64,000 bases of DNA from Thermoanaerobacteraceae bacterium (lineage in GTDB: Bacteria > Bacillota > JADQBR01): positions 1-64,000 of the forward strand of contig JACDOG010000005.1 in the NCBI GenBank assembly GCA_017656305.1, written 5' to 3'. The notes below the pieces were generated by a model, which was not told where the DNA came from, ran no database searches, and saw only the letters and a list, made by a program, of their open reading frames with translations. Below, one piece after another: positions 1 to 64,000 of the stretch. Every line of letters starts with the position of its first letter. Position 1 is the first letter of the stretch. Position numbers and translations under genes: made by a program.

Positions 1-43
1 ATCAACAGCACTAGTACTACCAAATAATAAATTTTATAAATGT

Positions 44-143
44 CAGCTAACGTTCCCAGCATATACGACGTTGCGACTGAAGTGAGCAATGTCCCAAAGG
101 GCAAGGGCGCAAGTCCGAAGCGTATATGCTGTGTTAGGCGCTG
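44..143 (-). other. attC-like recombination site A (3' end of an integron-type cassette)
   Basis: Two perfect 11-base arms (57-67 and 121-131, CAGCATATACG and its complement) lie inside outer core boxes. On the minus strand these are GCCTAAC (139-133, an exact RYYYAAC) and GTTAGCT (51-45, close to GTTRRRY). The loop is about 53 bases and the whole site about 100 bases, within the usual attC range. It starts 60 bases after the stop of the membrane-protein gene, where a cassette attC belongs. The minus-strand box GCGCCTAAC pairs 8 of 9 with GTTAAGCGC at the other cassette boundary (site B), as expected for a circularised cassette. The spacers between outer and inner arms are unequal (5 and 1), which is a weakness. 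Confidence 0.55.
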
Positions 144-202
144 TAAATCTGAAGTACTTCCACATAACAGTCAATTTTTTAGTTATCATAGGAATTTACC
201 TT

Positions 203-1060
203 TTATTGCACCTTATGTTCCGAGAATTCCATATTGCCCAGCAAGAGTACGAAAGATATCAAGCAGCCCACGCCGATAGATCCCCATAGAGCTACCTGCA
301 TGATGTCTTCCGACGCACCTGCTTGAAACGCCCACACAGCTGCTGCGGATATTGCAGCCATGTAAACGGCGCCCTTGACATTCCATATCACTGCCAACAC
401 ATATCCCCAAGGTTGGCGCTTCCACAGCCAGACCGCGCCCAACAGACCAAACGAGACCACTAATGACAGGTCCAATGCGGATATCAAATTAGTAGGATGC
501 TCTACATTAATGACGATCTCTGGAACCTGCCCGGTAAAAACGTATCCGAGTGATAGAGAGATATGAAAACTACCCAGCAACAGTGCCACGAGCACCATGT
601 ACCCGCCGATCCATTTCACAGGCGTACCAGGTCGAAACCGCTCTGTAATTCCCTTCACATTTAGTGACGTTATTCCAAAGATGAGAGCAAAAATCGAAAG
701 GGTAAATAGTGCAACATACACCAAAAAGAGGCTGTTAAACGCTGCCCCAAAGAGATAAAAAGCATAGTTGTAAAGCGTGTAAAATAACATCCCAAACCAG
801 ATCAACTGTGCACGCTGCGAGCCCCTTTTTGAAAGCACCAATGATAGGACCAACAGAGGTACGGCTAAAAGAAGCGTCACCAAGTCATTGCCGTACCATC
901 CTGAAGTAACCAAGAGGTTATCTTGGTAAAGGCCATCGATAAAAAGCCCTCCCACAGATGCCACGACCATCAAGATGACAATGATGGCCGAGAGAATAGA
1001 GGCCGATTTAAATTCTGTCTGTAACATTGTTTCTTCATTTTTTGTCGTTTTTTCTTTCAT
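203..1060 (-). CDS. multi-pass membrane protein of unknown function, probable integron cassette gene
   Basis: This is a 285-residue protein with a short charged N-terminus followed by about eight hydrophobic segments (first near residues 20-42, last near 260-278), so it is an integral membrane protein. I do not recognise a family or catalytic motif. The ATG start is fixed by a GGAGGAG site six bases upstream. The gene sits between two attC-like sites and reads in the same direction as a cassette would, with its start about 40 bases after site B and its stop 60 bases before site A. It is followed by no intrinsic terminator that I can see, also typical of cassette genes. Function unknown. Confidence 0.8.
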   Translation of the reverse strand: MKEKTTKNEETMLQTEFKSASILSAIIVILMVVASVGGLFIDGLYQDNLLVTSGWYGNDLVTLLLAVPLLVLSLVLSKRGSQRAQLIWFGMLFYTLYNYAFYLFGAAFNSLFLVYVALFTLSIFALIFGITSLNVKGITERFRPGTPVKWIGGYMVLVALLLGSFHISLSLGYVFTGQVPEIVINVEHPTNLISALDLSLVVSFGLLGAVWLWKRQPWGYVLAVIWNVKGAVYMAAISAAAVWAFQAGASEDIMQVALWGSIGVGCLISFVLLLGNMEFSEHKVQ

Positions 1061-1100
1061 TTTTTACTCCTCCAATTATATATTGCTTCAGATTTATTGC

Positions 1101-1154
1101 GCTTAACTTATAAATTTACGAACTATTAGGTTCGTAAATACCTCCAATTTAAGC
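1101..1154 (-). other. attC-like recombination site B (5' boundary of the cassette)
   Basis: The minus strand carries GTTAAGC (1107-1101, exact GTTRRRY). Its partner box GCTTAAA (1154-1148) matches the complement at 6 of 7. Between them are perfect 10-base arms (1114-1123 and 1130-1139) around a 6-base loop, with spacers of 6 and 8 bases. That is the box-spacer-stem-spacer-box layout of a short attC (about 54 bases). It could instead be an attI-derived site next to the recombinase remnant. Short inverted repeats also occur by chance in promoter regions, so the call rests partly on site A. Confidence 0.45.
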
Positions 1155-1196
1155 ATGTTACACGAAGTATTTCGTGAAATCCGTCTATAGAAAAAT

Positions 1197-1526
1197 CTAT
1201 TCTTGTTTATGTTGAGAAATCAAACGGTCTAGTGGACTTTGAATCCTTCTTATATCACGCTTACTTACGCGGGTGTAAATTTCAGTTGTTTTCGAACTTT
1301 TGTGCCCGAGTAACTCCTGAATATAACGCAAATCAGTTCCTGTTTCCAGCAAATGGGTGGCAAAAGAATGGCGTAGGCTGTGCACCGAAACATCCTTTTT
1401 GATACCGGTTTTTTTCCGTGCAACATCAAAAATCTTTTGAACAGTGCGTTCATGCAGATGTGTTCCAGGCTTGGCTCCGGGAAAAAGCCACTTCTCCGGG
1501 CGGTATTGCTCCAAGTATAAATTCAA
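1197..1526 (-). pseudogene. C-terminal fragment of a tyrosine recombinase (integron-integrase or XerC/D-like)
   Basis: The 109 residues cover the C-terminal catalytic half of a tyrosine recombinase. The [12 protein letters not shown] box (R and H), GHKSSKTT (H) and IYTRV (catalytic Tyr) are all present, followed by RRIQSPLD. The N-terminal SAM-like domain and the first catalytic Arg are missing: a stop codon lies just before the TTG at 1526. So this is a remnant of about one third of the gene. It points the same way as the flanking cassette, which is the reversed arrangement known from some integrons (Treponema type). The fragment alone cannot separate IntI from XerC/D because the IntI-specific insert would be upstream. 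Confidence 0.75.
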
Positions 1527-1584
1527 ATGTCAACTGTTACTCCAGGTTTCTTTAGAACATCCCTAAACATAATCTTTAGAGCGC

Positions 1585-1845
1585 TTAGCGCTTAATTAAC
1601 CAAGTAAGCTTAGCCGGCATTAATAAATTATAAAATGTGTGTAGGAATAGAAATAATGGCAAATCCCAACTATGGTAATCTATAAATGCAATACTATTCA
1701 TTGCCGCTAAAATGCACTTGGACCCTTCAAAACAGCTTTGACAGGCATTTTCTGGAATATTCAACGCAAAACCAGGATTTTCCTGCAAATTAGTAGCAAA
1801 ACTATTCTCAAAATAACGCTGAAGGTGTCCCTCTGGAGAGTTCAC
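1585..1845 (-). CDS. small ORF of unknown function, possibly the 3' part of a broken gene
   Basis: An 86-codon frame starts at GTG. The frame stays open upstream to about 1910, close to the start of the transposase remnant, so it may be the 3' part of a gene cut by the insertion. It has a Cys pair (CQSC) and a hydrophobic C-terminal stretch. No good ribosome site precedes the GTG. I recognise no family, and it may be non-coding. Confidence 0.25.
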   Translation of the reverse strand: MNSPEGHLQRYFENSFATNLQENPGFALNIPENACQSCFEGSKCILAAMNSIAFIDYHSWDLPLFLFLHTFYNLLMPAKLTWLIKR

Positions 1846-1895
1846 ATTCGATTTTGCTTTTCTGAGTAACTTTCCCTTATCATATTGAGAATCAG

Positions 1896-2857
1896 GTGCC
1901 GGCGCGCGGTAGAGGCATGGTCATCCGCCCTGTAAAACAGTGGCAGGACATAAAAAAAGTCTTCCGTCCATCCCCTTCCAGTAAGTATAAACTATGCATT
2001 AATGACATACGTTCTGAGCGGCGATTAGTGGAAGAAATTAAGGTTAACATTGCCTATCATTGGTTCTTGTCAAAACCCGCACAGGAGGTTTAATGGAACT
2101 GATATTTTCCAAGAGATATTTGATGAAATAGTGTTGCAGGCCATTAGGAAAGGGTTAATAGACGGGAAGGAACTTGTCAAAGCAGTGGCAAAGGACCGCT
2201 TGGAGCACGGGAAAAAGCCGCTGCTTTAGATGCAGGTTATCTAACCAACCCTATCTGTCACGGACTTCGAGAGAGGAACATTTTTGCCATTATTGCCCAT
2301 AGAATGTATCATCCTAAAAAAGGCTTATTTCACAAATGGCAGTATAAATACCACCCGGAAAAAGATATCTACACTTGTCCTGGCGGCAGTATTCTTACTT
2401 ACCGGACAACAACCCGGGAAGGCTATAGGGAGTATAAGTCCTATCCAGAGGTTTGCCAAAACTGTCAATTCCTTTTGAAATGTACTCATTCCAAAGGGCA
2501 CGTCAAAACTATAACCAAACACGTTTGGGAAGAAGAAGAAGAAAAAGAATGGGTCAGGCTAAACCGGTTAAGTCCTAAAGGAAAGGAACTCTACAAGCGA
2601 AGAAAAGAAACTATTGAACACAGTTTTCCGATGCCAAAGAACTTCATGGATTGAGATTCTGTCGGATGAAGGGGCTAAGTAAAGTTCAAGAACAATGCCT
2701 CCTTACCGCTATTTGCCAAAACACAAAGAAAGTAGCCCTTTATCTCTGGAAAAAGGATAAAGGGCCAGATCCAATTCCTGTTTTGTTAAATTCGATTACT
2801 CTATTTTTTGCCTTTCCTGAAACAAAACCCGAAATTACAACTCTGCAGCTAGCTTAA
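1896..2857 (+). mobile_element. decayed IS1182-type transposase
   Basis: Several frames on the plus strand together spell an IS1182/IS1182-like transposase. Around 2025-2085 is the segment ERRLVEEIKVNIAYHWFL. It is followed after a frameshift by NIFQEIFDEIV-like sequence (2096-2226). A central part (2304-2654) has the Cys-rich CPGG, CQNC, C motif region, and a C-terminal tail in a third frame (2651-2857) has KVQEQCLLTAICQNTKK. At least two frameshifts and an internal deletion around 2160-2210 (loss of the usual DDE region) make it inactive. I could not define terminal inverted repeats with confidence. Confidence 0.75.
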
Positions 2858-2881
2858 ACTGTATGGCTTGTCAGCAATCTC

Positions 2882-2910
2882 AGAGCCTCCTTATAAAAGG
2901 CTCTCTAATT
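2882..2910 (+). terminator. possible terminator or IS-end hairpin
   Basis: AGAGCC (2882-2887) pairs with GGCTCT (2899-2904), and a weak T-rich tail follows on the plus strand. It lies between the transposase remnant and the convergent rlmH gene. Confidence 0.3.
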
Positions 2911-2922
2911 TGAAAATTTGCG

Positions 2923-3402
2923 TCATTTGTGATACGTTTCTCCCCGGTTGATCTTAAAGCATCTATAGAGCTGCTCCAGGAGGATAAGCCGCATCAGTTG
3001 GTGGGGAAAAGTTAAGGCTGAAAAGGACAAGCGCCAGTCTGCCCTTTCCAACACGGTTTCGTGCAGGCCCAAACTGCCGCCAATGATAAAGGCCAGTTTG
3101 CTTTTTCCCTGTAATGCCAATTTTTCCAGTTTCTTGGCCAGCTGGGGGGAGCTGACGGTTTCGCCGGCTATAGCCAAGGCGATGACATAGCTATTTGCAG
3201 GAATTGACGCAAGTATCTTCTGCCCTTCCTTTTCTTTTACCTGCTCCTCTTCAGCCGGCGAGGCATTTGCAGGTGCCGGCTCGTCGGCCACCTCAATGAC
3301 TTTTACCTGCGCATACCGGGCTAATCGCTTCAAATATTCCTCACAGCCACTTACCAGGTACCTTTCCTTTAACTTACCTACTGCAAGAATGGTAATCTGC
3401 AC
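2923..3402 (-). CDS. rlmH: 23S rRNA (pseudouridine1915-N3)-methyltransferase RlmH
   Basis: This is a SPOUT-class methyltransferase that methylates pseudouridine 1915 in helix 69 of 23S rRNA using S-adenosylmethionine. The 159-residue length is exactly that of the family. The SAM-binding loop GGSLGLHE is at about residues 108-115, and the C-terminal signature [17 protein letters not shown]...YHK is complete. The GTG at 3402 is preferred over an upstream ATG because GGGAGAGG lies just before it and the product then begins with the conserved [10 protein letters not shown]. It is the last gene of htrA-CxxH-rlmH, an arrangement also found near the origin in bacilli. Confidence 0.95.
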
Positions 3403-3428
3403 TGGTGTCCTCTCCCTAAAAAACCTTT

Positions 3429-3596
3429 TCAGACCACTAAATAATGCGGTGCGCGGTCGCAAAAGTCACACGTACTGGGTGTAATCCAATCGGTAAAGGA
3501 AACCTCGTCCAAGATATACAAATCCGGTGGACTTTCATACACTTCTACAAATTCATCAATTGCCCGGTCCAAATGTTCCGCACACACCACGTACAT
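3429..3596 (-). CDS. CxxH/CxxC small protein (BA_5709-type family)
   Basis: This 55-residue protein carries one CAEH motif (Cys5-His8) and one CDFC motif (Cys43-Cys46). That is the pattern of a small Firmicute family of about 60 residues usually found beside htrA and rlmH. The four residues could bind a metal such as zinc, which is inference. AGGAG lies 8 bases before the ATG at 3596. The gene lies 14 bases after the htrA stop and 26 bases before rlmH, so the three are probably one transcript. The molecular role is unknown. Confidence 0.8.
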
Positions 3597-3610
3597 AACC
3601 ACCGCTCCTG

Positions 3611-4750
3611 TTAACGACTAGGCATTTCGCCTAGTACCAGATCTAATTGGACTTTTCTTCCGTCACGGAAAACCACAACTTTAACCTTATCGCCAACTTT
3701 ATGCTCCTTCAGGAAGTTGTAAAGGTCACTAAGAGTCTCAATCTTTTCGTCATTTAACTGCACTATGATGTCATTGGGCTTCATGCCGGCCTTGTCAGCC
3801 GGGCCGCCCCTGACGACGCCGTTCACATGAATACCTACGGGAACATCATACCACTGGGACAGTTTTTCCGTGATTTCGCTAAAATCATAAATCCCGATAA
3901 AGGGCCTGCTAACTCTTCCCTTTTCGATCAGCTGCTTCACTATGGGGCGGACATCATTGATGGGAATGGCAAAACCCAAACCCTCCACGCCTTCCCTAGC
4001 AATTTTGGCGCTGTTGATGCCGATTACCTCACCCCTGGTATTTACCAGGGCACCACCGCTATTACCCGGGTTGATAGCAGCATCGGTCTGTATTAGCTCC
4101 AGCGTAATTTCCATTCCACCGCTGGACTGCACTGTCAGTTCCCTGTTTAGTGCACTAATAACACCGACGGTTACCGACCGGGCAAACTCGCCCAGCGGAT
4201 TGCCGATGGCAATGGCGGTTTCGCCCACCCGAATTTTCGAAGAATCGCCAAATTCGGCCTCCGGCAAATTTGGAGCATCTATCTGCAGCACAGCCAGGTC
4301 CGTTCTCCTATCGCCACCAATTAGTTTTGCTTCATACTGCCGGTTTTCATCCAAACTAACAACTAGTCTATCAGCATTATCTACCACATGAAAATTAGTT
4401 ACGATGTATCCCTTCCGGCTGTCAAAAATCACACCCGAACCGGAAGAGACAGAGTGGGGACTAATAAAGAAACCGCTCTGATAATTAGTAATGGACACCA
4501 CAGCAGGCCCCACTGTATCCGCAATTCTAACTATGGGATTGTCGCCCGGTTCAAAGGGTACCGGTAACTCTGTAGGTGGCTGCAGATTTTGATTTTGCGA
4601 AATATTGTCGGGCAGCTGTTCCTGGGGGTAAAAATACGGGAAAAAGGACAGCGCGATTATCCCGCCGATAACAGCACTGACAACGGCCACCAAAATTGTG
4701 GAAAAAAAACCGGACCGCCGCGGCCGATAATGATCATAATAATAGGTCAT
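3611..4750 (-). CDS. htrA: HtrA/DegP-type serine protease with PDZ domain
   Basis: This is a membrane-anchored envelope quality-control protease of 379 residues. A short cytoplasmic N-terminus is followed by one transmembrane helix (about 14-38), a Pro/Gln-rich linker, a trypsin-like domain (about 70-260) and one PDZ domain (about 275-375). The catalytic triad is visible: His121 in TNFHVVDN, Asp151 in RTDLAVLQ, and Ser231 in GNSGG. GAGGGATAGAG precedes the ATG. It reads into the CxxH protein and rlmH genes. Substrates cannot be inferred from sequence. Confidence 0.93.
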   Translation of the reverse strand: MTYYYDHYRPRRSGFFSTILVAVVSAVIGGIIALSFFPYFYPQEQLPDNISQNQNLQPPTELPVPFEPGDNPIVRIADTVGPAVVSITNYQSGFFISPHSVSSGSGVIFDSRKGYIVTNFHVVDNADRLVVSLDENRQYEAKLIGGDRRTDLAVLQIDAPNLPEAEFGDSSKIRVGETAIAIGNPLGEFARSVTVGVISALNRELTVQSSGGMEITLELIQTDAAINPGNSGGALVNTRGEVIGINSAKIAREGVEGLGFAIPINDVRPIVKQLIEKGRVSRPFIGIYDFSEITEKLSQWYDVPVGIHVNGVVRGGPADKAGMKPNDIIVQLNDEKIETLSDLYNFLKEHKVGDKVKVVVFRDGRKVQLDLVLGEMPSR

Positions 4751-4879
4751 CTCTATCCCTCCATTCTTATTTAACCCAATAACAGTTATTCTATTCCTTC
4801 TACACAGTAATTAAGATATTAATAATTTCTATTATCAGTTAGCATTTTCCTGCAAGATAACTTTGAAAGCAATAACAAG

Positions 4880-4903
4880 AAAACCCCTGATTAGGGGGGT
4901 TGG
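4880..4903 (-). terminator. intrinsic terminator after murA
   Basis: On the minus strand AACCCC pairs with GGGGTT and is followed by TTTCTTGTT, directly after the murA stop. Confidence 0.7.
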
Positions 4904-4907
4904 AGTT

Positions 4908-6158
4908 TTATTCAACCTTTTCTATATCAGCGCCCAAATACCGCAGTTTTTCGTCCAACCGCTGGTAACCTCGCTCAATCAGCTCCGCCTCAAACACTTC
5001 CGTAGTGCCCGTGGCAGCTAATCCCGCCAGTACCAGGGCAGCACCGGCACGGAGGTCCAAAGCCCTCACCTTTGCTCCTTTTAAACTTTCCACTCCCTGA
5101 ACAAAAGCAGTCTGTCCTTCTACTTTTATCTCAGCTCCCATTCTTCTCAATTCCTCAGCCAGGGTCAACCTATATTCAAAAACATTTTCCACAATAATGC
5201 TGGTTCCCTCTGCCAGCGACAGCAAAGCCATCATGGGGCTCTGCAGATCGGTGGGAAATCCGGGATAAGGCAAGGTTTTGATATCTGCAGGTAAAATGCA
5301 CTCAGTGCCGCATACCGTCAGGGAACCGTTTTCCTCACGTATTTCCACACCCATTTCGGTCAGCTTGGCTATTAACGGCTGCAGGTGGGTGGAAATAACG
5401 TTCTCCAGGGTAACCCGACCTCTGGTAATGGCCGCAGCTATCATAAAGGTACCCGCTTCGATACGGTCGGGTATAATAGCATAATTGACAGGGCGCAGTT
5501 CCTGTACACCGCGTATCTTGACTACATCAGTACCGGCACCCCGCACCTTGGCACCCATGGCATTCAAGAAGTTGGCCAGGTCAACAATTTCCGGTTCCTT
5601 AGCCGCGTTTTCAATAATAGTCTGTCCATGTGCAAAGCAGGCCGCCATCATTATATTTTCCGTGGCACCAACACTGGGAAAGTCCAGATAAATTTTGTTT
5701 CCGGTAAGCCTTTGCCCCCGGGCGTTGACATATCCATGTTCCAAAGTTACCTCAGCGCCTAGCACCTGAAAACCCTTGATGTGTAAATCCATCGGACGTG
5801 ACCCGATATTACAGCCTCCCGGTAGCGGTACGGAGGCACGCTGTCTGCGGGCCAGCAAGGCACCCAGTAAAAGGTTGGAAGCACGGATATTTTTCGCCAG
5901 CCCGTAAGGTACTTCCGTGCCCGTATTCTCGGGTATCACCAAATGCACCGTTTCTTCCTGTCTCTCAACACTTACGCCCAGGTGTTCCAAAATACCCAGC
6001 ATTACCTGCACGTCTTTAATATCCGGAATATTCTCCAGAGTAATCTCTCCCGACGTCATGAGCGTTGCTGCAAGTATTGGCAGGGCGGCATTCTTGGCGC
6101 CACCAATATTTATTTTTCCTTCTAATGGACCGTTGGCTCTGATAATATATCTGCTCAA
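4908..6158 (-). CDS. murA: UDP-N-acetylglucosamine 1-carboxyvinyltransferase MurA
   Basis: This cytoplasmic enzyme transfers enolpyruvate from PEP to UDP-GlcNAc, the first committed step of peptidoglycan synthesis and the target of fosfomycin. It has 416 residues, normal for the EPSP-synthase/MurA fold. Lys22 in GGAKNA and the PEP-binding Cys116 in PGGCNIGSRP are present, so it should be fosfomycin-sensitive by family knowledge. The start is a TTG with AGAGG eight bases upstream. It is transcribed alone, with its own terminator. Confidence 0.95.
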   Translation of the reverse strand: MSRYIIRANGPLEGKINIGGAKNAALPILAATLMTSGEITLENIPDIKDVQVMLGILEHLGVSVERQEETVHLVIPENTGTEVPYGLAKNIRASNLLLGALLARRQRASVPLPGGCNIGSRPMDLHIKGFQVLGAEVTLEHGYVNARGQRLTGNKIYLDFPSVGATENIMMAACFAHGQTIIENAAKEPEIVDLANFLNAMGAKVRGAGTDVVKIRGVQELRPVNYAIIPDRIEAGTFMIAAAITRGRVTLENVISTHLQPLIAKLTEMGVEIREENGSLTVCGTECILPADIKTLPYPGFPTDLQSPMMALLSLAEGTSIIVENVFEYRLTLAEELRRMGAEIKVEGQTAFVQGVESLKGAKVRALDLRAGAALVLAGLAATGTTEVFEAELIERGYQRLDEKLRYLGADIEKVE

Positions 6159-6234
6159 CCCGAAAACCTCTTCCTGATAAATATCATTACTAAACTATTC
6201 GCAAAAAAAGCATATATTCCTGTATTGAGCACAT

Positions 6235-6259
6235 AAAAAATCCCGGTTTTTCACCGGGA
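6235..6259 (-). terminator. intrinsic terminator of the BlaI/ABC-exporter operon
   Basis: TCCCGGT and ACCGGGA arms (6241-6247 and 6253-6259) are followed on the minus strand by six T residues. Confidence 0.9.
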
Positions 6260-6275
6260 AGATTAGCCTTTACAT

Positions 6276-7442
6276 TTATAAACTCCGGAAAGCTTCCACC
6301 GGATCCAACCGGGCCGCCAGGTATGCAGGATAAGCACTGGCTATCAACCCTATGAAACTAGAAGTCAAGACTGCTGCCAATCCCAGGCCAGGGTTCCAGC
6401 CAATTTGCACATCTAGTTGAGCAATAAACGGTGAAGCAAATTTAGCCAGTAAAATACCGCTAAAATATCCAATAACTCCGCCAACAATACTGATAATCAG
6501 GGCTTCCGTTAAAAACACCTTGATAATGTGGCTTTGGCGAAAGCCAATCGCACGGAAAATACCGATTTCCCTGGTCCTCTCCTTCACGGAAGACATCATT
6601 GTCGTTAGCACAATCAAACCGCCAATCACTAAAACTACCACGGAAACCAGTACGGAAAACTTAGCAAAGCGGTCTACGATATCCCGCCGGGCTTGTTTCT
6701 GGTCCTTGACGGGCACAACATTAACTCCGGGAAATTCGTCTTCCAGCTGCTTAATTACCGCCTGTTCCCGGTAAACATCCTCCTTCCCGGGCGGCATAAT
6801 ACTTACTTCGATAAATGTGATTTCCCCGGCTCTTTTAAATAATCGCTGCGCCTCAGGGAGGGCCATGTAAATTAGCTTATCTTCCACTGTCCCAGTTTCA
6901 GCAAGTATCCCGGACACAACAAACCGGCTACCGTTAATATCTACCGTGTCGCCGGCGGCTAGGCCCAACCTCTCTGCCGCCAGCAGCCCCAAAACCACTT
7001 GTTTGGTGTTAGGTAAGTTGCCTTTTACCAGCCAGTACGGCTTTAACCTCAGTTCACTGTCAAAATTCACACCGGCAACCAGCATTTTTTGCGAATCAAT
7101 CTCCACCGGCTGGACAAGCTTCGGGGCTATGACACTGACGCCCTGGCCGGCAATATCCTCAAGTTTCTCAACAATCTTCTCCGAAATGGTACGGGACTGG
7201 TATGATGTGGTGGACGCCACACTGACGCCATTATATGATAAAGACAGGGAATCTGATACCGGGGTTATTATGGCGAGCTGCCCCACTGCATTAAGGTTAT
7301 CTTCCAATTGCTCCTGCATAGCCAGGGTAATACTGGTCAGGGTGACCACAGTGGTAATGCCCAGTACAATCCCCAGAATGAGAAATAGGACTTTTATCTT
7401 TCTAACCTTGAGATTGTTGACTGCAATGTTTCCCAGGTGCAT
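6276..7442 (-). CDS. FtsX/MacB-type ABC transporter permease (second of two)
   Basis: This 388-residue protein has the MacB/FtsX layout. One N-terminal membrane helix (about 17-40) is followed by a large extracytoplasmic MacB-PCD-like domain (about 45-235) and three C-terminal helices (about 263-290, 315-340, 350-372). The short tail ends LDPVEAFRSL, which closely resembles the tail of the other permease in this operon (LDPVEALRYI). Such permeases use mechanotransmission rather than a classical substrate channel. It is the last gene of blaI-M56-permease-ATPase-permease, just before a strong terminator. The substrate is unknown; antimicrobial peptides or lipoproteins are possibilities. Confidence 0.88.
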   Translation of the reverse strand: MHLGNIAVNNLKVRKIKVLFLILGIVLGITTVVTLTSITLAMQEQLEDNLNAVGQLAIITPVSDSLSLSYNGVSVASTTSYQSRTISEKIVEKLEDIAGQGVSVIAPKLVQPVEIDSQKMLVAGVNFDSELRLKPYWLVKGNLPNTKQVVLGLLAAERLGLAAGDTVDINGSRFVVSGILAETGTVEDKLIYMALPEAQRLFKRAGEITFIEVSIMPPGKEDVYREQAVIKQLEDEFPGVNVVPVKDQKQARRDIVDRFAKFSVLVSVVVLVIGGLIVLTTMMSSVKERTREIGIFRAIGFRQSHIIKVFLTEALIISIVGGVIGYFSGILLAKFASPFIAQLDVQIGWNPGLGLAAVLTSSFIGLIASAYPAYLAARLDPVEAFRSL

Positions 7443-7490
7443 GACCGACTCCTTCCCAAACTGAATGGTTCGTCAGGTTAACTGCCGCCG

Positions 7491-8183
7491 TCAAGCGACA
7501 TCGCCATGAAAGTTTGAATTTTCTATCATTCCGTCCCTGACCACGATAGTACGCTTGACATACTTAAGGTTTTCCTCATTATGCGTGACCATGACTATGG
7601 TCAGTCCCTCTTGGTTTAAAGTATGAAACAATTTCATTATTTCCTCACCGGTTTTTGTATCCAGACTCCCGGTAGGCTCATCGGCAAAAACAATAGGAGG
7701 TTGGTTGACAATGGCCCGGGCAATGGCTACCCGTTCCTGTTCACCGCCGGAAAGCTGGTTGGGCAGGCGCTTGGCCTTATCAGCCAACCCTACCTTTTCC
7801 AGGACATTTTCCGCCATTTTCACCTGTTCCGCATGGGAATAACGTAAAATAGCCAGCGGCAGCATTACATTTTCAATAGCAGTCAAATACGGAATTAATT
7901 GAAACTGTTGAAATACGAAACCGATATAACTGCTGCGAAAGTCGGCGCGCCGCTCAGCGGGCAGGTCATAGACATCTATACCATCTATCAATACCTTACC
8001 GCGGGTAGGCGGGTTTAACGCACCAAGCATGGTTAAAAGGGTGCTCTTTCCCGACCCTGACGGACCTATCAAAGCCACAAACTCTCCTTCTTCAATGGTA
8101 AGGTCCACTTCTTTAAGAGCCTCAACCGCAGTTCCGCCGCTATCATATATTTTGGTACAATTTTTCACCTCAATAAGACTCAT
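7491..8183 (-). CDS. MacB/LolD-type ABC transporter ATP-binding protein
   Basis: This 230-residue cytoplasmic ATPase powers the two adjacent FtsX-type permeases. Walker [10 protein letters not shown] is at about residues 40-48. The Q-loop lies in FVFQQFQL, the signature is [15 protein letters not shown], and Walker B is [14 protein letters not shown] with the H-loop in MVTHN. The sequence is typical of the MacB/LolD/BceA-like group. It sits between the permease genes with gaps of 18 and 48 bases. GGGAG precedes the ATG. Confidence 0.93.
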
Positions 8184-8201
8184 ACAATCACACTCCCGAG
8201 C

Positions 8202-9359
8202 TTATATATACCGCAGCGCTTCCACAGGATCTAGTTTTGCCGCCAGCACGGCCGGGTATGCGCTAGATAATACTCCCACAACCACTGCCATAAAGACCAC
8301 ACTCACGCCTATTAACGGGTTCCAGGGTATGGTGAGCTGCATGTTTGTAATAGCCGGCGCCAGACTTTTGGCAGCCGCAATTCCCACGACATATCCAAGC
8401 GTTCCACCAATCAGTCCGATGATCATGGCTTCCGTAAGAATAATTTCAAAGATGTTGCCTTTCCTGTAACCCATGGCCTGGTAGACGCCAATCTCCGCAG
8501 TTCTCTCGCTAACAGAGGACATCATGGTCATCATGACCACCAGTGCACCAATGAGCACCACTATTAGCGATACCGCATAGGTAAAGTTGGTAAATCTATC
8601 AATTACCTGCTGCCGGGCTTTAACAACCTCAGCAAGCGCGGTTACCCTGGCATGAGGCAGGCTGTTTTCTATGTCAGCAATAATATCCTCAATCGGGCAG
8701 GTTGTGCAGTAGGCTGCTACTTCTATAAAACTTAATTCATTTTCCTTGTCCAGCAGTTCCTGTGCCTTTAACAGGTGCATAAATACCAGCCCGTCTTCTT
8801 CCGTCCCCTGCTCTTCCAGTACAGCTGCCACCTGAAATTCCGTACCGCCGATGTTTATAACATCACCGGGCTGCTTGTTAAACATGGCAGCTACCCTGCT
8901 TCCCAACAGCAAATCCGTCACAGCAACAGGTTTTTCACCCCAAAACTGCCACCACTTCTTTAATTTTAATTCATAGGGAAAATCCACCCCTACCACCGTT
9001 ATTTTTTTCCCCTGGTAGCGGGTTAAACCCAGCACCTTCGGTGCAACGTAGGCGATATTGTCTCTATTGGGAATAGTGTTTATCTTGATAATATCATCGT
9101 TGGTCAACATAACTTCTTTGCTACCTGCTGCCGGTATGCTGACTCCACCGTAGGATAACGACATCCCGTCGGATTTCGGCATCACTATGATATTGGCGCC
9201 AATTTCATCAAATGTCTCTGCCAGCTCACGGTTCATGGCTGTGGTAATGGAATACAGAATGACTACTGTGGCCGTGGCCAGGATCATTCCCAGAATCATA
9301 AATAACATCTTGCTTTTTCTTCTTTTCAGACTATTAATGGCAATACTGTCCAACCGCAT
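8202..9359 (-). CDS. FtsX/MacB-type ABC transporter permease (first of two)
   Basis: This 385-residue protein is a paralogue of the downstream permease. It has an N-terminal helix (about 17-40), a large extracytoplasmic domain (about 45-240) and three C-terminal helices (about 258-282, 305-335, 345-368). The N-terminal SLKRRKSKMLFMILGM and the C-terminal LDPVEALRYI are near copies of the other permease, so the pair arose by duplication and probably acts as a heterodimer. A CTTC motif in the extracytoplasmic domain (about residue 219) is absent from the partner. GGAGG lies about ten bases before the ATG. Confidence 0.88.
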   Translation of the reverse strand: MRLDSIAINSLKRRKSKMLFMILGMILATATVVILYSITTAMNRELAETFDEIGANIIVMPKSDGMSLSYGGVSIPAAGSKEVMLTNDDIIKINTIPNRDNIAYVAPKVLGLTRYQGKKITVVGVDFPYELKLKKWWQFWGEKPVAVTDLLLGSRVAAMFNKQPGDVINIGGTEFQVAAVLEEQGTEEDGLVFMHLLKAQELLDKENELSFIEVAAYCTTCPIEDIIADIENSLPHARVTALAEVVKARQQVIDRFTNFTYAVSLIVVLIGALVVMMTMMSSVSERTAEIGVYQAMGYRKGNIFEIILTEAMIIGLIGGTLGYVVGIAAAKSLAPAITNMQLTIPWNPLIGVSVVFMAVVVGVLSSAYPAVLAAKLDPVEALRYI

Positions 9360-9413
9360 CAGCGCAATACCTCCGCTTGTATTGGGCTAGCTTATCCTAC
9401 GACGTCCCGACAT

Positions 9414-10382
9414 TTAACAGATAAATGACAGCAGGTCCATCACCACGAGGACTATTACCAACATGGCCAGTGCCGGCATTTTGCGGGAAGGTACGGGATT
9501 GATAATTTGTTCCACCCGACGAGCCAGATTTCCGTAGGCAATACCGAAAGCCGGATAAACCGTAGGTTCAGTCCCCCGGTCGGTTCTGGCTTTCCAGACT
9601 TTAATCAACGTTGAACCATACTGCAGCCTGTCTTCAATTAAATTCACCGCTGTTTCATCGGCCAGTTCCTCTTTAACCGCCATTAAACCTTTATATGCCC
9701 AGTGAGCAGCCGGGCTGAAAAACATCAGGTCCCTTAACAGAGCAATGATGACGCTAAAAAACGCGTCTTTCCGGTAAACATGCGCCAATTCGTGAGCAAT
9801 AATTGCTTTAATGTCCTCATAATCTAACTCCAATATACTCCGGTCAATGACAACACCCGGGCGAACCAGACCAAACGCAAAAGAATCCAGCCAACCGTTG
9901 GAAACCACAAATACATCCGGTCGTCTCATGCCTAGCTTTCCACATAGCTCGTCCACTATGGCAAACAGCCGAGGGTACTGCTCTGCAGCGGCGGGTTGGT
10001 AAAGCTGCCTGACCTTTCTTCCCGAAAGCAAGGCATTACATAAGCGGATGACGATCACTGCCAGCCAGACAAACAACACCGGCGTTAATAACAACGAACT
10101 CCAGTAACCCACCTGGCAGGCCCATTCAAATATGGTTTGAAAAACTGTCCCGTAAATCAATCTTTCCTGATAAGCACCAAATCGCGGGAACAACACCTGC
10201 AGGCTTAAATACGTAATAAAGGGAATTAAAAGCACCAGCCACATAAATTTTGCACGAAATTTGGTACAGTAGGAGTAGGCACCGCCAAATTTGCTGCACA
10301 AAAGATAGAATAAATATACAAACAATCCCCCAAATATTACATAGGAGGAAAAAGTATGGGTTAAATCATATATCAGTGTCAT
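9414..10382 (-). CDS. M56-family (BlaR1/MecR1-like) membrane metalloprotease without a sensor domain
   Basis: This 322-residue membrane protein has helices at about 12-30, 47-66 and 90-116, a cytoplasmic gluzincin domain with HELAH (His197, Glu198, His201), and a final helix at 298-318. In BlaR1 the zinc protease is switched on by an external penicillin-binding domain and inactivates BlaI. Here the protein ends right after the last helix, so the external sensor is missing and the signal must be read another way. It lies 4 bases after the BlaI-type gene. The exporter downstream suggests sensing of its substrate, as inference. Confidence 0.88.
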   Translation of the reverse strand: MTLIYDLTHTFSSYVIFGGLFVYLFYLLCSKFGGAYSYCTKFRAKFMWLVLLIPFITYLSLQVLFPRFGAYQERLIYGTVFQTIFEWACQVGYWSSLLLTPVLFVWLAVIVIRLCNALLSGRKVRQLYQPAAAEQYPRLFAIVDELCGKLGMRRPDVFVVSNGWLDSFAFGLVRPGVVIDRSILELDYEDIKAIIAHELAHVYRKDAFFSVIIALLRDLMFFSPAAHWAYKGLMAVKEELADETAVNLIEDRLQYGSTLIKVWKARTDRGTEPTVYPAFGIAYGNLARRVEQIINPVPSRKMPALAMLVIVLVVMDLLSFIC

Positions 10383-10386
10383 GACG

Positions 10387-10812
10387 CTACTCCCCTTTAT
10401 TCCGGCGCTGGCGGATTAGTTTCTCCAGCTGGGTAATTTTCTCCTCATCTTCTTCCACGTGCTTGAGAAAATGCGAAAATGCGGCGTCGGCATAGTCCTC
10501 AAACAGCCCGTCCAGTACTTCTCCTACCAGAGATTTGGTAAAATGTTCCCTGCTGACTGCCGGCCGGTAAACATAGGCAATTCCTCTCTTATCCTTGGTA
10601 AGAAGGTTTTTGTCGGCTAACCGGCTCATAATGGTCATCACTGTTGTATAGGCTATGCGGCGCTCCCGAGAAAGCGTTTCAAAAACGTCACGTACCGTGG
10701 CTTCTTCTTTTTTCCACATAATTTCCATAACTGCTGCTTCCAGGGGTCCCATTACTTTTCCCAAGCCTTTTTGCCTGGGCCGAAATTCACCGATTAAGGA
10801 CTTCAGCTTCAT
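10387..10812 (-). CDS. BlaI/MecI-family transcriptional repressor
   Basis: This 141-residue winged-helix repressor has an N-terminal DNA-binding domain (about 20-90), including the family motif AVMEIMWKKEEATVRDVFETL and YTTVMTIMSRLADK. A C-terminal dimerisation segment carries the site usually cleaved by the M56 partner. AAAGGAG precedes the ATG. Its own promoter carries a TACTA...TAGTA dyad over the -35 box, so it is probably autoregulated. A second, nearly identical site stands before the cytochrome c maturation operon. Confidence 0.92.
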   Translation of the reverse strand: MKLKSLIGEFRPRQKGLGKVMGPLEAAVMEIMWKKEEATVRDVFETLSRERRIAYTTVMTIMSRLADKNLLTKDKRGIAYVYRPAVSREHFTKSLVGEVLDGLFEDYADAAFSHFLKHVEEDEEKITQLEKLIRQRRNKGE

Positions 10813-10842
10813 CTTGTCACTCCTTTCACATGCCTTTTCTTA

Positions 10843-10877
10843 ATTATAATATAGCCCCTTACTACATGCAATAGTAA
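10843..10877 (-). promoter_or_regulatory. blaI promoter with overlapping BlaI-type operator
   Basis: The minus strand reads TTGCAT, 17 bases, TATAAT (-35 at 10871-10866, -10 at 10848-10843). The dyad TTACTACATGCAATAGTAA (10859-10877, plus strand) covers the -35 box. It resembles the TACTACATATGTAGTA operators of BlaI/MecI. The arms extend outward as CCCC/GGGG, so the same DNA also forms a hairpin with a TTTTGTT tail on the plus strand. Confidence 0.75.
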
Positions 10878-10905
10878 GGGGCTTTTGTTAACAAAAATTA
10901 CACAT

Positions 10906-11787
10906 TTAGGAAACGACCGTTGCCGCAAAGCGTTCTTGGAATTCATCAAGTGTCATGCCGTACACATCCCCAAAAGCAGGGGAAAAACGCTCGCCTTCCC
11001 CCAGCTGCACCAGGAGCCGGTGTATACCGTTCATGCCTTTCAGTTCTATCATATACTCCACCATAGCCAGGGACTGCCAGTATGCAACCCGCTGGCTGGG
11101 AAGAAAATCAAACTGCTTATCCATTCTGCTCAGGGAGTAAAGATTTTCCGGTCCCGTTATTTCGGGAACACGAAACTGAAAACCCGTCACTTCTCTCTCC
11201 ACATACTGGGCAATTCCCTCTGTTAACCAGCGCGGGTAGTTTCCGCCAGTTTTGTAGTCCACTATCAGGTGCGCATATTCGTGGGCCATGGGGCCGTTAT
11301 CCCGAAAATATTTCTCTTTTTCCCGGTAGCTGTCACCTTTTACCCAGTCATTGGGAGACAAGACGCGAATTACTCCCGCCCAGTAAACCCCCATGGCATT
11401 TTGGTCAGCATCCCAACCAAAGCTTTTATTAAAAGACGCTTTATTGGGATAAATGACAACCGGAACCTTTTCGCCGGGCCCCATTCCCAGCATCCGATTA
11501 GCCGGTTGAAATGCCTGTTCTGCAGTCTCCAGCACCATCTTGGCCACACTGCTGTCTTCCGGTTTATATCTCACGTAAAAATGTTCGCCGGACATTTCCA
11601 GCCAGTTTCTGGTTTTCCATTCCGTCTGTAGTTTAACCATTTCACGGACAAATTTATATGCTAAGGTCCGGGGAGACAAGGTATTCTTGCTGAAAAGACC
11701 GAATACAACCAGCATTGCCGCTACCAGGGCATTACGCAGCAGTCCCCATGAGCCGGGCTTTACTACCAAATCACGCAAGCAAAGCAT
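10906..11787 (-). CDS. membrane-anchored gluzincin metallopeptidase (peptidase MA-like)
   Basis: This 293-residue protein has one N-terminal membrane helix (about 17-33) and an external domain with the zinc motif HEYAH (His169, Glu170, His173). A third-ligand Glu190 follows in WLTEGIAQY. That layout is typical of the peptidase MA family of gluzincins. GGAGGG lies seven bases before the ATG. It follows the small-peptide region and is followed by the hairpin around the blaI operator, so it is probably transcribed separately. The physiological substrate is unknown. Confidence 0.82.
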   Translation of the reverse strand: MLCLRDLVVKPGSWGLLRNALVAAMLVVFGLFSKNTLSPRTLAYKFVREMVKLQTEWKTRNWLEMSGEHFYVRYKPEDSSVAKMVLETAEQAFQPANRMLGMGPGEKVPVVIYPNKASFNKSFGWDADQNAMGVYWAGVIRVLSPNDWVKGDSYREKEKYFRDNGPMAHEYAHLIVDYKTGGNYPRWLTEGIAQYVEREVTGFQFRVPEITGPENLYSLSRMDKQFDFLPSQRVAYWQSLAMVEYMIELKGMNGIHRLLVQLGEGERFSPAFGDVYGMTLDEFQERFAATVVS

Positions 11788-11940
11788 AACTTATCCCTCC
11801 CCCAAAAACCGTTTCTCTCCCGCTACGTTGCTTACGCTCCAGTTTCCCTCCTACTTAAATTATACAATAGATATGCCGCCGTCTCATTGGTAATAACTAC
11901 TTGGCAGCAGTTTTTTTGCATAATTTTCCATTAAAAGAGC

Positions 11941-11966
11941 AAAAAAAAAAGACGCAGTAGCGCCTT
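11941..11966 (-). terminator. intrinsic terminator downstream of a tiny membrane-peptide ORF
   Basis: On the minus strand GGCGC, TACT and GCGTC form a short hairpin (one G-U pair) followed by ten T residues. Its presence shows that something is transcribed between 11966 and 12167. Confidence 0.6.
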
Positions 11967-12026
11967 CTCGATACGGCTGTTATTCATTCAATTTTCGCAG
12001 CAACTGCTGCATTATTTACTACTTCC

Positions 12027-12095
12027 TCAACCGCCTCTGGAAAACAAAAACCACAGGGCCAGCAAGAAAAACGCCAACGGCAGTATATTATCCAA
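12027..12095 (-). CDS. possible 22-residue single-helix membrane peptide
   Basis: A TTG-started frame encodes MDNILPLAFFLLALWFLFSR plus two glycines, a single membrane helix with a positive C-terminus. GGGGGTG lies about five bases upstream and a strong terminator follows 60 bases downstream. It is flanked on the other side by the terminator of the cytochrome c maturation operon, so it would be a separate small transcript. The coding call is speculative. The rest of 11788-12166 shows nothing else. Confidence 0.35.
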   Translation of the reverse strand: MDNILPLAFFLLALWFLFSRGG

Positions 12096-12166
12096 AATGA
12101 CACCCCCAAAAACCTTTTGGTAATATTATATAACATTTTCGCTCTAATTACATTAGGTTCTTACTG

Positions 12167-12200
12167 TAAAAAAAAAACAGGTCCGCAAAACAGGACCTGT
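12167..12200 (-). terminator. intrinsic terminator of the ccm operon
   Basis: ACAGGTCC and GGACCTGT arms (12177-12184, 12193-12200) are followed on the minus strand by nine or more T residues. Confidence 0.95.
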
Positions 12201-12204
12201 GGTT

Positions 12205-12711
12205 TTAAATCTTATCAACAATGCTGAGCAGCGTCTGTTCCGGGTCTTTATCCTTGATACCAACCCAGTACAGCCGCCTGCCTTTTTGATAATAGTAGTT
12301 ATCCAAGCCAATACCGCTGACATAATAATACGTGTGCCCGTTTAATAATTTCACCTGGTAATTGGAAAAGGCCTTGCTGTCCGGCATCTTTTCATCCATT
12401 ATTTGCAGCAGTTTAGTTGCTTCGGCCTTATTGGACGATTCCGTAACCCAGATTACCATATGGCGGCTGCCGTTCTCCGCTCCGAACATGGCAATCAGTC
12501 CCTTGTCCACTTCAATTTCCACACCATGCAGTTGGCTGATGTTACGTTTTGCTTCCTCACCAGTAACCAGTTTGATTAAAGACATACCAGCAAGTTCTTT
12601 GGGAAACTCCTCTTCACTGAGGCTCGGCAGGTCTTCCGCCTGTCCGAACAATAGCCATGAACCCAGGGCTACAACTAAAATTACTGCAACCAGTAAAACT
12701 TTTTTATTCAT
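12205..12711 (-). CDS. membrane-anchored protein of unknown function, last gene of the ccm operon
   Basis: The 168-residue product has one N-terminal membrane helix (about 4-22) that could also be a signal peptide, and then a soluble external domain. The Tyr-rich segment TYYYVSGIGLDNYYYQKGRRL is at about 127-147. There is no haem-binding CXXCH and no Cys at all. AAGGAGG precedes the ATG. It follows ccmD by 11 bases and is closed by a strong terminator, so it belongs to the cytochrome c maturation transcript. I do not recognise the family. Confidence 0.8.
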   Translation of the reverse strand: MNKKVLLVAVILVVALGSWLLFGQAEDLPSLSEEEFPKELAGMSLIKLVTGEEAKRNISQLHGVEIEVDKGLIAMFGAENGSRHMVIWVTESSNKAEATKLLQIMDEKMPDSKAFSNYQVKLLNGHTYYYVSGIGLDNYYYQKGRRLYWVGIKDKDPEQTLLSIVDKI

Positions 12712-12722
12712 CAGCCGCCTCC

Positions 12723-12854
12723 TTACCGGTCCTTAACCGCTTGCTCCAGCAGTTCAATTTCCTTAGCCAGCTTTTTCTGCCTGCTGCCCAGAAACAGTGT
12801 ATACCCAAAAATTAGTACCCAGATTAAACTATATGCCGCTACTACAGCTTCCAT
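12723..12854 (-). CDS. ccmD: CcmD-like small membrane protein
   Basis: This 43-residue protein has one membrane helix (about 4-22) and a basic, helical C-terminal tail (RQKKLAKEIELLEQAV), which is the CcmD layout. CcmD stabilises the CcmABC haem-handling complex and helps release holo-CcmE. AGGAGG is seven bases before the ATG. It lies directly after ccmC, its usual position. Identification rests on size, topology and position. Confidence 0.8.
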   Translation of the reverse strand: MEAVVAAYSLIWVLIFGYTLFLGSRQKKLAKEIELLEQAVKDR

Positions 12855-12868
12855 AAGCGAACCTCCTT

Positions 12869-13561
12869 TTAATGGCTTTTTGCCCTAAGCGTCTCTTTAA
12901 TTTTTTTCAGCCGCTCTTCCGCCTGTTCAATCAAGATTCCCTTCTGCAGCATGTAAAAATACAGGAAAGTAAAAGCTATGACACTGGCAATTAAGGCATG
13001 AAGCATCTGCGGGTGAATGCCTCCGCCCGATTCCCCAAATACCAGTGGGTGCGCCTTGGCTCCCCACCATTTTATAGCAAAAAAGACAATGGGTACATCG
13101 ATAAAGCCTATAATACCGAACACAGCAGCTAGCGTAGCTTTCTTCTGGGTCTCCATACCGGAGGCACGAATTAGTACATATGCCAGGTAAATGAACCACA
13201 GGATTAAAGTGGTGGTAAGTCGCGGCTCCCACGTCCACCATGTATTCCATGCCGCCCGGCCCCAAATGGGCCCCGTAACCAGAACTATGGTGGTAAAGAC
13301 AACACCTATTTCCGCAGAAACCTTTGCTATCGTATCCCAACGCATATTTCTAGTAATGAGATAGATAATACTGGCGATAAACACTATAAAAAAAGCAAAA
13401 AATGCATTCCAGGCAGAAGCTACGTGGAAGTAAAAAATCTTCTGTACATAGCCCATTACCCTTTCAATGGGCGCATAGATAAATGACATGTATAATGCCA
13501 CCAGAACCAGAACAAACGTTATCCATCCCAAAAGCTGATGACTTTTTGAGGGTTGTAACAT
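12869..13561 (-). CDS. ccmC: haem exporter/handling protein CcmC
   Basis: This six-helix membrane protein of the HemX/CcmC haem-handling family has 230 residues. The external tryptophan-rich segment reads WGRAAWNTWWTWEPRLTT. It corresponds to the WWD domain of CcmC, which presents haem to CcmE, but with Glu-Pro where the family usually has Asp-Ala. Conserved His residues occur in FYFHVASAW and in LHALIAS. It starts 2 bases after ccmB. Confidence 0.93.
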   Translation of the reverse strand: MLQPSKSHQLLGWITFVLVLVALYMSFIYAPIERVMGYVQKIFYFHVASAWNAFFAFFIVFIASIIYLITRNMRWDTIAKVSAEIGVVFTTIVLVTGPIWGRAAWNTWWTWEPRLTTTLILWFIYLAYVLIRASGMETQKKATLAAVFGIIGFIDVPIVFFAIKWWGAKAHPLVFGESGGGIHPQMLHALIASVIAFTFLYFYMLQKGILIEQAEERLKKIKETLRAKSH

Positions 13562-13563
13562 GG

Positions 13564-14241
13564 CTAAACCTCCAGTACATAGTCAAATAAAATAAAGGGA
13601 ACAACCAAAAAGATAACGTCATATACCGCCAGCAGTTTCACCCAACCAACAATCTGCTCAAATGCACCCTGGTTAAAAATTGTGGCAGTGGATTCCACAG
13701 CACCGATAATCACCGGAACCAGCACTGGAAAGAGAATGATGGGCAGTAAGATTTCACTGGTTCTCACATTGGCTGAAAGAGCCGCCAAAAAGGTACCGAT
13801 ACTGACAAACCCCAGGGTACCGAGAAAGATCACCAGCAGCAGCTGCAGCAGGGAACCCTCCATGCGGAAATCAAATAGCACAAAAAATACGGGCAGGGAG
13901 ATGGCCTCCGTAATGACCATCAAAATGAAATTGGTAATCACCTTACCAAAGAAAATAGCCGTACGGTCAACAGGTGCCAGCATCAAGCCCAGCAGCGTCT
14001 CATTCTGTTTTTCATTGACAAACGACCGGTTCAGACCCAAAATACCGGAAAAAGTGAAAGCTACCCAGATAATACCTGGAGACACCGCACGCACAGTTTC
14101 CCCCACCGGGTCAAAAGCAAAAGCAAAAACAATAATCACCAGCACGGAAAAAATAAGCATGGCACTAATCATCTCTTTTGTGCGGAACTCCGCCACCAGG
14201 TCTTTCCAGACAATGTTAGCTATCTTGGCTAGAAATCGCAT
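13564..14241 (-). CDS. ccmB: haem ABC exporter permease CcmB
   Basis: This 225-residue protein has six predicted membrane helices and is the permease partner of CcmA. The FNEKQNETLLGLMLAPVDRTAIFFGK-type segment (about 75-100) and the central LLPIILFPVLVPVIIGA segment are family hallmarks. In System I the CcmAB ATPase is needed to release holo-CcmE from CcmC. Start and ccmA stop overlap by one base, which means translational coupling. Confidence 0.93.
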   Translation of the reverse strand: MRFLAKIANIVWKDLVAEFRTKEMISAMLIFSVLVIIVFAFAFDPVGETVRAVSPGIIWVAFTFSGILGLNRSFVNEKQNETLLGLMLAPVDRTAIFFGKVITNFILMVITEAISLPVFFVLFDFRMEGSLLQLLLVIFLGTLGFVSIGTFLAALSANVRTSEILLPIILFPVLVPVIIGAVESTATIFNQGAFEQIVGWVKLLAVYDVIFLVVPFILFDYVLEV

Positions 14242-14924
14242 TAGCTTTCCCCCACCAGCTTCAAATAGATATCCTGCAGCTCTTCGAGGCTAAGGCTTTT
14301 ACTGGAAGCTTCATAAACTATCCTGCCGCTTACCAGGATAATAATCCGGTCGCTCATATGCAACCCCTGCTCAAAATTGTGCGTTATCATATAAATGGTA
14401 CGGTTCTGGTTGGTCAGATTAAGCAACACCTGGTTTAAAATCCCTATGGCATGCTGGTCCAACCCGGTATAAGGCTCGTCTAAAAAAAGGATATCCGGGT
14501 CATGGATGATAGCCCGGGCAATGGCCAAGCGCTGCTGCATACCCCGGGAAAAAGTACGTACCGGGTCGTTAAGGCTGTACTGCAGCCCCACTTCGGCAAT
14601 GACTTCTTTAATACGCTGCCTGACATTGGGTACATCGTACATGCGACCGTAAAAGAGCAAATTCTCGTAGGCGGTTAAGTTGCCGTACAGGAAAGTATTG
14701 TGGGAAATCACTCCCATCTTTTTCCGTAATGCCAGGGGATTCCCGGTAATCTTCTGGCCGGCGATATATACTTGTCCTTCAGATGGGGGAGTTAACAGTG
14801 TCAAAACCTTTAGTAAGGTGGTCTTTCCAGCACCGTTGGGTCCCAGGACACTAACGAACTCCCCCGGCTCAATATGCAAATTGATGTCTTTTAAAACGGT
14901 TTTTGAGCCAATGGTCTTAACCAC
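14241..14924 (-). CDS. ccmA: haem ABC exporter ATP-binding protein CcmA
   Basis: This 227-residue ATPase has Walker A GPNGAGKTTLL, the signature FSRGMQQRLAIARAI, and Walker B ILFLDEPYTGLD with TGLD in place of the usual switch. The first canonical start is the GTG at 14924, but no ribosome site stands before it. GGGGGG at 14951-14956 is eight bases from an in-frame ATA at 14942. Starting there gives MIRAENVVKTIG, the N-terminus expected for the family. So an AUA start (233 residues) is likely, or the ATG has been lost. Confidence 0.93.
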   Translation of the reverse strand: MVKTIGSKTVLKDINLHIEPGEFVSVLGPNGAGKTTLLKVLTLLTPPSEGQVYIAGQKITGNPLALRKKMGVISHNTFLYGNLTAYENLLFYGRMYDVPNVRQRIKEVIAEVGLQYSLNDPVRTFSRGMQQRLAIARAIIHDPDILFLDEPYTGLDQHAIGILNQVLLNLTNQNRTIYMITHNFEQGLHMSDRIIILVSGRIVYEASSKSLSLEELQDIYLKLVGES

Positions 14925-14955
14925 ATTTTCTGCTCGAATTATAGAAATTACCCCC

Positions 14956-16005
14956 CTAACCAGCCAATTCTTTCAATTTTGCCTTGACTTTTACCAGCTT
15001 TTTCTTGTAAATTTCTCGGAGCTGTGTGTAGGTTTCTTCATCCACCTCACCGTTGGCATACTGTATTTCCAGTTCTTTCAGCTTGTTCATCAGCACTTTT
15101 TGTTTTTTGACCAGTCTCTGGAACAATTCTTCCTCCTCGTCTGTTTCCGTAGCCAATTCTGCAGCTTCCTGCGTGCGCCGGTAAAGGGCATAACCAATAG
15201 CACCAGCTGGAACAACAATTACCAGGAAGAGAAACAGGTGTGCATCCATTCCGGCAAAAGGCGACTGTTTCCAAAAACGGATGTGCCCCGGTGTATGAAA
15301 CTTGGGAGCCTCCCGGGTTACAGCCCCGGAATAGCCACCAGAGTTATCCTGTCCTCCAGCTGACTCATCGGCCATGCTGATAATGGCTCTAATTTCCATC
15401 TTAGTCCCCGGCTTTACGTTATCCGCGGCATGGAACTGGTACTGCATGCCACCCATGTTCTGAACGCCGCCGCTTTGCAGCTCACTGCTGATTATTTTCA
15501 TGCCTTGAGCCGGCGCCAGGACAAAATACGACTGGGTGGGATAGTTAACGGTCTCCGAAATTATAAAGTGCGGAGCAGTCCCCTCGGAAAAAGTTTCCAT
15601 GACATAACTGAAACCTATCATGGTTTCCCCTGCTGGAAGCTGCTTGATAATTATACTGTCTTCTTCTACCTGCACCATATCTTCATTCAAATCGTGGAAA
15701 AGCTCCAGTTCCCGATATCCCAACGGCAGTGTAATAGTAACAGTTTTTCCTTCAGGCAAGGCTTCACCGGGATTATAGATTACCAGCTGTTCCTTGACGG
15801 TTAAGGTCCGGTCATCGTTGGGAGATAATAACAAGTGGTGAACCTTCACAGAAATCTTGCCAGCCTCACCGGCAACAGCCTCTGTTGCCACAGCACCGTC
15901 AGCTGCATCACCGGCATTCCCCTGCTCTTCAGCAAAGGCCGGCAGTGAAGTCGCCAGCAAAAGAAGTGCCGTAACTAAGACAGCAAGTGTTTTCCGAAAA
16001 CTCAT
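14956..16005 (-). CDS. secreted, membrane-tethered protein with C-terminal short helical domain, ccm-associated
   Basis: The 349-residue product has a signal peptide (about 1-25, ending AFAEE), a beta-rich external domain (about 50-210) and a linker. One membrane helix follows (about 247-270), then a cytoplasmic C-terminus. The tail KELEIQYANGEVDEETYTQLREI resembles the short SHOCT-like helical modules found at protein ends. A similar architecture appears in the first gene of this operon, and a similar tail in the CcmI-like gene upstream. There is no haem motif. It may position haem-handling or apocytochrome partners at the membrane, which is inference. Family not recognised. Confidence 0.8.
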   Translation of the reverse strand: MSFRKTLAVLVTALLLLATSLPAFAEEQGNAGDAADGAVATEAVAGEAGKISVKVHHLLLSPNDDRTLTVKEQLVIYNPGEALPEGKTVTITLPLGYRELELFHDLNEDMVQVEEDSIIIKQLPAGETMIGFSYVMETFSEGTAPHFIISETVNYPTQSYFVLAPAQGMKIISSELQSGGVQNMGGMQYQFHAADNVKPGTKMEIRAIISMADESAGGQDNSGGYSGAVTREAPKFHTPGHIRFWKQSPFAGMDAHLFLFLVIVVPAGAIGYALYRRTQEAAELATETDEEEELFQRLVKKQKVLMNKLKELEIQYANGEVDEETYTQLREIYKKKLVKVKAKLKELAG

Positions 16006-16040
16006 TCATGTTTCACCCCAAACTATCCTCATAGATAAAT

Positions 16041-16442
16041 TTATTTACCCTTGTTTTCCTGCTTAAGTTTTTGTACTTCTCGTTCGATTTCCTGCTCAAT
16101 TTCCTTTTCCAATTCTTTCTCCAGGTCTTCCATATCGCCGTCATCAATCAAGTCTAGTTCCTGCTCTTCTGCCTTAAGTAAAGCAACGGCCTGTCGCTTG
16201 TACATTGCTTTCAGTTTTTCATAATCCTCTTTGGAGAGCTTTTTCATCCGGTAATCAAACTCTATTTCTCCCAGGGTAATAAATACGGATTCCTTTTGCT
16301 TTTCCAGGGAATCTTCCGCGTCATAATCCAAACTGCGATCCAGCGATTTGACCTCTTCCTCATCTTTAATTAAGGGGTAACCGACAAGAAATACTGAGAC
16401 CATTACAACCAGCACGCCCAATACCAGTGAAAACCCAGACAA
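16041..16442 (-). CDS. CcmI-like small membrane protein
   Basis: The 133-residue product has one N-terminal helix (about 4-22), a cytoplasmic segment with LGEIEFDYRMKKLSKEDYEKLKAMYK (about 55-82), and a long Glu/Lys-rich coiled-coil tail. The middle segment matches the short conserved motif of CcmI N-terminal proteins, which help present apocytochrome c to CcmFH. The TPR part of classical CcmI is absent. The start is a TTG with GGAGGG upstream. It lies between ccmH and the 349-residue gene. Confidence 0.7.
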   Translation of the reverse strand: MSGFSLVLGVLVVMVSVFLVGYPLIKDEEEVKSLDRSLDYDAEDSLEKQKESVFITLGEIEFDYRMKKLSKEDYEKLKAMYKRQAVALLKAEEQELDLIDDGDMEDLEKELEKEIEQEIEREVQKLKQENKGK

Positions 16443-16501
16443 TGATTTTCCCTCCTATCAATACATAACCTCATCCGTAAAATCAGTCCCGGCAAACTCA
16501 T

Positions 16502-16987
16502 CTAGTAATATTTCTTGATCTCCTCATCTACCAGTTCCTCGTACTCTGCCAGGTCCGCCTCATCAATTAATACGGTATCGCTTTCTGCCGTTTTCCTGTA
16601 AAATACCCATTTGTCCAAAGCCGTATATATCAACAAGCCGCCGCCGAGAATGGCCAGAAACGGTGTCACCCATGCCGCAATGTTAAACGGGATACTGGCC
16701 GGTGGAGCAGCCATAACTTCTTCACCGTAAATACTAATCATGTAACCGTAAATCTGTTCCGGAGTCATGCCTTCCTTTAGTTTCTGGCGGATTTCCGCCC
16801 GCATTTGCTGGGCGGTAGCATTGTCGCAGGATTTCAGATACATCCCACAACCGTCGGTACACATCAAGTTGGCCTCAATTTCCTTAAATAGCTTTTCGTC
16901 TACCACGTACTCCTCTGCCAGGGCAGGGAGAGCAAATACAAGATTTAACAGCAAAACAGCAAGCAGCAAAATAACCTTTTGCCTCAC
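16502..16987 (-). CDS. ccmH: CcmH/CycL-type apocytochrome thiol-handling protein
   Basis: The 161-residue product has a signal peptide (about 1-24), a helical external domain and one C-terminal membrane helix (about 107-128). The family motif is normally LRCxxCQ. Here it reads LMCTDGCGMYLKSC with Cys43, Cys47 and Cys54, a CX3C spacing with a third Cys. The following MRAEIRQKLKEGMTPEQIYGYMISIYGEEV is classic CcmH. It keeps the haem-ligation partner of CcmF, but with altered thiol spacing. The GTG start is supported by GGGGGAG. Confidence 0.88.
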   Translation of the reverse strand: MRQKVILLLAVLLLNLVFALPALAEEYVVDEKLFKEIEANLMCTDGCGMYLKSCDNATAQQMRAEIRQKLKEGMTPEQIYGYMISIYGEEVMAAPPASIPFNIAAWVTPFLAILGGGLLIYTALDKWVFYRKTAESDTVLIDEADLAEYEELVDEEIKKYY

Positions 16988-16999
16988 AAAACTCCCCCC

Positions 17000-18997
17000 T
17001 TACTGGGTGTATTTAGGCCCCAGGCGGCTGCCTTTACCGGGCCAGACTGCAAAAATAGTGCCCAGTACCAACAAGTAGCCGCCAATCCACATCCAGCTCA
17101 TCAACGGGTTGACATTAACCTTGAAAGTAGCGCTGGTTACAGACTGGGTTTTCTCATCCCATTCCCAGGTAGCAAGAATCACATATAAATCTTCAGCCAA
17201 AGTTCCGCGAATTGCCACTTCCGTACCGGGCTGTTGCCAGTTTTTGTAAAATACTTTTTCCGGAGTAATGGTGCCGATGTGTTTACCGCCTTTCACCACC
17301 GGCATTTCCGCATACACCACAGCATTTGCTCCTTCTCTTTTCTCCATCAGCCCGTTATAAGTCAAGGTATAGTCCCCAATAGTAATTGTCTCGCCCGGTT
17401 TTACCTGCTTAGTAACTTCCAGCTTGTAACCGTAAGAACCGATAACCGCCAGCACGATGAAAACGATACCCAGGTGGACAATATAGCCCCCATACCGGCG
17501 GCGATTACGTACCGTGAGCCGCCCTAAAGCCGTAAGGTAACCCTCTCCCGTCATCCGGTGGCGAACTACCGTACCACGGTAAAATTCCTGAACAATGGTC
17601 AAAATGACAAATGCACAAACCGCAAAGGCAACAGCACCATAGAGTTGCCTGCCGGGCAGGTAGAAATAAAGCACTACTCCAATGACTGCCGCAATCAGCA
17701 GCGGCCACATGAAGTTGTTACGCAGGTTCTTCAACGAAGAGCGCTGCCACGCTATTAAGGGACAAATTCCCATAACAAATACCATTGCCAGCAATATGGG
17801 TCCGTTGACCTGGTTGAAGAAAGGTACACTGACCGTCACCCTGACGCCTCGAACAGCTTCGGAAATTAGCGGGAAAATGGTCCCCCAGAATGTCGCAAAG
17901 GCAGCACCGACCAGCAGCAGGTTATTTACCAGGAAACTGCTTTCTTTGGACAGATAGGATTCAAATTGATTACCCTGCTTTAGCAAGTTAATGCGGTCAA
18001 TTAACAGGTACAGGGACACCAGCGCCACAAAGCTCATGAATATGAGGAATACAGTACCCAATCCGGGGTTGCTGGCAAAAGAGTGGACTGACTGCAGCAC
18101 CCCACTGCGCGTCAGGAACGTACCGAAAATAGTGGACAAGAATGTGACAATAATCAATGCCATGTTCCAGATCTTCAGCATATCCTTACGCTCTTGAATC
18201 ATTACCGAGTGTAAAAATGCCGTTCCTGTCAGCCATGGAATAAATGAGGCGTTCTCCACCGGGTCCCAGGCCCAGAAGCCGCCCCAACCCAATTCCACGT
18301 AAGCCCACTGGGCACCGTACAGGTTACCGAGACTGAGAAACATCCACGCAATTACCGTCCACCGTCGGGTTACCTTAATCCAGCTGTCGTCAACTTTTTT
18401 CAGAATTAAAGCGGTGATGGCAAATGCGAATGGAACTGCAAAACCAACATATCCCAAATAAAGCGTCAACGGGTGGAACACCATACCCGGATTCTGCAGC
18501 ATGGGGTTAAGACCGGAGCCTTCTGCGGGCACGTAACCGAACTTCTGTACGGACTTGATAAACGGGTTGGCAAAAAACAGCATCACAAATAAAAAGAACA
18601 GGTTATTAAATGTCAAAATGGCACTGACATAGGGAAGCTTTCCATCTTGCTCATGCTTCTTGGAAAATGTAATGATAGCCGTATAAATGGCCAGCACCCA
18701 GGACCACAGTAGCAAAGACCCCGAGTTGCCCGCCCAGAAGGCTGAAAATTTGTAGAATAAAGGCAGGTCAGTACTTGTATACTGAGCCACGTAAGCAATA
18801 GAAAAGTCACTGGCAACCAAATGATAAATTAATATAAACGAGGCCGTAGTTACCAGCAAGCAGATGGCAGCTACGCCGCCTTTGGCACTGTTTTTCAGTT
18901 TCCGGTTACCAGTTTTTATGGCAATAACAAAAGCTATTATAGTATAAATACTAATTGTCAGCGCTAAAATCAGTGATAAATAACCTAGGTCAGCCAT
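17000..18997 (-). CDS. ccmF: cytochrome c haem lyase subunit CcmF
   Basis: This 665-residue polytopic membrane protein catalyses the final attachment of haem to apocytochrome c together with CcmH. The WWD signature is intact (ELGWGGFWAWDPVENASFIPWL, about 235-256). About 14-15 helices are seen, with a large external domain near the C-terminus (about 520-640). AGGAGG precedes the ATG. The length is normal for the family. It lies between ccmE and ccmH, 12 bases before ccmH. Confidence 0.95.
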   Translation of the reverse strand: MADLGYLSLILALTISIYTIIAFVIAIKTGNRKLKNSAKGGVAAICLLVTTASFILIYHLVASDFSIAYVAQYTSTDLPLFYKFSAFWAGNSGSLLLWSWVLAIYTAIITFSKKHEQDGKLPYVSAILTFNNLFFLFVMLFFANPFIKSVQKFGYVPAEGSGLNPMLQNPGMVFHPLTLYLGYVGFAVPFAFAITALILKKVDDSWIKVTRRWTVIAWMFLSLGNLYGAQWAYVELGWGGFWAWDPVENASFIPWLTGTAFLHSVMIQERKDMLKIWNMALIIVTFLSTIFGTFLTRSGVLQSVHSFASNPGLGTVFLIFMSFVALVSLYLLIDRINLLKQGNQFESYLSKESSFLVNNLLLVGAAFATFWGTIFPLISEAVRGVRVTVSVPFFNQVNGPILLAMVFVMGICPLIAWQRSSLKNLRNNFMWPLLIAAVIGVVLYFYLPGRQLYGAVAFAVCAFVILTIVQEFYRGTVVRHRMTGEGYLTALGRLTVRNRRRYGGYIVHLGIVFIVLAVIGSYGYKLEVTKQVKPGETITIGDYTLTYNGLMEKREGANAVVYAEMPVVKGGKHIGTITPEKVFYKNWQQPGTEVAIRGTLAEDLYVILATWEWDEKTQSVTSATFKVNVNPLMSWMWIGGYLLVLGTIFAVWPGKGSRLGPKYTQ

Positions 18998-19081
18998 TAA
19001 AAATATACCTCCTTGTCCACAGTCACGCCAAAATTAAGTACTGGACCGGTAGACAGCAAACCTGCTACCGGCCTTGCGTTA

Positions 19082-19504
19082 TTACTTTTGCAACTCCCCA
19101 TTCATTTCCTCAATGCTGCCAGCTTCGTACTTTGAAGGACACTTGGTAGTCAACTTTTCGGCCTTAAAGACATTTTCCTCTTTATCATAGAAACCTTCTA
19201 AAATGACCTCTGTAGCATCATCAAAATTGTCCGGCTTAACATCATTATAAATGACAGGCAGTTTATTTTTCCCATCTGTCACTGTAAACGCAAGCTGAAC
19301 CTTGTCCCCATCAAACTTGACACTGTCACCTACCAGTTTACCCGGAACCATTAAGTACTCACCGTCATAATCTTCTTCTCCCGCTACCAAATCAGTAATA
19401 GTCACCTGATACCCGGCAAAATTGGAAAAGCCAGAAAACATCAAGTAACCAACGGCAACAACGATAATCAATACCCCGACAAAAATCTTCGTGCTCTGCT
19501 TCAA
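19082..19504 (-). CDS. ccmE: haem chaperone CcmE, CXXXY variant
   Basis: This is a membrane-anchored OB-fold protein of 140 residues (helix about 7-27). Classical CcmE binds haem covalently through His in HXXXY. Here the motif is Cys122-Pro-Ser-Lys-Tyr126, the CXXXY type described from Desulfovibrio and archaea (System I*). The TTG at 19504 is chosen because GGGGG lies eight bases upstream and the product then begins MKQSTKIFVG. It is the second gene of the ccm operon, between the 328-residue protein and ccmF. Confidence 0.92.
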   Translation of the reverse strand: MKQSTKIFVGVLIIVVAVGYLMFSGFSNFAGYQVTITDLVAGEEDYDGEYLMVPGKLVGDSVKFDGDKVQLAFTVTDGKNKLPVIYNDVKPDNFDDATEVILEGFYDKEENVFKAEKLTTKCPSKYEAGSIEEMNGELQK

Positions 19505-19525
19505 AAACAGCACCCCCTTACCTTC

Positions 19526-20512
19526 TTATTCATCAATCTCTTCCAGCAGCTTTTTATAAGTATCCTCACTTATCTTCCCGTCTAAAAGCATTTTGCGTAA
19601 CTTCCGTTTTTCCTCTGCCACTTCCTTCCTGCTAACGCCGCCCTGTTTACCTTTTAAGCTCTTAGTTTTTTTACCGCCTTTTTTAGATTTAGATTTCTGA
19701 GTAGCTTTTTGATTGTTATTACTGATGGCTATAAACAGGAATACTGCCAGCAGTGCAATAAACACTACAAGTAGGATAACAATTGTAGAATTGACAGAAG
19801 ACTGCGCCTGTACCGGCTGCATACCGCCGGCTACGTTTCCTTGTCCGGTCTCTGCTTTTACGGAAGGTTCATTGCTTTCTCTGACATAACTTATGTCAAA
19901 AGTCAATTCATCTTCAACCGTCAAGCCATTATACCGGTAGATATAATTGGTAAACCCTTCGTCATCCCCCTGGGTTTTTGCAGGTTCCGGCTGTAAAGAT
20001 ACCTCTGTTGCCCCCTTGGGCGCTTTAATTTCCACGGTCAGGTTTTCTACAGGGAAAGCAGGTCTGAAGGTCTGCGTAAACTGTCTGGGATTGGCTGAGC
20101 CAAAAGGCCTGTAGTAGTACTCCATCATTACAGGGAATTCTGCTCCAGGCTCAATAGGATGAGAGGGTTTCCAGACCACCACATCGTAGTCAGGATTGTC
20201 CTTCTCAACTATGTATTTTTGGCAAACCATCCCTTGTTCAGTTTCACAAACCATATTTATCTCCGCGTTTTTGGGAACCTTGTACCGCAGCTCCCCGTCA
20301 AACGGCTTGCCGGTATCATTGACGAAAACGCCCGTGTAGATAACCAACACGTCCGGCCACCGGTCATATTCCGGCCAAATGGAATAATAGAGCTGCTTCA
20401 TGGTCATTGTCTTCGTTTCTTCTGCAAAAACCGGAACTTGCGGCACCAGTGCCACAATCAGTGCTATCAGCAACGCAAAGACCAATAGCTTTTTCTTTCT
20501 TCCGCCTGCCAT
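19526..20512 (-). CDS. secreted, membrane-tethered protein of unknown function, first gene of the ccm operon
   Basis: The 328-residue product has a signal peptide (about 1-30, ending PVFAEE), a beta-rich external domain with one Cys pair (CETEQGMVC), a membrane helix (about 246-268) and a Lys-rich linker. A short C-terminal helical module follows (KRKLRKMLLDGKISEDTYKKLLEEI). Layout and tail echo the 349-residue gene of the same operon. The ATG at 20512 is chosen because of GGAGG upstream; the open frame continues to 20677 but without a good start. It follows a strong promoter with a BlaI-type operator 240 bases upstream. Function unknown. Confidence 0.82.
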   Translation of the reverse strand: MAGGRKKKLLVFALLIALIVALVPQVPVFAEETKTMTMKQLYYSIWPEYDRWPDVLVIYTGVFVNDTGKPFDGELRYKVPKNAEINMVCETEQGMVCQKYIVEKDNPDYDVVVWKPSHPIEPGAEFPVMMEYYYRPFGSANPRQFTQTFRPAFPVENLTVEIKAPKGATEVSLQPEPAKTQGDDEGFTNYIYRYNGLTVEDELTFDISYVRESNEPSVKAETGQGNVAGGMQPVQAQSSVNSTIVILLVVFIALLAVFLFIAISNNNQKATQKSKSKKGGKKTKSLKGKQGGVSRKEVAEEKRKLRKMLLDGKISEDTYKKLLEEIDE

Positions 20513-20739
20513 TATTTTCCTCCTTGCAATTGTTACTTTTTTGTAACCCTTTTCACATAAACAGAAAAAATAAATTGAGCGCACTATAGTAAGTTCTCTG
20601 ATTAAAAACAAAATCCTGCACCGGATAATTTTTTTTGCTGTCATATATTGTCTATAATTGTATGTTTTTACTAGCAAGCAAGGGCAGATACTTATGTCTT
20701 ATTTACACCTCCTGCGATACTTGATAATTGCTTAGTCTT

Positions 20740-20774
20740 ATCATAACTCCAACCTTTACTACAGTCAATAGTAA
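20740..20774 (-). promoter_or_regulatory. ccm operon promoter with overlapping BlaI-type operator
   Basis: The minus strand reads TTGACT, 17 bases, TATGAT (-35 at 20768-20763, -10 at 20745-20740). The dyad TTACTACAGTCAATAGTAA (20756-20774) covers the -35 box. It matches the blaI operator at 17 of 19 positions, and its distance to the -35 box is identical. The 220-base leader to the first gene contains a free AGGAGG without an ORF that I trust. Confidence 0.75.
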
Positions 20775-20794
20775 TTAAAGTAATCAAGCAGGTA

Positions 20795-21036
20795 GAATTC
20801 GGGAATAACTTCCCGACTTCGTTTCTCTCACAGAACCGTTAGGAGTGCCTGCTGTTACGCAAGGTTACCCTCCTGACAGGCCAACTTCGGTTCGCTCGCG
20901 CTACGTTCCATGTTCTTCCTTCGGCTTCCTCCAGACCCCGCCGTTACCGGTGACGCCATTGCCTGCGGGTCGTCTTCCCGCTGGTTAGGTGACAGGGTTT
21001 CTTTCAACCCATCGGCTCAGCAGACATGCTGGGCGA
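20795..21036 (-). mobile_element. group II intron-like RNA remnant without reverse transcriptase
   Basis: The minus strand shows phrases common in bacterial group II introns: GAGCCG...GTTGAAAG, GGAGGAAGCCGAAG, GAACATGGAACGTA, and GGTTCTGTGAGAG followed by a GGGAA-GTTA-TTCCC hairpin ending in TCTACC. No intron-encoded protein is present and I cannot identify domains V and VI. This is pattern memory rather than a model hit. Confidence 0.35.
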
Positions 21037-21071
21037 ACAAAAAGCACCCAAAAGCAAAACCTTTTGGGTGC
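21037..21071 (-). terminator. intrinsic terminator after copA-copZ
   Basis: GCACCCAAAAG and CTTTTGGGTGC arms (21044-21054, 21061-21071) are followed on the minus strand by TTTTTGTT. Confidence 0.92.
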
Positions 21072-21094
21072 ATGTATTCCACATAGGATTTAAC

Positions 21095-21310
21095 TTAATC
21101 CAGTACTTCGTAGCCGGCATCTTCAATGGCAGCCTTGAGCTGGTCATAGGACACCTTATCCTCGTCAAACTTGACAGCTACCTTATTGGCACTTAAATCC
21201 ACTTCCGCCATGATCACGCCATCCAAAGTTTTCAAGGCATTTTCCACTGCCATCTTGCAGTGATTGCAGGACATGCCCGCCACACTGATTTCCATCATTT
21301 TTTCAGCCAT
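21095..21310 (-). CDS. copZ: copper chaperone CopZ
   Basis: This 71-residue HMA-domain protein has the metal-binding loop GMSCNHC and the ferredoxin-like fold pattern ending AAIEDAGYEV. It carries Cu(I) to the ATPase encoded just upstream. AGGAGG lies eight bases before the ATG at 21310. The order copA-copZ is the reverse of the copZA order in Bacillus subtilis. A terminator closes the unit. Confidence 0.93.
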   Translation of the reverse strand: MAEKMMEISVAGMSCNHCKMAVENALKTLDGVIMAEVDLSANKVAVKFDEDKVSYDQLKAAIEDAGYEVLD

Positions 21311-21343
21311 TCCAGTCACCTCCTTAATTAAAATTAGCGTTAA

Positions 21344-23779
21344 TTAACTGTATTTAAATTTCCATCTCTTTAACCGCAACGCGTTCGTTACCACGGATAC
21401 CGAACTGAAAGCCATTGCCGCACCAGCAATTATGGGTGAAAGCAGTCCCATAGCTGCCACGGGAATCCCCAAGCTGTTATAAACCAGTGCCCAGAACAAA
21501 TTCTGACGGATATTTCTCATAGTAGCCTTGCTGAGCTTGATGCTTGCCGGAATCCCCATTAAGTCGCCACGCATCAGGGTAATATCCGCCGCTTCCATGG
21601 CCACGTCCGTACCGGTACCGATGGCAATACCCACATCAGCAGTTGCCAGAGCCGGCGCGTCATTAATTCCGTCCCCGACCATGGCCACTATTTTGCCCTG
21701 GTCCCGCAACTTCTGCACTTCGTTGGCCTTATCTTCAGGTAAAACTTCTGCCAAAACGTTATCTATGCCTACCTGTCTGGCTATAGCCCGGGCGGTCCGC
21801 TCGTTGTCCCCGGTAATCATGATTACTTCTATGCCCATATCCTTAATTGTCTTGATGGCTTCTTTGGAGTTCTCCTTCACGGTATCCGCCACGGCTACTA
21901 TACCCACTGCCCTGCCGTCCACTGCTACCAGCATGGCTGTCTTTCCTTCTTCTTCAAGTTTCTCTTTTTGCGCCGTCAGGTGGGAAATATTTATATTATG
22001 TTTTTTCATTAATTTGGTATTTCCCAGCAGTACGTGTTTTCCCTCTATATCGGCCTCGATACCGTAGCCGGGAATGGCGTTGAAGTTCTCCGGCTGCACC
22101 AAGTCAACTCCTTTTTCTTTGGCTCCTTTCACAATTGCTTCTCCCAGGGGATGCTCGGAGCCCCTTTCCGCTGAGGCGGCAAGTTTAAGCAGCTCGTCCT
22201 CGTCATAACCTTCCGCTATCACGTCGGTTAGTTCAGGTTCACCCTTAGTAATCGTTCCCGTCTTATCCAGGACAATGGCATTCACCTTGTGTGCCTGCTC
22301 CAGGTGCTCACCACCTTTAAACAGTATCCCGTTTTCCGCTCCTCTGCCGGTACCTACCATAATCGAGGTAGGCGTAGCCAGTCCCAGGGCGCACGGGCAC
22401 GCTATGACCAGCACTGCCGTAAAGTTGATTAAGGCCCACGTAAAGTTGTCAAAACCGGCCGGCGGTGTCAGGAAAAAGTACCAGACGCCGAAGGTTATCA
22501 ATGCTATTACCACAACTACCGGTACAAAATACCCGGAAATGACATCCGCCATGCGCTGGATGGGCGCTTTGGAACCTTGAGCCTCTTCGACAATTTTAAT
22601 GATCTGTGACAAGGCTGTATCCTTACCCACTTTAGTAGCTTTAAACTTAAACGACCCGTGTTTGTTGATTGTAGCCCCGATTACTTCGTCTCCTTCTTTT
22701 TTATCCACTGGAATGCTTTCCCCGGTAAGCATGGATTCGTCTACAGTCGATGTTCCTTCAATGATAATACCGTCCACAGGTATTTTTTCACCCGGTCTTA
22801 CTATGATAATGTCTCCCTCTACCACTTCTTCTACTGGTATATCTTCTTCCTTTCCGTCACGTACAACCCGGGCGGTCTTGGCCTGCAACCCCATCAGCGA
22901 CTTGATGGCTTCGGAAGTACGGCCCTTGGCTATGGCTTCAAGCAATTTACCGAGCAAAATCAAGGTAATCAGCACCGCGGACGTTTCGTAATAAAGCATA
23001 CCATCGGTGAAAAAGGTATTTGCCACGCTGTAAAAGTAAGCTGCTGAAGTCCCCAAAGCCACCAGTACGTCCATGTTGGCACTGCCGTTGCGCAAGGCAT
23101 GGTAGGCACCCTTGTAAAACTGCGAACCGGGTATAAACTGCACCGGTGTTGCCAACAGGAATTGAAATACCGGCGACATTAAAAATTCATTCAAATGTAA
23201 TGAAAACATTTCCGCAAACATGATAAATACCAAGGGAAAGGATAGTAAGGCGGACATAACAAACATGTTGCGCTGGCGCTTTATTTCCTTTTCCCGTTCT
23301 TCTTTTTCCCTGTCTACACCCGTTCCCCGGTCAGCTTCCCTGGCATTATAGCCCATGTCCTTGACTGCTTTTATCATATCTTTGATACCAGTTTCGGCAC
23401 TGTTGTACTCCACAGTAGCCTTTTCCGTTGCAAAGTTAACTACCGCTTTGGTCACTCCAGGCAAACTGTTCAATTTCTTTTCAATCCTGTTGGCACAAGC
23501 GGCACAGGTCATTCCTATGAGCTGCAGTTCCGCTTTATCAGTCTCCACACGATAACCCAATTTTTCGACCGTCTCGGCCAGATCTTCCAGACTGACTTGC
23601 GCCGGGTCATAGATAACGGTTGCCTTCTCCACCGCAAAGTTAACTGCTGCTTCGCTAACCCCTTCCAGCTTGTTGAGACCTTTTTCCACCCTGCTGGCAC
23701 AGGCAGCACAGCTCATGCCGCCAATGGGCAGCGTCGTTTTTTTCAGTTGTTTGTCTTGTGCCCCGCTTTTTTCCGGCAT
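21344..23779 (-). CDS. copA: Cu(I)-exporting P1B-type ATPase CopA
   Basis: This is an 811-residue copper-efflux ATPase of the cytoplasmic membrane. Two N-terminal HMA domains carry GMSCAAC and GMTCAAC. Next come eight membrane helices with the IACPCALG metal site, MLTGES in the actuator domain, DKTGT with the phosphorylated Asp, and [10 protein letters not shown]. The ATG at 23779 is preferred to 23824: GGAGG stands seven bases before it, while the upstream one abuts the operator. The CsoR-type operator implies induction by copper. Confidence 0.95.
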
Positions 23780-23832
23780 GTCAAGCCCTCCTTCAGGGAT
23801 ATTGTACCCATTATCATCAACCAATATATATA

Positions 23833-23856
23833 TATACCTTACAGGGGTATGCTACC
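23833..23856 (-). promoter_or_regulatory. CsoR-type operator upstream of copA
   Basis: The plus strand reads TACCTTACAGGGGTATGCTA. As I recall the copZA operator of Bacillus subtilis, TACCCTACGGGGGTATGGTA, 17 of 20 bases agree. The site lies between a possible -35 (TTGTAG) and -10 (TATATA), so CsoR binding would block the promoter until Cu(I) is bound. No csoR gene is in the window. Confidence 0.7.
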
Positions 23857-23903
23857 TACAAATTCATTCTATTTCACATAATTTAGTTTGTCAATGCTTA
23901 AGC

Positions 23904-23930
23904 ATAAAAAAACAGCCGCTAAGGGCTGTT
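23904..23930 (-). terminator. intrinsic terminator after trxB
   Basis: AACAGCC and GGCTGTT arms (23911-23917, 23924-23930) are followed by seven T residues on the minus strand. Confidence 0.92.
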
Positions 23931-23941
23931 ATTCAGACGAA

Positions 23942-24859
23942 TCATATGACACCGCCCAAGTACCGCTCAGCAGCCATGGCTGCATGGGCACCGTCACCGA
24001 CGGCGGTACTTACCTGGCGTAGGAATTTTTCCCGTACGTCACCGGCAACAAATATCCCCGGGACGGAAGTCTGCAAAAAGTCATTGGCAACCACATAATT
24101 CTTGTCATTCAGTTCCACTACTCCCTGCAGGAATTCGGTATTGGGTACGGTACCGATAAAGATAAATACCCCATCAAACTGGTGGTCTTTGACTTCTCCG
24201 GTATTCACATCTTTTACTGCAACCTGCTCTACTTTGCCGTTACCTTTAATCTCCTCAACCGTACTGTTCCACAAAAAGTCAATCTTTTCATTTGCAAACG
24301 CTTTATCCTGCAGGGCTTTTACAGCACGCAGCTGATCTCTCCTGTGAATAATGACAACTTCAGAAGCATACTTGGTCAAAAACAGCGCTTCTTCCACCGC
24401 GGAATCGCCGCCGCCAACGACAGCTACTCTTTTATCCTTGAAAAATGCACCGTCACAGGTGGCACAATAGGATACTCCCCTACCCTGGAATTTCTCTTCA
24501 CCGGGTACTCCCAGTTTGCGTGCCTTGGCACCCGTGGCAATAATGACGCTTCTTGCCTCAATCTCTTCTTCACCGGCCTTGACAATTTTTATCTCACCCC
24601 TGTCTTCCAGACCGGTGACTTCTTTCATTTTAAACTCAGCACCGTGCTTGACAGCCTGCTGGTGAAACTTGTTCATCAGCTCCGGTCCGCTAATACCTTC
24701 CGGAAAACCGGGATAGTTAGCTATAATGTCAGTTAGGGCAGCTTGCCCCCCAGGCATGGTGCTTTCCAGTACCAATGTCTTCAAGCCGCCCCGGGCACCA
24801 TACAGTGCTGCCGTTAATCCTGCAGGTCCTCCACCAATGATGACTAAATCGTAACTCAT
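23942..24859 (-). CDS. trxB: thioredoxin reductase TrxB
   Basis: This 305-residue flavoprotein reduces thioredoxin with NADPH. The FAD-binding GGGPAG is at residues 9-14. The redox-active CATC (Cys132 and Cys135) is in YCATCDGAFF, the second nucleotide-binding GGGDSA follows, and the C-terminal FAD motif is GIFVAGDVR. The first residues overlap the end of the CoA-binding gene by four bases (ATGA), so the two are translationally coupled. Confidence 0.95.
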   Translation of the reverse strand: MSYDLVIIGGGPAGLTAALYGARGGLKTLVLESTMPGGQAALTDIIANYPGFPEGISGPELMNKFHQQAVKHGAEFKMKEVTGLEDRGEIKIVKAGEEEIEARSVIIATGAKARKLGVPGEEKFQGRGVSYCATCDGAFFKDKRVAVVGGGDSAVEEALFLTKYASEVVIIHRRDQLRAVKALQDKAFANEKIDFLWNSTVEEIKGNGKVEQVAVKDVNTGEVKDHQFDGVFIFIGTVPNTEFLQGVVELNDKNYVVANDFLQTSVPGIFVAGDVREKFLRQVSTAVGDGAHAAMAAERYLGGVI

Positions 24860-25245
24860 GACACAACACCCTTTCTATGTTCTTTCATCATGCATTTGTC
24901 CATAATTACTTCAATACCTGCTGCTCTCGCTTTTTCAGCCGCTGCATTATGTACTACCCCTTCCTGCAGCCATAACACGGGTACATTTCTGGCAATAGTC
25001 TGCTCAACAATTTCCGGAACCACCGCCGGTTTGCGAAAAACGTCCACAACATCAATCTTTATATCCTGCGGAATATCTATAAGGGAGGCATAGCTTTTTT
25101 CTCCCAAGACCCGGTCTTTTGTAGGATTTACAGGGATGATTCGGTAGCCCTGGTCCTGCAGGTATTTGGCAACCCGGTAACTGGCCCTTTCCGGATTGTC
25201 CGACAATCCCACCACAGCGATGGTTTTAATCTCATGCCAATCCAT
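24856..25245 (-). CDS. CoA-binding domain protein (YccU type)
   Basis: This 129-residue Rossmann-fold protein of the CoA_binding_2 family has the N-terminal AVVGLSDNPERASYRVAKYLQDQGYRIIPVNP and the central DIKIDVVDVFR...VPEIVEQTIA, ending in the LWLQEGVVH segment. The cellular role is not known; related proteins bind CoA or act in thiol metabolism. The gene starts with AAGGAGG and follows a promoter (TTGCAA, 18 bases, TATAAT) with a CsoR-family-like palindrome between -10 and the start. It overlaps trxB, suggesting a thiol-stress unit. Confidence 0.88.
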   Translation of the reverse strand: MDWHEIKTIAVVGLSDNPERASYRVAKYLQDQGYRIIPVNPTKDRVLGEKSYASLIDIPQDIKIDVVDVFRKPAVVPEIVEQTIARNVPVLWLQEGVVHNAAAEKARAAGIEVIMDKCMMKEHRKGVVS

Positions 25246-25262
25246 TTCAGATCACACCTCCT

Positions 25263-25278
25263 TACCCCTATAGGGTAT
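25263..25278 (-). promoter_or_regulatory. CsoR-family-like palindrome before the CoA-binding/trxB operon
   Basis: TACCCCTATAGGGTA is nearly palindromic and keeps the ATACCC/GGGTAT arms of CsoR-family operators. It lies just downstream of TATAAT (about 25304-25299). The regulator could be CsoR or a persulfide-sensing CstR relative. Confidence 0.5.
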
Positions 25279-25348
25279 TATTTACTTATATTATATGAAA
25301 ACTTTCGCTCACATTGCAACCCCTGATTTGCCGTACCATTATTTTACC

Positions 25349-25377
25349 CAAAAAAATTACCCTTCATAAGAAGGGTT
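25349..25377 (-). terminator. intrinsic terminator after the M23 peptidase gene
   Basis: ACCCTTC and GAAGGGT arms (25359-25365, 25370-25376) are followed by AATTTTTTT on the minus strand. Confidence 0.88.
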
Positions 25378-25388
25378 GGTAATCAATA

Positions 25389-26819
25389 TTATTCCAGGTA
25401 GCGCAACGGGTTGCGCGATTTTTCATTTACCAGCACTTCGAAGTGCAGGTGCGAGCCGGTACTGCGCCCCGTGCTACCTACCAAGCCGATAATATCTCCA
25501 CTGGACACCTCTTGACCCACCTTGACTTTGATTTTGGAAAGATGGGCATAACGCGTCTGTAGTCCATCGCCATGGTCAATTGCTACCAGATAACCATAGT
25601 TTCCGGACCAGCCGGCGAATAATACCTTGCCGTCCTCAGCCGCCAGAACCGGATCGCCGGTTTTTCCATCTATATCAATTCCCGTATGAAACTCCCTGCC
25701 CCGGTAGCCATAGCCGGAAGTAATCTTGCCCCGCAGGGGCCAGCCCAGTTCGCCATCACCACCGGCACCCCGGGAAGCAACCATCATTTTTGTACCGCGG
25801 CGGACTATTTTTGCTACCGGCTGGGTAAGCACCTTCTCGTAAATAATTTTCCGCTCCACTTCCCGGCCATTCCGCAAAGTTACCCGATACTGGACTTCCT
25901 TTTCACCGTATTTGCCCCACTCCTGAACTTCCTCCTGTCCCCGCCACAGCGAGCCATCAGAAATCACTTTCACCGGATAGGGCACTTTTTCTGTTACCGT
26001 CTCCTGATAAGTAGTCAGCGTGTGGATCACCGGCTCCGCTTTTACCAGCTTTAATTTCTGTCCCGGCTGTAAAGGTGTATCTTCTGAGATGCCCGGGTTG
26101 GCTGCTACTATGTATTCTACTTGCAAATTATAAGCCCTGGCAATGGTCCACAGGGAATCTCCTTCTTTAACCTCATGCGTTTGCACCACTTCGCTACCTG
26201 TAGTCAACAGATTGACAGCTTCTTCCACAGTAACAATCTCTTCGGGTTCTGCCGCCATGGAATTAAGCTTTACCTCCTCCTCAAACTTTACGGACTCTAC
26301 CGCTGCATCTTCCACCCCCGGTTTGTATTGTTCCTTTATGAGATCCAAAACCCTCTCAGCACTGGATTTATCTTGCAAAATCACCTTTGTTTCCTCATTT
26401 ACCTCTATTGCCGTAGCCATTATATTAAAAGTCAGCTTTTGTTTTAAAGCCTCATACAGGTCATCCCTGGTAGCCAGCGCCTGTTCGGCATCCACCTGGA
26501 CCGATTGAACGGTAAACTTGTTAACCCACACCACATTTCCTGTAACGCCTTCGGTCAAATCAGCTTTAACCTCTTCATAAACCTGCCACGCCAAATCACC
26601 ATCGCTAACCAAAGCCAGCTGTTTGCCATCCAGCGCGACAGCAAAAACCGCCCTCTGCTGGGGAACAAACAGTAAGACCATTGTAGAAAGCAATAAAAAC
26701 ATGCTTACCAAAAAAACCGGATGTTTCAAGTACTGGGAGATGCTATTATGGTTCTCCTTTTCCCTCACCGATACCTTGCCATCTGCCGCCGGCACTTCTT
26801 CCCTGGAGGCTGAATACAT
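25389..26819 (-). CDS. LysM-G5-M23 peptidoglycan endopeptidase
   Basis: This 476-residue membrane-anchored cell-wall protein has a short cytoplasmic N-terminus and a helix (about 33-52). A long external segment leads to a LysM domain (about 213-257, VKEGDSLWTIARAYNLQVEYI). A G5 domain follows (about 262-340), then an M23 endopeptidase domain (about 355-476). Zinc ligands are visible in HTGIDI and HLHFE, with YGYRGREFH before them. It resembles the SpoIIQ/SpoIIIAH-region and general murein hydrolase factors of spore formers. Transcribed alone. Confidence 0.92.
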   Translation of the reverse strand: MYSASREEVPAADGKVSVREKENHNSISQYLKHPVFLVSMFLLLSTMVLLFVPQQRAVFAVALDGKQLALVSDGDLAWQVYEEVKADLTEGVTGNVVWVNKFTVQSVQVDAEQALATRDDLYEALKQKLTFNIMATAIEVNEETKVILQDKSSAERVLDLIKEQYKPGVEDAAVESVKFEEEVKLNSMAAEPEEIVTVEEAVNLLTTGSEVVQTHEVKEGDSLWTIARAYNLQVEYIVAANPGISEDTPLQPGQKLKLVKAEPVIHTLTTYQETVTEKVPYPVKVISDGSLWRGQEEVQEWGKYGEKEVQYRVTLRNGREVERKIIYEKVLTQPVAKIVRRGTKMMVASRGAGGDGELGWPLRGKITSGYGYRGREFHTGIDIDGKTGDPVLAAEDGKVLFAGWSGNYGYLVAIDHGDGLQTRYAHLSKIKVKVGQEVSSGDIIGLVGSTGRSTGSHLHFEVLVNEKSRNPLRYLE

Positions 26820-27041
26820 GTCCTCCCTCCTTCCGCCTCTATTCTATTCTATGTCCCGCATAACCCATCCTGTGTGGAAAAACATTCCAGGGGGAAGTTT
26901 TCGGGTAGTCAGCATTAAATTGCCTGAACTAACTAATACGGCAGTTATCAACCAATATCCTGCTGCAAAAAATCACACTTTTTGTCGCCTCACCACTTAC
27001 CCTTTACAGGTTACGCGCAAGGGACACCTTTCAGGACCGGA

Positions 27042-27080
27042 AACAAAAAGAAACTACCCGACATTAACAGGTAGTTTCTC
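27042..27080 (-). terminator. intrinsic terminator of the SCIFF-ccdA-molybdoenzyme operon
   Basis: Long arms AGAAACTACC and GGTAGTTTCT (27049-27058, 27070-27079) are followed on the minus strand by TTTTTGTTT. Confidence 0.9.
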
Positions 27081-27091
27081 GCAACCGGAAA

Positions 27092-29101
27092 CTATTTAAT
27101 TTCCGCCATTCGTCTAATACTGCAACGGCAGTCATAATAGGCGGCAGTGGTACCCATATCAGAGACAGTATCGGGAGTTAAAAAATTTACCCCTCCGCCA
27201 AATTTTAACCACCAGCCTTCCTCTATCACCAGGACACCGGGCAAAACGTGCCTGCTCAGCTTGGCAACGGCCGTGACCTGCCCGCGAGGACTCTCCACCA
27301 GCACATCCATACCATCACCGATGCCGTACTCCATGGCCGTTTCCGGATGAATCTCTACCGGCATATGCAGGGTCTCATGCAGCTGCAGGTCATGAAACTG
27401 GGAGTGAAGCCTCCCGCTGCTGTGCGGCGACAGTAAAATTAGCGGGTATGTTTTTTGAACATCCTTACTGCCAATTTCCCCGTTCTCTTTCATCGCGGCT
27501 ACCGGTTCTAAAGCCAAGGCTTCGGAATACAATTCAATTTTACCCGACGGGGTATTAAACTTTTTATCCTTCCAGGCAACATCAGGTATCACCGGATTAA
27601 GAATCACGCTTTTTTCCTTTAACGACGCCAAATCTACACCGTATTCTTGCAGCGGCTCCAGCAGTTTTTCCATCCATTGCTGCCGGGTCAGCCTGCCGAA
27701 TTTGTCCGCCAGTCCCATCCTTTCGGCCAGCCGGCTGAATATCCACATATCCGAACGGCAGTCTCCCAGGGGTTCTACCAGTTGAGGCGCGTATGCCAGG
27801 TACTGATTCATACCGTTAGCAACAATATTTTCTTCCTCAAAAATGGTAGTACAGGGCAGAACCAAATCGCTCTCCAAAGCAGTATCCGTCAGCATAAAAT
27901 CCACGGTTACCACAAACTCCGCCTGCTTAAAGGCCTGCCTCACCTTGGCTGTGTTGGGAAGCTGGGTCACCGGATTAGACCGGTTGACAAAGATGGCACG
28001 TATCGGCGGTTCTTTTAAACCCAGCACCTCTTCCCCCCACCGGGGATAGGCAATTTTTCTACCGGTTCTGGCCAGTTCCGGCCCGGTAATATCCTTAAGT
28101 ACGCGGCTCTTATAATCGGAATAGGAATAATTGACCCCACCGCCGCTTTTGCCGACGTTGCCCGTAATAGCCGCTAGCGAATCAATGGCACGAACGATCC
28201 GGCCACCATTGCTGTACCGCTGCATGCCGTATCCCAGGTAAATACTGGCAGTGCAGGCCCGGGCATAAAGGCCGGCAAACTCTTCTATTCGTTTTGCCGG
28301 TATCCCGGTTACGATTTCGGCTTTCTCCGGAGTAACATCTTTGACCACTTCCAGGTACTCAGCAAAACCCTTAACATGGTTGGCAACAAAGTCCAAGTCC
28401 AGCCACCGTTCACGGCAAATGACATGTGCCGCCGCCAGCGCCAGCACCCCGTCGGTGCCAGGCTTGACCTGCAAAAACATGTCCGCTTCAAAGGGCAGTT
28501 TGATATTGATGGGGTTGATTACTACCACACGCCCACCTTTACTTTTCACTTCTTTCAAGTAAGGCAAGAAGTGCCTGTTGGTAACGGCTACATTACGCCC
28601 CCAGAGCACCACCACTTCACTATTCAATACGTCTTCCCAACGGTGAGAACGCACGCCGCCGAAATCAGCAACCTGTGCTGCAAAGCCCGCTCCCCAGCAA
28701 AGACTGCCGTAAGTGGTGGTGACACCCCCGTAGGCATTGAAAAAGCGCTGGACCAGGTCATTGAGCAAACCGTTGCTCCCCGAGTCAAAACTATGTAAAA
28801 CAGCAGTAGTCCCGCTCTCCCCGGCGATTTTGTCCAGTTTTTCCGTCATCAGGTCCAAGGCATCATCCCAGGAAATTTTCTGCCAGCCGGAGGCAGTTTT
28901 GCGCAGAGGAACCCGCACCCTGTCTGGGCTGTACAAACGTTCCACCTGCCTGTGCGCTTTGGAACAAACAGTCCCCCTCGTATAAGGATGCTCCGGATCT
29001 CCGGTAACTTTGGTCACTTTACCATCCCTGACTTCCACCATCAAAACGCAGGAGTCAAAACAATTCAGGGGACACACCGATTTGTATACAGCCATCTGCA
29101 T
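27092..29101 (-). CDS. molybdopterin-dependent oxidoreductase with N-terminal 4Fe-4S site
   Basis: This 669-residue member of the DMSO-reductase family has four Cys for a 4Fe-4S cluster near the N-terminus (CPLNCFDSC and GTVCSK). A molybdopterin fold (about 50-530) and a C-terminal dinucleotide-binding domain (about 545-665) follow. No Tat signal is seen, so it is probably cytoplasmic. No small electron-transfer or membrane subunit lies next to it. The substrate is not deducible; thiosulfate/polysulfide-type or formate-type reactions are family options. It lies four bases after ccdA; the ATG at 29095 is an alternative start. Confidence 0.88.
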   Translation of the reverse strand: MQMAVYKSVCPLNCFDSCVLMVEVRDGKVTKVTGDPEHPYTRGTVCSKAHRQVERLYSPDRVRVPLRKTASGWQKISWDDALDLMTEKLDKIAGESGTTAVLHSFDSGSNGLLNDLVQRFFNAYGGVTTTYGSLCWGAGFAAQVADFGGVRSHRWEDVLNSEVVVLWGRNVAVTNRHFLPYLKEVKSKGGRVVVINPINIKLPFEADMFLQVKPGTDGVLALAAAHVICRERWLDLDFVANHVKGFAEYLEVVKDVTPEKAEIVTGIPAKRIEEFAGLYARACTASIYLGYGMQRYSNGGRIVRAIDSLAAITGNVGKSGGGVNYSYSDYKSRVLKDITGPELARTGRKIAYPRWGEEVLGLKEPPIRAIFVNRSNPVTQLPNTAKVRQAFKQAEFVVTVDFMLTDTALESDLVLPCTTIFEEENIVANGMNQYLAYAPQLVEPLGDCRSDMWIFSRLAERMGLADKFGRLTRQQWMEKLLEPLQEYGVDLASLKEKSVILNPVIPDVAWKDKKFNTPSGKIELYSEALALEPVAAMKENGEIGSKDVQKTYPLILLSPHSSGRLHSQFHDLQLHETLHMPVEIHPETAMEYGIGDGMDVLVESPRGQVTAVAKLSRHVLPGVLVIEEGWWLKFGGGVNFLTPDTVSDMGTTAAYYDCRCSIRRMAEIK

Positions 29102-29105
29102 ACAC

Positions 29106-29792
29106 CTACCTCAACGCCAAACTGATGTAATAAAGCCCCAGAACGACCAGAATCAGACCGCTAATGGTATTTAACACGTGACCCCACTTTTGCATAGTAG
29201 CCATCTTTTTCAGTAACCCCGTAAAAGTACCGACCAACAGCAGCGGGAAACCGTGGCCCAGGCCATAGACAAATAGCAGTGCACCACCGCCCAACAGCTG
29301 GCCCTTCGTTGCCACGTATGCAAGAATTACAGCCAGAACAGGCGTTGAACAGGCCGAAGCCACCAGCCCGAAAAACAGGCCTACCAGATATGCCCCGATA
29401 AGGCCGCGTTTTCGCGGTGCCACCAGGTTCAGCGTAGGCCAGTTTATCTGGTAGAAACCCATGAGGTTGAGCCCCATGGCTATGGCCACTGCCGCCATAA
29501 AGTAATACCACCCGTCACCTATACTGCCAAAGACGGTACCTAAAGATGCCGCTACCAACCCCATGATACTGAAAGTAGTTGCCAGGCCAAGGCTGAAGGC
29601 CAACGACAGAACAAACCCCCGGCCTTTGGAAGCCTCACCGTATCCGCCGACGTAAGCCACCAGAACCGGGACCATGGACAGTACGCAGGGGCTGAGACTG
29701 GTAGCTATCCCGCTGAGATAAATTATCAGGAAAGTAGTAACAGTTATCTGGTCAATGGCCTGCGGCACCAGTTGTGAAAATGCATCCGGCAT
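29106..29792 (-). CDS. ccdA: CcdA/DsbD-type thiol-transfer membrane protein
   Basis: This 228-residue membrane protein has six helices. CcdA carries reducing equivalents from cytoplasmic thioredoxin across the membrane, for apocytochrome c and other external thiols. The two conserved Cys occur in SPCVLSMVPVL (helix 1) and SACSTPVLAVIL (helix 4). It lies between the SCIFF maturase and the molybdoenzyme with gaps of 14 and 4 bases. It would also fit the cytochrome c maturation system encoded 10 kb away. Confidence 0.9.
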   Translation of the reverse strand: MPDAFSQLVPQAIDQITVTTFLIIYLSGIATSLSPCVLSMVPVLVAYVGGYGEASKGRGFVLSLAFSLGLATTFSIMGLVAASLGTVFGSIGDGWYYFMAAVAIAMGLNLMGFYQINWPTLNLVAPRKRGLIGAYLVGLFFGLVASACSTPVLAVILAYVATKGQLLGGGALLFVYGLGHGFPLLLVGTFTGLLKKMATMQKWGHVLNTISGLILVVLGLYYISLALR

Positions 29793-29806
29793 GTTTCTCT
29801 CTCCCT

Positions 29807-31180
29807 TTATTCTTGTAAAAGTTTCTTAACCTCCAGGTAGATGGCACACTCCAGGCGTTTTTTCTGTATCAAACAGCCCACGCCATAAGGCGTAAACAGA
29901 TCACCATTCTGCTGGTAAGCATTGGCGTTACATCCCCCGCTGCAGTGAAAACGCGCCCAGCACTGCGGGCAATCCTTTTTATTAAAAACATGTGCCCGCT
30001 GAAAATAGCTGCTCAGGTCCCAGTTAGTTATTCCTGTTCCCACGTTACCTAAACAGAATTCCTCTTCACCCACAAACTGGTGGCAGGGATACAGGTCTCC
30101 CCCAGGCGTAACCGCCAGGTATTCAAAACCTGCCCCGCAGCCCCTGAGCCTTTTTGACAGGCACGGTCCCTGTTCCAGGTTGACATTAAAGTGAAAGAAA
30201 TTAAAAGATTTGCCCTGAGCCTGCCATTCCAGGTAAAGCTCCACCAGCCGGTCATACTCCTGGGCAATACGAGGGTAGTCCTGCTCGCTCAGGGAATAGG
30301 GGGCCTCCGGAGGCGCCACTACCGGTTCCACCGATAATTCCCGAAAACCCTGCCTGAGCATATGCACTATATCCTCTGAAAAATCCAAATTATGCCTGGT
30401 ATAAGTCCCTCTGATATAATAGTCTACACCATTTAAGTCGCGCACCATAGAGTGAAAATTAGGCAATATCTTCCCATAACTGCCCTCACCGTTTGCCGCA
30501 GGCCGCATGTAGTCGTTAATTTCCGGCCTGCCGTCCAAACTGAGAACCACCTTAATCCCGTGGTCCTTAATAAACTTTCTTACCGCCTCATCCAGCAGCA
30601 TGCCATTAGTGGTCAGCGTCAGCCGGATTTCTTTACCCGTTTTCCGGGCAGCTTCTTTGGCATACAGGACCGTATCCCGCACCACGGAAAAATTTAGCAG
30701 CGGTTCCCCGCCGAAAAAATCTATCTCGCAAAATTGCCGCGGTCCGGAAGCGTCCAGCAGGAAATCCACCGCCTGTTTTGCCGTGGCCAGGTCCATCAAC
30801 TGCCGTTCTCCACCAAACCGTCCCGTACCGGCAAAACAGTACCGGCAGCGCAGGTTGCAGTCGTGTGAAACATGTAGGCATAATGACTTGATATACGACT
30901 GTTCCTGTTCCAGCGCCCCAACATCAATTGTGCTTTTGCTGCCCAGCAGTCCCTGCTGCTGCAGCCCTGCCAGCTGGTCACCGGCCTCCTTCACGGCCTG
31001 CCAGCCGTACCTGGTCGCCAGCGGTTCAGGAGACTCCCCATTCAGCAAACAACGCAGGTATTCCGCGGCCACGTCATCCAGTACATGCACGGCACCGCTG
31101 TTGACGTCCAGCAGGATATTCAGTTCCCGGTATGAAAACAGGTGTACGTCACTGGGGCTAAGTTCTTTGATAGCATGCAT
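29807..31180 (-). CDS. radical SAM/SPASM maturase of the SCIFF peptide
   Basis: This 457-residue enzyme installs thioether cross-links in the adjacent six-Cys peptide. The radical SAM motif CNLRCRYC is at about 107-114. A C-terminal SPASM domain (about 350-440) has Cys-rich CGAGFEYLAVTPGGDLYPCHQ and CPQCWARFHCSGGC for auxiliary 4Fe-4S clusters. An N-terminal RRE-like segment precedes them. The ATG at 31180 has GGAG eight bases upstream. A terminator lies between the peptide gene and this one, so much of the transcript may stop before the maturase. Confidence 0.92.
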   Translation of the reverse strand: MHAIKELSPSDVHLFSYRELNILLDVNSGAVHVLDDVAAEYLRCLLNGESPEPLATRYGWQAVKEAGDQLAGLQQQGLLGSKSTIDVGALEQEQSYIKSLCLHVSHDCNLRCRYCFAGTGRFGGERQLMDLATAKQAVDFLLDASGPRQFCEIDFFGGEPLLNFSVVRDTVLYAKEAARKTGKEIRLTLTTNGMLLDEAVRKFIKDHGIKVVLSLDGRPEINDYMRPAANGEGSYGKILPNFHSMVRDLNGVDYYIRGTYTRHNLDFSEDIVHMLRQGFRELSVEPVVAPPEAPYSLSEQDYPRIAQEYDRLVELYLEWQAQGKSFNFFHFNVNLEQGPCLSKRLRGCGAGFEYLAVTPGGDLYPCHQFVGEEEFCLGNVGTGITNWDLSSYFQRAHVFNKKDCPQCWARFHCSGGCNANAYQQNGDLFTPYGVGCLIQKKRLECAIYLEVKKLLQE

Positions 31181-31205
31181 TTCCACCACTCCAGTTAACC
31201 AGGTC

Positions 31206-31232
31206 TAAAAAAATAAAACCCACGGAAGTGGG
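31206..31232 (-). terminator. terminator/attenuator between SCIFF peptide and maturase
   Basis: CCCAC and GTGGG arms (31219-31223, 31228-31232) are followed on the minus strand by TTTTATTTTTTT. It would make the peptide more abundant than the enzyme. Confidence 0.82.
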
Positions 31233-31239
31233 CTGCAAC

Positions 31240-31389
31240 CTACTTATTTTCACAAACCTGATTTCCCACGGTACAAGAAGTCTTGCAGGCCGATTGGCAG
31301 GAGGACTGGCAGGTCCCACAACCACCGGTTTTCAGAGATTCCTGTAATTTTGGATTAACAATGGTTTTTATATGTACTTTTCCGCTCAT
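31240..31389 (-). CDS. SCIFF precursor peptide (six cysteines in forty-five residues)
   Basis: This 49-residue RiPP precursor is nearly universal in Clostridia. It begins MSGKVHIKTIVNPKLQESLK, followed by Cys24, 27, 31, 35, 39 and 46, and matches the invariant SCIFF core pattern. The ATG at 31389 has AGGAGG nine bases upstream; longer frames to 31461 are not needed. It is the substrate of the neighbouring SPASM enzyme. Its function in the cell is not known. Confidence 0.95.
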   Translation of the reverse strand: MSGKVHIKTIVNPKLQESLKTGGCGTCQSSCQSACKTSCTVGNQVCENK

Positions 31390-31529
31390 GAAACAATACC
31401 TCCTCGCATTCAAGTTCACTGCAGTCATTATACCACAAGAACCGGTACCCGGCAAAAGCAAAAAGCAACAGGAGATTGTAATATTTTATCGAAATGTATC
31501 CATAAAACAACCTTTGGGAGGAAAATGCC

Positions 31530-32654
31530 TTGAAAAGACTATTATCCCTGGTTTTAATCATTATATTAACGTCTGTTATCTCCGGTTGCAGCCTGCCGGA
31601 CCTGCCGCTGCCCTGGCAAAAGGATAAGCAGGCTGAAGCCGGCAGGACGGCAGCCAAACAAACGGTGCAATCCCAGCAAAAAAGTACCGGTACCGTACCA
31701 CTCAGCCAGCGGAAAATAGTTTTGGTCAGTGAAAGGCCCCAGCCGATTGACCTGGTAGGTAAAATCACAAACTTTTTAACAGCCTGGCAAAATAGTGACT
31801 ATCAAACCTTGCTGGAAGATAAAATGTGGCAACAGTATATCCGAGAAAACTACGAAACAAATATCGCTTTCAAATTGTACTGGGACGACCTGAAAAAGCA
31901 GCTGCAGGAAAGTGCCGCGCAGGCGGGTATTACCCTGTTTTCCGGGAAACCAGAATTATCCCGGACAATACTCGGCCCAGAAGCACTGGTTGAAGCCACC
32001 CTGGATAACTGGGTGCAGTTTCAATTTCATTTAAATCAATACGGGAATCAATGGGCAATTAAACATGTTGATTACCGCAAAACCGATTTTGCGGAAAAGT
32101 GGTATCAAAATAACTCTTTTTACAAAACCATCAAACCGCTATACAATTCATATCAAACCCTGGTTGACTGGTCAGACTGGGCATTTCAACAGGATACACC
32201 TCAGGAACTGTCCCGTTACTACCGGGATATTCAAGCTTTGGAAAACCGGCTAACCGGTCTGAAACCAACCCCGGAAGCAAGACAGCTGCAGGAAAACTGG
32301 CTGGCTGCTGTCAGAGCTTTAAGGAAAGCAGTAGCGGAGAAAATGAACCAAAAGGACCCCGAAACAATCATCAGAGAGACCAGCACGCTTGTGGACACCA
32401 TAGATAGAGCTGAAAATATGAAAGACCCGTTAACCGACAAACTGGAAAAGGCGGACGGTATAGATGAAGATCTGGCAGAAGATACCCTGGCCAATGCCCA
32501 AACCATACTGGAACAAAAACTGCAGCAGTTAAAAAACAAATCCAATTTATCCAACACTTCGGTAGACACTCAAAAAAGGACCTGGGAAGACCTGCACAGC
32601 CAGTTTACCAGCAGTTTCGATGATTACCAGGAACAATACGGCGGTACCAATTAA
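31530..32654 (+). CDS. lipoprotein of unknown function
   Basis: The 374-residue product has a lipoprotein signal (residues 1-20, lipobox ISGC with Cys20). It then has a Gln/Lys-rich linker, an alpha/beta domain (about 70-190, NTF2-like in length and pattern) and a helical, Glu/Lys-rich C-terminal half that probably forms coiled coils. GGGAGG precedes the ATG. It is one of the few plus-strand genes and is divergent from the SCIFF gene. Family not recognised; the envelope location is well supported. Confidence 0.85.
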   Translation: MKRLLSLVLIIILTSVISGCSLPDLPLPWQKDKQAEAGRTAAKQTVQSQQKSTGTVPLSQRKIVLVSERPQPIDLVGKITNFLTAWQNSDYQTLLEDKMWQQYIRENYETNIAFKLYWDDLKKQLQESAAQAGITLFSGKPELSRTILGPEALVEATLDNWVQFQFHLNQYGNQWAIKHVDYRKTDFAEKWYQNNSFYKTIKPLYNSYQTLVDWSDWAFQQDTPQELSRYYRDIQALENRLTGLKPTPEARQLQENWLAAVRALRKAVAEKMNQKDPETIIRETSTLVDTIDRAENMKDPLTDKLEKADGIDEDLAEDTLANAQTILEQKLQQLKNKSNLSNTSVDTQKRTWEDLHSQFTSSFDDYQEQYGGTN

Positions 32655-32690
32655 AACTTCCTTCCCCGGGAGGCTTTCCTTGCAGCAAAG

Positions 32691-32715
32691 TAAAAAAAAA
32701 CAGCATATACGCTGT
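32691..32715 (-). terminator. intrinsic terminator after the ATP-grasp gene
   Basis: ACAGC and GCTGT arms (32700-32704, 32711-32715) are followed by a run of nine T residues on the minus strand. Confidence 0.85.
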
Positions 32716-33522
32716 CTAAGAGGCTTTTTGTGTGAAAAGGTCCGGTTTGGGCGGTTCCGGTTGGTCCAGGTTGGTAATATACTCCATGATAAATTTGGCC
32801 AGCGGTACCTTGGACTGCAGCAGGGCCTGGTTGCCAAACAAAACATTGAACTCCAGGAAATACAACTTGTCTTCCACCACAGCCAGGTCAAACCCGGCAT
32901 GGTTTATCCCTAAAGTCCCGGCAACGCGTTCCACCAGGCTGATAACCTCCCGCGGCACCGGCGAAAAATCTATCCTGCCGCCCTGGGCAACATTGTTTTT
33001 AAAATTACCACCGCCAACTCGCCAGTAGGCGCAGACTACCCGCTTACCTACATACACCGCTCTTATATCCCGGTCTATAGGCAGGTATTCCTGCAAGTAC
33101 AAAACCCGGTTGCTGCTCAGGTATTGTTCCAACTGCCTGGCATTTTCTATTAAATAAACACCCCTGCCCATGGAACTGCGCACTTCTTTGGCGATAAAAG
33201 GAAACTGAAAGTAGTCCAAAATTTCTTCCGCAACACCGGCCACATTAGCTTTGATCAGTGTATCGGGCACGTGTTCCGGTGCCACTGCCCAAAGCGCCCG
33301 GGTCATCTCCACTTTATCATGTCCCAGGTGGTAGGAATTAATGCTGGGAAAGATTTTTTTACCCCAGCCATACACCAGAAAGTTAACCTGCCAGTACTCG
33401 GGAAACAGTACCCAGTCAGCACTTTTTACCAGCTCTTTTTCTTTAAAAATCAGCTCTGGTTTAACGTAGGTCACTCCCGGAATACCGGCACTGCGAAACG
33501 GGTCAAAAGAAACCAAGCGCAC
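32716..33522 (-). CDS. ATP-grasp ligase (RimK-like)
   Basis: This 268-residue protein has an ATP-grasp fold. The central IAKEVRSSMGRGVYLIENARQL and LYLQEYLPIDRDIRAVYVGKRVVCAYWR match RimK-like ligases, and the C-terminal metal-binding segment is GFDLAVVEDKLYFLEFNVLFGNQAL. The GTG at 33522 is chosen because GGGAGGG lies eight bases upstream and the protein then begins MRLVSFDPFR. A longer frame runs to 33621. Such enzymes join amino acids or peptides to a carboxylate; the substrate is unknown. Transcribed alone. Confidence 0.85.
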   Translation of the reverse strand: MRLVSFDPFRSAGIPGVTYVKPELIFKEKELVKSADWVLFPEYWQVNFLVYGWGKKIFPSINSYHLGHDKVEMTRALWAVAPEHVPDTLIKANVAGVAEEILDYFQFPFIAKEVRSSMGRGVYLIENARQLEQYLSSNRVLYLQEYLPIDRDIRAVYVGKRVVCAYWRVGGGNFKNNVAQGGRIDFSPVPREVISLVERVAGTLGINHAGFDLAVVEDKLYFLEFNVLFGNQALLQSKVPLAKFIMEYITNLDQPEPPKPDLFTQKAS

Positions 33523-33621
33523 CCGCTTCACCCTCCCACACCTTGAATAATACGTTATCTGATAGTTAATCATAAGCTGTTTCTTACGGATAGTCAATAC
33601 GGTTTTTGTCCCACCATGCAC

Positions 33622-33765
33622 CTATTTTTCTTTGTCAAACATCCAGAAATCATTCAACATCAGCCTAATTCCCCCCCAAACTTCCGGATCTTCCTGACCC
33701 AGCCTCCAGACTGCAATGCCGGGTAGATTGTAGGGAAATTTCCACCTTAAGACTTTTGTTGTCAT
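33622..33765 (-). pseudogene. C-terminal remnant of a GH18 (YaaH-like) spore hydrolase
   Basis: A 47-codon frame contains NLPGIAVWRLGQEDPEVW, the typical end of GH18-family spore germination proteins, where the chain normally closes shortly after. Upstream there is no catalytic domain. No good ribosome site precedes its ATG. It is probably a leftover of a deleted gene. Confidence 0.5.
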
Positions 33766-33879
33766 TTGTTGAAGGGTTACTGGGCACTGGCCCGTCTACT
33801 ATATGCTAGGTTGCTGAACCTATAAAGTAGTTTAATACCATTCTTGCTTCTAACACCTGATAACACATTTTACAGCACA

Positions 33880-33907
33880 AACAAAAAACGGCGGAAAGTC
33901 CGCCGTT
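33880..33907 (-). terminator. intrinsic terminator after tRNA-Gly
   Basis: AACGGCGGA and TCCGCCGTT arms (33887-33895, 33899-33907) are followed by TTTTGTTTG on the minus strand. Confidence 0.93.
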
Positions 33908-33914
33908 AAAAATT

Positions 33915-33989
33915 TGGAGCGGGCGAGGGGATTCGAACCCCCGGCTCTCGGCTTGGGAAGCCGATGCTCTACCCCTGAGCTACGCCCGC
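33915..33989 (-). tRNA. tRNA-Gly(CCC)
   Basis: The seven-base acceptor stem GCGGGCG/CGCCCGC, anticodon loop TTCCCAA, T loop GGTTCGAAT and encoded CCA are all present. It is the last gene of the cluster, behind its own upstream terminator. Confidence 0.95.
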
Positions 33990-34052
33990 AAGTGTAGTTC
34001 TATTTATATTATAGCCTTATTCTCAAGTTTATGCAACTTGAATTATCTAACA

Positions 34053-34077
34053 TAAAAAAGACCTCATGGCGAGGTCT
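34053..34077 (-). terminator. intrinsic terminator inside the tRNA cluster
   Basis: AGACCTC and GAGGTCT arms (34059-34065, 34071-34077) are followed by TTTTTTATG on the minus strand. It lies after the tRNA-like element and before tRNA-Gly. Confidence 0.9.
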
Positions 34078-34088
34078 CAAAATTAATC

Positions 34089-34157
34089 TGGAACGGAACT
34101 CAGGAATTGCACCTGAACCTGGAACCTGGTCGGTTCCGGCCCGCCTATGGATTCCGC
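34089..34157 (-). ncRNA. tRNA-like element lacking a normal D arm
   Basis: A 69-base element can fold with acceptor GCGGAAT/GTTCCGT (G-U pairs at both ends), T arm TCAGG/CCTGA with loop TGCAATT, and anticodon-like arm GGAAC/GTTCC with loop CGACCAG. It ends in TCCA. Only 13 bases stand where a D arm should be, and U33 is replaced by G. It is a decayed tRNA or a tRNA-like RNA; a chance fold is possible. Confidence 0.35.
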
Positions 34158-34163
34158 ATGATT

Positions 34164-34240
34164 TGGCGGAGCTGACGGGACTTGAACCCGCGACCTCCAG
34201 CTTGACAGGCTGGCATGGTAACCATCTCCACCACAGCTCC
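34164..34240 (-). tRNA. tRNA-Asp(GTC)
   Basis: Acceptor GGAGCTG/CAGCTCC, anticodon loop CTGTCAA with GTC, GGTTCAAGT T loop, discriminator G and encoded CCA are present. Confidence 0.95.
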
Positions 34241-34292
34241 ACACACGTGGGGCAAGAAGCCCCCTTAAAGCTTCTTGCCCCTCAGTATTGTA

Positions 34293-34368
34293 TGGTGGGC
34301 GATGCAAGGCTCGAACTTGCGACCCCCTGCTTGTAAGGCAGGTGCTCTCCCAGCTGAGCTAATCGCCC
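34293..34368 (-). tRNA. tRNA-Val(TAC)
   Basis: Acceptor GGGCGAT/ATCGCCC, anticodon loop CTTACAA, GTTCGAGC T loop and encoded ACCA are present. Confidence 0.96.
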
Positions 34369-34371
34369 AAA

Positions 34372-34447
34372 TGGTGACCCGTAGGGGATTCGAACCCCTG
34401 TTACCGGCGTGAAAGGCCGGTGTCTTAGACCACTTGACCAACGGGCC
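34372..34447 (-). tRNA. tRNA-Glu(TTC)
   Basis: Acceptor GGCCCGT/ACGGGTC (one G-U pair), anticodon loop CTTTCAC, GTTCGAATC T loop and encoded ACCA are present. Confidence 0.96.
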
Positions 34448-34452
34448 ACTTG

Positions 34453-34528
34453 TGGTGAGCCATCCAGGACTCGAACCTGGGACACCCTGATTAAAAGTCA
34501 GGTGCTCTACCAACTGAGCTAATGGCTC
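34453..34528 (-). tRNA. tRNA-Lys(TTT)
   Basis: Acceptor GAGCCAT/ATGGCTC, anticodon loop CTTTTAA, GTTCGAGTC T loop and encoded ACCA are present. It is the first gene after the cluster promoter. Confidence 0.96.
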
Positions 34529-34559
34529 ACGTGCTTTCACCCGCGCCTCACAATGCTAT

Positions 34560-34588
34560 ATATTACAGCATTTTGTTGAGGTTGTCAA
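34560..34588 (-). promoter_or_regulatory. sigma-A-type promoter of the tRNA cluster
   Basis: The minus strand reads TTGACA (34588-34583), 17 bases, TAATAT (34565-34560), about 30 bases before tRNA-Lys. It is close to the consensus and should be strong. Confidence 0.88.
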
Positions 34589-34645
34589 CAGTTTTTTAAA
34601 CTTACCTGAAGTTACCAGAACACCGTTGTTTGTTGGCCAAAAGCC

Positions 34646-35359
34646 TTAATCTTCATTACCGATTTTAATTAACTCTTGTACTCTTTCAAGGTGGTCAAAC
34701 ATAAGCTTACGAGCTTTTGCCCAGTCTCTTGCCATCATGGCATCAACCATTTTTTGATGTTCTCTAAACAATCTTTCCGGCGTTTCTTTTGGATGCGACA
34801 GCCACAGTTCCTGATACACGTGCATTGCCTGAGTCATGGTGTCGTAAATAGTATTCATCAGACGAATAAGCATGGTATTTTTTGACGCTTCAGCAATAGT
34901 ATAGTGAAAGTGCAAGTCTGCCTTAGCGCCATTTTTACCAGTTTTTAATGCTTCTTCCATTTCATCTAGAGCATCTTTAATTTTTTCAAAATCTTCATCC
35001 TCTGCCCTTTCAGTAGCCAGACCAATAGCCTCTACCTCTAACGCTTTTCGTACTTCCAACACTTCCTGTACCCTGTCCCTTTCCAGTAAAAACATTAAGG
35101 CCAGTGGTTCAATAATAGTATCCAAATTGGCACGCCGGATAAAAGTGCCTTCCCCGGGACGCACTTCCACCAGACCGGCAATTTCCAGGGCGCTCAAGGC
35201 CTCCCTTACGGAGGTTCTGCTTACCTTCAAGGTTTCAGCAAGTTCCCGTTCGGACAACAGTTTGTCCCCGGGGCTGAGGCTGCCCTCGACAATCAAATCT
35301 TTGATTTGGGATACAATTTCCTGGTAAATGCGCCGCTGTTTTATCGGTTTGAACTGCAT
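34646..35359 (-). CDS. FadR/LldR-type GntR-family regulator
   Basis: This 237-residue regulator has an N-terminal winged helix (about 8-75, with LSERELAETLKVSRTSVREALSALEIAGLVEV) and a C-terminal FCD ligand-binding domain (about 85-225). FCD domains bind small carboxylates, often through a metal held by His residues (HFHYTIAEAS and later His). It follows the FMN dehydrogenase and sits at the end of a lactate-utilization region, so lactate or another 2-hydroxyacid is the likely ligand. The likely target is the pair of TGGT-ATG-ACCA sites before lldP. Confidence 0.9.
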   Translation of the reverse strand: MQFKPIKQRRIYQEIVSQIKDLIVEGSLSPGDKLLSERELAETLKVSRTSVREALSALEIAGLVEVRPGEGTFIRRANLDTIIEPLALMFLLERDRVQEVLEVRKALEVEAIGLATERAEDEDFEKIKDALDEMEEALKTGKNGAKADLHFHYTIAEASKNTMLIRLMNTIYDTMTQAMHVYQELWLSHPKETPERLFREHQKMVDAMMARDWAKARKLMFDHLERVQELIKIGNED

Positions 35360-35373
35360 TAGCTACACCTCGA

Positions 35374-35401
35374 TTATAAAAGGGTGGCAGATGCCACCCT
35401 T
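35374..35401 (-). terminator. intrinsic terminator between the FMN dehydrogenase and the regulator gene
   Basis: AAGGGTGGCA and TGCCACCCTT arms (35380-35389, 35392-35401) have a very short loop and are followed by TTATAATC on the minus strand. Confidence 0.65.
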
Positions 35402-35456
35402 ATTATAATATACAATTATCTACTTGTAAATTCTCTAGCCAGCGTTAAATTATTAC

Positions 35457-36473
35457 TTAGCAAACTAGAATATCCCTGGACACTTGCGTCACTTTTTCCG
35501 TGCCGGTGAGAATCATAGCCTGGAGCAGTTGCTTGGTGTAAGTCTCAATGGTCAGCTTAACCCCTTCACTGCCGCCACCAAAAGCACCAATAATCAGCGG
35601 GCGACCTACCAGCACTGCATCAGCACCCAAAGCCAGCAGTTTCAATACGTCGACACCGGACCTGACACCGCCGTCTGCCAAGATAGTCACCTTACCCTTA
35701 ACGGCATCGGCTATTTCCGGCAGTACATCGGCAGCACCGAGGGTATGGTCAAGCACGCGCCCGCCGTGATTGGATACCACAATGGCTGCTACGCCGGCCT
35801 CAGCCATGAGTTTGGCCTCGTCCACCGTCATAATACCTTTCACAATAAACGGCAGTTTCGTATAGGAAACCAGTTCCTTGATATTCTCTACAGACTTGGG
35901 ACCCACAGGCTGCCCGTTCAGCGCCATGGTAATCAGGCCCGCACCATCCACGTCCACACCTACAGCCAGGGCACCTGCTGCTTCCGCTTTATCAATTCGC
36001 TTTTTAATCTCTTCCTGGCTGCGCGGTTTGATAAAGGGAATACCTTTCCCGTTTACTGCCTTAATACCGGCCAAACCGTCGTCGTACATGCTGGGAACAC
36101 CAGTGTCGCCGGTCATACCCAGAGAACCGGCAGCGAGGGCACCCTGGAGCAAGGCATCCACCATTTCCCGTTCCGTCAGGGCACCGCCCATGTTAATTGA
36201 GGCCCCGGTAATAGGTGCGGCCAAAATCGGTGTTGCCAGCTCTTCACCAAAAAGCGTCAGCGATAAATCAGGCTCTTTTGCCTGGTGAATGGTACGCAAG
36301 TTTAATTTCACCTTTGCCAGTGCTTCCAGGTTAGCATTAAAAGCACTTCCCGTCCCCGTACCGCCGATGCCCGGCACGGAACCAGCACAAGCCCTGCCGT
36401 CACACACGGGGCATACACGACAGTAGCCCTTCATTTTCTCCCTTGCCGTTTCTCTTACCTGCTTCAAATCCAT
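35457..36473 (-). CDS. FMN-dependent 2-hydroxyacid dehydrogenase
   Basis: This 338-residue TIM-barrel flavoprotein of the lactate/glycolate oxidase family has the active-site segment SNHGGRVLDHT with catalytic His, followed by FMN-phosphate binding ADGGVRSGVDVLKLLALGADAVLVGRP. The N-terminus carries a Cys-rich CRVCPVCDGRAC segment that is not present in classical lactate oxidases and might bind metal or a cluster. It probably oxidises lactate or a similar acid to the 2-oxo acid. It lies downstream of the lut-like genes behind a stem-loop. Confidence 0.88.
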   Translation of the reverse strand: MDLKQVRETAREKMKGYCRVCPVCDGRACAGSVPGIGGTGTGSAFNANLEALAKVKLNLRTIHQAKEPDLSLTLFGEELATPILAAPITGASINMGGALTEREMVDALLQGALAAGSLGMTGDTGVPSMYDDGLAGIKAVNGKGIPFIKPRSQEEIKKRIDKAEAAGALAVGVDVDGAGLITMALNGQPVGPKSVENIKELVSYTKLPFIVKGIMTVDEAKLMAEAGVAAIVVSNHGGRVLDHTLGAADVLPEIADAVKGKVTILADGGVRSGVDVLKLLALGADAVLVGRPLIIGAFGGGSEGVKLTIETYTKQLLQAMILTGTEKVTQVSRDILVC

Positions 36474-36521
36474 AAGTATTCCCCCTTGCTGTGTTGTTTA
36501 GGCAGATTTAACCAAAGAGCC

Positions 36522-36555
36522 ATTATAAAGTAGCACCTACTTTCGTAGGTGCTAC
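36522..36555 (-). terminator. stem-loop after the LutB-CCG fusion gene
   Basis: Perfect 11-base arms GTAGCACCTAC and GTAGGTGCTAC (36530-36540, 36545-36555) are followed by TTTATAATGG on the minus strand. It is probably a partial terminator. Confidence 0.7.
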
Positions 36556-36618
36556 CTGGTTATCTACCGACAATACTATTGTATCTCAAATAGAGCATTC
36601 TTGCCAGTGAACGGTTTA

Positions 36619-38772
36619 TTATTTGTTTTTAGCCCTTCCGGCAAGTATTTCCGCAGTATGCATCACTTTGACGTTGCTTCCCGCCTTGTCCAAGCCGCCT
36701 TTGAGCTGGATCATGCATCCGGGACAGTCCATGGCAACGATGTCCGCACCGCTGTCTTCAATGTTCTTGATTTTGCGCTTCATAATTTCTGCTGAGATTT
36801 CCGGGAACTTGACGGTGTATGACCCACCGAAACCGCAGCAGCGGTCGCTTTCATTCATTTCTACCAGTTCCACATCATCCTTTTGCTTGAGCAAGTTTCT
36901 CGGTTTATCAGATAGACCCAAACTTCTGTTGTAGTGACAGGAATCATGATAAGTTACCTTGAGTGTTTCCCCGGCATTACTGCTGCTCGCCTCCTCAGAC
37001 TGCAGTTCGTTCATCAACTCAGAGTAGTCTTTAACTTTACCTGCCAGTTTTTCCGCCCTTTCCTTCCATTCGGAATCATCCTTCAGCAGTTCTATGAAAT
37101 CATGTTTTAAAGCATGGGCACATGTCGGGCACGCAGTTACCACATAGTCTGCATCAGTTTCCAGAGCTTCAATGTTTTGTTTTGCCATTTCGCGAGCAGT
37201 CTGTCTATCTCCCATATAGGCAGCCGGCGCACCACAGCAGCTTTGTCCTTCAGGAAATTCCATTTCAATCCCCCGGTCCTGCAGTGTTTCAAAAACGGCA
37301 GTGCCCACTTCGGGATAACAGAAATCAATCACACAGCCGGCGTAAAATGCCGCCTTGGCTTTTGGTTTCACAACCTCTTTTTTCACTTCCGGCACTAAAT
37401 CGCGCAGGGGTTTTTCTGCTATGGCCGGCAAACTGCGGTGTTCAGTGTACTTGGAGAAAGATAGCGGCAGGTGCCGGATGTATCCTTCCTCGGCAAAGGG
37501 TTTTTGCAGTGTTTTTGCCCGGCGCAACCATTTGTGGAAAGTACGCGGTTTGGATACAATATTCTTCAGCACAAAATTCTCTCCGAAGGACAAACCTTTT
37601 TTCTCGGTAAGCCGCTGCCGCAGTTCCTTCACCAGTTTCGGAATATCTATTCGGCCGGGGCAGATGGTGGCACATTTACCGCAGCTGATGCAGAGATTTT
37701 GTGGGTCAAAGGCTTCGTCTTCACCGTTTAAAAACGCCGTCAGGATGGTACCGATACCGCCAGCATAAATGTGACCGTAAACATGACCGCCCACCAGCTG
37801 GTAGACCGGACAGACGTTGAGACAGGAAGCGCAGCGGATACACTGGGCCGCTTCCTTAAAGACCGGGTCTTTAATCAATTCGCTCCTGCCGTTATCCAAG
37901 ATTACAATGTGCAGGTCTTTATCTACTACTTTACCATCCTTCCATGTGGGCGTCGTGCCGTCTATCATGGTTACGTAGCTGGTTATGATCTGGCCGGTAG
38001 CACTGCGTGGCAGTGCTTCCAAGATTTTGGTCACAGTTTCCATATTGTCTACAAATTTTTCGATACCAACCAATGCCACATGGATGGGCGGCAGCGTGGT
38101 TGTCAAACGCGCGTTGCCTTCATTGGTCATCAGTACCAACGCACCGTTTTCGGCTACGGCCATATTGGCACCGGAGATCCCCATATCTGCGTTTAAGAAT
38201 TTCTTGCGCAGCTCGCGCCGCGCCACCTTGGTCAGTTTGTACGGGTCCTCCGGCATTTCTTCATTGAGATGCTTGGAAAAGGTTTTTGCCACTTCTTTCC
38301 GGGTTAAGTGAATGGCAGGCATAACCATGTGGGACGGCTTCTGCCCCATCAATTGAATAATCCATTCACCCAGGTCGGTTTCCGTCACCTCAATACCTTT
38401 TTCCTGCAAATGGCGGTTGAGGTGAATTTCTTCCGAGGCCATGGATTTTGACTTGACAACAGTTTTTACTCCGTTTTCCCGGGCGACCCTGGCAATGTAT
38501 TCATTGGCCTCGTCAGCTGTACGGGCATAAAACACCTTTGCCCCTCGTTTCTCCGCTTCCCTGGCAAACCGTGCTACCAGTTCATCTATATTCTCAGCAG
38601 CCTTCCTTTTAGCTGCGGAAATGTAATCCCGCAGCGCCTCCACATCCTTACCGGCATATGCCCTTTCCCTGGCAGCAGGATAATCATTACCGAACTTAGT
38701 CAACGCCCGACGCAGGTTCTCATCATTCAGTGCCTTGTTGGCTTTTTGTTTAAATTCCTTACTTACAGCCAT
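36619..38772 (-). CDS. LutB-CCG fusion: LUD-domain Fe-S lactate-oxidation protein
   Basis: The 717-residue product fuses two parts that are separate in the LutABC system. The LutB-like part has an N-terminal LUD domain (about 55-300) and a double 4Fe-4S ferredoxin segment (Cys311-Cys321 CIRCASCLNVC and Cys361-Cys371 CISCGKCATIC). The C-terminal part carries two CCG domains (CCGAPAAYMG and CCGFGGSYTV), as in LutA/GlcF/HdrB, which bind a non-cubane cluster. The ATG at 38772 has AGGAGG nine bases upstream. It probably passes electrons from lactate oxidation. Confidence 0.9.
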   Translation of the reverse strand: MAVSKEFKQKANKALNDENLRRALTKFGNDYPAARERAYAGKDVEALRDYISAAKRKAAENIDELVARFAREAEKRGAKVFYARTADEANEYIARVARENGVKTVVKSKSMASEEIHLNRHLQEKGIEVTETDLGEWIIQLMGQKPSHMVMPAIHLTRKEVAKTFSKHLNEEMPEDPYKLTKVARRELRKKFLNADMGISGANMAVAENGALVLMTNEGNARLTTTLPPIHVALVGIEKFVDNMETVTKILEALPRSATGQIITSYVTMIDGTTPTWKDGKVVDKDLHIVILDNGRSELIKDPVFKEAAQCIRCASCLNVCPVYQLVGGHVYGHIYAGGIGTILTAFLNGEDEAFDPQNLCISCGKCATICPGRIDIPKLVKELRQRLTEKKGLSFGENFVLKNIVSKPRTFHKWLRRAKTLQKPFAEEGYIRHLPLSFSKYTEHRSLPAIAEKPLRDLVPEVKKEVVKPKAKAAFYAGCVIDFCYPEVGTAVFETLQDRGIEMEFPEGQSCCGAPAAYMGDRQTAREMAKQNIEALETDADYVVTACPTCAHALKHDFIELLKDDSEWKERAEKLAGKVKDYSELMNELQSEEASSSNAGETLKVTYHDSCHYNRSLGLSDKPRNLLKQKDDVELVEMNESDRCCGFGGSYTVKFPEISAEIMKRKIKNIEDSGADIVAMDCPGCMIQLKGGLDKAGSNVKVMHTAEILAGRAKNK

Positions 38773-38773
38773 G

Positions 38774-39319
38774 CTAGCAATCCTCCTCATCTACAAGTAT
38801 GATGACCAACCGTCCCGGGCCGTGCACCCCGATAGTCAGCACACGTTCAATATCTGCCGTACGGCTGGGCCCGGTAATAAATGCTGTATATGCCGGCAGG
38901 GTGCCTTTCTGCTCCAGTTTCTTAATTGCCTGCAGCATATTTTCCTCGATATCCTTGGTTTTTAATAGCACGATATTGGTAGGACACAGCATGGAGAAGT
39001 AACGGGCAAAAAGGTTCGTGGCATCATGGGCCACAGTACCGGTCTCGGCTATACCAACATCCACCGGTATGATGCCTATTTCCAATCGTTCCAGGTCTTC
39101 GGGCGCTCCTTCTTCCACAACATTGACATTGCTATCCTTTAATCTCGGCAGCAAACTCTTGGTCAGACCAGAAGCGACGCAGCCTACCTCCTTGACCTTC
39201 GCTTCCGCGACAATATCTAAAACGTTTTGATATGCCTCCTCACAGGTTTTAGCACGAATCACCTCGGCAGAAACAGCCTGAGCTTTTTCCTTAAATTGAC
39301 TAACCAATTTTTCGTCCAC
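38774..39319 (-). CDS. lutC: LutC-like LUD-domain protein
   Basis: This 181-residue LUD-domain protein belongs to the LutC/YkgG group and contains the family pattern VDVGIAETGTVAHD and LVILVDEEDC near the end. LutC is part of the L-lactate to pyruvate system LutABC. The GTG start lies within the end of the upstream GlcF-like gene (20-base overlap, GAGGAG upstream). The stop precedes the fusion-gene start by one base. So the three genes are translationally linked. Confidence 0.9.
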   Translation of the reverse strand: MDEKLVSQFKEKAQAVSAEVIRAKTCEEAYQNVLDIVAEAKVKEVGCVASGLTKSLLPRLKDSNVNVVEEGAPEDLERLEIGIIPVDVGIAETGTVAHDATNLFARYFSMLCPTNIVLLKTKDIEENMLQAIKKLEQKGTLPAYTAFITGPSRTADIERVLTIGVHGPGRLVIILVDEEDC

Positions 39320-40601
39320 TGCTTACACTCCTCTCAGCGGCATAAGCTTCAGCTAGTATTTCCACCACGTGTTTTACGGCAACATCTGACTGAGCCTGAT
39401 ACAGACCGTCTTCAAGCTGCATGCGGCAGGCCCCACAACTGGTCAGCACCATATCAGGATTTGTAGACAGGGCATCAGCAATCTTCTTGTCCCTGATCTG
39501 ACTGGACAGGTTATAATGCGTCAGGCTGAAGGAGCCCGCGCTACCGCAGCATCTGTCAGGCTTTTTCATTTCTACCAGCGTTACCCCAGGGATACTGTTA
39601 ATTACCTGTCTTGGCTGGCGGCTTACACCCACTCCTCGAACCATATGGCACGGGTCATGGTAAGTCACTCTGTAATCCAGCTTACCGGCAGGTTCACGCA
39701 AACCGATTTCATCTACCAGATACTGGCTAACGTCAAAGGCTTTTCGGGCCAGGTCCTTGGCAACAGCAGCATATTTCGGGTCATCTGCCAGCAGTTCCGG
39801 GTAATGGTGCGCCCAGGCACCGATACAGGTCCCGCAGTGGGTAATGATGGCATCGAAATCTTCCTTGGTAAAGATATCCAGGTTGTACCTGGCAATTGCC
39901 TTTGCCGTTTCGATGTCGCCGTGTACAAACACGGGGATTCCGCAGCAGTGCTGCTCCTTGGGCACAACCACATCCACCCCGTTGGCATTGAGTACCTCAA
40001 CCACCGCTTGCCCCGCATCAGTATAAATGTAATTGAGCATGCACCCGGTAAAGAACGCCACTCTGGCCCGGGACTGCCGGGCTTTACTAACTTCAGGCAA
40101 CTGGGACAACAAAGATTTTTTCGCCAGCGGCCGGACCACACGTCTTTGGTCCAAACCAATGGGGAAACGCGGGCGAGCGAGATCTTTACCAGACACCTTT
40201 TTCAGACCAAAGCTCTGCAGCTTGGAAGCCATGTCCATTCCCAGGCGAAATCTCCGGGGTTTGGACAATACTCCAAATATTTGTCTTTTTAATGTCGGTA
40301 GTCCTTTCTTTCTTACCAAGGCTGCTCTCGTAGCCAAAATAATCTTATCGGGCTGCACACCGCAGGGACAGTTGGCCGCACAGGCCTTACAGGTCAGGCA
40401 CAGCCCGAAAATTTCCTGCAGTTTTTCTGTAAACTCCAACCGCCCTTCCAGCAAATCCTTAGCTAACTGAATCTTACCGCGGGCTACTCCCGATTCTCCC
40501 AGCACCTCTTTATAAATAGGGCACACCGCTTGACAGTTACCACACTTCATGCACTTGGTGATTTCCGCTTTAACATTTTCCAATTTATCGTAATATGCCA
40601 T
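39300..40601 (-). CDS. glycolate/lactate oxidase iron-sulfur subunit (GlcF/LutA-like)
   Basis: This 433-residue protein has two N-terminal 4Fe-4S motifs (Cys17, 20, 23, 27 in CMKCGNCQAVC and Cys68, 71, 74, 78 in CLTCKACAANC). Two CCG domains follow (CCGIPVFVHG and CCGSAGSFSL). Together with the FAD protein encoded just upstream it forms the core of a GlcDF-type D-lactate/glycolate dehydrogenase. It is followed by lutC with a 20-base overlap. Confidence 0.92.
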   Translation of the reverse strand: MAYYDKLENVKAEITKCMKCGNCQAVCPIYKEVLGESGVARGKIQLAKDLLEGRLEFTEKLQEIFGLCLTCKACAANCPCGVQPDKIILATRAALVRKKGLPTLKRQIFGVLSKPRRFRLGMDMASKLQSFGLKKVSGKDLARPRFPIGLDQRRVVRPLAKKSLLSQLPEVSKARQSRARVAFFTGCMLNYIYTDAGQAVVEVLNANGVDVVVPKEQHCCGIPVFVHGDIETAKAIARYNLDIFTKEDFDAIITHCGTCIGAWAHHYPELLADDPKYAAVAKDLARKAFDVSQYLVDEIGLREPAGKLDYRVTYHDPCHMVRGVGVSRQPRQVINSIPGVTLVEMKKPDRCCGSAGSFSLTHYNLSSQIRDKKIADALSTNPDMVLTSCGACRMQLEDGLYQAQSDVAVKHVVEILAEAYAAERSVSSGRKIG

Positions 40602-40612
40602 AGTAATGCCCC

Positions 40613-41995
40613 CTAAAGACTAACGATTTTACCCGGGTTCAGAATATTTTCGGGATCAAGCGCTTTTTTCACAGCTTTTAGCGCTTCCACGCCGGCTTCA
40701 CCAAACTCGTTTATTAGGTACTTCTGCTTGGCTATGCCTACCCCGTGCTCACCGGATAAGGTGCCGCCCAACTTTAAGGCTACGTCAAAAATCTCATCTA
40801 CCGCCTTGTGGACCCGTTCCATCTCTTCCTTGTTATTTTCGTCAGTTAAAATGGTCGGGTGCAGGTTGCCGTCGCCGGCATGTCCGAAAGTACCGATTGT
40901 GAGCTGGTATTTGTCGGCAATATCACGCAACGCTTTCAACATGTCGGGTATTTTACTGCGCGGTACAGTGGCATCCTCTAGTACGGTAGTGGGACTTACC
41001 TGAGCCAGCGCCGGCAGTGCCGCCCGGCGGGCCTGCCAGAGCTCGTCCCGCTCTTCCGCAGACTCGGCAATCTTTAACTCGCCATTGTTTTCCTTACAAA
41101 CACGCACGACCACTTCCGCTTCCTTTTCCACCACTTCAGGAATACCATCCACCTCTATCAAGAGAACTGCTTCTGCATCCGTGGGAAGCCCCACACGGGC
41201 ATAATTTTCCACCGTCTTAATGGTTACGTTGTCCATTATCTCCAGGGTAGCAGGGATCACCTTGTTGCTGATAATTCCGGTTATGGCCCTGGCAGCATCG
41301 TCAATGGACTTGAATATGGCCAAAGCACTTTTCCGAGCCTCGGGCGCCGGGATAAGCTTAACTATAATCTCGGTAATGATGCCAAGAGTCCCCTCGGACC
41401 CGACGAAAAGCTTCACCATATCGTAAGCAGTGACATTCTTGACCGTCTTGCCACCGCAGCGCATTACCTTACCGTTGGCCAGGACAACTTCCAGGCCCAT
41501 CACATAGTGCTTGGTAACACCGTACTTCAAGCCGCGCAAACCGCCGGAACATTCAGCCACGCTGCCGCCCATGGTCGCCGTGGCCACCGTGCCGGGATCC
41601 GGCGGATAAATAAGGCCGTACTGGGCCACCGCATCATTTAAGTCCTGAATAATTACACCGGGCTGTACGGTAGCGGTCAGGTTTTCCGCATCTATTTCCA
41701 AAATCTTGTTCATTTTTACCATGACCATTACTATTCCCTTGTTTATGGGAACAGTACCACCGCTTAAATTAGTTCCCGACCCGCGGGTGGATACGGGTAT
41801 CCTGTGCCTGGCTGCAATTTTGACCACTTCTTGTACCTGTTCCGTACTGGTTGGAGTAACCACCACTTCCGGCAGCACTTTGGATATGTCCGCAGTGGCA
41901 TCATAAGCGTAAGCTGCCAGTTCTTCCTGTTCGATAATCACGTTTTCCTTTCCCAAAGCCTGCACCAGTTCCTTGATAATACTATCGGAAAGCAT
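40613..41995 (-). CDS. FAD-dependent D-lactate/glycolate dehydrogenase (GlcD-like)
   Basis: This 460-residue flavoprotein has an N-terminal FAD-binding PCMH domain (about 37-210, with RGSGTNLSGGTVP and PPDPGTVATATMGG) and a C-terminal domain containing GHAGDGNLHPTI and SGEHGVGIAKQKYL. It oxidises a 2-hydroxyacid and hands electrons to the Fe-S subunit 11 bases downstream. The substrate is not fixed by sequence; the neighbouring lactate permease favours D-lactate. AAAGGAGG precedes the ATG. Confidence 0.92.
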   Translation of the reverse strand: MLSDSIIKELVQALGKENVIIEQEELAAYAYDATADISKVLPEVVVTPTSTEQVQEVVKIAARHRIPVSTRGSGTNLSGGTVPINKGIVMVMVKMNKILEIDAENLTATVQPGVIIQDLNDAVAQYGLIYPPDPGTVATATMGGSVAECSGGLRGLKYGVTKHYVMGLEVVLANGKVMRCGGKTVKNVTAYDMVKLFVGSEGTLGIITEIIVKLIPAPEARKSALAIFKSIDDAARAITGIISNKVIPATLEIMDNVTIKTVENYARVGLPTDAEAVLLIEVDGIPEVVEKEAEVVVRVCKENNGELKIAESAEERDELWQARRAALPALAQVSPTTVLEDATVPRSKIPDMLKALRDIADKYQLTIGTFGHAGDGNLHPTILTDENNKEEMERVHKAVDEIFDVALKLGGTLSGEHGVGIAKQKYLINEFGEAGVEALKAVKKALDPENILNPGKIVSL

Positions 41996-42046
41996 GAGAT
42001 TTTTCCTCCTTTACCAAACTTAGTAAACACCGATAAAAATAGATGT

Positions 42047-42073
42047 GCAGGAGGAAAGCTAGTTTCCTCCTGC
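42047..42073 (-). other. intercistronic stem-loop between lldP and the GlcD-like gene
   Basis: Perfect 11-base arms GCAGGAGGAAA and TTTCCTCCTGC have a short loop. No T-run follows directly, so it is more likely a processing or stability element than a terminator. The arm includes an AGGAGG that would be hidden in the fold. Confidence 0.55.
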
Positions 42074-42100
42074 CGGACTTAGAACCTTCTATTTTGGGGT

Positions 42101-43771
42101 TTATAACGGGAAGGGGTCGAAGCCGCTGTAGATCAATACCGCAGCTATTACGGCCACAATTAGGGTGTAAATAATCATCGGGATAGCATTGCGGCGAATC
42201 AGCTTTCCTTCGGCCCCAATGGTTCCCACCGTAGCGCACACAGCGACTACGTTGTTAACACAGATCATGTTACCGATAGCACCGCCAATAACCTGCAGCG
42301 CTACAATAAGAAGAGGCGACATGTTGAGAATTTCTGCAGTTTCAAACTGTAAAGAAGCAAACAGGATGTTTGAAACCGTGTTGGAACCGGACATAAATGC
42401 TCCCAGTACACCGATCAACGGGGCAACAAACGGATATGCCTGGCCGGCAATTTCTGCTACACCCTGAGCCATAATTGTCATCATACTGTCCAGTCCGGCA
42501 CCGTTGGTTCCGGATTTCAACATCAACTGAACCATAGCCACACCGAAGAACAGGGCAATGGCAGCACCAGTAATCTGCTTGAAGGAGTCGCTCCAGGCTG
42601 CTTTAATCTGTTCACCGTTCATTCCGTGCATTACGTGAGTCAGTAAGGCTACCAGAATAAACGGTACAGTTCCCGGCAGGTACAGGTACATCAAACCGTA
42701 ATCCAAACCTTGAATGCCTAATATGTTAGGAATAACCAGCTTTTGAGAAGCCAGGAAGCCTTTCAATCCCAGCGAAGGAACTCTTGTCACAACCAGGATT
42801 AAAGCAATCAAAGCATAAGGTACCCAGGCTTTAACCAGGGACATTTTGGCTTCGCCTACGTCACCGGTATCAACAACAGATTTCCAATCTTCTTGCCATT
42901 CTGACTTCGCAGGAAAGTCCCAAGTCGTCTTGGGAACCAGGAAACCTTTCTTAGCTGCTACAATCACTATAGGCAGCCCGATTAACGCACCCACCAAAGA
43001 GGGCAGCTCGGGACCCAGGAACCAGGCGATCAGATAGTAAGGAACTACGAAAGATAATCCGGCAAAGATAGCAAACGGCGCAACTTCCAGTGCCGGTTTG
43101 ATGGAACGCTCCTTACCAAAAAACCTGGTCATCATGGCAATACCCAGCAGCGGAACGAAAATGCCCACAACGGAGTGCAGCAACGCGGTCCACTGTGACA
43201 GGGCCAACTTAAATCCTTCAACTACGGCCTGGTCCTGCGGCAGGTTACCTGCCAACGTGCTCATGGCACCAAAGATTGGTGTTCCCACAGCACCAAAGCT
43301 AACTGAAGTACTGTCAAAGATTAACGCTACCAGTGCTGCAGCCAGCGGCGGAAAGCCCAATCCTACCAGCAGCGGTCCGGCCAGTGCTGCCGGAGTTCCG
43401 AAACCTGCAGCACCTTCGATAAAGGATCCGAACATCCAGCCGATAATGATGGCTTGGATACGGCGGTCCTTGGTAACATCCATGAACCCGTTGTTAATAG
43501 TAGCCATAGCACCGGATTTTTTCAACGTATTGAGAATCAAGATTGCACCAAAAATAATGATTAGTACGTCCAGTGCTTTTAGCACACCAAAAATCGAGAA
43601 ACCGAAAACGTGCTGTGCGTCCATGCGCCAGACACCAAAAGCAATTACAACAGACAGCACCCACGCCAAAGGAAGTGCCCTTTTAGCCGGCCAAGAGAAC
43701 ACGGTCATTACAACAACCGTAAACAATATGGGAATGAATGCAATAAAAGCTAGTCCAAGCAAGGAACCCAT
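42101..43771 (-). CDS. lldP: L-lactate permease LldP
   Basis: This 556-residue membrane transporter of the LctP family has about 13-14 helices. Conserved segments include [50 protein letters not shown] and [17 protein letters not shown]. It imports lactate (and often glycolate) with protons. GGAGG precedes the ATG. It is the first gene of the lactate region, with two FadR-type operators about 150-220 bases upstream. Confidence 0.95.
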
Positions 43772-43915
43772 CTTTAGACCTCCAATTTCTTGATTTTTTG
43801 GTAAATTCTCTAATGTTTTTAATTTCTGCTTACCACTTTAGAAAAATTCCCCCAACTCACCAACATGTCCATTCCTGGCCCACGCCGATATACCACTCCC
43901 CTTTCCTTCAGCACA

Positions 43916-43936
43916 CCAGGTGGTATGACCATCAGG
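43916..43936 (-). promoter_or_regulatory. FadR/LldR-type operator 1 upstream of lldP
   Basis: The core TGGTATGACCA (43921-43931) is flanked by CCAGG and TCAGG, an extended dyad. It fits the TNGTNNNACNA pattern of FadR-subfamily GntR regulators. Confidence 0.7.
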
Positions 43937-43969
43937 GCAAAAAAAATAAAAAATCTTCACTCTGTACCA

Positions 43970-43990
43970 CCTGATGGTATGACCACCAGG
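43970..43990 (-). promoter_or_regulatory. FadR/LldR-type operator 2 upstream of lldP
   Basis: The same core TGGTATGACCA (43975-43985) is flanked by CCTGA and CCAGG. The centre-to-centre distance to operator 1 is 54 bases, about five helical turns, which suits looping or side-by-side dimers. Confidence 0.7.
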
Positions 43991-44142
43991 TCTAAAAAAT
44001 AAAACGAATGGGAATTATCGCTGTTTTAAATATACCACGAATTTTGAGACAATTCAATACCAAGTTGTCGACATTGATTGTTTTTTGTCAAACTGTGTCA
44101 CTATTGTAATTTCCTCTGAATTTGCTCAATAGTGGCTGGCAA

Positions 44143-44169
44143 GAAGAAAAGAGACCCTTAAAAGGTCTC
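44143..44169 (-). terminator. intrinsic terminator after purA
   Basis: GAGACC and GGTCTC arms (44151-44156, 44164-44169) are followed by TTTTCTTCTT on the minus strand. The rest of 43772-44234 holds the lldP leader and its two operators. Confidence 0.8.
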
Positions 44170-44234
44170 CACATCCAAATTATTTGTCAATTGAAATGTA
44201 ATTTTGTTAATACACTTCTTAATAAAACCACCGT

Positions 44235-45533
<1,299 letters not shown>

Positions 45534-45587
45534 CTAATCTTCCATATAGTGTTTGCCAAAACGGCCTTTCCTATAATACACAGGACA

Positions 45588-45630
45588 AAACCCGAACATT
45601 AATAAGAGAATACTTATTAAATGTTCAACA
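45588..45630 (-). promoter_or_regulatory. PurR-type (PurBox-like) inverted pair upstream of purA
   Basis: CCCGAACATTA (plus strand, 45591-45601) resembles the PurBox AWWWCCGAACWWT. An inverted AAATGTTCAA copy follows at about 45619-45628. The two arms AACATTAATAAG and CTTATTAAATGTT form a near-palindrome over the probable -35 region. Related Firmicutes control purA through PurR. Confidence 0.5.
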
Positions 45631-45725
45631 AACCATTAATATCATAACATGGTTTGCTGGCCAATGGAAGTATTATTCATTCCTTTAATACAGTAACATG
45701 TTAATGATATAATGTCAAAAACAAA

Positions 45726-45793
45726 GACCGCATGTTACCATTTATAAAGAGGTGCCGAAAAGGGGTTGAAGGGGCACTGGTAACACTGCGGTC
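45726..45793 (-). terminator. large branched stem-loop after the Fe-S protein gene
   Basis: GACCGCATGTTACCA (45726-45740) pairs with TGGTAACACTGCGGTC (45778-45793) with one bulged base. Inside lies a second stem GTGCC/GGCAC. On the minus strand the fold is followed by TTTGTTTTTG, so it can terminate, but its size and branching are unusual. A direct repeat GCGGTCCTG occurs at its edge. Confidence 0.55.
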
Positions 45794-45814
45794 CTGTGCG
45801 GTCCTGACTGATAT

Positions 45815-46573
45815 TTAACAGTCTAAAACTTCGCCATCAATTCCAATTTTTATTTTGTTAACGGGAACATCCTTACCTGCTGCCTGCAAGGCACGCTCCA
45901 CCGCACTCACTATGCCGCCGCAGCAAGGCACTTCCATATAAGCAACCGTGATACTATTAATGTTATTGTTGGCAAAAATATCAGTAAGTTTATTCAGGTA
46001 CATTCCGAGATTATCCAATTTGGGACAACCAATTACCACCTTTTTGCCCTTAAGTAGTCCCAGGTGGTAATTGGGATAAGCAACCGGCACACAAGACGCA
46101 CTGATCAAAACATCGGCATCCTGCCACAGTTCACCGGATGCTGGCACTAACGCCAACTGCACAGGCCAGTGACTGAGCTGCGACTTGATGGACAATTCAA
46201 CATCACCAGCATCTACCTGTGCTGCCCTGGCAGCAGCTGTTTTTTCTTTTTTAATAATCCGCGAACGACTGCCCGGACAGCCGGTTGCCGGAGACGTCAT
46301 CACGAGGTCTTTCCCGGTCTCGGAAGCTTTTTTCTGAGCCAGCAGTTCTTCTACCGCCTGCTCGTCAAATTCTTCCGCCTCACGTTCAATTATTTTCAAA
46401 GCCCCCTGCGGGCAGTGACCCAGGCAGGCCCCGAGACCATCGCAGTATTTGTCGCTAATCAGTCTGGCTTTACCATCTACTATCTCAATGGCTCCTTCCG
46501 CACAGTTGGGAATACACTCCCCGCAGCCATTACACTTTTCCTCATCAATATGGATAATTTTTCTTTTAACCAT
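45815..46573 (-). CDS. 4Fe-4S dicluster protein with C-terminal Cys-rich domain
   Basis: The 252-residue cytoplasmic protein has an N-terminal two-cluster ferredoxin domain (CNGCGECIPNC at about 14-24, CDGLGACLGHC at about 44-54, the second with one unusual spacing). A central variable region follows, then a C-terminal domain with ISASCVPVAYPNYH, VVIGCPKLDN and YMEVPCCGGI. Similar proteins occur in anaerobes and are thought to be electron carriers. The partner is unknown. It is transcribed alone. Confidence 0.85.
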   Translation of the reverse strand: MVKRKIIHIDEEKCNGCGECIPNCAEGAIEIVDGKARLISDKYCDGLGACLGHCPQGALKIIEREAEEFDEQAVEELLAQKKASETGKDLVMTSPATGCPGSRSRIIKKEKTAAARAAQVDAGDVELSIKSQLSHWPVQLALVPASGELWQDADVLISASCVPVAYPNYHLGLLKGKKVVIGCPKLDNLGMYLNKLTDIFANNNINSITVAYMEVPCCGGIVSAVERALQAAGKDVPVNKIKIGIDGEVLDC

Positions 46574-46694
46574 GAAACCATACCTCCTCGCTATTTACTG
46601 ATTACATTATATATAATTTACTTGCTGAAAACCGTGACACCCCACAAACCCAAGTTGTGATATTTATCACAGAAACGAATTTTGCAGGTAATGA

Positions 46695-46949
46695 TTCATA
46701 CACAATGAAAACGGCAAACTCCTCAATGCGCTGGACACATTCAGAGACATCAGTAACATAGTTGCCAACTTCTCACTTGTTCCCAACTGCTACTCGCGAA
46801 AGGTTACACAGCAGTACCGGCTGTCAACCAATACTCTAGCGAAACAGGCGAGAACGGTCAAGGCTGTCAATATGATGGTGATGCTGGGTGCTCTGCTGAA
46901 TGTAAGCAATATGGTAACACCAGCTTCCATATATGCAAGCCTGAAATGA
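46695..46949 (+). pseudogene. possible coding remnant without start codon
   Basis: An open frame of about 84 codons without ATG/GTG/TTG start or ribosome site ends NMMVMLGALLNVSNMVTPASI, a coding-like hydrophobic tail, and is followed by a plus-strand terminator hairpin. It may be the 3' end of a lost gene. Family not recognised. The rest of 46574-47040 shows nothing else that I can support. Confidence 0.25.
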
Positions 46950-46955
46950 TAAATT

Positions 46956-46985
46956 GCCCGCTAACAAGCAGTTGCGGGCTTTAAT
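46956..46985 (+). terminator. terminator-like hairpin on the plus strand
   Basis: GCCCGC and GCGGGC arms (46956-46961, 46974-46979) are followed by TTTAAT. It stands seven bases after the remnant frame. Confidence 0.45.
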
Positions 46986-47040
46986 CCTGCGGGCACTGCA
47001 TTTGGGAAGCACAAAAATCACCACAGCGTCCCGAAAATTA

Positions 47041-47070
47041 AAGAGCGGCTCTCTTTGGTAAGAGCCGCTC
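47041..47070 (-). terminator. intrinsic terminator after cstA
   Basis: GAGCGGCTCT and AGAGCCGCTC arms (47043-47052, 47061-47070) are followed by TTTAATTTT on the minus strand. Confidence 0.85.
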
Positions 47071-47079
47071 CCATTTTTG

Positions 47080-48759
47080 CTAGGAACTGATGTCATCTAT
47101 TTGCGACAGCGCTTTGGTCCTGCCAAAGGCACCGATAGCCTCCAGTATAACCCAGATTTCCAGCAGTACCATCAGCAGACTGATTACAAACAGCAGAGTG
47201 TTACCACCGGTGTAGAAGTTCTTGAGATTGATAATCATAGCCCAGGAAGTCATTATTAAGATAAATATCATGGGAATGGACGAAATGGCAGATGGCTTCC
47301 TGATCTTCACCAGCCAGACAGTCACTACCAACAGCGCCATTCCGGCCATAAGCTGGTTAGTAGCACCGAACAGCGGCCAGAGAATTAAACCGCCTTTACC
47401 ACCGTTAATGGAAGCCAGGAGAAATGCCGGTACTACCGCCAGCAGGGTAGCCGGGTGTCTTCTGGTAAATACTTTTAAGTTCAAGTCTTCTGCCAACTCG
47501 GCGATAATGTATCTTTGAATCCTGGTAGCAGAATCCAGGGTAGTTGCCGCAAAACTGACGACCAGCACAGCCAAAATACCTGCCGCTACATCAACGGGCA
47601 CGCCCAGCCCGGCAATAAAGTTTGCCCCACCTTCAACAAAGGCACCCACTTTAGCACCTAAGGTTCCCGCAGCCTCCCAGCTTACGTAATGAGCATTCCA
47701 GGCATCAACCGATTTAAAACCGGCAGTGGCGGCCAAAATAGCCATTACCGCCAGCGCCCCCTCCATCATCATACCGCCGTAGCCGATAGCTTTGGCATCG
47801 GTCTCCTTATCCAACTGTTTAACCGTGGTACCCGAAGCAGCCATGCTGTGAAAACCAGATAAGGCCCCGCAAGCAATGGTAATAAACAGGAACGGGAAAA
47901 ATGCCGGTGCATCAGCAACATTCATATTTACTGCCGGCGCCACAATCTGCGGGTGGGTGACCAGCAGTCCCAAAAACATCAATCCCAACCCCACAAACAA
48001 CTGGTGCGAGTTGATGTAATCCCGCGGTTGTAGCAAAATCCACACCGGAAGCGTCGAAGCAATATAGGCATATACCAGCAAGATAACTACCCAGGTATAG
48101 ATAATATTGTTATTGATGAATGCCGGTATCTCAATAGGTACGTAGACCCCGATGACTACAAAAATATACATCAGAACAATCGCTACTATTCCGGCCAGGG
48201 TAGAGTTTCCTGATTTTTTGTATACATAATAACCGACAGCAATGGCAATAGGTACTTCAATCCAGATGGGAAGTACGCTTTGCGGGAATGAAGTAAATAA
48301 AATGGCTATCACCAGCGCAAATACAGCAATAACAATTAATAAAGCAAACATGGTAAGCAGCAGGAACAAGGTACGTGCCCTGGGGCCAATCAGGTCCTCG
48401 GTAATATCACTGACCGACCGGCCCTGGTGGCGAGCCGATATCACCAGCGCACCGAAGTCGTGTACCGCTCCCATAAAGATGGAACCGAAAACAACCCACA
48501 ACAGTGCAGGAACCCACCCCCAGATAACAGCTATGGCCGGTCCTACTATGGGAGCTGCACCGGCAATGGTAGTGAAATGGTGGCCAAAGAGAATTTCTTT
48601 TTTGGTCGGAACATAGTCAATGCCGTCTTCAAATTGGTGCGCGGGAGTCTTGTTACTGTCATCCAGATTAAAGATACGCTTGCTTAAATAAGTGCCATAA
48701 AGACGATAAGCAATGATAAAACCCACATAAGACGCCAGAGCAACTACTAAGGAATTCAT
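47080..48759 (-). CDS. cstA: CstA-family peptide/pyruvate transporter
   Basis: This 559-residue membrane protein of the carbon-starvation family has about 16 helices. The family segments KKEILFGHHFTTIAGAAPIVGPAIAVIWGW and FGSIFMGAVHDFGALVISARHQGRSVSDI are complete. CstA proteins import peptides or pyruvate under carbon limitation. AGGAGG lies before the ATG at 48759; the frame opens 15 bases earlier. The 370-base upstream region (48760-49094) is AT-rich and probably holds its promoter, but I cannot define a regulator site. Confidence 0.93.
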   Translation of the reverse strand: MNSLVVALASYVGFIIAYRLYGTYLSKRIFNLDDSNKTPAHQFEDGIDYVPTKKEILFGHHFTTIAGAAPIVGPAIAVIWGWVPALLWVVFGSIFMGAVHDFGALVISARHQGRSVSDITEDLIGPRARTLFLLLTMFALLIVIAVFALVIAILFTSFPQSVLPIWIEVPIAIAVGYYVYKKSGNSTLAGIVAIVLMYIFVVIGVYVPIEIPAFINNNIIYTWVVILLVYAYIASTLPVWILLQPRDYINSHQLFVGLGLMFLGLLVTHPQIVAPAVNMNVADAPAFFPFLFITIACGALSGFHSMAASGTTVKQLDKETDAKAIGYGGMMMEGALAVMAILAATAGFKSVDAWNAHYVSWEAAGTLGAKVGAFVEGGANFIAGLGVPVDVAAGILAVLVVSFAATTLDSATRIQRYIIAELAEDLNLKVFTRRHPATLLAVVPAFLLASINGGKGGLILWPLFGATNQLMAGMALLVVTVWLVKIRKPSAISSIPMIFILIMTSWAMIINLKNFYTGGNTLLFVISLLMVLLEIWVILEAIGAFGRTKALSQIDDISS

Positions 48760-49094
48760 ATTGCCCCTCCTCATTGAGCAGAACTTAAACTAACAGCAAG
48801 TCTCAAAAAGCAGGTACTTAAACTTGAGCCCCAATCACCCCCCCAGTTAACACTGTCTGTCCTCAAAACCTCTGAAAAAATAAAACCTTATTAACTATCT
48901 ATTCGCCGCTGATAAAAAAAAGAACAGTCAAACCCTAATGCCACCAGGTTTGCTATATCCTGTAATGTTTGCAATATATATGTAGTATTCGAAAAATTTT
49001 GTCATTTTCCTTCCTTAATTAGCTAATTTTCTGTCTTATTTTATCCATAATTTTGATTCCGTTGAAACGGCAAACCTGCAGGTATTGAAGTCAA

Positions 49095-49127
49095 AACAAA
49101 AAAGGAACCCCAAAAAAGGGTCCCTCT
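49095..49127 (-). terminator. intrinsic terminator after the FAD dehydrogenase gene
   Basis: GGGACCC and GGGGTTCC (minus strand, one G-U pair) enclose a T loop and are followed by TTTTTTGTTTTG. Confidence 0.85.
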
Positions 49128-49132
49128 CCAAT

Positions 49133-50536
49133 CTATCTTTTAGCCAGGTCCCTGGCCACCACGATACCCGATACCGACGCCTGCATCAAGCCGCGGGTCA
49201 ACCCGGCACCGTCACCAATGGCATACAAACCGTCAATATCCGTTTCGAAGTTGGACTTCAGCTTAACCTTAGAAGAGTAAAACTTCACTTCCACACCGTA
49301 CAGCAGCGTGTTGCGGGCATACAATCCCGGAGCAATATTGTCAAAGGCCTCTATGGTTTCCACAATAGAAGTCAGATAGCGTTCCGGCAGCACATAAGAC
49401 AGGTCTCCGGGCACGGCGCTCTTCATAGTAGGAATAGTAGTGGATTTCTTCAGCCGGTCGTAATCAGTTCGCCGGCCGCGCAGCAAATCTCCTAACCGCT
49501 GTACCATAATGCCGCCGCCGGTAAGCATGTTGGCCAGACCAGCAATATACTTCCCGTATTCAATGGGCTGGTTAAACGGTTCGGTAAACCGGGTGGATAC
49601 CAGCAGCGCAAAGTTGGTATTGTTTGTCTTCAGCTTGGGGTCAGCGTAGCTGTGGCCGTTAACCACCGCAACCTGACCGTCATAGCGTTCCTCGGACACC
49701 ACCCCGCCGGGGTTCATGCAGAAGGAACGCACGCGGTTGTCAAAGGTATCGGAATAATAAATTAACTTGGCTTCGTAAAGGTGCTTGGTGAGGTGGTCCA
49801 TAATAGAATTGGGGACTTCCACGCGAACACCGATATCCACCTCGTTATTCTCAGTTTCAATCCCCAGTTTTTTTGTCTGCTGGGACAGCCACTCGGCTCC
49901 GCCCCGGCCGGGTGCAACCACCACGTAATCAGCCATGATTTCCCGAATATCGTGGCCTTTTCTGGTTAAACGCACCCCTTTGACACGCCCGTTTTCAACA
50001 AGAATTTCGTTTACTTTGGTCAGCTCCCAAAACTCGGTTCGGGTTTCCTTCATCAGGTATTCGTACATGGCTTTTAACACATGGTACGCTTTTTCCGTTC
50101 CCAAATGCCGCACCGGACACGGTATCAGCTGGATGGCATATTTTGAGGCCTCATAGGCTATATCTTCGATGGCCTGGTTATTAAGGCCATACACTACATT
50201 TTGGGCCCCAAATTTCAGGTAGTACTGGTCTGCATAGTCGATCAGTTCCTGAGCTTCCTCAACATCCATATACTCCACAATTCGGCCGCCCACGTAAGGC
50301 GAGTGACTCAATTTGCCGTCGGAATAAGCACCGGCACCGCTCCAGCCAAAAGTAATGGCACAGGGGTCACAGTGCTTGCACTGTCCCGTTTTCCGCGCCG
50401 GACATACCCTTTTTTCAATGGTCCTTCCTTTATCCACCATCAACACTTTCGTATCCGGTTTTAATTTGGCTAATTCCAGGGCAGTAAATATCCCCGCAGG
50501 CCCGGCACCAACGATTATCACATCATATTTTTTCAT
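49133..50536 (-). CDS. FAD-dependent dehydrogenase (COG2509 type)
   Basis: This 467-residue flavoprotein has the FAD-binding DVIIVGAGPAGIFTALELAK at the N-terminus, a Cys-rich segment VCPARKTGQCKHCDPC (about 44-60), and the C-terminal GLYAIGDGAGLTRGLMQA. It matches the uncharacterised dehydrogenase family COG2509. The four or five Cys in CPAR...CKHCDPC could bind a cluster or metal. GGAAGG lies nine bases before the ATG at 50536. The frame opens earlier, but that part is the leader with an inverted repeat. Substrate unknown. Confidence 0.88.
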   Translation of the reverse strand: MKKYDVIIVGAGPAGIFTALELAKLKPDTKVLMVDKGRTIEKRVCPARKTGQCKHCDPCAITFGWSGAGAYSDGKLSHSPYVGGRIVEYMDVEEAQELIDYADQYYLKFGAQNVVYGLNNQAIEDIAYEASKYAIQLIPCPVRHLGTEKAYHVLKAMYEYLMKETRTEFWELTKVNEILVENGRVKGVRLTRKGHDIREIMADYVVVAPGRGGAEWLSQQTKKLGIETENNEVDIGVRVEVPNSIMDHLTKHLYEAKLIYYSDTFDNRVRSFCMNPGGVVSEERYDGQVAVVNGHSYADPKLKTNNTNFALLVSTRFTEPFNQPIEYGKYIAGLANMLTGGGIMVQRLGDLLRGRRTDYDRLKKSTTIPTMKSAVPGDLSYVLPERYLTSIVETIEAFDNIAPGLYARNTLLYGVEVKFYSSKVKLKSNFETDIDGLYAIGDGAGLTRGLMQASVSGIVVARDLAKR

Positions 50537-50562
50537 AGTCCTCATCCTTCCAGACACAAAAT

Positions 50563-50595
50563 TACTCAAAAGAAATTCTTGATTTCTTTTGAGTA
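50563..50595 (-). promoter_or_regulatory. perfect 14-base inverted repeat in the leader of the FAD dehydrogenase gene
   Basis: TACTCAAAAGAAAT, five bases, then the exact complement, 27 bases before the ATG. It could be an operator or an RNA hairpin that controls translation. It has no T-run and is AT-rich. Confidence 0.5.
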
Positions 50596-50762
50596 GAAAA
50601 CACAAAATATCTCCCTGTTCTAACCAGAATAATTTTAACATTTACCCCCTGTTTTAGTCAATAATACCGAACATTTTTTACCCTCTTTCATGGTATTATT
50701 CGGTTGCTTTTACTCCAACAACCAAACAGTAAAGTCCATTTTCAATATTAATCCATTTTCTT

Positions 50763-50843
50763 CTAGAAACGCATAATAACTGCGTCCAGTATGGCTACGC
50801 CAATGATGGCTAGCACCAGTACCTGGAACCACAGATAATCCAT
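50763..50843 (-). CDS. possible 26-residue single-helix membrane peptide
   Basis: ATG-started frame MDYLWFQVLVLAIIGVAILD...MRF, one hydrophobic helix with a polar end. AAGGG lies seven bases upstream. It stands alone between the glycosyltransferase and the FAD dehydrogenase. Speculative, but similar tiny helices are commonly missed. Confidence 0.35.
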   Translation of the reverse strand: MDYLWFQVLVLAIIGVAILDAVIMRF

Positions 50844-50940
50844 GCCAATGCCCTTTAAAATGAATGACCAAGAAATAGGTCCAAGGCATGTAACGCTTAC
50901 CGGTAAATTTACAGAAATAAAGTTACTAATTATGACATTA

Positions 50941-51963
50941 CTAATTTAAGACATTTTTAATTACCTGCAAAGCTAGGGCTGCTCTCTGCCGCCAAGTATT
51001 ATCCCGCGCCACTTGCTGTCTTTTCCGCACATTTGCCTCACTGTTTTCCGCCAGCGCTTGAGCAACTACTTGTGAAGCATTTGCGCCGTTGGCCGGATAA
51101 TATAATCCTGCAAACCGTTTTAATTCAGGCAAATCCGAGGCCACCACGGGTTTACCAGCAGATAAGTACTCATAAAATTTAATCGGATCGCACCCTTTAG
51201 TCATTTTTGTCAGTTTAAAGGGAATAATGGCACAATCAAACCAGCTTAAATATCGCGGCAGGTCAGCGTAATCCTTCATGGGCAAGACGGTGACATTGGG
51301 ATACCTAATCGGCAAGTTGAAGATTTTATTGGCCCCGATGAGTACTACCGGGTAAGATGCAGCAATCTTGTGGATCATACTTAAATCCAGCCACTTGTAA
51401 ATAGCACCGAAATAACCCACCAGCGGTTCGCCTCCGGTCGGGGGCAGGTCAGCAGGCCTTGGCCTCATAGGCCGACTGGCACATTTGAAATGGTCGAAAT
51501 CTGCAGCGTTGGGCAGTAAGTATACCCTGTTCCTTCTTAATTTATGCCGCCGGTACATGAGTTGGGCCGTAGCAAAAATTATGTCCGCTCTACTTTCCAT
51601 TAGCGGCAGGTATTTTTTCCACATGCTGAATTCTTCTTCCGGATTATCCACCGAGTCAAAAACCGTTAAGTCAGGCTGGAACATGTCAGCTTTATCGTAA
51701 TGAAACGCCACGGTCAGCCAGAGAACCACTTTGCCATGTAACAGGTGCTGATAATTCACGTCCTTTTGAACTACCTGAAAATTGGGCAAATGAGCAAAGG
51801 GCCTTTCCACCGGTACAGCTTGGGGGTACATTTGAGCCGGATTGACATAAATGACGTTACAGCCCAATTCGGCAAAAGCCTTCATCAGCTGCTGGGGACG
51901 CTGGTACATAAACCTGTAATCAATAGAGGGTGGATACAGTATGGTTATATTTTGTGCAGACAT
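50941..51963 (-). CDS. GT-B-type glycosyltransferase, spore/cell-surface cluster
   Basis: The 340-residue product starts with YQRPQQLMKAFAELGCNVIYVNP, the pattern of glycosyltransferases that resemble teichuronic/spore-coat enzymes. The C-terminal half has the GT4-like donor motif FYEYLSAGKPVVASDLPEL. The ATG at 51963 has GGGG eight bases upstream. A homologue lies at 54477-55682, so the two flank the CgeB and sulfotransferase genes. Probable role: surface glycan or spore-layer glycosylation. Confidence 0.82.
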   Translation of the reverse strand: MSAQNITILYPPSIDYRFMYQRPQQLMKAFAELGCNVIYVNPAQMYPQAVPVERPFAHLPNFQVVQKDVNYQHLLHGKVVLWLTVAFHYDKADMFQPDLTVFDSVDNPEEEFSMWKKYLPLMESRADIIFATAQLMYRRHKLRRNRVYLLPNAADFDHFKCASRPMRPRPADLPPTGGEPLVGYFGAIYKWLDLSMIHKIAASYPVVLIGANKIFNLPIRYPNVTVLPMKDYADLPRYLSWFDCAIIPFKLTKMTKGCDPIKFYEYLSAGKPVVASDLPELKRFAGLYYPANGANASQVVAQALAENSEANVRKRQQVARDNTWRQRAALALQVIKNVLN

Positions 51964-51977
51964 GGCAGACACCCCGT

Positions 51978-52721
51978 TTACAGGTAACCCAGCTGTTTCA
52001 TATTGTCAGCACATTGTTCAATGATATACTGCCGGTCCTTTTCAGGTATCCGGGAACGAGTGCTGAATAATTTATGGGATAATACATTTTTGATATCCGC
52101 CGCTGTCACCCGTGCCAGCTCGGCAAGCAGTTCCAAAGTCTGTTTTTTCTGCTGTACTACGTCTTCATAAAGAAACAAATGCGCTTTGGAGTCACTTTTT
52201 GCTAATCTCAAATAGTATCGCGTGTTGCTGTTCCACTTGTGTAGAAATACCTGGATATCCTCCTTCCAATTGTGGGGCATGCTCATCCACACATCCACAG
52301 GATTGCGAATTAACAGCACAAATTTAACCTCGGGATAACACCGCCTGAGCAGTGACAGTTCAGCCTCTCCATACCGCACTTCCTTAAAGCCGATCAAGTC
52401 ATGACTTTCCCGGTACTGTGAGTAAAACGCGTCAAAAAATGCCTGCACGGAGTTGATAATAGCCCTATCTGCGTACCCAACATCCGGGTTCATATTAGCA
52501 ATCCAGATATTGGGATTTTCCCCGCCGGCAAAGTAGTTTTGATGTTCCTGCTTGCTGTCCTCGGAACTGCATATACTGCGAGCAGCACTGTAGATTTCGC
52601 AGAAATAATTTACCATACCGTAATGTTCTCCCCAGATAAGAGTTTTCTTGCGCATGTTAAAAATGCGCTGCATCAAAGTAGACCCGGTCCGGTGCGTAAC
52701 AGCCGAGATGATTACGTTCAC
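51978..52721 (-). CDS. sulfotransferase-family protein
   Basis: This 247-residue enzyme transfers sulfate from PAPS. The N-terminal phosphosulfate-binding loop SAVTHRTGSTLMQRI is intact, and the 3'-phosphate segment FVLLIRNPVDVWMSM follows at about 150-165. The GTG at 52721 has GGGGGTG upstream and puts the loop at residue 5-17; the open frame to 52871 is probably untranslated. It lies 14 bases before the glycosyltransferase. Two decayed copies nearby suggest a duplicated, changing glycan-sulfation cluster. Confidence 0.85.
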   Translation of the reverse strand: MNVIISAVTHRTGSTLMQRIFNMRKKTLIWGEHYGMVNYFCEIYSAARSICSSEDSKQEHQNYFAGGENPNIWIANMNPDVGYADRAIINSVQAFFDAFYSQYRESHDLIGFKEVRYGEAELSLLRRCYPEVKFVLLIRNPVDVWMSMPHNWKEDIQVFLHKWNSNTRYYLRLAKSDSKAHLFLYEDVVQQKKQTLELLAELARVTAADIKNVLSHKLFSTRSRIPEKDRQYIIEQCADNMKQLGYL

Positions 52722-52890
52722 TTGGTCACCCCCAGGAATAAAATTATTAATAAAAAATAACACCACTTTATCATATGTCATGTTTGGTTCCGCTGTGTGC
52801 AGCGTAAAAACCGTAAATATACACATCACCAAGTCACTCCGGCAGTAATACAATGAAATATAAATACTCATCCAACAGGAGGTTTACCAG

Positions 52891-53158
52891 TTGAAAATTT
52901 TATTTACACGGAATCACCCCGTAATTCATTACAGTCTGCAACCGCCCTTGTAAAATCTCAGTTCCGCCTCCCCCGGCACGAAGATATCATTGAAAAAATC
53001 CCGGCACTTTAAATCTGATATCAGACTTGACAGGCGTTACCCTTGAGAAAATCCATTACTTGCTGGACAAAAATATCTGCAACAGTAAAACAAAAAATTT
53101 CTCCCAAGAAGATGAAATATTATTAAAACCAACTGCGGCAGCGTCATGCAGCAGATAG
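52891..53158 (+). pseudogene. fused remnants: CgeB N-terminus and a sulfotransferase-like C-terminus
   Basis: AGGAGG followed by TTG starts KILFTRNHPVIHYSLQPPL, then a stop at 52951-52953. This is clearly a copy of the N-terminus of the next gene (MNILFTTNHPVIRFGLQPAL). From 53021 to 53158 a frame reads LTGVTLEKIHYLLDKNI, which weakly resembles the C-terminus of the sulfotransferase. Together they look like a collapsed gene pair. Confidence 0.65.
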
Positions 53159-53221
53159 GATACATGCAACAAACCTTGGTTTCAATTAATTTTAGCCGGT
53201 AAACATTTAGGAGGTCTTTCA

Positions 53222-54169
53222 ATGAACATTTTGTTCACCACAAATCATCCGGTCATCAGGTTCGGCCTGCAGCCGGCACTGGAGCAACTGGGAGTAAAAA
53301 CGGCAGATTTCCAAATCAAGCAATGCCCGCAAAACCGCCGTGCAACACTTGCTGAAAAGGTTATTAACACTTTTAAGCCGGATGTTGTCTTCAGCGCAGG
53401 TTTTGTAGCTCCTCACCTTGACGAGTTATTGCTGTTTTTAGACAGGTATTCCATTCCCCATGTATATTGGGCCACAGAAGACCCGGTACTTTTTGAACCG
53501 TTTGGTCTGCCAGTGGGAAAGCACAGCGCTCTGGTCTTAACAACTACCGAAGAGCTCATACCTGTTTACCAAAAACACGAAATAAGAGCAGATTTCCTCC
53601 CCTTTGCCTGCAACCCGAACCTACACAAAAAAGTGGCACCCGTCCCCGAGTTTCAACACGATATAGTTTACGTTGGCTCCAACTATAAAAGAAGGTTAAA
53701 AGCCATCAACACTATCATAAACCCGCTCGTGAAAGCAGGGTATGACCTGAAAGTTTGGGGACACTGGTGGAATAACAAAGAGATGCCTTACCAACTGCCA
53801 GCCGGTAACTATGCAGGCCTGCTACCCTACCACAAGCTGGCACAGGTCTATTCTTCTGCAAAAATTGTGCTGGGAATGCACGCAGTGGATACTTCCAAAT
53901 CTCATTCCAGCAGGCGCACTTATGAGGTACTGGGCTGCGGAGCATTTTATCTCACACAGTACACGCCCACCCATGAAACACTGTTTGAAAATAGAAAACA
54001 CCTGGTATGGAGCAAGTCTGCCGAGGAAACCTTGGAACTGGTGGACTATTACCTGAGGCATGACGATGAAAGACAGCAAATCGCCGTTAACGGCCAGGAG
54101 GAAGTCTACGCCAAGCATACTTACGCTCACCGGGCGGAAAAAGTGATCAACACATTAAAATCACTTTAA
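53222..54169 (+). CDS. CgeB-like glycosyltransferase
   Basis: This 315-residue protein belongs to the CgeB family (GT-B fold) of spore maturation proteins. The N-terminal domain starts MNILFTTNHPVIRFGLQPALEQLG. The C-terminal part has VYSSAKIVLGMHAVDTS, RRTYEVLGCGAFYLTQYTP and the tail ADKV-like AHRAEKVI. In Bacillus, cge genes shape the outer spore layer. It is divergent from the neighbours; GGAGG lies eight bases before the ATG. It has two further full paralogues in this cluster. Confidence 0.85.
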   Translation: MNILFTTNHPVIRFGLQPALEQLGVKTADFQIKQCPQNRRATLAEKVINTFKPDVVFSAGFVAPHLDELLLFLDRYSIPHVYWATEDPVLFEPFGLPVGKHSALVLTTTEELIPVYQKHEIRADFLPFACNPNLHKKVAPVPEFQHDIVYVGSNYKRRLKAINTIINPLVKAGYDLKVWGHWWNNKEMPYQLPAGNYAGLLPYHKLAQVYSSAKIVLGMHAVDTSKSHSSRRTYEVLGCGAFYLTQYTPTHETLFENRKHLVWSKSAEETLELVDYYLRHDDERQQIAVNGQEEVYAKHTYAHRAEKVINTLKSL

Positions 54170-54190
54170 CTACACATTGGATGCGAAAAA

Positions 54191-54453
54191 ATGGACTTAA
54201 TCATTTCCGCTGTCTCACAGTGATCCGGTTCAACCCTGTTGCAGCGAATATGTAATGCCAACTGATCTCAAACTTGGCTCACGTCACTGGGGAACAAATA
54301 GAAAATGTCCTGTCACATAAACTAAGAAGTACCGCCAAGCAAATACCGCAAGCGCATGAAGAGATAATAATAACAAAATGCCGCATCTTATTGAACAGCT
54401 CAACTACAGTTAAATTAACACCACTGGCAAGTGAGGCCTCTAGATTATTTTAG
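54191..54453 (+). pseudogene. sulfotransferase pseudogene with internal deletion
   Basis: MDLIISAVSQ, a stop, then SGSTLLQRICNAN (54191-54265) matches the N-terminal loop of the intact sulfotransferase (IISAVTHRTGSTLMQRIFN). From 54274 the frame LAHVTGEQIENVLSHKLRSTAKQIPQAHEEIII matches its C-terminus (LARVTAADIKNVLSHKLFSTRSRIPEKDRQYII). The middle (about 170 codons) is gone. Confidence 0.85.
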
Positions 54454-54460
54454 AGGCCTC
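54433..54460. terminator. shared hairpin between convergent genes
   Basis: Perfect arms GAGGCCTCTA and TAGAGGCCTC stand between the pseudogene and the convergent glycosyltransferase gene. Neither strand has a long T-run, so its strength is doubtful. Confidence 0.5.
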
Positions 54461-54476
54461 ATTAAATGACTACCTG

Positions 54477-55682
54477 TTACATATCAAAATGATGCTTAAG
54501 AATCTCCCGGATCTGATGGCACCGGGATTCCCATGAATTTATTCTGGCAATGTTTTGGGCTTTCTCTGCAATCTCTTGTCGCTTTCTGTCATCACATACA
54601 AGGTTCAACACTGTAGCTATATGCCTCTCAAATTCCAAATGATCTTGCGCCATCCATATTACCCCCGGCACGTGTAATATTTCCGGCAAAGCGGTTGCTA
54701 CTACCGGCTTGCCTACCGCTAGATATTCCCACATTTTTATCGGGTTGGCTTGCTCTGTAACTTCATAGCGCAGCCACGGAATTAACATGACATCAAAATG
54801 CTGCATGTAAAAGGGAAGTTCCGAGTATTGCCGTGAACCCAGCCAGTAAATATTTTTCCGTTTCGGCACCTGCAGCCCTCCCTGTTTTGGGCCAATGAGA
54901 ACGATATTCCATGCAGGATGTTTCTTTGCAATCATGTCCAGCAGCTCAAAGTCCAGCCATTCGTATACAGCCCCAACAAACCCCAACCTGGGCTTGCCGA
55001 TACCTTGCAGGTCGCGGGGCACCGCGTTGTCATTCCTGTACATGCTGTCAACGGTGGCAAAGTGCTGGTAATCTGCTGCATTGGGGACCAAATAAGTTGC
55101 CCGATTTTTTTTGCCCTGTTCGTTATAAAGGCCCTGTGACGTCGTAAGCACCACATCAGCTTTCTCCACCAATTCCTTTTCCCATTGTTCCGTTTCCGGA
55201 CTGGACCAGCTGAAAGAATGAAAGCTGTCCACACAATCATATACCACGCTGGTTTCACCTAACTGTCCAATGACGCCGACTGCTGCAGGATTGTATATCC
55301 ATAATAACGGGTTATTAATGTTAGTTGCGGCAAATACTTTACGCAGTTCCAGTTTTAATAAGTCCAAATTTAGTTTCCTGAGCTGTTCTTTATTCATTTT
55401 CGGATAACTGGCCCGGGATATTTCCCGGGGTGAAAAAACGTACAACGTATTGCTCATCATTCGCAACCGCTGGCCAATGCTTTTCTGCCCCTCTCCCAGT
55501 TCCCTTGCCACCTGTTGGGCAGATACCGGAAAAGGCGGGTCTACATAAAGTACATCATAAATCTGACTTAAACGGGTCATAATTTGCTGTGGTCTCTGCC
55601 ACAAAAAATCCCACCGGGTTGACGACATGCATACAATCTGTTTTCTGGATGTTCCCGCATTTTTAAAGGAGCTTTGAGACAA
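54477..55682 (-). CDS. GT-B-type glycosyltransferase, homologue of the 50.9-kb gene
   Basis: The 401-residue product has an N-terminal RWDFLWQRPQQIMTRLSQIYDVLYVDPP, and the donor-binding region contains MWEYLAVGKPVVATALPEI. It shares the WQRPQQ/YQRPQQ start and the overall plan with the gene at 50941-51963 but is longer. The start is a TTG with AAGGTGATC upstream, within the end of the CgeB-like gene (20-base overlap). Probable role in surface or spore glycan assembly. Confidence 0.83.
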   Translation of the reverse strand: MSQSSFKNAGTSRKQIVCMSSTRWDFLWQRPQQIMTRLSQIYDVLYVDPPFPVSAQQVARELGEGQKSIGQRLRMMSNTLYVFSPREISRASYPKMNKEQLRKLNLDLLKLELRKVFAATNINNPLLWIYNPAAVGVIGQLGETSVVYDCVDSFHSFSWSSPETEQWEKELVEKADVVLTTSQGLYNEQGKKNRATYLVPNAADYQHFATVDSMYRNDNAVPRDLQGIGKPRLGFVGAVYEWLDFELLDMIAKKHPAWNIVLIGPKQGGLQVPKRKNIYWLGSRQYSELPFYMQHFDVMLIPWLRYEVTEQANPIKMWEYLAVGKPVVATALPEILHVPGVIWMAQDHLEFERHIATVLNLVCDDRKRQEIAEKAQNIARINSWESRCHQIREILKHHFDM

Positions 55683-56616
55683 GCCGGATCACCTTCCTTG
55701 CCCGTTTGGTATAGGTATCTCTCCTGCAAACCAGCTGCTGGCCTGCAGTGGCAATTTCCTCCCTGGCTTTTTCGTTCTGCAAGTAATAATCCACCAGGCG
55801 TAAAGTTTCCCCAGGAGACCTGCTCCAAACGAGATGCTTACCGTATTTAAATAGACGTTTGTGAGCAGGTGTATAGTAAGTAAGGTAAAAAGCACCGCAA
55901 CCGAGAACTTCATAAGTACGCATAGAGGTCTGCGTAACTGAGGAGTCTACGCAATGCAGTCCCAAGACAATTTTTGCCGAAGAGTAGACCGTGGGTAGCA
56001 ACTTGTATGGAAGCACCCCGCCCAAAAACCTGTCCGGTAGCCTGGTAGGCCGGGAATCGTCATCCCACCAGATACCCCACACCTTGATATCGTACCCCTG
56101 TTCCACCAACGGTTTGACCATCACACCTACCTGGTGATATCGGTTATCATAATTGTTGGCAACCAGAACAATGTCATGCCGGTACTGTTCATCCGGTTGC
56201 ACCCGGCGGTGAAATCGCGGGTTACAACCAAACAGCAGGATATCTACCTTATAACCCTTGGCTTTATATAAAGGTACGCATTCCACAGTTGTCGTCAATG
56301 TAAGCAGCGCTTGTTCCGCATACCACTGGGAAAAAGACGGGTACAAAATCGGGTCTTCAATTGCCCAGTAAACCAACGGCACCCGGGTTTTTTTTAAAGT
56401 ATTGAATAAAGTGGGCAAATGTATGCCCACAGCATGACCTTCGGAAAAAATGAAATCTGGTTTAAATTCTTCAATGGCTTCTTCCAAAACCTTGCCCTGT
56501 TGTTCTGTTTCCACTTTACATAATTTAAGCAACTTGGTACGGTGACCGATATCCTCAAAACCAACCGCTAATCCGTATTTGAGCAAGGGCACGTCATTGG
56601 TAAATAGTACCCTCAT
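55663..56616 (-). CDS. CgeB-like glycosyltransferase, paralogue 2
   Basis: This 317-residue member of the CgeB family begins MRVLFTNDVPLLKYGLAVGF and ends with the RTYEVLGCGAFYLTYYTPAH segment and a C-terminal helix. GGAGGAG lies before the ATG at 56616; the earlier ATG is not needed. It is very similar to the next paralogue (MRVLFTNNPPLIKYGLAVGF), so the pair is a recent tandem duplication. It overlaps the downstream glycosyltransferase gene. Confidence 0.86.
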   Translation of the reverse strand: MRVLFTNDVPLLKYGLAVGFEDIGHRTKLLKLCKVETEQQGKVLEEAIEEFKPDFIFSEGHAVGIHLPTLFNTLKKTRVPLVYWAIEDPILYPSFSQWYAEQALLTLTTTVECVPLYKAKGYKVDILLFGCNPRFHRRVQPDEQYRHDIVLVANNYDNRYHQVGVMVKPLVEQGYDIKVWGIWWDDDSRPTRLPDRFLGGVLPYKLLPTVYSSAKIVLGLHCVDSSVTQTSMRTYEVLGCGAFYLTYYTPAHKRLFKYGKHLVWSRSPGETLRLVDYYLQNEKAREEIATAGQQLVCRRDTYTKRARKVIRLVSKLL

Positions 56617-56687
56617 GGCTTCTCCTCCCACCAAATTTAATTTCTACAACAAACAGCAATTTATCAAACAATCTGGATTACACCTCA

Positions 56688-57641
56688 TTAAAGCATTTCA
56701 GTTACCAGCTCCACTACCCTTGCAGCACGTTGTACATACGTATCCCGTTCATACACCAACCACTGTCCCTGGACTGCAATTTTCCTCCTGGCATCATGGT
56801 CCTGCAGGTACCGGTCCACAAGCTGTATTGTTTCACTTGGTGATTTGCTCCAGACAAGATGTTTACCAAATTGAAACAAGTGTTCATGGGCCGGTGTATA
56901 ATACGTGAGGTAAAAGGCACCACATCCCAGTGCTTCGTAAGTACGCATGGATGTCTGCGTCGTGGAAGTATCCACACAGTGCAGTCCCAGTACAATCTTA
57001 GCCGAGGAATACACCTGCGGCAATTGTTCATACGGAAGCAAACCACCTAGGAACTGGTCCGGCAATCTTGTAGGACGCTGCTCGTCATCCCACCAGTACC
57101 CCCACACTTTGATGTCATACCCTTTTTCTACCAAAGGTTTGACCAAAACATCCACCTGGTAATAACGATTTGCATAATTGGAAGCCACCAGCACTATATC
57201 ATGCCGGTATTTTTCCTCGGGAGGTACGTTCCTGTGGAACGCCGGATTACACCCAAATAACAGTAGATCCGCATGCAGTCCCAGGGCTTTATACCACGGC
57301 AAGCATTCTTGGGTGGTCGTCAGCGTAAGCAGGGCATGGCGTGCATACTGCTTGGATACAGTGGAAAACTGTATCGGGTCTTCAATGGCCCAGTATACCA
57401 GCGGTGTTCCGGTTTGTTTGAGAACTGCAAAAAAAGTTGGCAAATGGACACCGGCTGCATGCCCCTCAGTTAATATAAAATCCGGTTTAAATTCCTCAAT
57501 GGCTTGCCGTAAAAATGCTCCTTGACGTTCCTGCTCAACCTGCCAGAGTCCTATGATTTTGGTATCATGCCCCAACTGTTGAAAACCAACTGCCAGCCCG
57601 TACTTGATTAACGGAGGGTTATTGGTAAACAGTACTCGCAA
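56688..57641 (-). CDS. CgeB-like glycosyltransferase, paralogue 3
   Basis: This 317-residue protein is a close copy of the previous one, with the same DILLFGCNPAFHR-type segment, the WWDDEQRPTRLPDQFLGG loop and the RTYEALGCGAFYLTYY block. The start is a TTG with GGGAGGG upstream. It is the first gene of the minus-strand run paralogue 3, paralogue 2, GT-B enzyme. The third paralogue, on the plus strand, is more distant. Confidence 0.86.
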   Translation of the reverse strand: MRVLFTNNPPLIKYGLAVGFQQLGHDTKIIGLWQVEQERQGAFLRQAIEEFKPDFILTEGHAAGVHLPTFFAVLKQTGTPLVYWAIEDPIQFSTVSKQYARHALLTLTTTQECLPWYKALGLHADLLLFGCNPAFHRNVPPEEKYRHDIVLVASNYANRYYQVDVLVKPLVEKGYDIKVWGYWWDDEQRPTRLPDQFLGGLLPYEQLPQVYSSAKIVLGLHCVDTSTTQTSMRTYEALGCGAFYLTYYTPAHEHLFQFGKHLVWSKSPSETIQLVDRYLQDHDARRKIAVQGQWLVYERDTYVQRAARVVELVTEML

Positions 57642-57745
57642 AATGTTTCCCTCCCGGGTAATAAAAAATGACTTATATTATTTTATGACCGGCAACAACT
57701 GATAGTTCGATAAAATTCACCCCTGCTCAACATCTTTACCGGCAT

Positions 57746-57770
57746 AGAAAAACCCGGCTGGATAGCCGGG
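57746..57770 (-). terminator. intrinsic terminator after aspA
   Basis: CCCGGCT and AGCCGGG arms (57753-57759, 57764-57770) are followed by TTTTTCT on the minus strand. Confidence 0.92.
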
Positions 57771-57803
57771 AAAATGATACAAATTGTTAGAATTAGCACC
57801 AAA

Positions 57804-59252
57804 TCAAGTTTTAACTTTTCTCCTGCTGTAAGCACTTTTAAACGGCCTTTTCAAAATGGCCCCTCCGGCAATACCCTGCTTGGTCAGTTCATAGGGGGAG
57901 AAGATAATGTCCACCTCCTTTTCGTCAAACAAACCTTTTTCCAACACCAACTGCCTCACAGGCTTGCCGGTTTCCAGTGCTTCTTTAGCCAGGGCAGAGG
58001 TAGTCTCGTAGCCCAAATACGGGTTTAAAGCCGTGATGATGCCGATACTATTTTCAAAATACTTGCGGCAGATATCCTCGTTGGCTGTTATGCCCTTAAC
58101 TGCCTTGCGGGCAAAAACCCGGATGACGTTGGCGAGAATCTGGAAGGACTGGAATAAATTATACGCAACCACGGGCTCCATGACGTTCAATTCCAACTGT
58201 CCTGCTTCCAATGCCATGGTAATGGTAAGGTCATTACCAACCACCTGAAAAGCAACCTGGTTTACCGTTTCGGGGATTACCGGGTTTACTTTACCCGGCA
58301 TTATAGAAGAGCCCGGCTGCACCGGCGGCAGGTTAATTTCGTTAAAACCCACCTTGGGTCCGGAAGACATCAGACGCAGATCATTGGCAATTTTGGATAA
58401 ATCTACGGCCAGTATTTTCAGCGCTCCGGATATCTCTGCCAGGACATCGATATTTTGTGTAGCATCCACCAGGTCACTAGCCAACGACAAATCGTACCCG
58501 GTATAGTCCCGCAACTCGCTCACTACTATTTCACTGTATTTCTTGTCCGAGTTTAGCCCGGTTCCCGTGGCAGTCGCACCCATGTTAATAGTCAGTAATG
58601 CCTGCAGTGACCGCTTGATTCTCTGTTTATCGCGGGCAATTACATGTTTGTAAGCACAAAACTCCTGCCCTAATCTAATGGGAACAGCGTCCTGCAGGTG
58701 AGTGCGTCCGACCTTGACTATATGGTCAAATTCCCTGGCCTTCATGCCAAAGGTTTTTTTCAACTCGATAATAGCCTCCAAAAGCTCGTCGCCAAACATC
58801 AGGCTGGCCAGGCGGATAGCCGTTGGGAAAACATCATTGGTAGACTGTGAAGCATTAACGTGTGTGTTGGGAGACACTAAATCATAATCTCCCTTTTTGC
58901 CGCCCAGGGCTTCTATGGCAATATTGGCAATCACCTCGTTGGCATTCATGTTAATGGACGTTCCTGCACCGCCCTGGATCACGTCAACCACAAAGTGCTC
59001 GTGATATTTGCCGTCAATAATCACATCACATGCTTCCACTATGGCATCGGCAATATCCGGACTAACCACGCCGGTACGCTTGTTGGCCACAGCGCAGGCT
59101 TTTTTTACCATGGCCAGCGCCACAATCAGGTTGGGATAGAGCCGGTAACCCGTGATAGGAAAATTCTCCACAGCCCTTGCAGTCTGAATGCCGTAATAGA
59201 CGTCTTCGGGAATCTCTTTTTCGCCTAACAGATCTTTTTCAATTCTTGTCAT
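57804..59252 (-). CDS. aspA: aspartate ammonia-lyase AspA
   Basis: This 482-residue fumarase/aspartase-superfamily enzyme converts aspartate to fumarate and ammonia. The catalytic loop GSSIMPGKVNPV is intact. The N-terminal GIQTARAVENFPITG and the segment TGTGLNSDKKY favour aspartase over fumarase. The ATG at 59252 has AAGGGG nine bases upstream. It starts 6 bases after the asparaginase stop, so asparagine to aspartate to fumarate is one transcript, as in the ansAB operon of bacilli. Confidence 0.92.
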   Translation of the reverse strand: MTRIEKDLLGEKEIPEDVYYGIQTARAVENFPITGYRLYPNLIVALAMVKKACAVANKRTGVVSPDIADAIVEACDVIIDGKYHEHFVVDVIQGGAGTSINMNANEVIANIAIEALGGKKGDYDLVSPNTHVNASQSTNDVFPTAIRLASLMFGDELLEAIIELKKTFGMKAREFDHIVKVGRTHLQDAVPIRLGQEFCAYKHVIARDKQRIKRSLQALLTINMGATATGTGLNSDKKYSEIVVSELRDYTGYDLSLASDLVDATQNIDVLAEISGALKILAVDLSKIANDLRLMSSGPKVGFNEINLPPVQPGSSIMPGKVNPVIPETVNQVAFQVVGNDLTITMALEAGQLELNVMEPVVAYNLFQSFQILANVIRVFARKAVKGITANEDICRKYFENSIGIITALNPYLGYETTSALAKEALETGKPVRQLVLEKGLFDEKEVDIIFSPYELTKQGIAGGAILKRPFKSAYSRRKVKT

Positions 59253-59257
59253 CCGTT

Positions 59258-60250
59258 TCAACCCCTTATGTCCCCGGATATCGGTTGTTCCATTAATTCT
59301 TTAACCCGCTGCAGGTTATCAGTCCTGCCCAGTACCCACATTAGTTTGGTTACTATAGCCTCCGTTGTCATGTCCTTTCCGGAGATAATCGGGTTTTGCG
59401 CCACCTTCTTCCCCACTTCATAGAGGTTCAGGTCAATCCCTTCTTCCAGGCATTGGGTGGTAACCACCACGGCAATGCCCGCTTCGGTCAGTTCTCTCAC
59501 CTTGGAAGTGAGGTCCCGTTTTTCAAAGGGAATTCCTCCCAGGCCGAAACTCTCAATGACAACGCCTTTGTAACACTCCTTGAGATAATCAAATACCTCC
59601 GGCTGCAGTCCCGGGTAAAGCTTTAAGAGAAATACGTCCGTACACAAGGAGGTATCCAAAGTAACTTCTCCGCCGGTGTCCAGTATGACTTCACCAGTAA
59701 ATTTAACGGTGTCATTTTCTATAAATGCAACATAGGGAGAATTGATACTCGCAAAAGCATCATAGCTTTTGGTTTTCATCTTCACCGCCCGGGTTCCCAG
59801 AATAACCCGTCCGTCAAACACCACAAATACACCGCCGCCACCTTCTAAAACAAATCTGACCGAATCTATGACATTTCTTTTGGCATCGGTTTCCTCCCGG
59901 TCAATCGGTTGCTGGGCACCGGTTATAACCACGGGTTTTGACAGGTTCTGCAGCATGTATGACAGCGCCGCAGAAGTGTAACCCATGGTATTGGTCCCGT
60001 GAGTAATCACAAAACCGTCATATTCAGCGTAATTTGCATAAACCACCCGGGCGATTTCCTGCCAATATTCAGGCTGCATGTTGGTACTGTCCACATTCAT
60101 AAGCAGTTTACCCTCAATACAGCACATGTCATTTAATTCCGGCATATAACGCAACAGCCCTTCCGCCGTGTAGGCGGGAGCCAACCCTTCCTTACTCTCT
60201 GTGGAGGCAATAGTGCCGCCCGTTGCCAGTAAAAGTACTCTTTTCATCAT
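59258..60250 (-). CDS. ansA: L-asparaginase
   Basis: This 330-residue cytoplasmic asparaginase hydrolyses asparagine to aspartate and ammonia. Both catalytic threonine boxes are present, ATGGTIAST near the N-terminus and [17 protein letters not shown] at about 80-96. No signal peptide is seen. The ATG at 60250 follows AAGGG by seven bases; the frame opens 57 bases earlier. It is coupled to aspA. Confidence 0.92.
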
Positions 60251-60355
60251 TGATACACCCTTGCTGAAAACTAAGCTGCTGGCTGACTTGTTTCGTCTGC
60301 ATACCAAATAAACTTATTGGTATAGCTATAGACTATTAGTTTGATTTTTTGCTTT

Positions 60356-60365
60356 TTGTATACAA
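60356..60365 (-). promoter_or_regulatory. possible operator palindrome upstream of ansA-aspA
   Basis: TTGTATACAA is a perfect 10-base palindrome, followed by a related ATACTGTACAC. GntR-family regulators use TTGTATACAA-like sites. The 325-base gap 60251-60574 otherwise holds the ansA promoter region and the lonC terminator. Confidence 0.3.
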
Positions 60366-60499
60366 TATACTGTACACTATGGGCTTCGGCACAATATACT
60401 AAATTCCTGCCTGTAATAAAATATATTTTAGAGAAAAATCTTAGCACTCAAGGTTTTTCCCTGTATTATTGTTTCCCGTCAGGCTGCAAATAATTGATA

Positions 60500-60537
60500 A
60501 AATAAATAAAGCTCTGGTTTGATTAAAACCAGAGCTT
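60500..60537 (-). terminator. intrinsic terminator after the Lon-family gene
   Basis: AAGCTCTGGTTT and AAACCAGAGCTT arms (60509-60520, 60526-60537) are followed by TATTTATTTT on the minus strand. Confidence 0.88.
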
Positions 60538-60574
60538 CGTTCAATCAATTGAGAAGCATTAAACCCACCCCTGT

Positions 60575-62488
60575 CTATTCCGCAAACACCCGCTCCATGA
60601 TTTGACTGACATGTTTAATGGGTATTATGTCAATCCCTTTTAAACCGGCAGGAATATCCTGTTGATTCTTTTCCGGAATAAACACCGTCTTGATTCCCAC
60701 CTGCTTGGCCCCGTATATTTTCTCAAAAATCCCGCCCACCGGTTTTACCATCCCCTGTATGGACAGTTCACCGGTGACGGCTATGTCCTGGCGCAGGGGT
60801 TTTTCTTCCAGGGCACTGAGTACAGCCAGGAAAATAGCCACTCCTGCAGACGGCCCGTCAATATTGCCACCACCCACCACGTTAATATGCAGGTCATAAT
60901 CAGCCACATCCTTACCCGTTAGCTTGCGGATGACAGAAGTGGCGTTAAACACGGAATCCTTGGCCATGGAACCTGCCGTATCGTTAAACCGTATTTTCCC
61001 CTTCCCTTTTTCCGCCGCAGGGAAAGCCACGCTTTCAATCTCCAGTACCGAGCCGACAAACCCGTGGACACCAAGGCCGTAAATTTTTCCAATTTCTGGT
61101 GCTCCGCCGACATTAATGTTTACATAGGGAGTTAACCGGGCATTCTGTATTACCTGGAAAATATCCTCCGGACTGATGGTAACGCCTTCCATGCTGCTGT
61201 TATTTTGGCTCTGCCGCTCAAACAAACATAAGCCGTAGGCATCGGCCAGGATGTTAATCGCCTTTCTCCCTTCGATAGTATATTCCCCTATAATTTCCGG
61301 CACCCGGGGGTGGACATTTACCTGCAGTTTCTCTGCAGCATTAATGACAATCTGCTGGATATCCCGCGGTGTCAGCGGCTCGAAGAACACTTCTGCACAG
61401 CGCGACCGTAGTGCCGGATTTAATTCCTGAGGGCTGCGCGTAGTAGCTCCTATCAGTACAAAATCAGCCGGGGCACCCTCTTCAAAGATTTTTTTGATGT
61501 ACCGGGGAATATTGTTATCGTGCGGGTCATAATACGAGGAATCGAATTCAACCCGCTTGTCCTCCAGTACCTTTAACAATTTATTGAGCAGCAACGGGTC
61601 CATTTCGCCAATTTCGTCAATGAAAAGAATCCCCCCGTGGGCATCAGTGACCAGCCCCAACTTGGGTTCGGGGACACCGGTGTCGGCAAAGTCCCTCCTG
61701 GCTCCCTGGTAGATCGGATCATGGACTGAGCCCAGCAGCGGGTTGGTGACGTCACGCGGGTCCCAGCGCAGCGTTGTTCCGTCCACTTCAACAAACGGAG
61801 CATCTTCGGCAAACGGGGTGTTGGGAAAGAGCTTAGCCTTTTCCAGGGCTAACCGGGCAGCGGTTGTCTTGCCCACTCCCGGCGGCCCGTAAACAATCAC
61901 ATGCTGGGGAAAGGGGGATGCAATTTTGGACACCAAGGCGCGAACGGCCCGTTCCTGCCCCACAATATCCTCCAGCTTGGTCGGCCTCAGGATTTCCATA
62001 GCCGAGCGTGCCAGTTTCTTGCGGTCCAACTTTTCCAGGATGGCCAATTTTTTTAACGTTTGCGCGTTTTCCGGGCCGGCTTTTTCCCGGATAATCTGCA
62101 TCTTTATTTCGTTTAAAAATTCTTCATACCGCTCCTGCATGCGCCCCGCTATTTTCTGTTCCAGTTCATCTTCCAGTGATTTTCTGGCCATCTGGTCAGC
62201 CAGAATATCCTCCAGATGGTCCAGCACATCGGAAAATTCATCGGGAAAGGGAACCGTGTCTATAGTGGGATCGCCGTTAATCAACCGCATTAGAGCCAAA
62301 ATTCGCTCCGCCACGTCCTCGGACCGCATCTCCTGCAGCGTTCCCAACTTGCTGGCCCGGAGCACCAGCTTGTCAGTACCCCAAAGGTCGTCTAACAGAC
62401 CGTACAGTGCCGTAACTCTTTGCTCGATCTCCTGCTTAATTTCTATATGGTCGCTCGCTTTTGCAATATTATTTAACCGTCTGCTCAT
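60575..62488 (-). CDS. lonC: spore-type Lon-family ATP-dependent protease (LonC)
   Basis: This 637-residue protease lacks the large N-terminal domain of LonA. It has a helical N-terminal part (about 1-150), an AAA+ domain with Walker A YGPPGVGKTTAAR and Walker B GILFIDEIGEMD, and a Ser-Lys protease domain. The catalytic Ser is in DGPSAGVAIF and the Lys in FEKIYGAKQ. It matches the spore Lon-like family found beside rplI in spore formers. AAAGGAG precedes the ATG at 62488. Confidence 0.93.
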   Translation of the reverse strand: MSRRLNNIAKASDHIEIKQEIEQRVTALYGLLDDLWGTDKLVLRASKLGTLQEMRSEDVAERILALMRLINGDPTIDTVPFPDEFSDVLDHLEDILADQMARKSLEDELEQKIAGRMQERYEEFLNEIKMQIIREKAGPENAQTLKKLAILEKLDRKKLARSAMEILRPTKLEDIVGQERAVRALVSKIASPFPQHVIVYGPPGVGKTTAARLALEKAKLFPNTPFAEDAPFVEVDGTTLRWDPRDVTNPLLGSVHDPIYQGARRDFADTGVPEPKLGLVTDAHGGILFIDEIGEMDPLLLNKLLKVLEDKRVEFDSSYYDPHDNNIPRYIKKIFEEGAPADFVLIGATTRSPQELNPALRSRCAEVFFEPLTPRDIQQIVINAAEKLQVNVHPRVPEIIGEYTIEGRKAINILADAYGLCLFERQSQNNSSMEGVTISPEDIFQVIQNARLTPYVNINVGGAPEIGKIYGLGVHGFVGSVLEIESVAFPAAEKGKGKIRFNDTAGSMAKDSVFNATSVIRKLTGKDVADYDLHINVVGGGNIDGPSAGVAIFLAVLSALEEKPLRQDIAVTGELSIQGMVKPVGGIFEKIYGAKQVGIKTVFIPEKNQQDIPAGLKGIDIIPIKHVSQIMERVFAE

Positions 62489-62508
62489 AGCAAACTCCTT
62501 TCGCCAGG

Positions 62509-62955
62509 TCATTGAGCAGTTACCTTTACTGTTACCTTTCCGTGTACTTCAGGATGGATCTTCACCTTGAGGTTATAACTGCCCAGCGATTTGATGGGGT
62601 CATCCAGTTCAATCTTGCGCTTGTCAATCTTGATACCCAGCTCGTTTTTAATGGCCTCGGCAATGTCCTTGCTAGTAACCGAACCAAACAGTTTACCGTT
62701 ATCGCCAGCCTTTGCCTTAATAGTGATAACTGACGCAGCCAGTCTTTCCCTGGTTTGTTCCGCCGCTGCAACTTCTTCCTGGTAGCGGCGCTGTTCCGCC
62801 TTTTTCATCTTTTTCAATTCTTTCATATTACCGCTGGTGGCCTCTTCGGCAAGTCCTTTCGGTAATAAAAAATTGCGCGCGTAACCATCGGAAACCTCAA
62901 CCACATCTCCCTTACGGCCCAACTTTTTTACGTCTTGTTTGAGAATAACCTTCAT
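62509..62955 (-). CDS. rplI: 50S ribosomal protein L9
   Basis: This 148-residue protein has the N-terminal rRNA-binding domain MKVILKQDVKKLGRKGDVVEVSDGYARNFL..., a long connecting helix and a C-terminal domain, all typical. GGAGAGG lies before the ATG at 62955. It overlaps the preceding gene by four bases (ATGA) and is followed by lonC after 20 bases. Confidence 0.97.
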   Translation of the reverse strand: MKVILKQDVKKLGRKGDVVEVSDGYARNFLLPKGLAEEATSGNMKELKKMKKAEQRRYQEEVAAAEQTRERLAASVITIKAKAGDNGKLFGSVTSKDIAEAIKNELGIKIDKRKIELDDPIKSLGSYNLKVKIHPEVHGKVTVKVTAQ

Positions 62956-63938
62956 TGCACCCTCTCCTTTCCTAACTTTCTCCAATCAAACAAGGGGTCA
63001 AAGACGCCTATGACGCTTAAAAATAAGCCCGCTAACGGCCAGTTAATAACTATAAAAGCAATCAGCAAAACACGCAGCAACGGTGAATTAAGTCTTTCCT
63101 TGTAAAAGTAAACTACCACGCTTAACCCGTTAATAAGTATGAAAGGAAAGTAAATGTACAGCACATTTTGCCCTACAGTAGTCATCCCCGGAAGCTGCAT
63201 GTAGTCTCCGAAAAGAACAAGTGCCAGGCCGATAATAACCCCCCATACCGAGTACCAGGGCAACTGCCAGTAGCGAAACGGCGGAATATAGGGGACGGGA
63301 AAGTTAAGTTTCTTAATAATCAGCCGTGCCAGCAGGAAGTTAACAATGGCAGAAAAAATCGTACTGACAATCAGAATACCGGGGATAATGGCCTTGAACC
63401 AGAGTGCCAGTTGCTCCATGGTTTGCCGCAGTTCTTCCTCATTAACACCCCGGGCGGCCATGTTATCCAGCAGTCCTATTTGTCGGTACAAGTCAATAGT
63501 GGATTCAATTGAGGTATTTAACTGCTGGTCCCAGGCAGCCAAATCCACCCCTGTCACCCCGGCAGATAGGAGCAGCACCAAGAACATGGACAGGCCCGCC
63601 ACCAGGCTGCCCCAGAATACAAACTTTCCGGGTGAGGCCTGTTTTTTGAACAACCAGCCATAGATAATCCCCACGCCACCAAACTGAACTATTTGCACAA
63701 AAGCCCTTACCGGGTCGGAAAATATCATTACCAGCAAAGAAGCCACAACGGTGACCAGAATTCCCGCCCGCAGGTCATACTTGATAATTGCAACTACCAT
63801 CGGAACGGTCCAAATAAAACTGGTAATCACCTGAAGCGGTGGTATCCACAATCCCACCAAAGCCAACAGCGCCGTCAACGCTGCAAGCATTGCTCCTTCA
63901 GTTAATGCTTTGGTACCGGAAGTCTGTCGCAAAGCCAA
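62952..63938 (-). CDS. yybS: YybS-like DUF2232 membrane protein
   Basis: This 328-residue protein has about eight helices and an external loop (about 125-165). The N-terminal KALTEGAMLAALTALLALVG and the segment PPFRYWQLPWYSVWGVIIGLAL are typical of the family placed before rplI in bacilli and clostridia. The role is unknown. The TTG at 63938 follows directly after the preceding stop; a TTG at 63932 gives better spacing to AGGGG. It is coupled to rplI by an ATGA overlap. Confidence 0.85.
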   Translation of the reverse strand: MALRQTSGTKALTEGAMLAALTALLALVGLWIPPLQVITSFIWTVPMVVAIIKYDLRAGILVTVVASLLVMIFSDPVRAFVQIVQFGGVGIIYGWLFKKQASPGKFVFWGSLVAGLSMFLVLLLSAGVTGVDLAAWDQQLNTSIESTIDLYRQIGLLDNMAARGVNEEELRQTMEQLALWFKAIIPGILIVSTIFSAIVNFLLARLIIKKLNFPVPYIPPFRYWQLPWYSVWGVIIGLALVLFGDYMQLPGMTTVGQNVLYIYFPFILINGLSVVVYFYKERLNSPLLRVLLIAFIVINWPLAGLFLSVIGVFDPLFDWRKLGKERVQ

Positions 63939-64000
63939 TCACCCCTGGTTGTCTGCTAAATAATCCAGCAACATTTCCATTTCATCCTTGATACCTTCAT
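63939..64000 (-). CDS. partial gene, C-terminal end only (possibly MazG-like)
   Basis: The last 19 codons of a gene running in from beyond the window (EGIKDEMEMLLDYLADNQG then stop). MazG-like proteins often precede yybS in related genomes, but this fragment is too short to confirm. Confidence 0.4.
   Translation of the reverse strand, partial: EGIKDEMEMLLDYLADNQG

Follow-up and report, generated by a model that had tools for sequence, protein, structure and literature searches.

The operon described here lies on the minus strand of the window, by which we mean the whole 64,000-nucleotide stretch of DNA that was analysed. We conclude, with a probability of roughly 85%, that it serves bacterial cytochrome c maturation by System I* and that its CcmH forms a separate subtype, a reading drawn from gene order, profile matches, alignments and trees; the identity of the system alone is near certain. 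The genes run in the order s-ccmE-ccmF-ccmH-i-a-ccmA-ccmB-ccmC-ccmD-x, with ccmA, B, C, D, E, F and H all within one operon, and the order s-ccmE-ccmF-ccmH-i-a-ccmA-ccmB-ccmC-x is complete or nearly so in about two dozen loci from many families. Concrete genes for testing are offered by the CcmH clade, which is marked by a cysteine site peculiar to it, and by a genetically linked partner whose cysteines co-vary with it. In the literature searched, mostly without subscription papers, we found no description of this clade together with the partner set s, i and a, and the CcmH subfamily and its accessory set are apparently undescribed.

All coordinates that follow for this operon are on the minus strand. 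The first gene, s (19529..20512; stop codon 19526-19528), was assigned the start ATG 20512 by choice, the listed open reading frame extending to 20677, and codes for a signal/transmembrane segment, an ectodomain, a transmembrane helix and a C-terminal SHOCT-like cytoplasmic hairpin. It is followed by the cysteine-type ccmE (19082..19504; PF03100, E 3e-23), by ccmF (17000..18997; PF16327, PF01578 and TIGR00353), coding for the holocytochrome c synthase with the motif WGGFWAWDPVEN, and by the ccmH variant with Cys43-X3-Cys47-X6-Cys54 (16502..16987; PF03918, alignments and a tree). Two further genes come before ccmA: i (16041..16442), conserved in the operon and coding for one transmembrane helix plus a cytoplasmic helical segment, and a (14956..16005), for which an alignment, an AF2 model and a fold search delineate an ectodomain, a juxtamembrane motif, a transmembrane helix and a cytoplasmic hairpin. 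None of s, i and a has a Pfam or NCBIfam match above cut-off. The ABC ATPase gene ccmA (14241..14924) is identified by Pfam and NCBIfam models and by its place beside ccmB (13564..14241; PF03379), and ccmC (12869..13561; PF01578, TIGR01191) by its models and its WWTWEPRLT motif. The operon closes with x (12205..12711), conserved in this 3' position in many relatives.

Between ccmC and x there is a ccmD (12723..12854; 43 aa, MEAVVAAYSLIWVLIFGYTLFLGSRQKK...) with a strong Shine-Dalgarno sequence. A similar small open reading frame is found behind ccmC in most relatives, and at the matching place in Metabacillus it is annotated 'CcmD family'; such a gene is too short for the usual ORF lists. The initial annotation lacked ccmD and the three conserved accessory genes and, outside the operon, ccdA, two further CcmH genes and the System II that the genome also encodes. 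It did draw attention to a CcmE with Cys122-Pro-Ser-Lys-Tyr126, a CcmH with CX3C plus an extra cysteine and a CcmC with Glu-Pro, and all three are present in the sequence; they are not chance features, because Cys122, Ser124 and Tyr126 of CcmE and the cysteines of CcmH are invariant in homologues.

The CcmH protein matches PF03918 with an E-value of 1e-20 and 73.9 bits against a cut-off of 25. In the alignment the LRCxxC active site is absent, the corresponding site reading LMC43TDGC47GMYLKSC54DN, and the third cysteine falls on the canonical Ser position. Since the Pfam model matches both forms, we file the protein, on its alignment, as a variant and not as a canonical CcmH. None of C43, C47 and C54 varies among 15 homologues picked for the CX3CX6C form together with five-cysteine relatives. 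In the tree, a branch supported at 100/97 sets the CX3C proteins apart and another, at 100/99, the LRCxxC proteins, so the claim that CcmH is altered is borne out and the CX3CX6C protein is, as far as this phylogeny goes, a real variant in a clade apart from LRCxxC. A CcmH profile scan of genome contigs, made with a narrower alignment, returned 15 loci, of which 14 are titled Bacillota, Firmicutes, Clostridia or Thermincola and one Deferribacteraceae.

Several cysteine forms of CcmH occur in the phylum, namely LRCxxC, CX3CX6C, CxCGCx6CxC, CPAC and PDFCGxxLxxC, the last having lost the first cysteine. LRCxxC CcmH is also found with cysteine-type CcmE in the phylum; canonical CcmH thus coexists with cysteine CcmE, and the type of CcmE therefore does not dictate the type of CcmH. 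Of the three CcmH copies in the genome studied here, two are CX3C and one is PDFCG. A second cluster (L141:7445-9654, contig C1) holds an s paralogue, a CX3CX6C CcmH and an FtrD-like (PF10080) protein, and it is possible that this cluster is a CcmH-FtrD system outside cytochrome maturation. The third CcmH (L142:7053-8361, contig C2) lacks the first cysteine (PDFCGKALVDC) and adjoins a TPR protein; several more genomes of the phylum have a CcmH of this form.

Does the altered site reflect selection or decay? The alternative that fares best, though we consider it unlikely, is that this System I* is of the ordinary kind and its CcmH has degenerated; the changed spacing and the extra cysteine would then be drift in a protein that System I* can spare, as Desulfovibrio and archaea show, and s, i and a would be scaffold without thiol chemistry. 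A PF03918 protein is present in 41/79 CcmE-bearing genomes of the phylum and none was found in 38/79, CcmH forms without the cysteine site exist (L045, L154), and PMC3601427 indicates that System I* can function without CcmH, all of which would suit dispensability. However, invariance of C43, C47 and C54 across a clade spanning many families is unexpected under drift, and so is the manner in which a cysteine pair in s is kept in step with CcmH.

This pair, Cys89 and Cys97 (numbering from ATG 20512), is exofacial and near-invariant in the alignment of the s ectodomain. It is present in 22/22 sampled loci with a CX3C or CxCGC CcmH and missing in six loci where CcmH either is lacking from the operon or does not have that site (the Cys-less rows were checked in the alignment), giving a Fisher p of 1.5e-5 uncorrected for relatedness; three of the six Cys-less loci are from one genus, so that they represent about four independent cases. 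Three s fragments at locus ends, which stop short of the cysteine positions, were left out of the count. There is one exception, L072, where the pair stands beside a CcmH lacking the first cysteine. The co-variation holds at the level of the operon only, as the genomes of L038, L061, L092 and L096 hold CcmH genes elsewhere. No s was seen beside any LRCxxC CcmH, several of these loci being covered with short flanks only, and none was found beside the CcmH form described here at L044 and L164, so s is not universal there. Outside the operon, s and ccmH occur as a pair once more in the genome under study.

With a System I* operon carrying its own CcmH subtype as the preferred reading, a working model can be outlined. 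On the established picture of System I and System I*, which covers haem loading, transfer by CcmF and thiol control by CcmH and CcdA, CcmABCD would export haem and load it onto Cys122 of CcmE by a thioether bond, with Tyr126 the likely iron ligand, CcmF would pass the haem from CcmE to the apocytochrome, and CcmH would hold the CXXCH thiols of the apocytochrome reduced. For the variant, we infer a three-cysteine (C43/C47/C54) thiol-disulfide switch, for which the exofacial cysteine pair of s could be the exchange partner in place of CcmG, with CcdA as the electron source, and s, i and a may jointly do the work of CcmI, as scaffold subunits or by holding the apocytochrome. A thiol relay of CcmH with s is a tentative proposal. 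More doubtful is the wider proposition that CX3CX6C CcmH and s would constitute a dedicated relay replacing CcmG and LRCxxC CcmH in multihaem-rich Firmicutes, with a as an extra haem- or apocytochrome-handling subunit, and hence a holocytochrome synthase of new composition.

Neither a thioredoxin-like open reading frame nor a CcmG gene is present in the operon. Matches to the Redoxin model in the genome number only two, both on other contigs and in frames 108-111 aa long, and one of these reads as a plain thioredoxin. The sole DsbD/CcdA (PF02683) match in the genome is ccdA (29106..29792, minus strand; E 4e-29), which lies within the window, and CcdA probably supplies reducing power across the membrane. 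The many multihaem cytochromes of the genome are an obvious load for the operon: the paired-CXXCH model gives 99 matches at E<=1 on many contigs, the strongest well above the family cut-off. A complete System II pair, CcsA with a WWD-type motif plus ResB (L190:3904-6131, contig C24), is found beside a multihaem protein; given that this ResB/CcsA system coexists with the operon, not every cytochrome need depend on the latter. Related operons occur in Thermincola-type bacteria, where multihaem cytochromes serve Gram-positive extracellular electron transfer.

Proteins s and a share a layout and a fold class, in that each has an exported beta domain, a transmembrane helix and a cytoplasmic helical hairpin. 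The AF2 models (pLDDT 81 for s and 79 for a) place both beta domains near the M1 aminopeptidase N-terminal domain and ribophorin I, these matches being to non-redox folds with low TM-scores of about 0.3-0.44. The hairpin resembles SHOCT. Most members of the a family, though not those from Bacillales, have a conserved FHxxxHxxxWxxSP......H just before the transmembrane helix, and it is a guess that this motif might suit contact with haem or a metal. Protein i comprises 133 aa, has no TPR and resembles the N-terminal part of CcmI in layout, but it matches no CcmI model and we do not claim it as a CcmI homologue. Some i proteins (L044, 4848-5327, and L073, 4970-5455) finish with a zinc-ribbon-like tail, CxxC...CxxC (CHRCGAVLKEVGQEYCHACG).

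A metal-binding role has also to be weighed for CcmH itself, whose three cysteines, like those of the five-cysteine CxCGCx6CxC relatives, might bind a metal or an Fe-S cluster instead of exchanging thiols. The CxCGCx6CxC spacing does resemble a metal site, and the second CcmH of the genome adjoins the FtrD-like protein. On the other hand, the forms reduced to CX6C by loss of the first cysteine are read more easily as a redox pair, and no homologous metal protein was found; we regard metal binding as improbable.

The remaining question is how far CcmE and CcmC set this operon apart. Read directly from the DNA, CcmE has ...LTTKCPSKYEAG... with the motif CPSKY, its Cys codon at 19141-19139 being residue 122 from TTG 19504 or residue 125 from GTG 19513. 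Cys122, Ser124 and Tyr126 are invariant among 22 diverse homologues, and the best PDB match, 2KCT, is a CcmE with a cysteine at the same place. Covalent haem on a CcmE cysteine is known from other organisms. The gene was found in 83 of 398 genomes searched from the phylum, where the cysteine motif is present in 81/81 CcmE loci examined and HXXXY in 0/81; CPSKY predominates, with CPSRY, CPTKY, CPDHY, CPSRF and others also occurring, and CPSKY is found on two Bacillales plasmids as well. The 92 CcmEs placed in a tree divide at a single branch (100/99 support) into 83 cysteine-type sequences and nine HXXXY rows, the latter drawn from the K-12 strain of E. coli and from plasmids, which together represent few phyla. 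The genome (2.7 Mb, 99.95% complete) contains no second CcmE and no HXXXY CcmE, so the possibility that an HXXXY protein backs the cysteine-type one is ruled out. The assignment of CcmE to the cysteine type therefore withstands both the search for a second gene and the phylogeny. Cysteine-type CcmE is the norm for the phylum, and the core of the finding was already known: in Stevens 2011 (PMC3601427), System I* is a variant System I with a cysteine CcmE, CPSKY is the majority motif and firmicutes are among the carriers. The same paper puts CcmH in about one third of these System I* bacteria, and absence of CcmH is therefore not characteristic.

In CcmC, WWTWEPRLTT has Glu-Pro where E. coli has Asp-Ala. 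This change, noted in the initial annotation, is present but not distinctive, for the phylum varies at these positions (DPRLT 23, DPRQT 15, EPRLT 10, with DPRET occurring too), and the published motif, WXWDXRLT, leaves the residue after Asp free (PMC10457321); the motif counts mark Glu-Pro as common, ordinary variation. The suggestion that cysteine CcmE, CcmH and an unusual CcmC together define a rare and distinct Firmicute subtype is thus very improbable and, as to rarity, refuted: its three sequence features are real, but every CcmE sampled from the phylum is of the cysteine type, the co-occurrence of this type with CcmH has been published (PMC3601427) and the CcmC change is ordinary, so that the CcmH part alone stands.

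Set against known systems, the operon belongs with System I* as presented in the consulted parts of Stevens 2011 (PMC3601427), with which it shares CPSKY CcmE, CcmABCF and an operon in which no CcmG gene is apparent, CcmH being optional there; those parts do not mention a CX3CX6C CcmH or s, i and a. Like the archaeal CcmABCEF of Methanosarcina acetivorans (PMC9084895), it has a CXXXY CcmE, the cysteine of which was found in that 2022 study to be required for haem attachment, but the archaeal set is without CcmD and CcmH, both of which are present here. It has in common with E. coli System I (CcmABCDEFGH) the homologues of CcmA-F and H, with CcmD behind CcmC, whereas E. coli has an HXXXY CcmE (KHDENY), a CcmH with LRCPKC and TPRs, and CcmG in the operon. 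System I* reportedly also figures in work by Allen in 2006 and Goddard in 2010. The CcmH of Pseudomonas and E. coli (2HL7 and 2KW0) belongs to the same family as ours, which aligns with 2KW0 locally, over approximately residues 29-97, but those proteins have CxxC and a conserved Ser where ours has CX3C and a third cysteine. Finally, the related ccm operons of the Bacillaceae Metabacillus and Cytobacillus (L191 and L192), which are on large plasmids, have CPSKY CcmE and the order E-F-H-i-a-A-B-C, and in Metabacillus a CcmD is annotated as well; they differ in that a small protein of SHOCT type (51 aa in Metabacillus) stands where s would be, and in having a CX8C CcmH and a TlpA-type gene.
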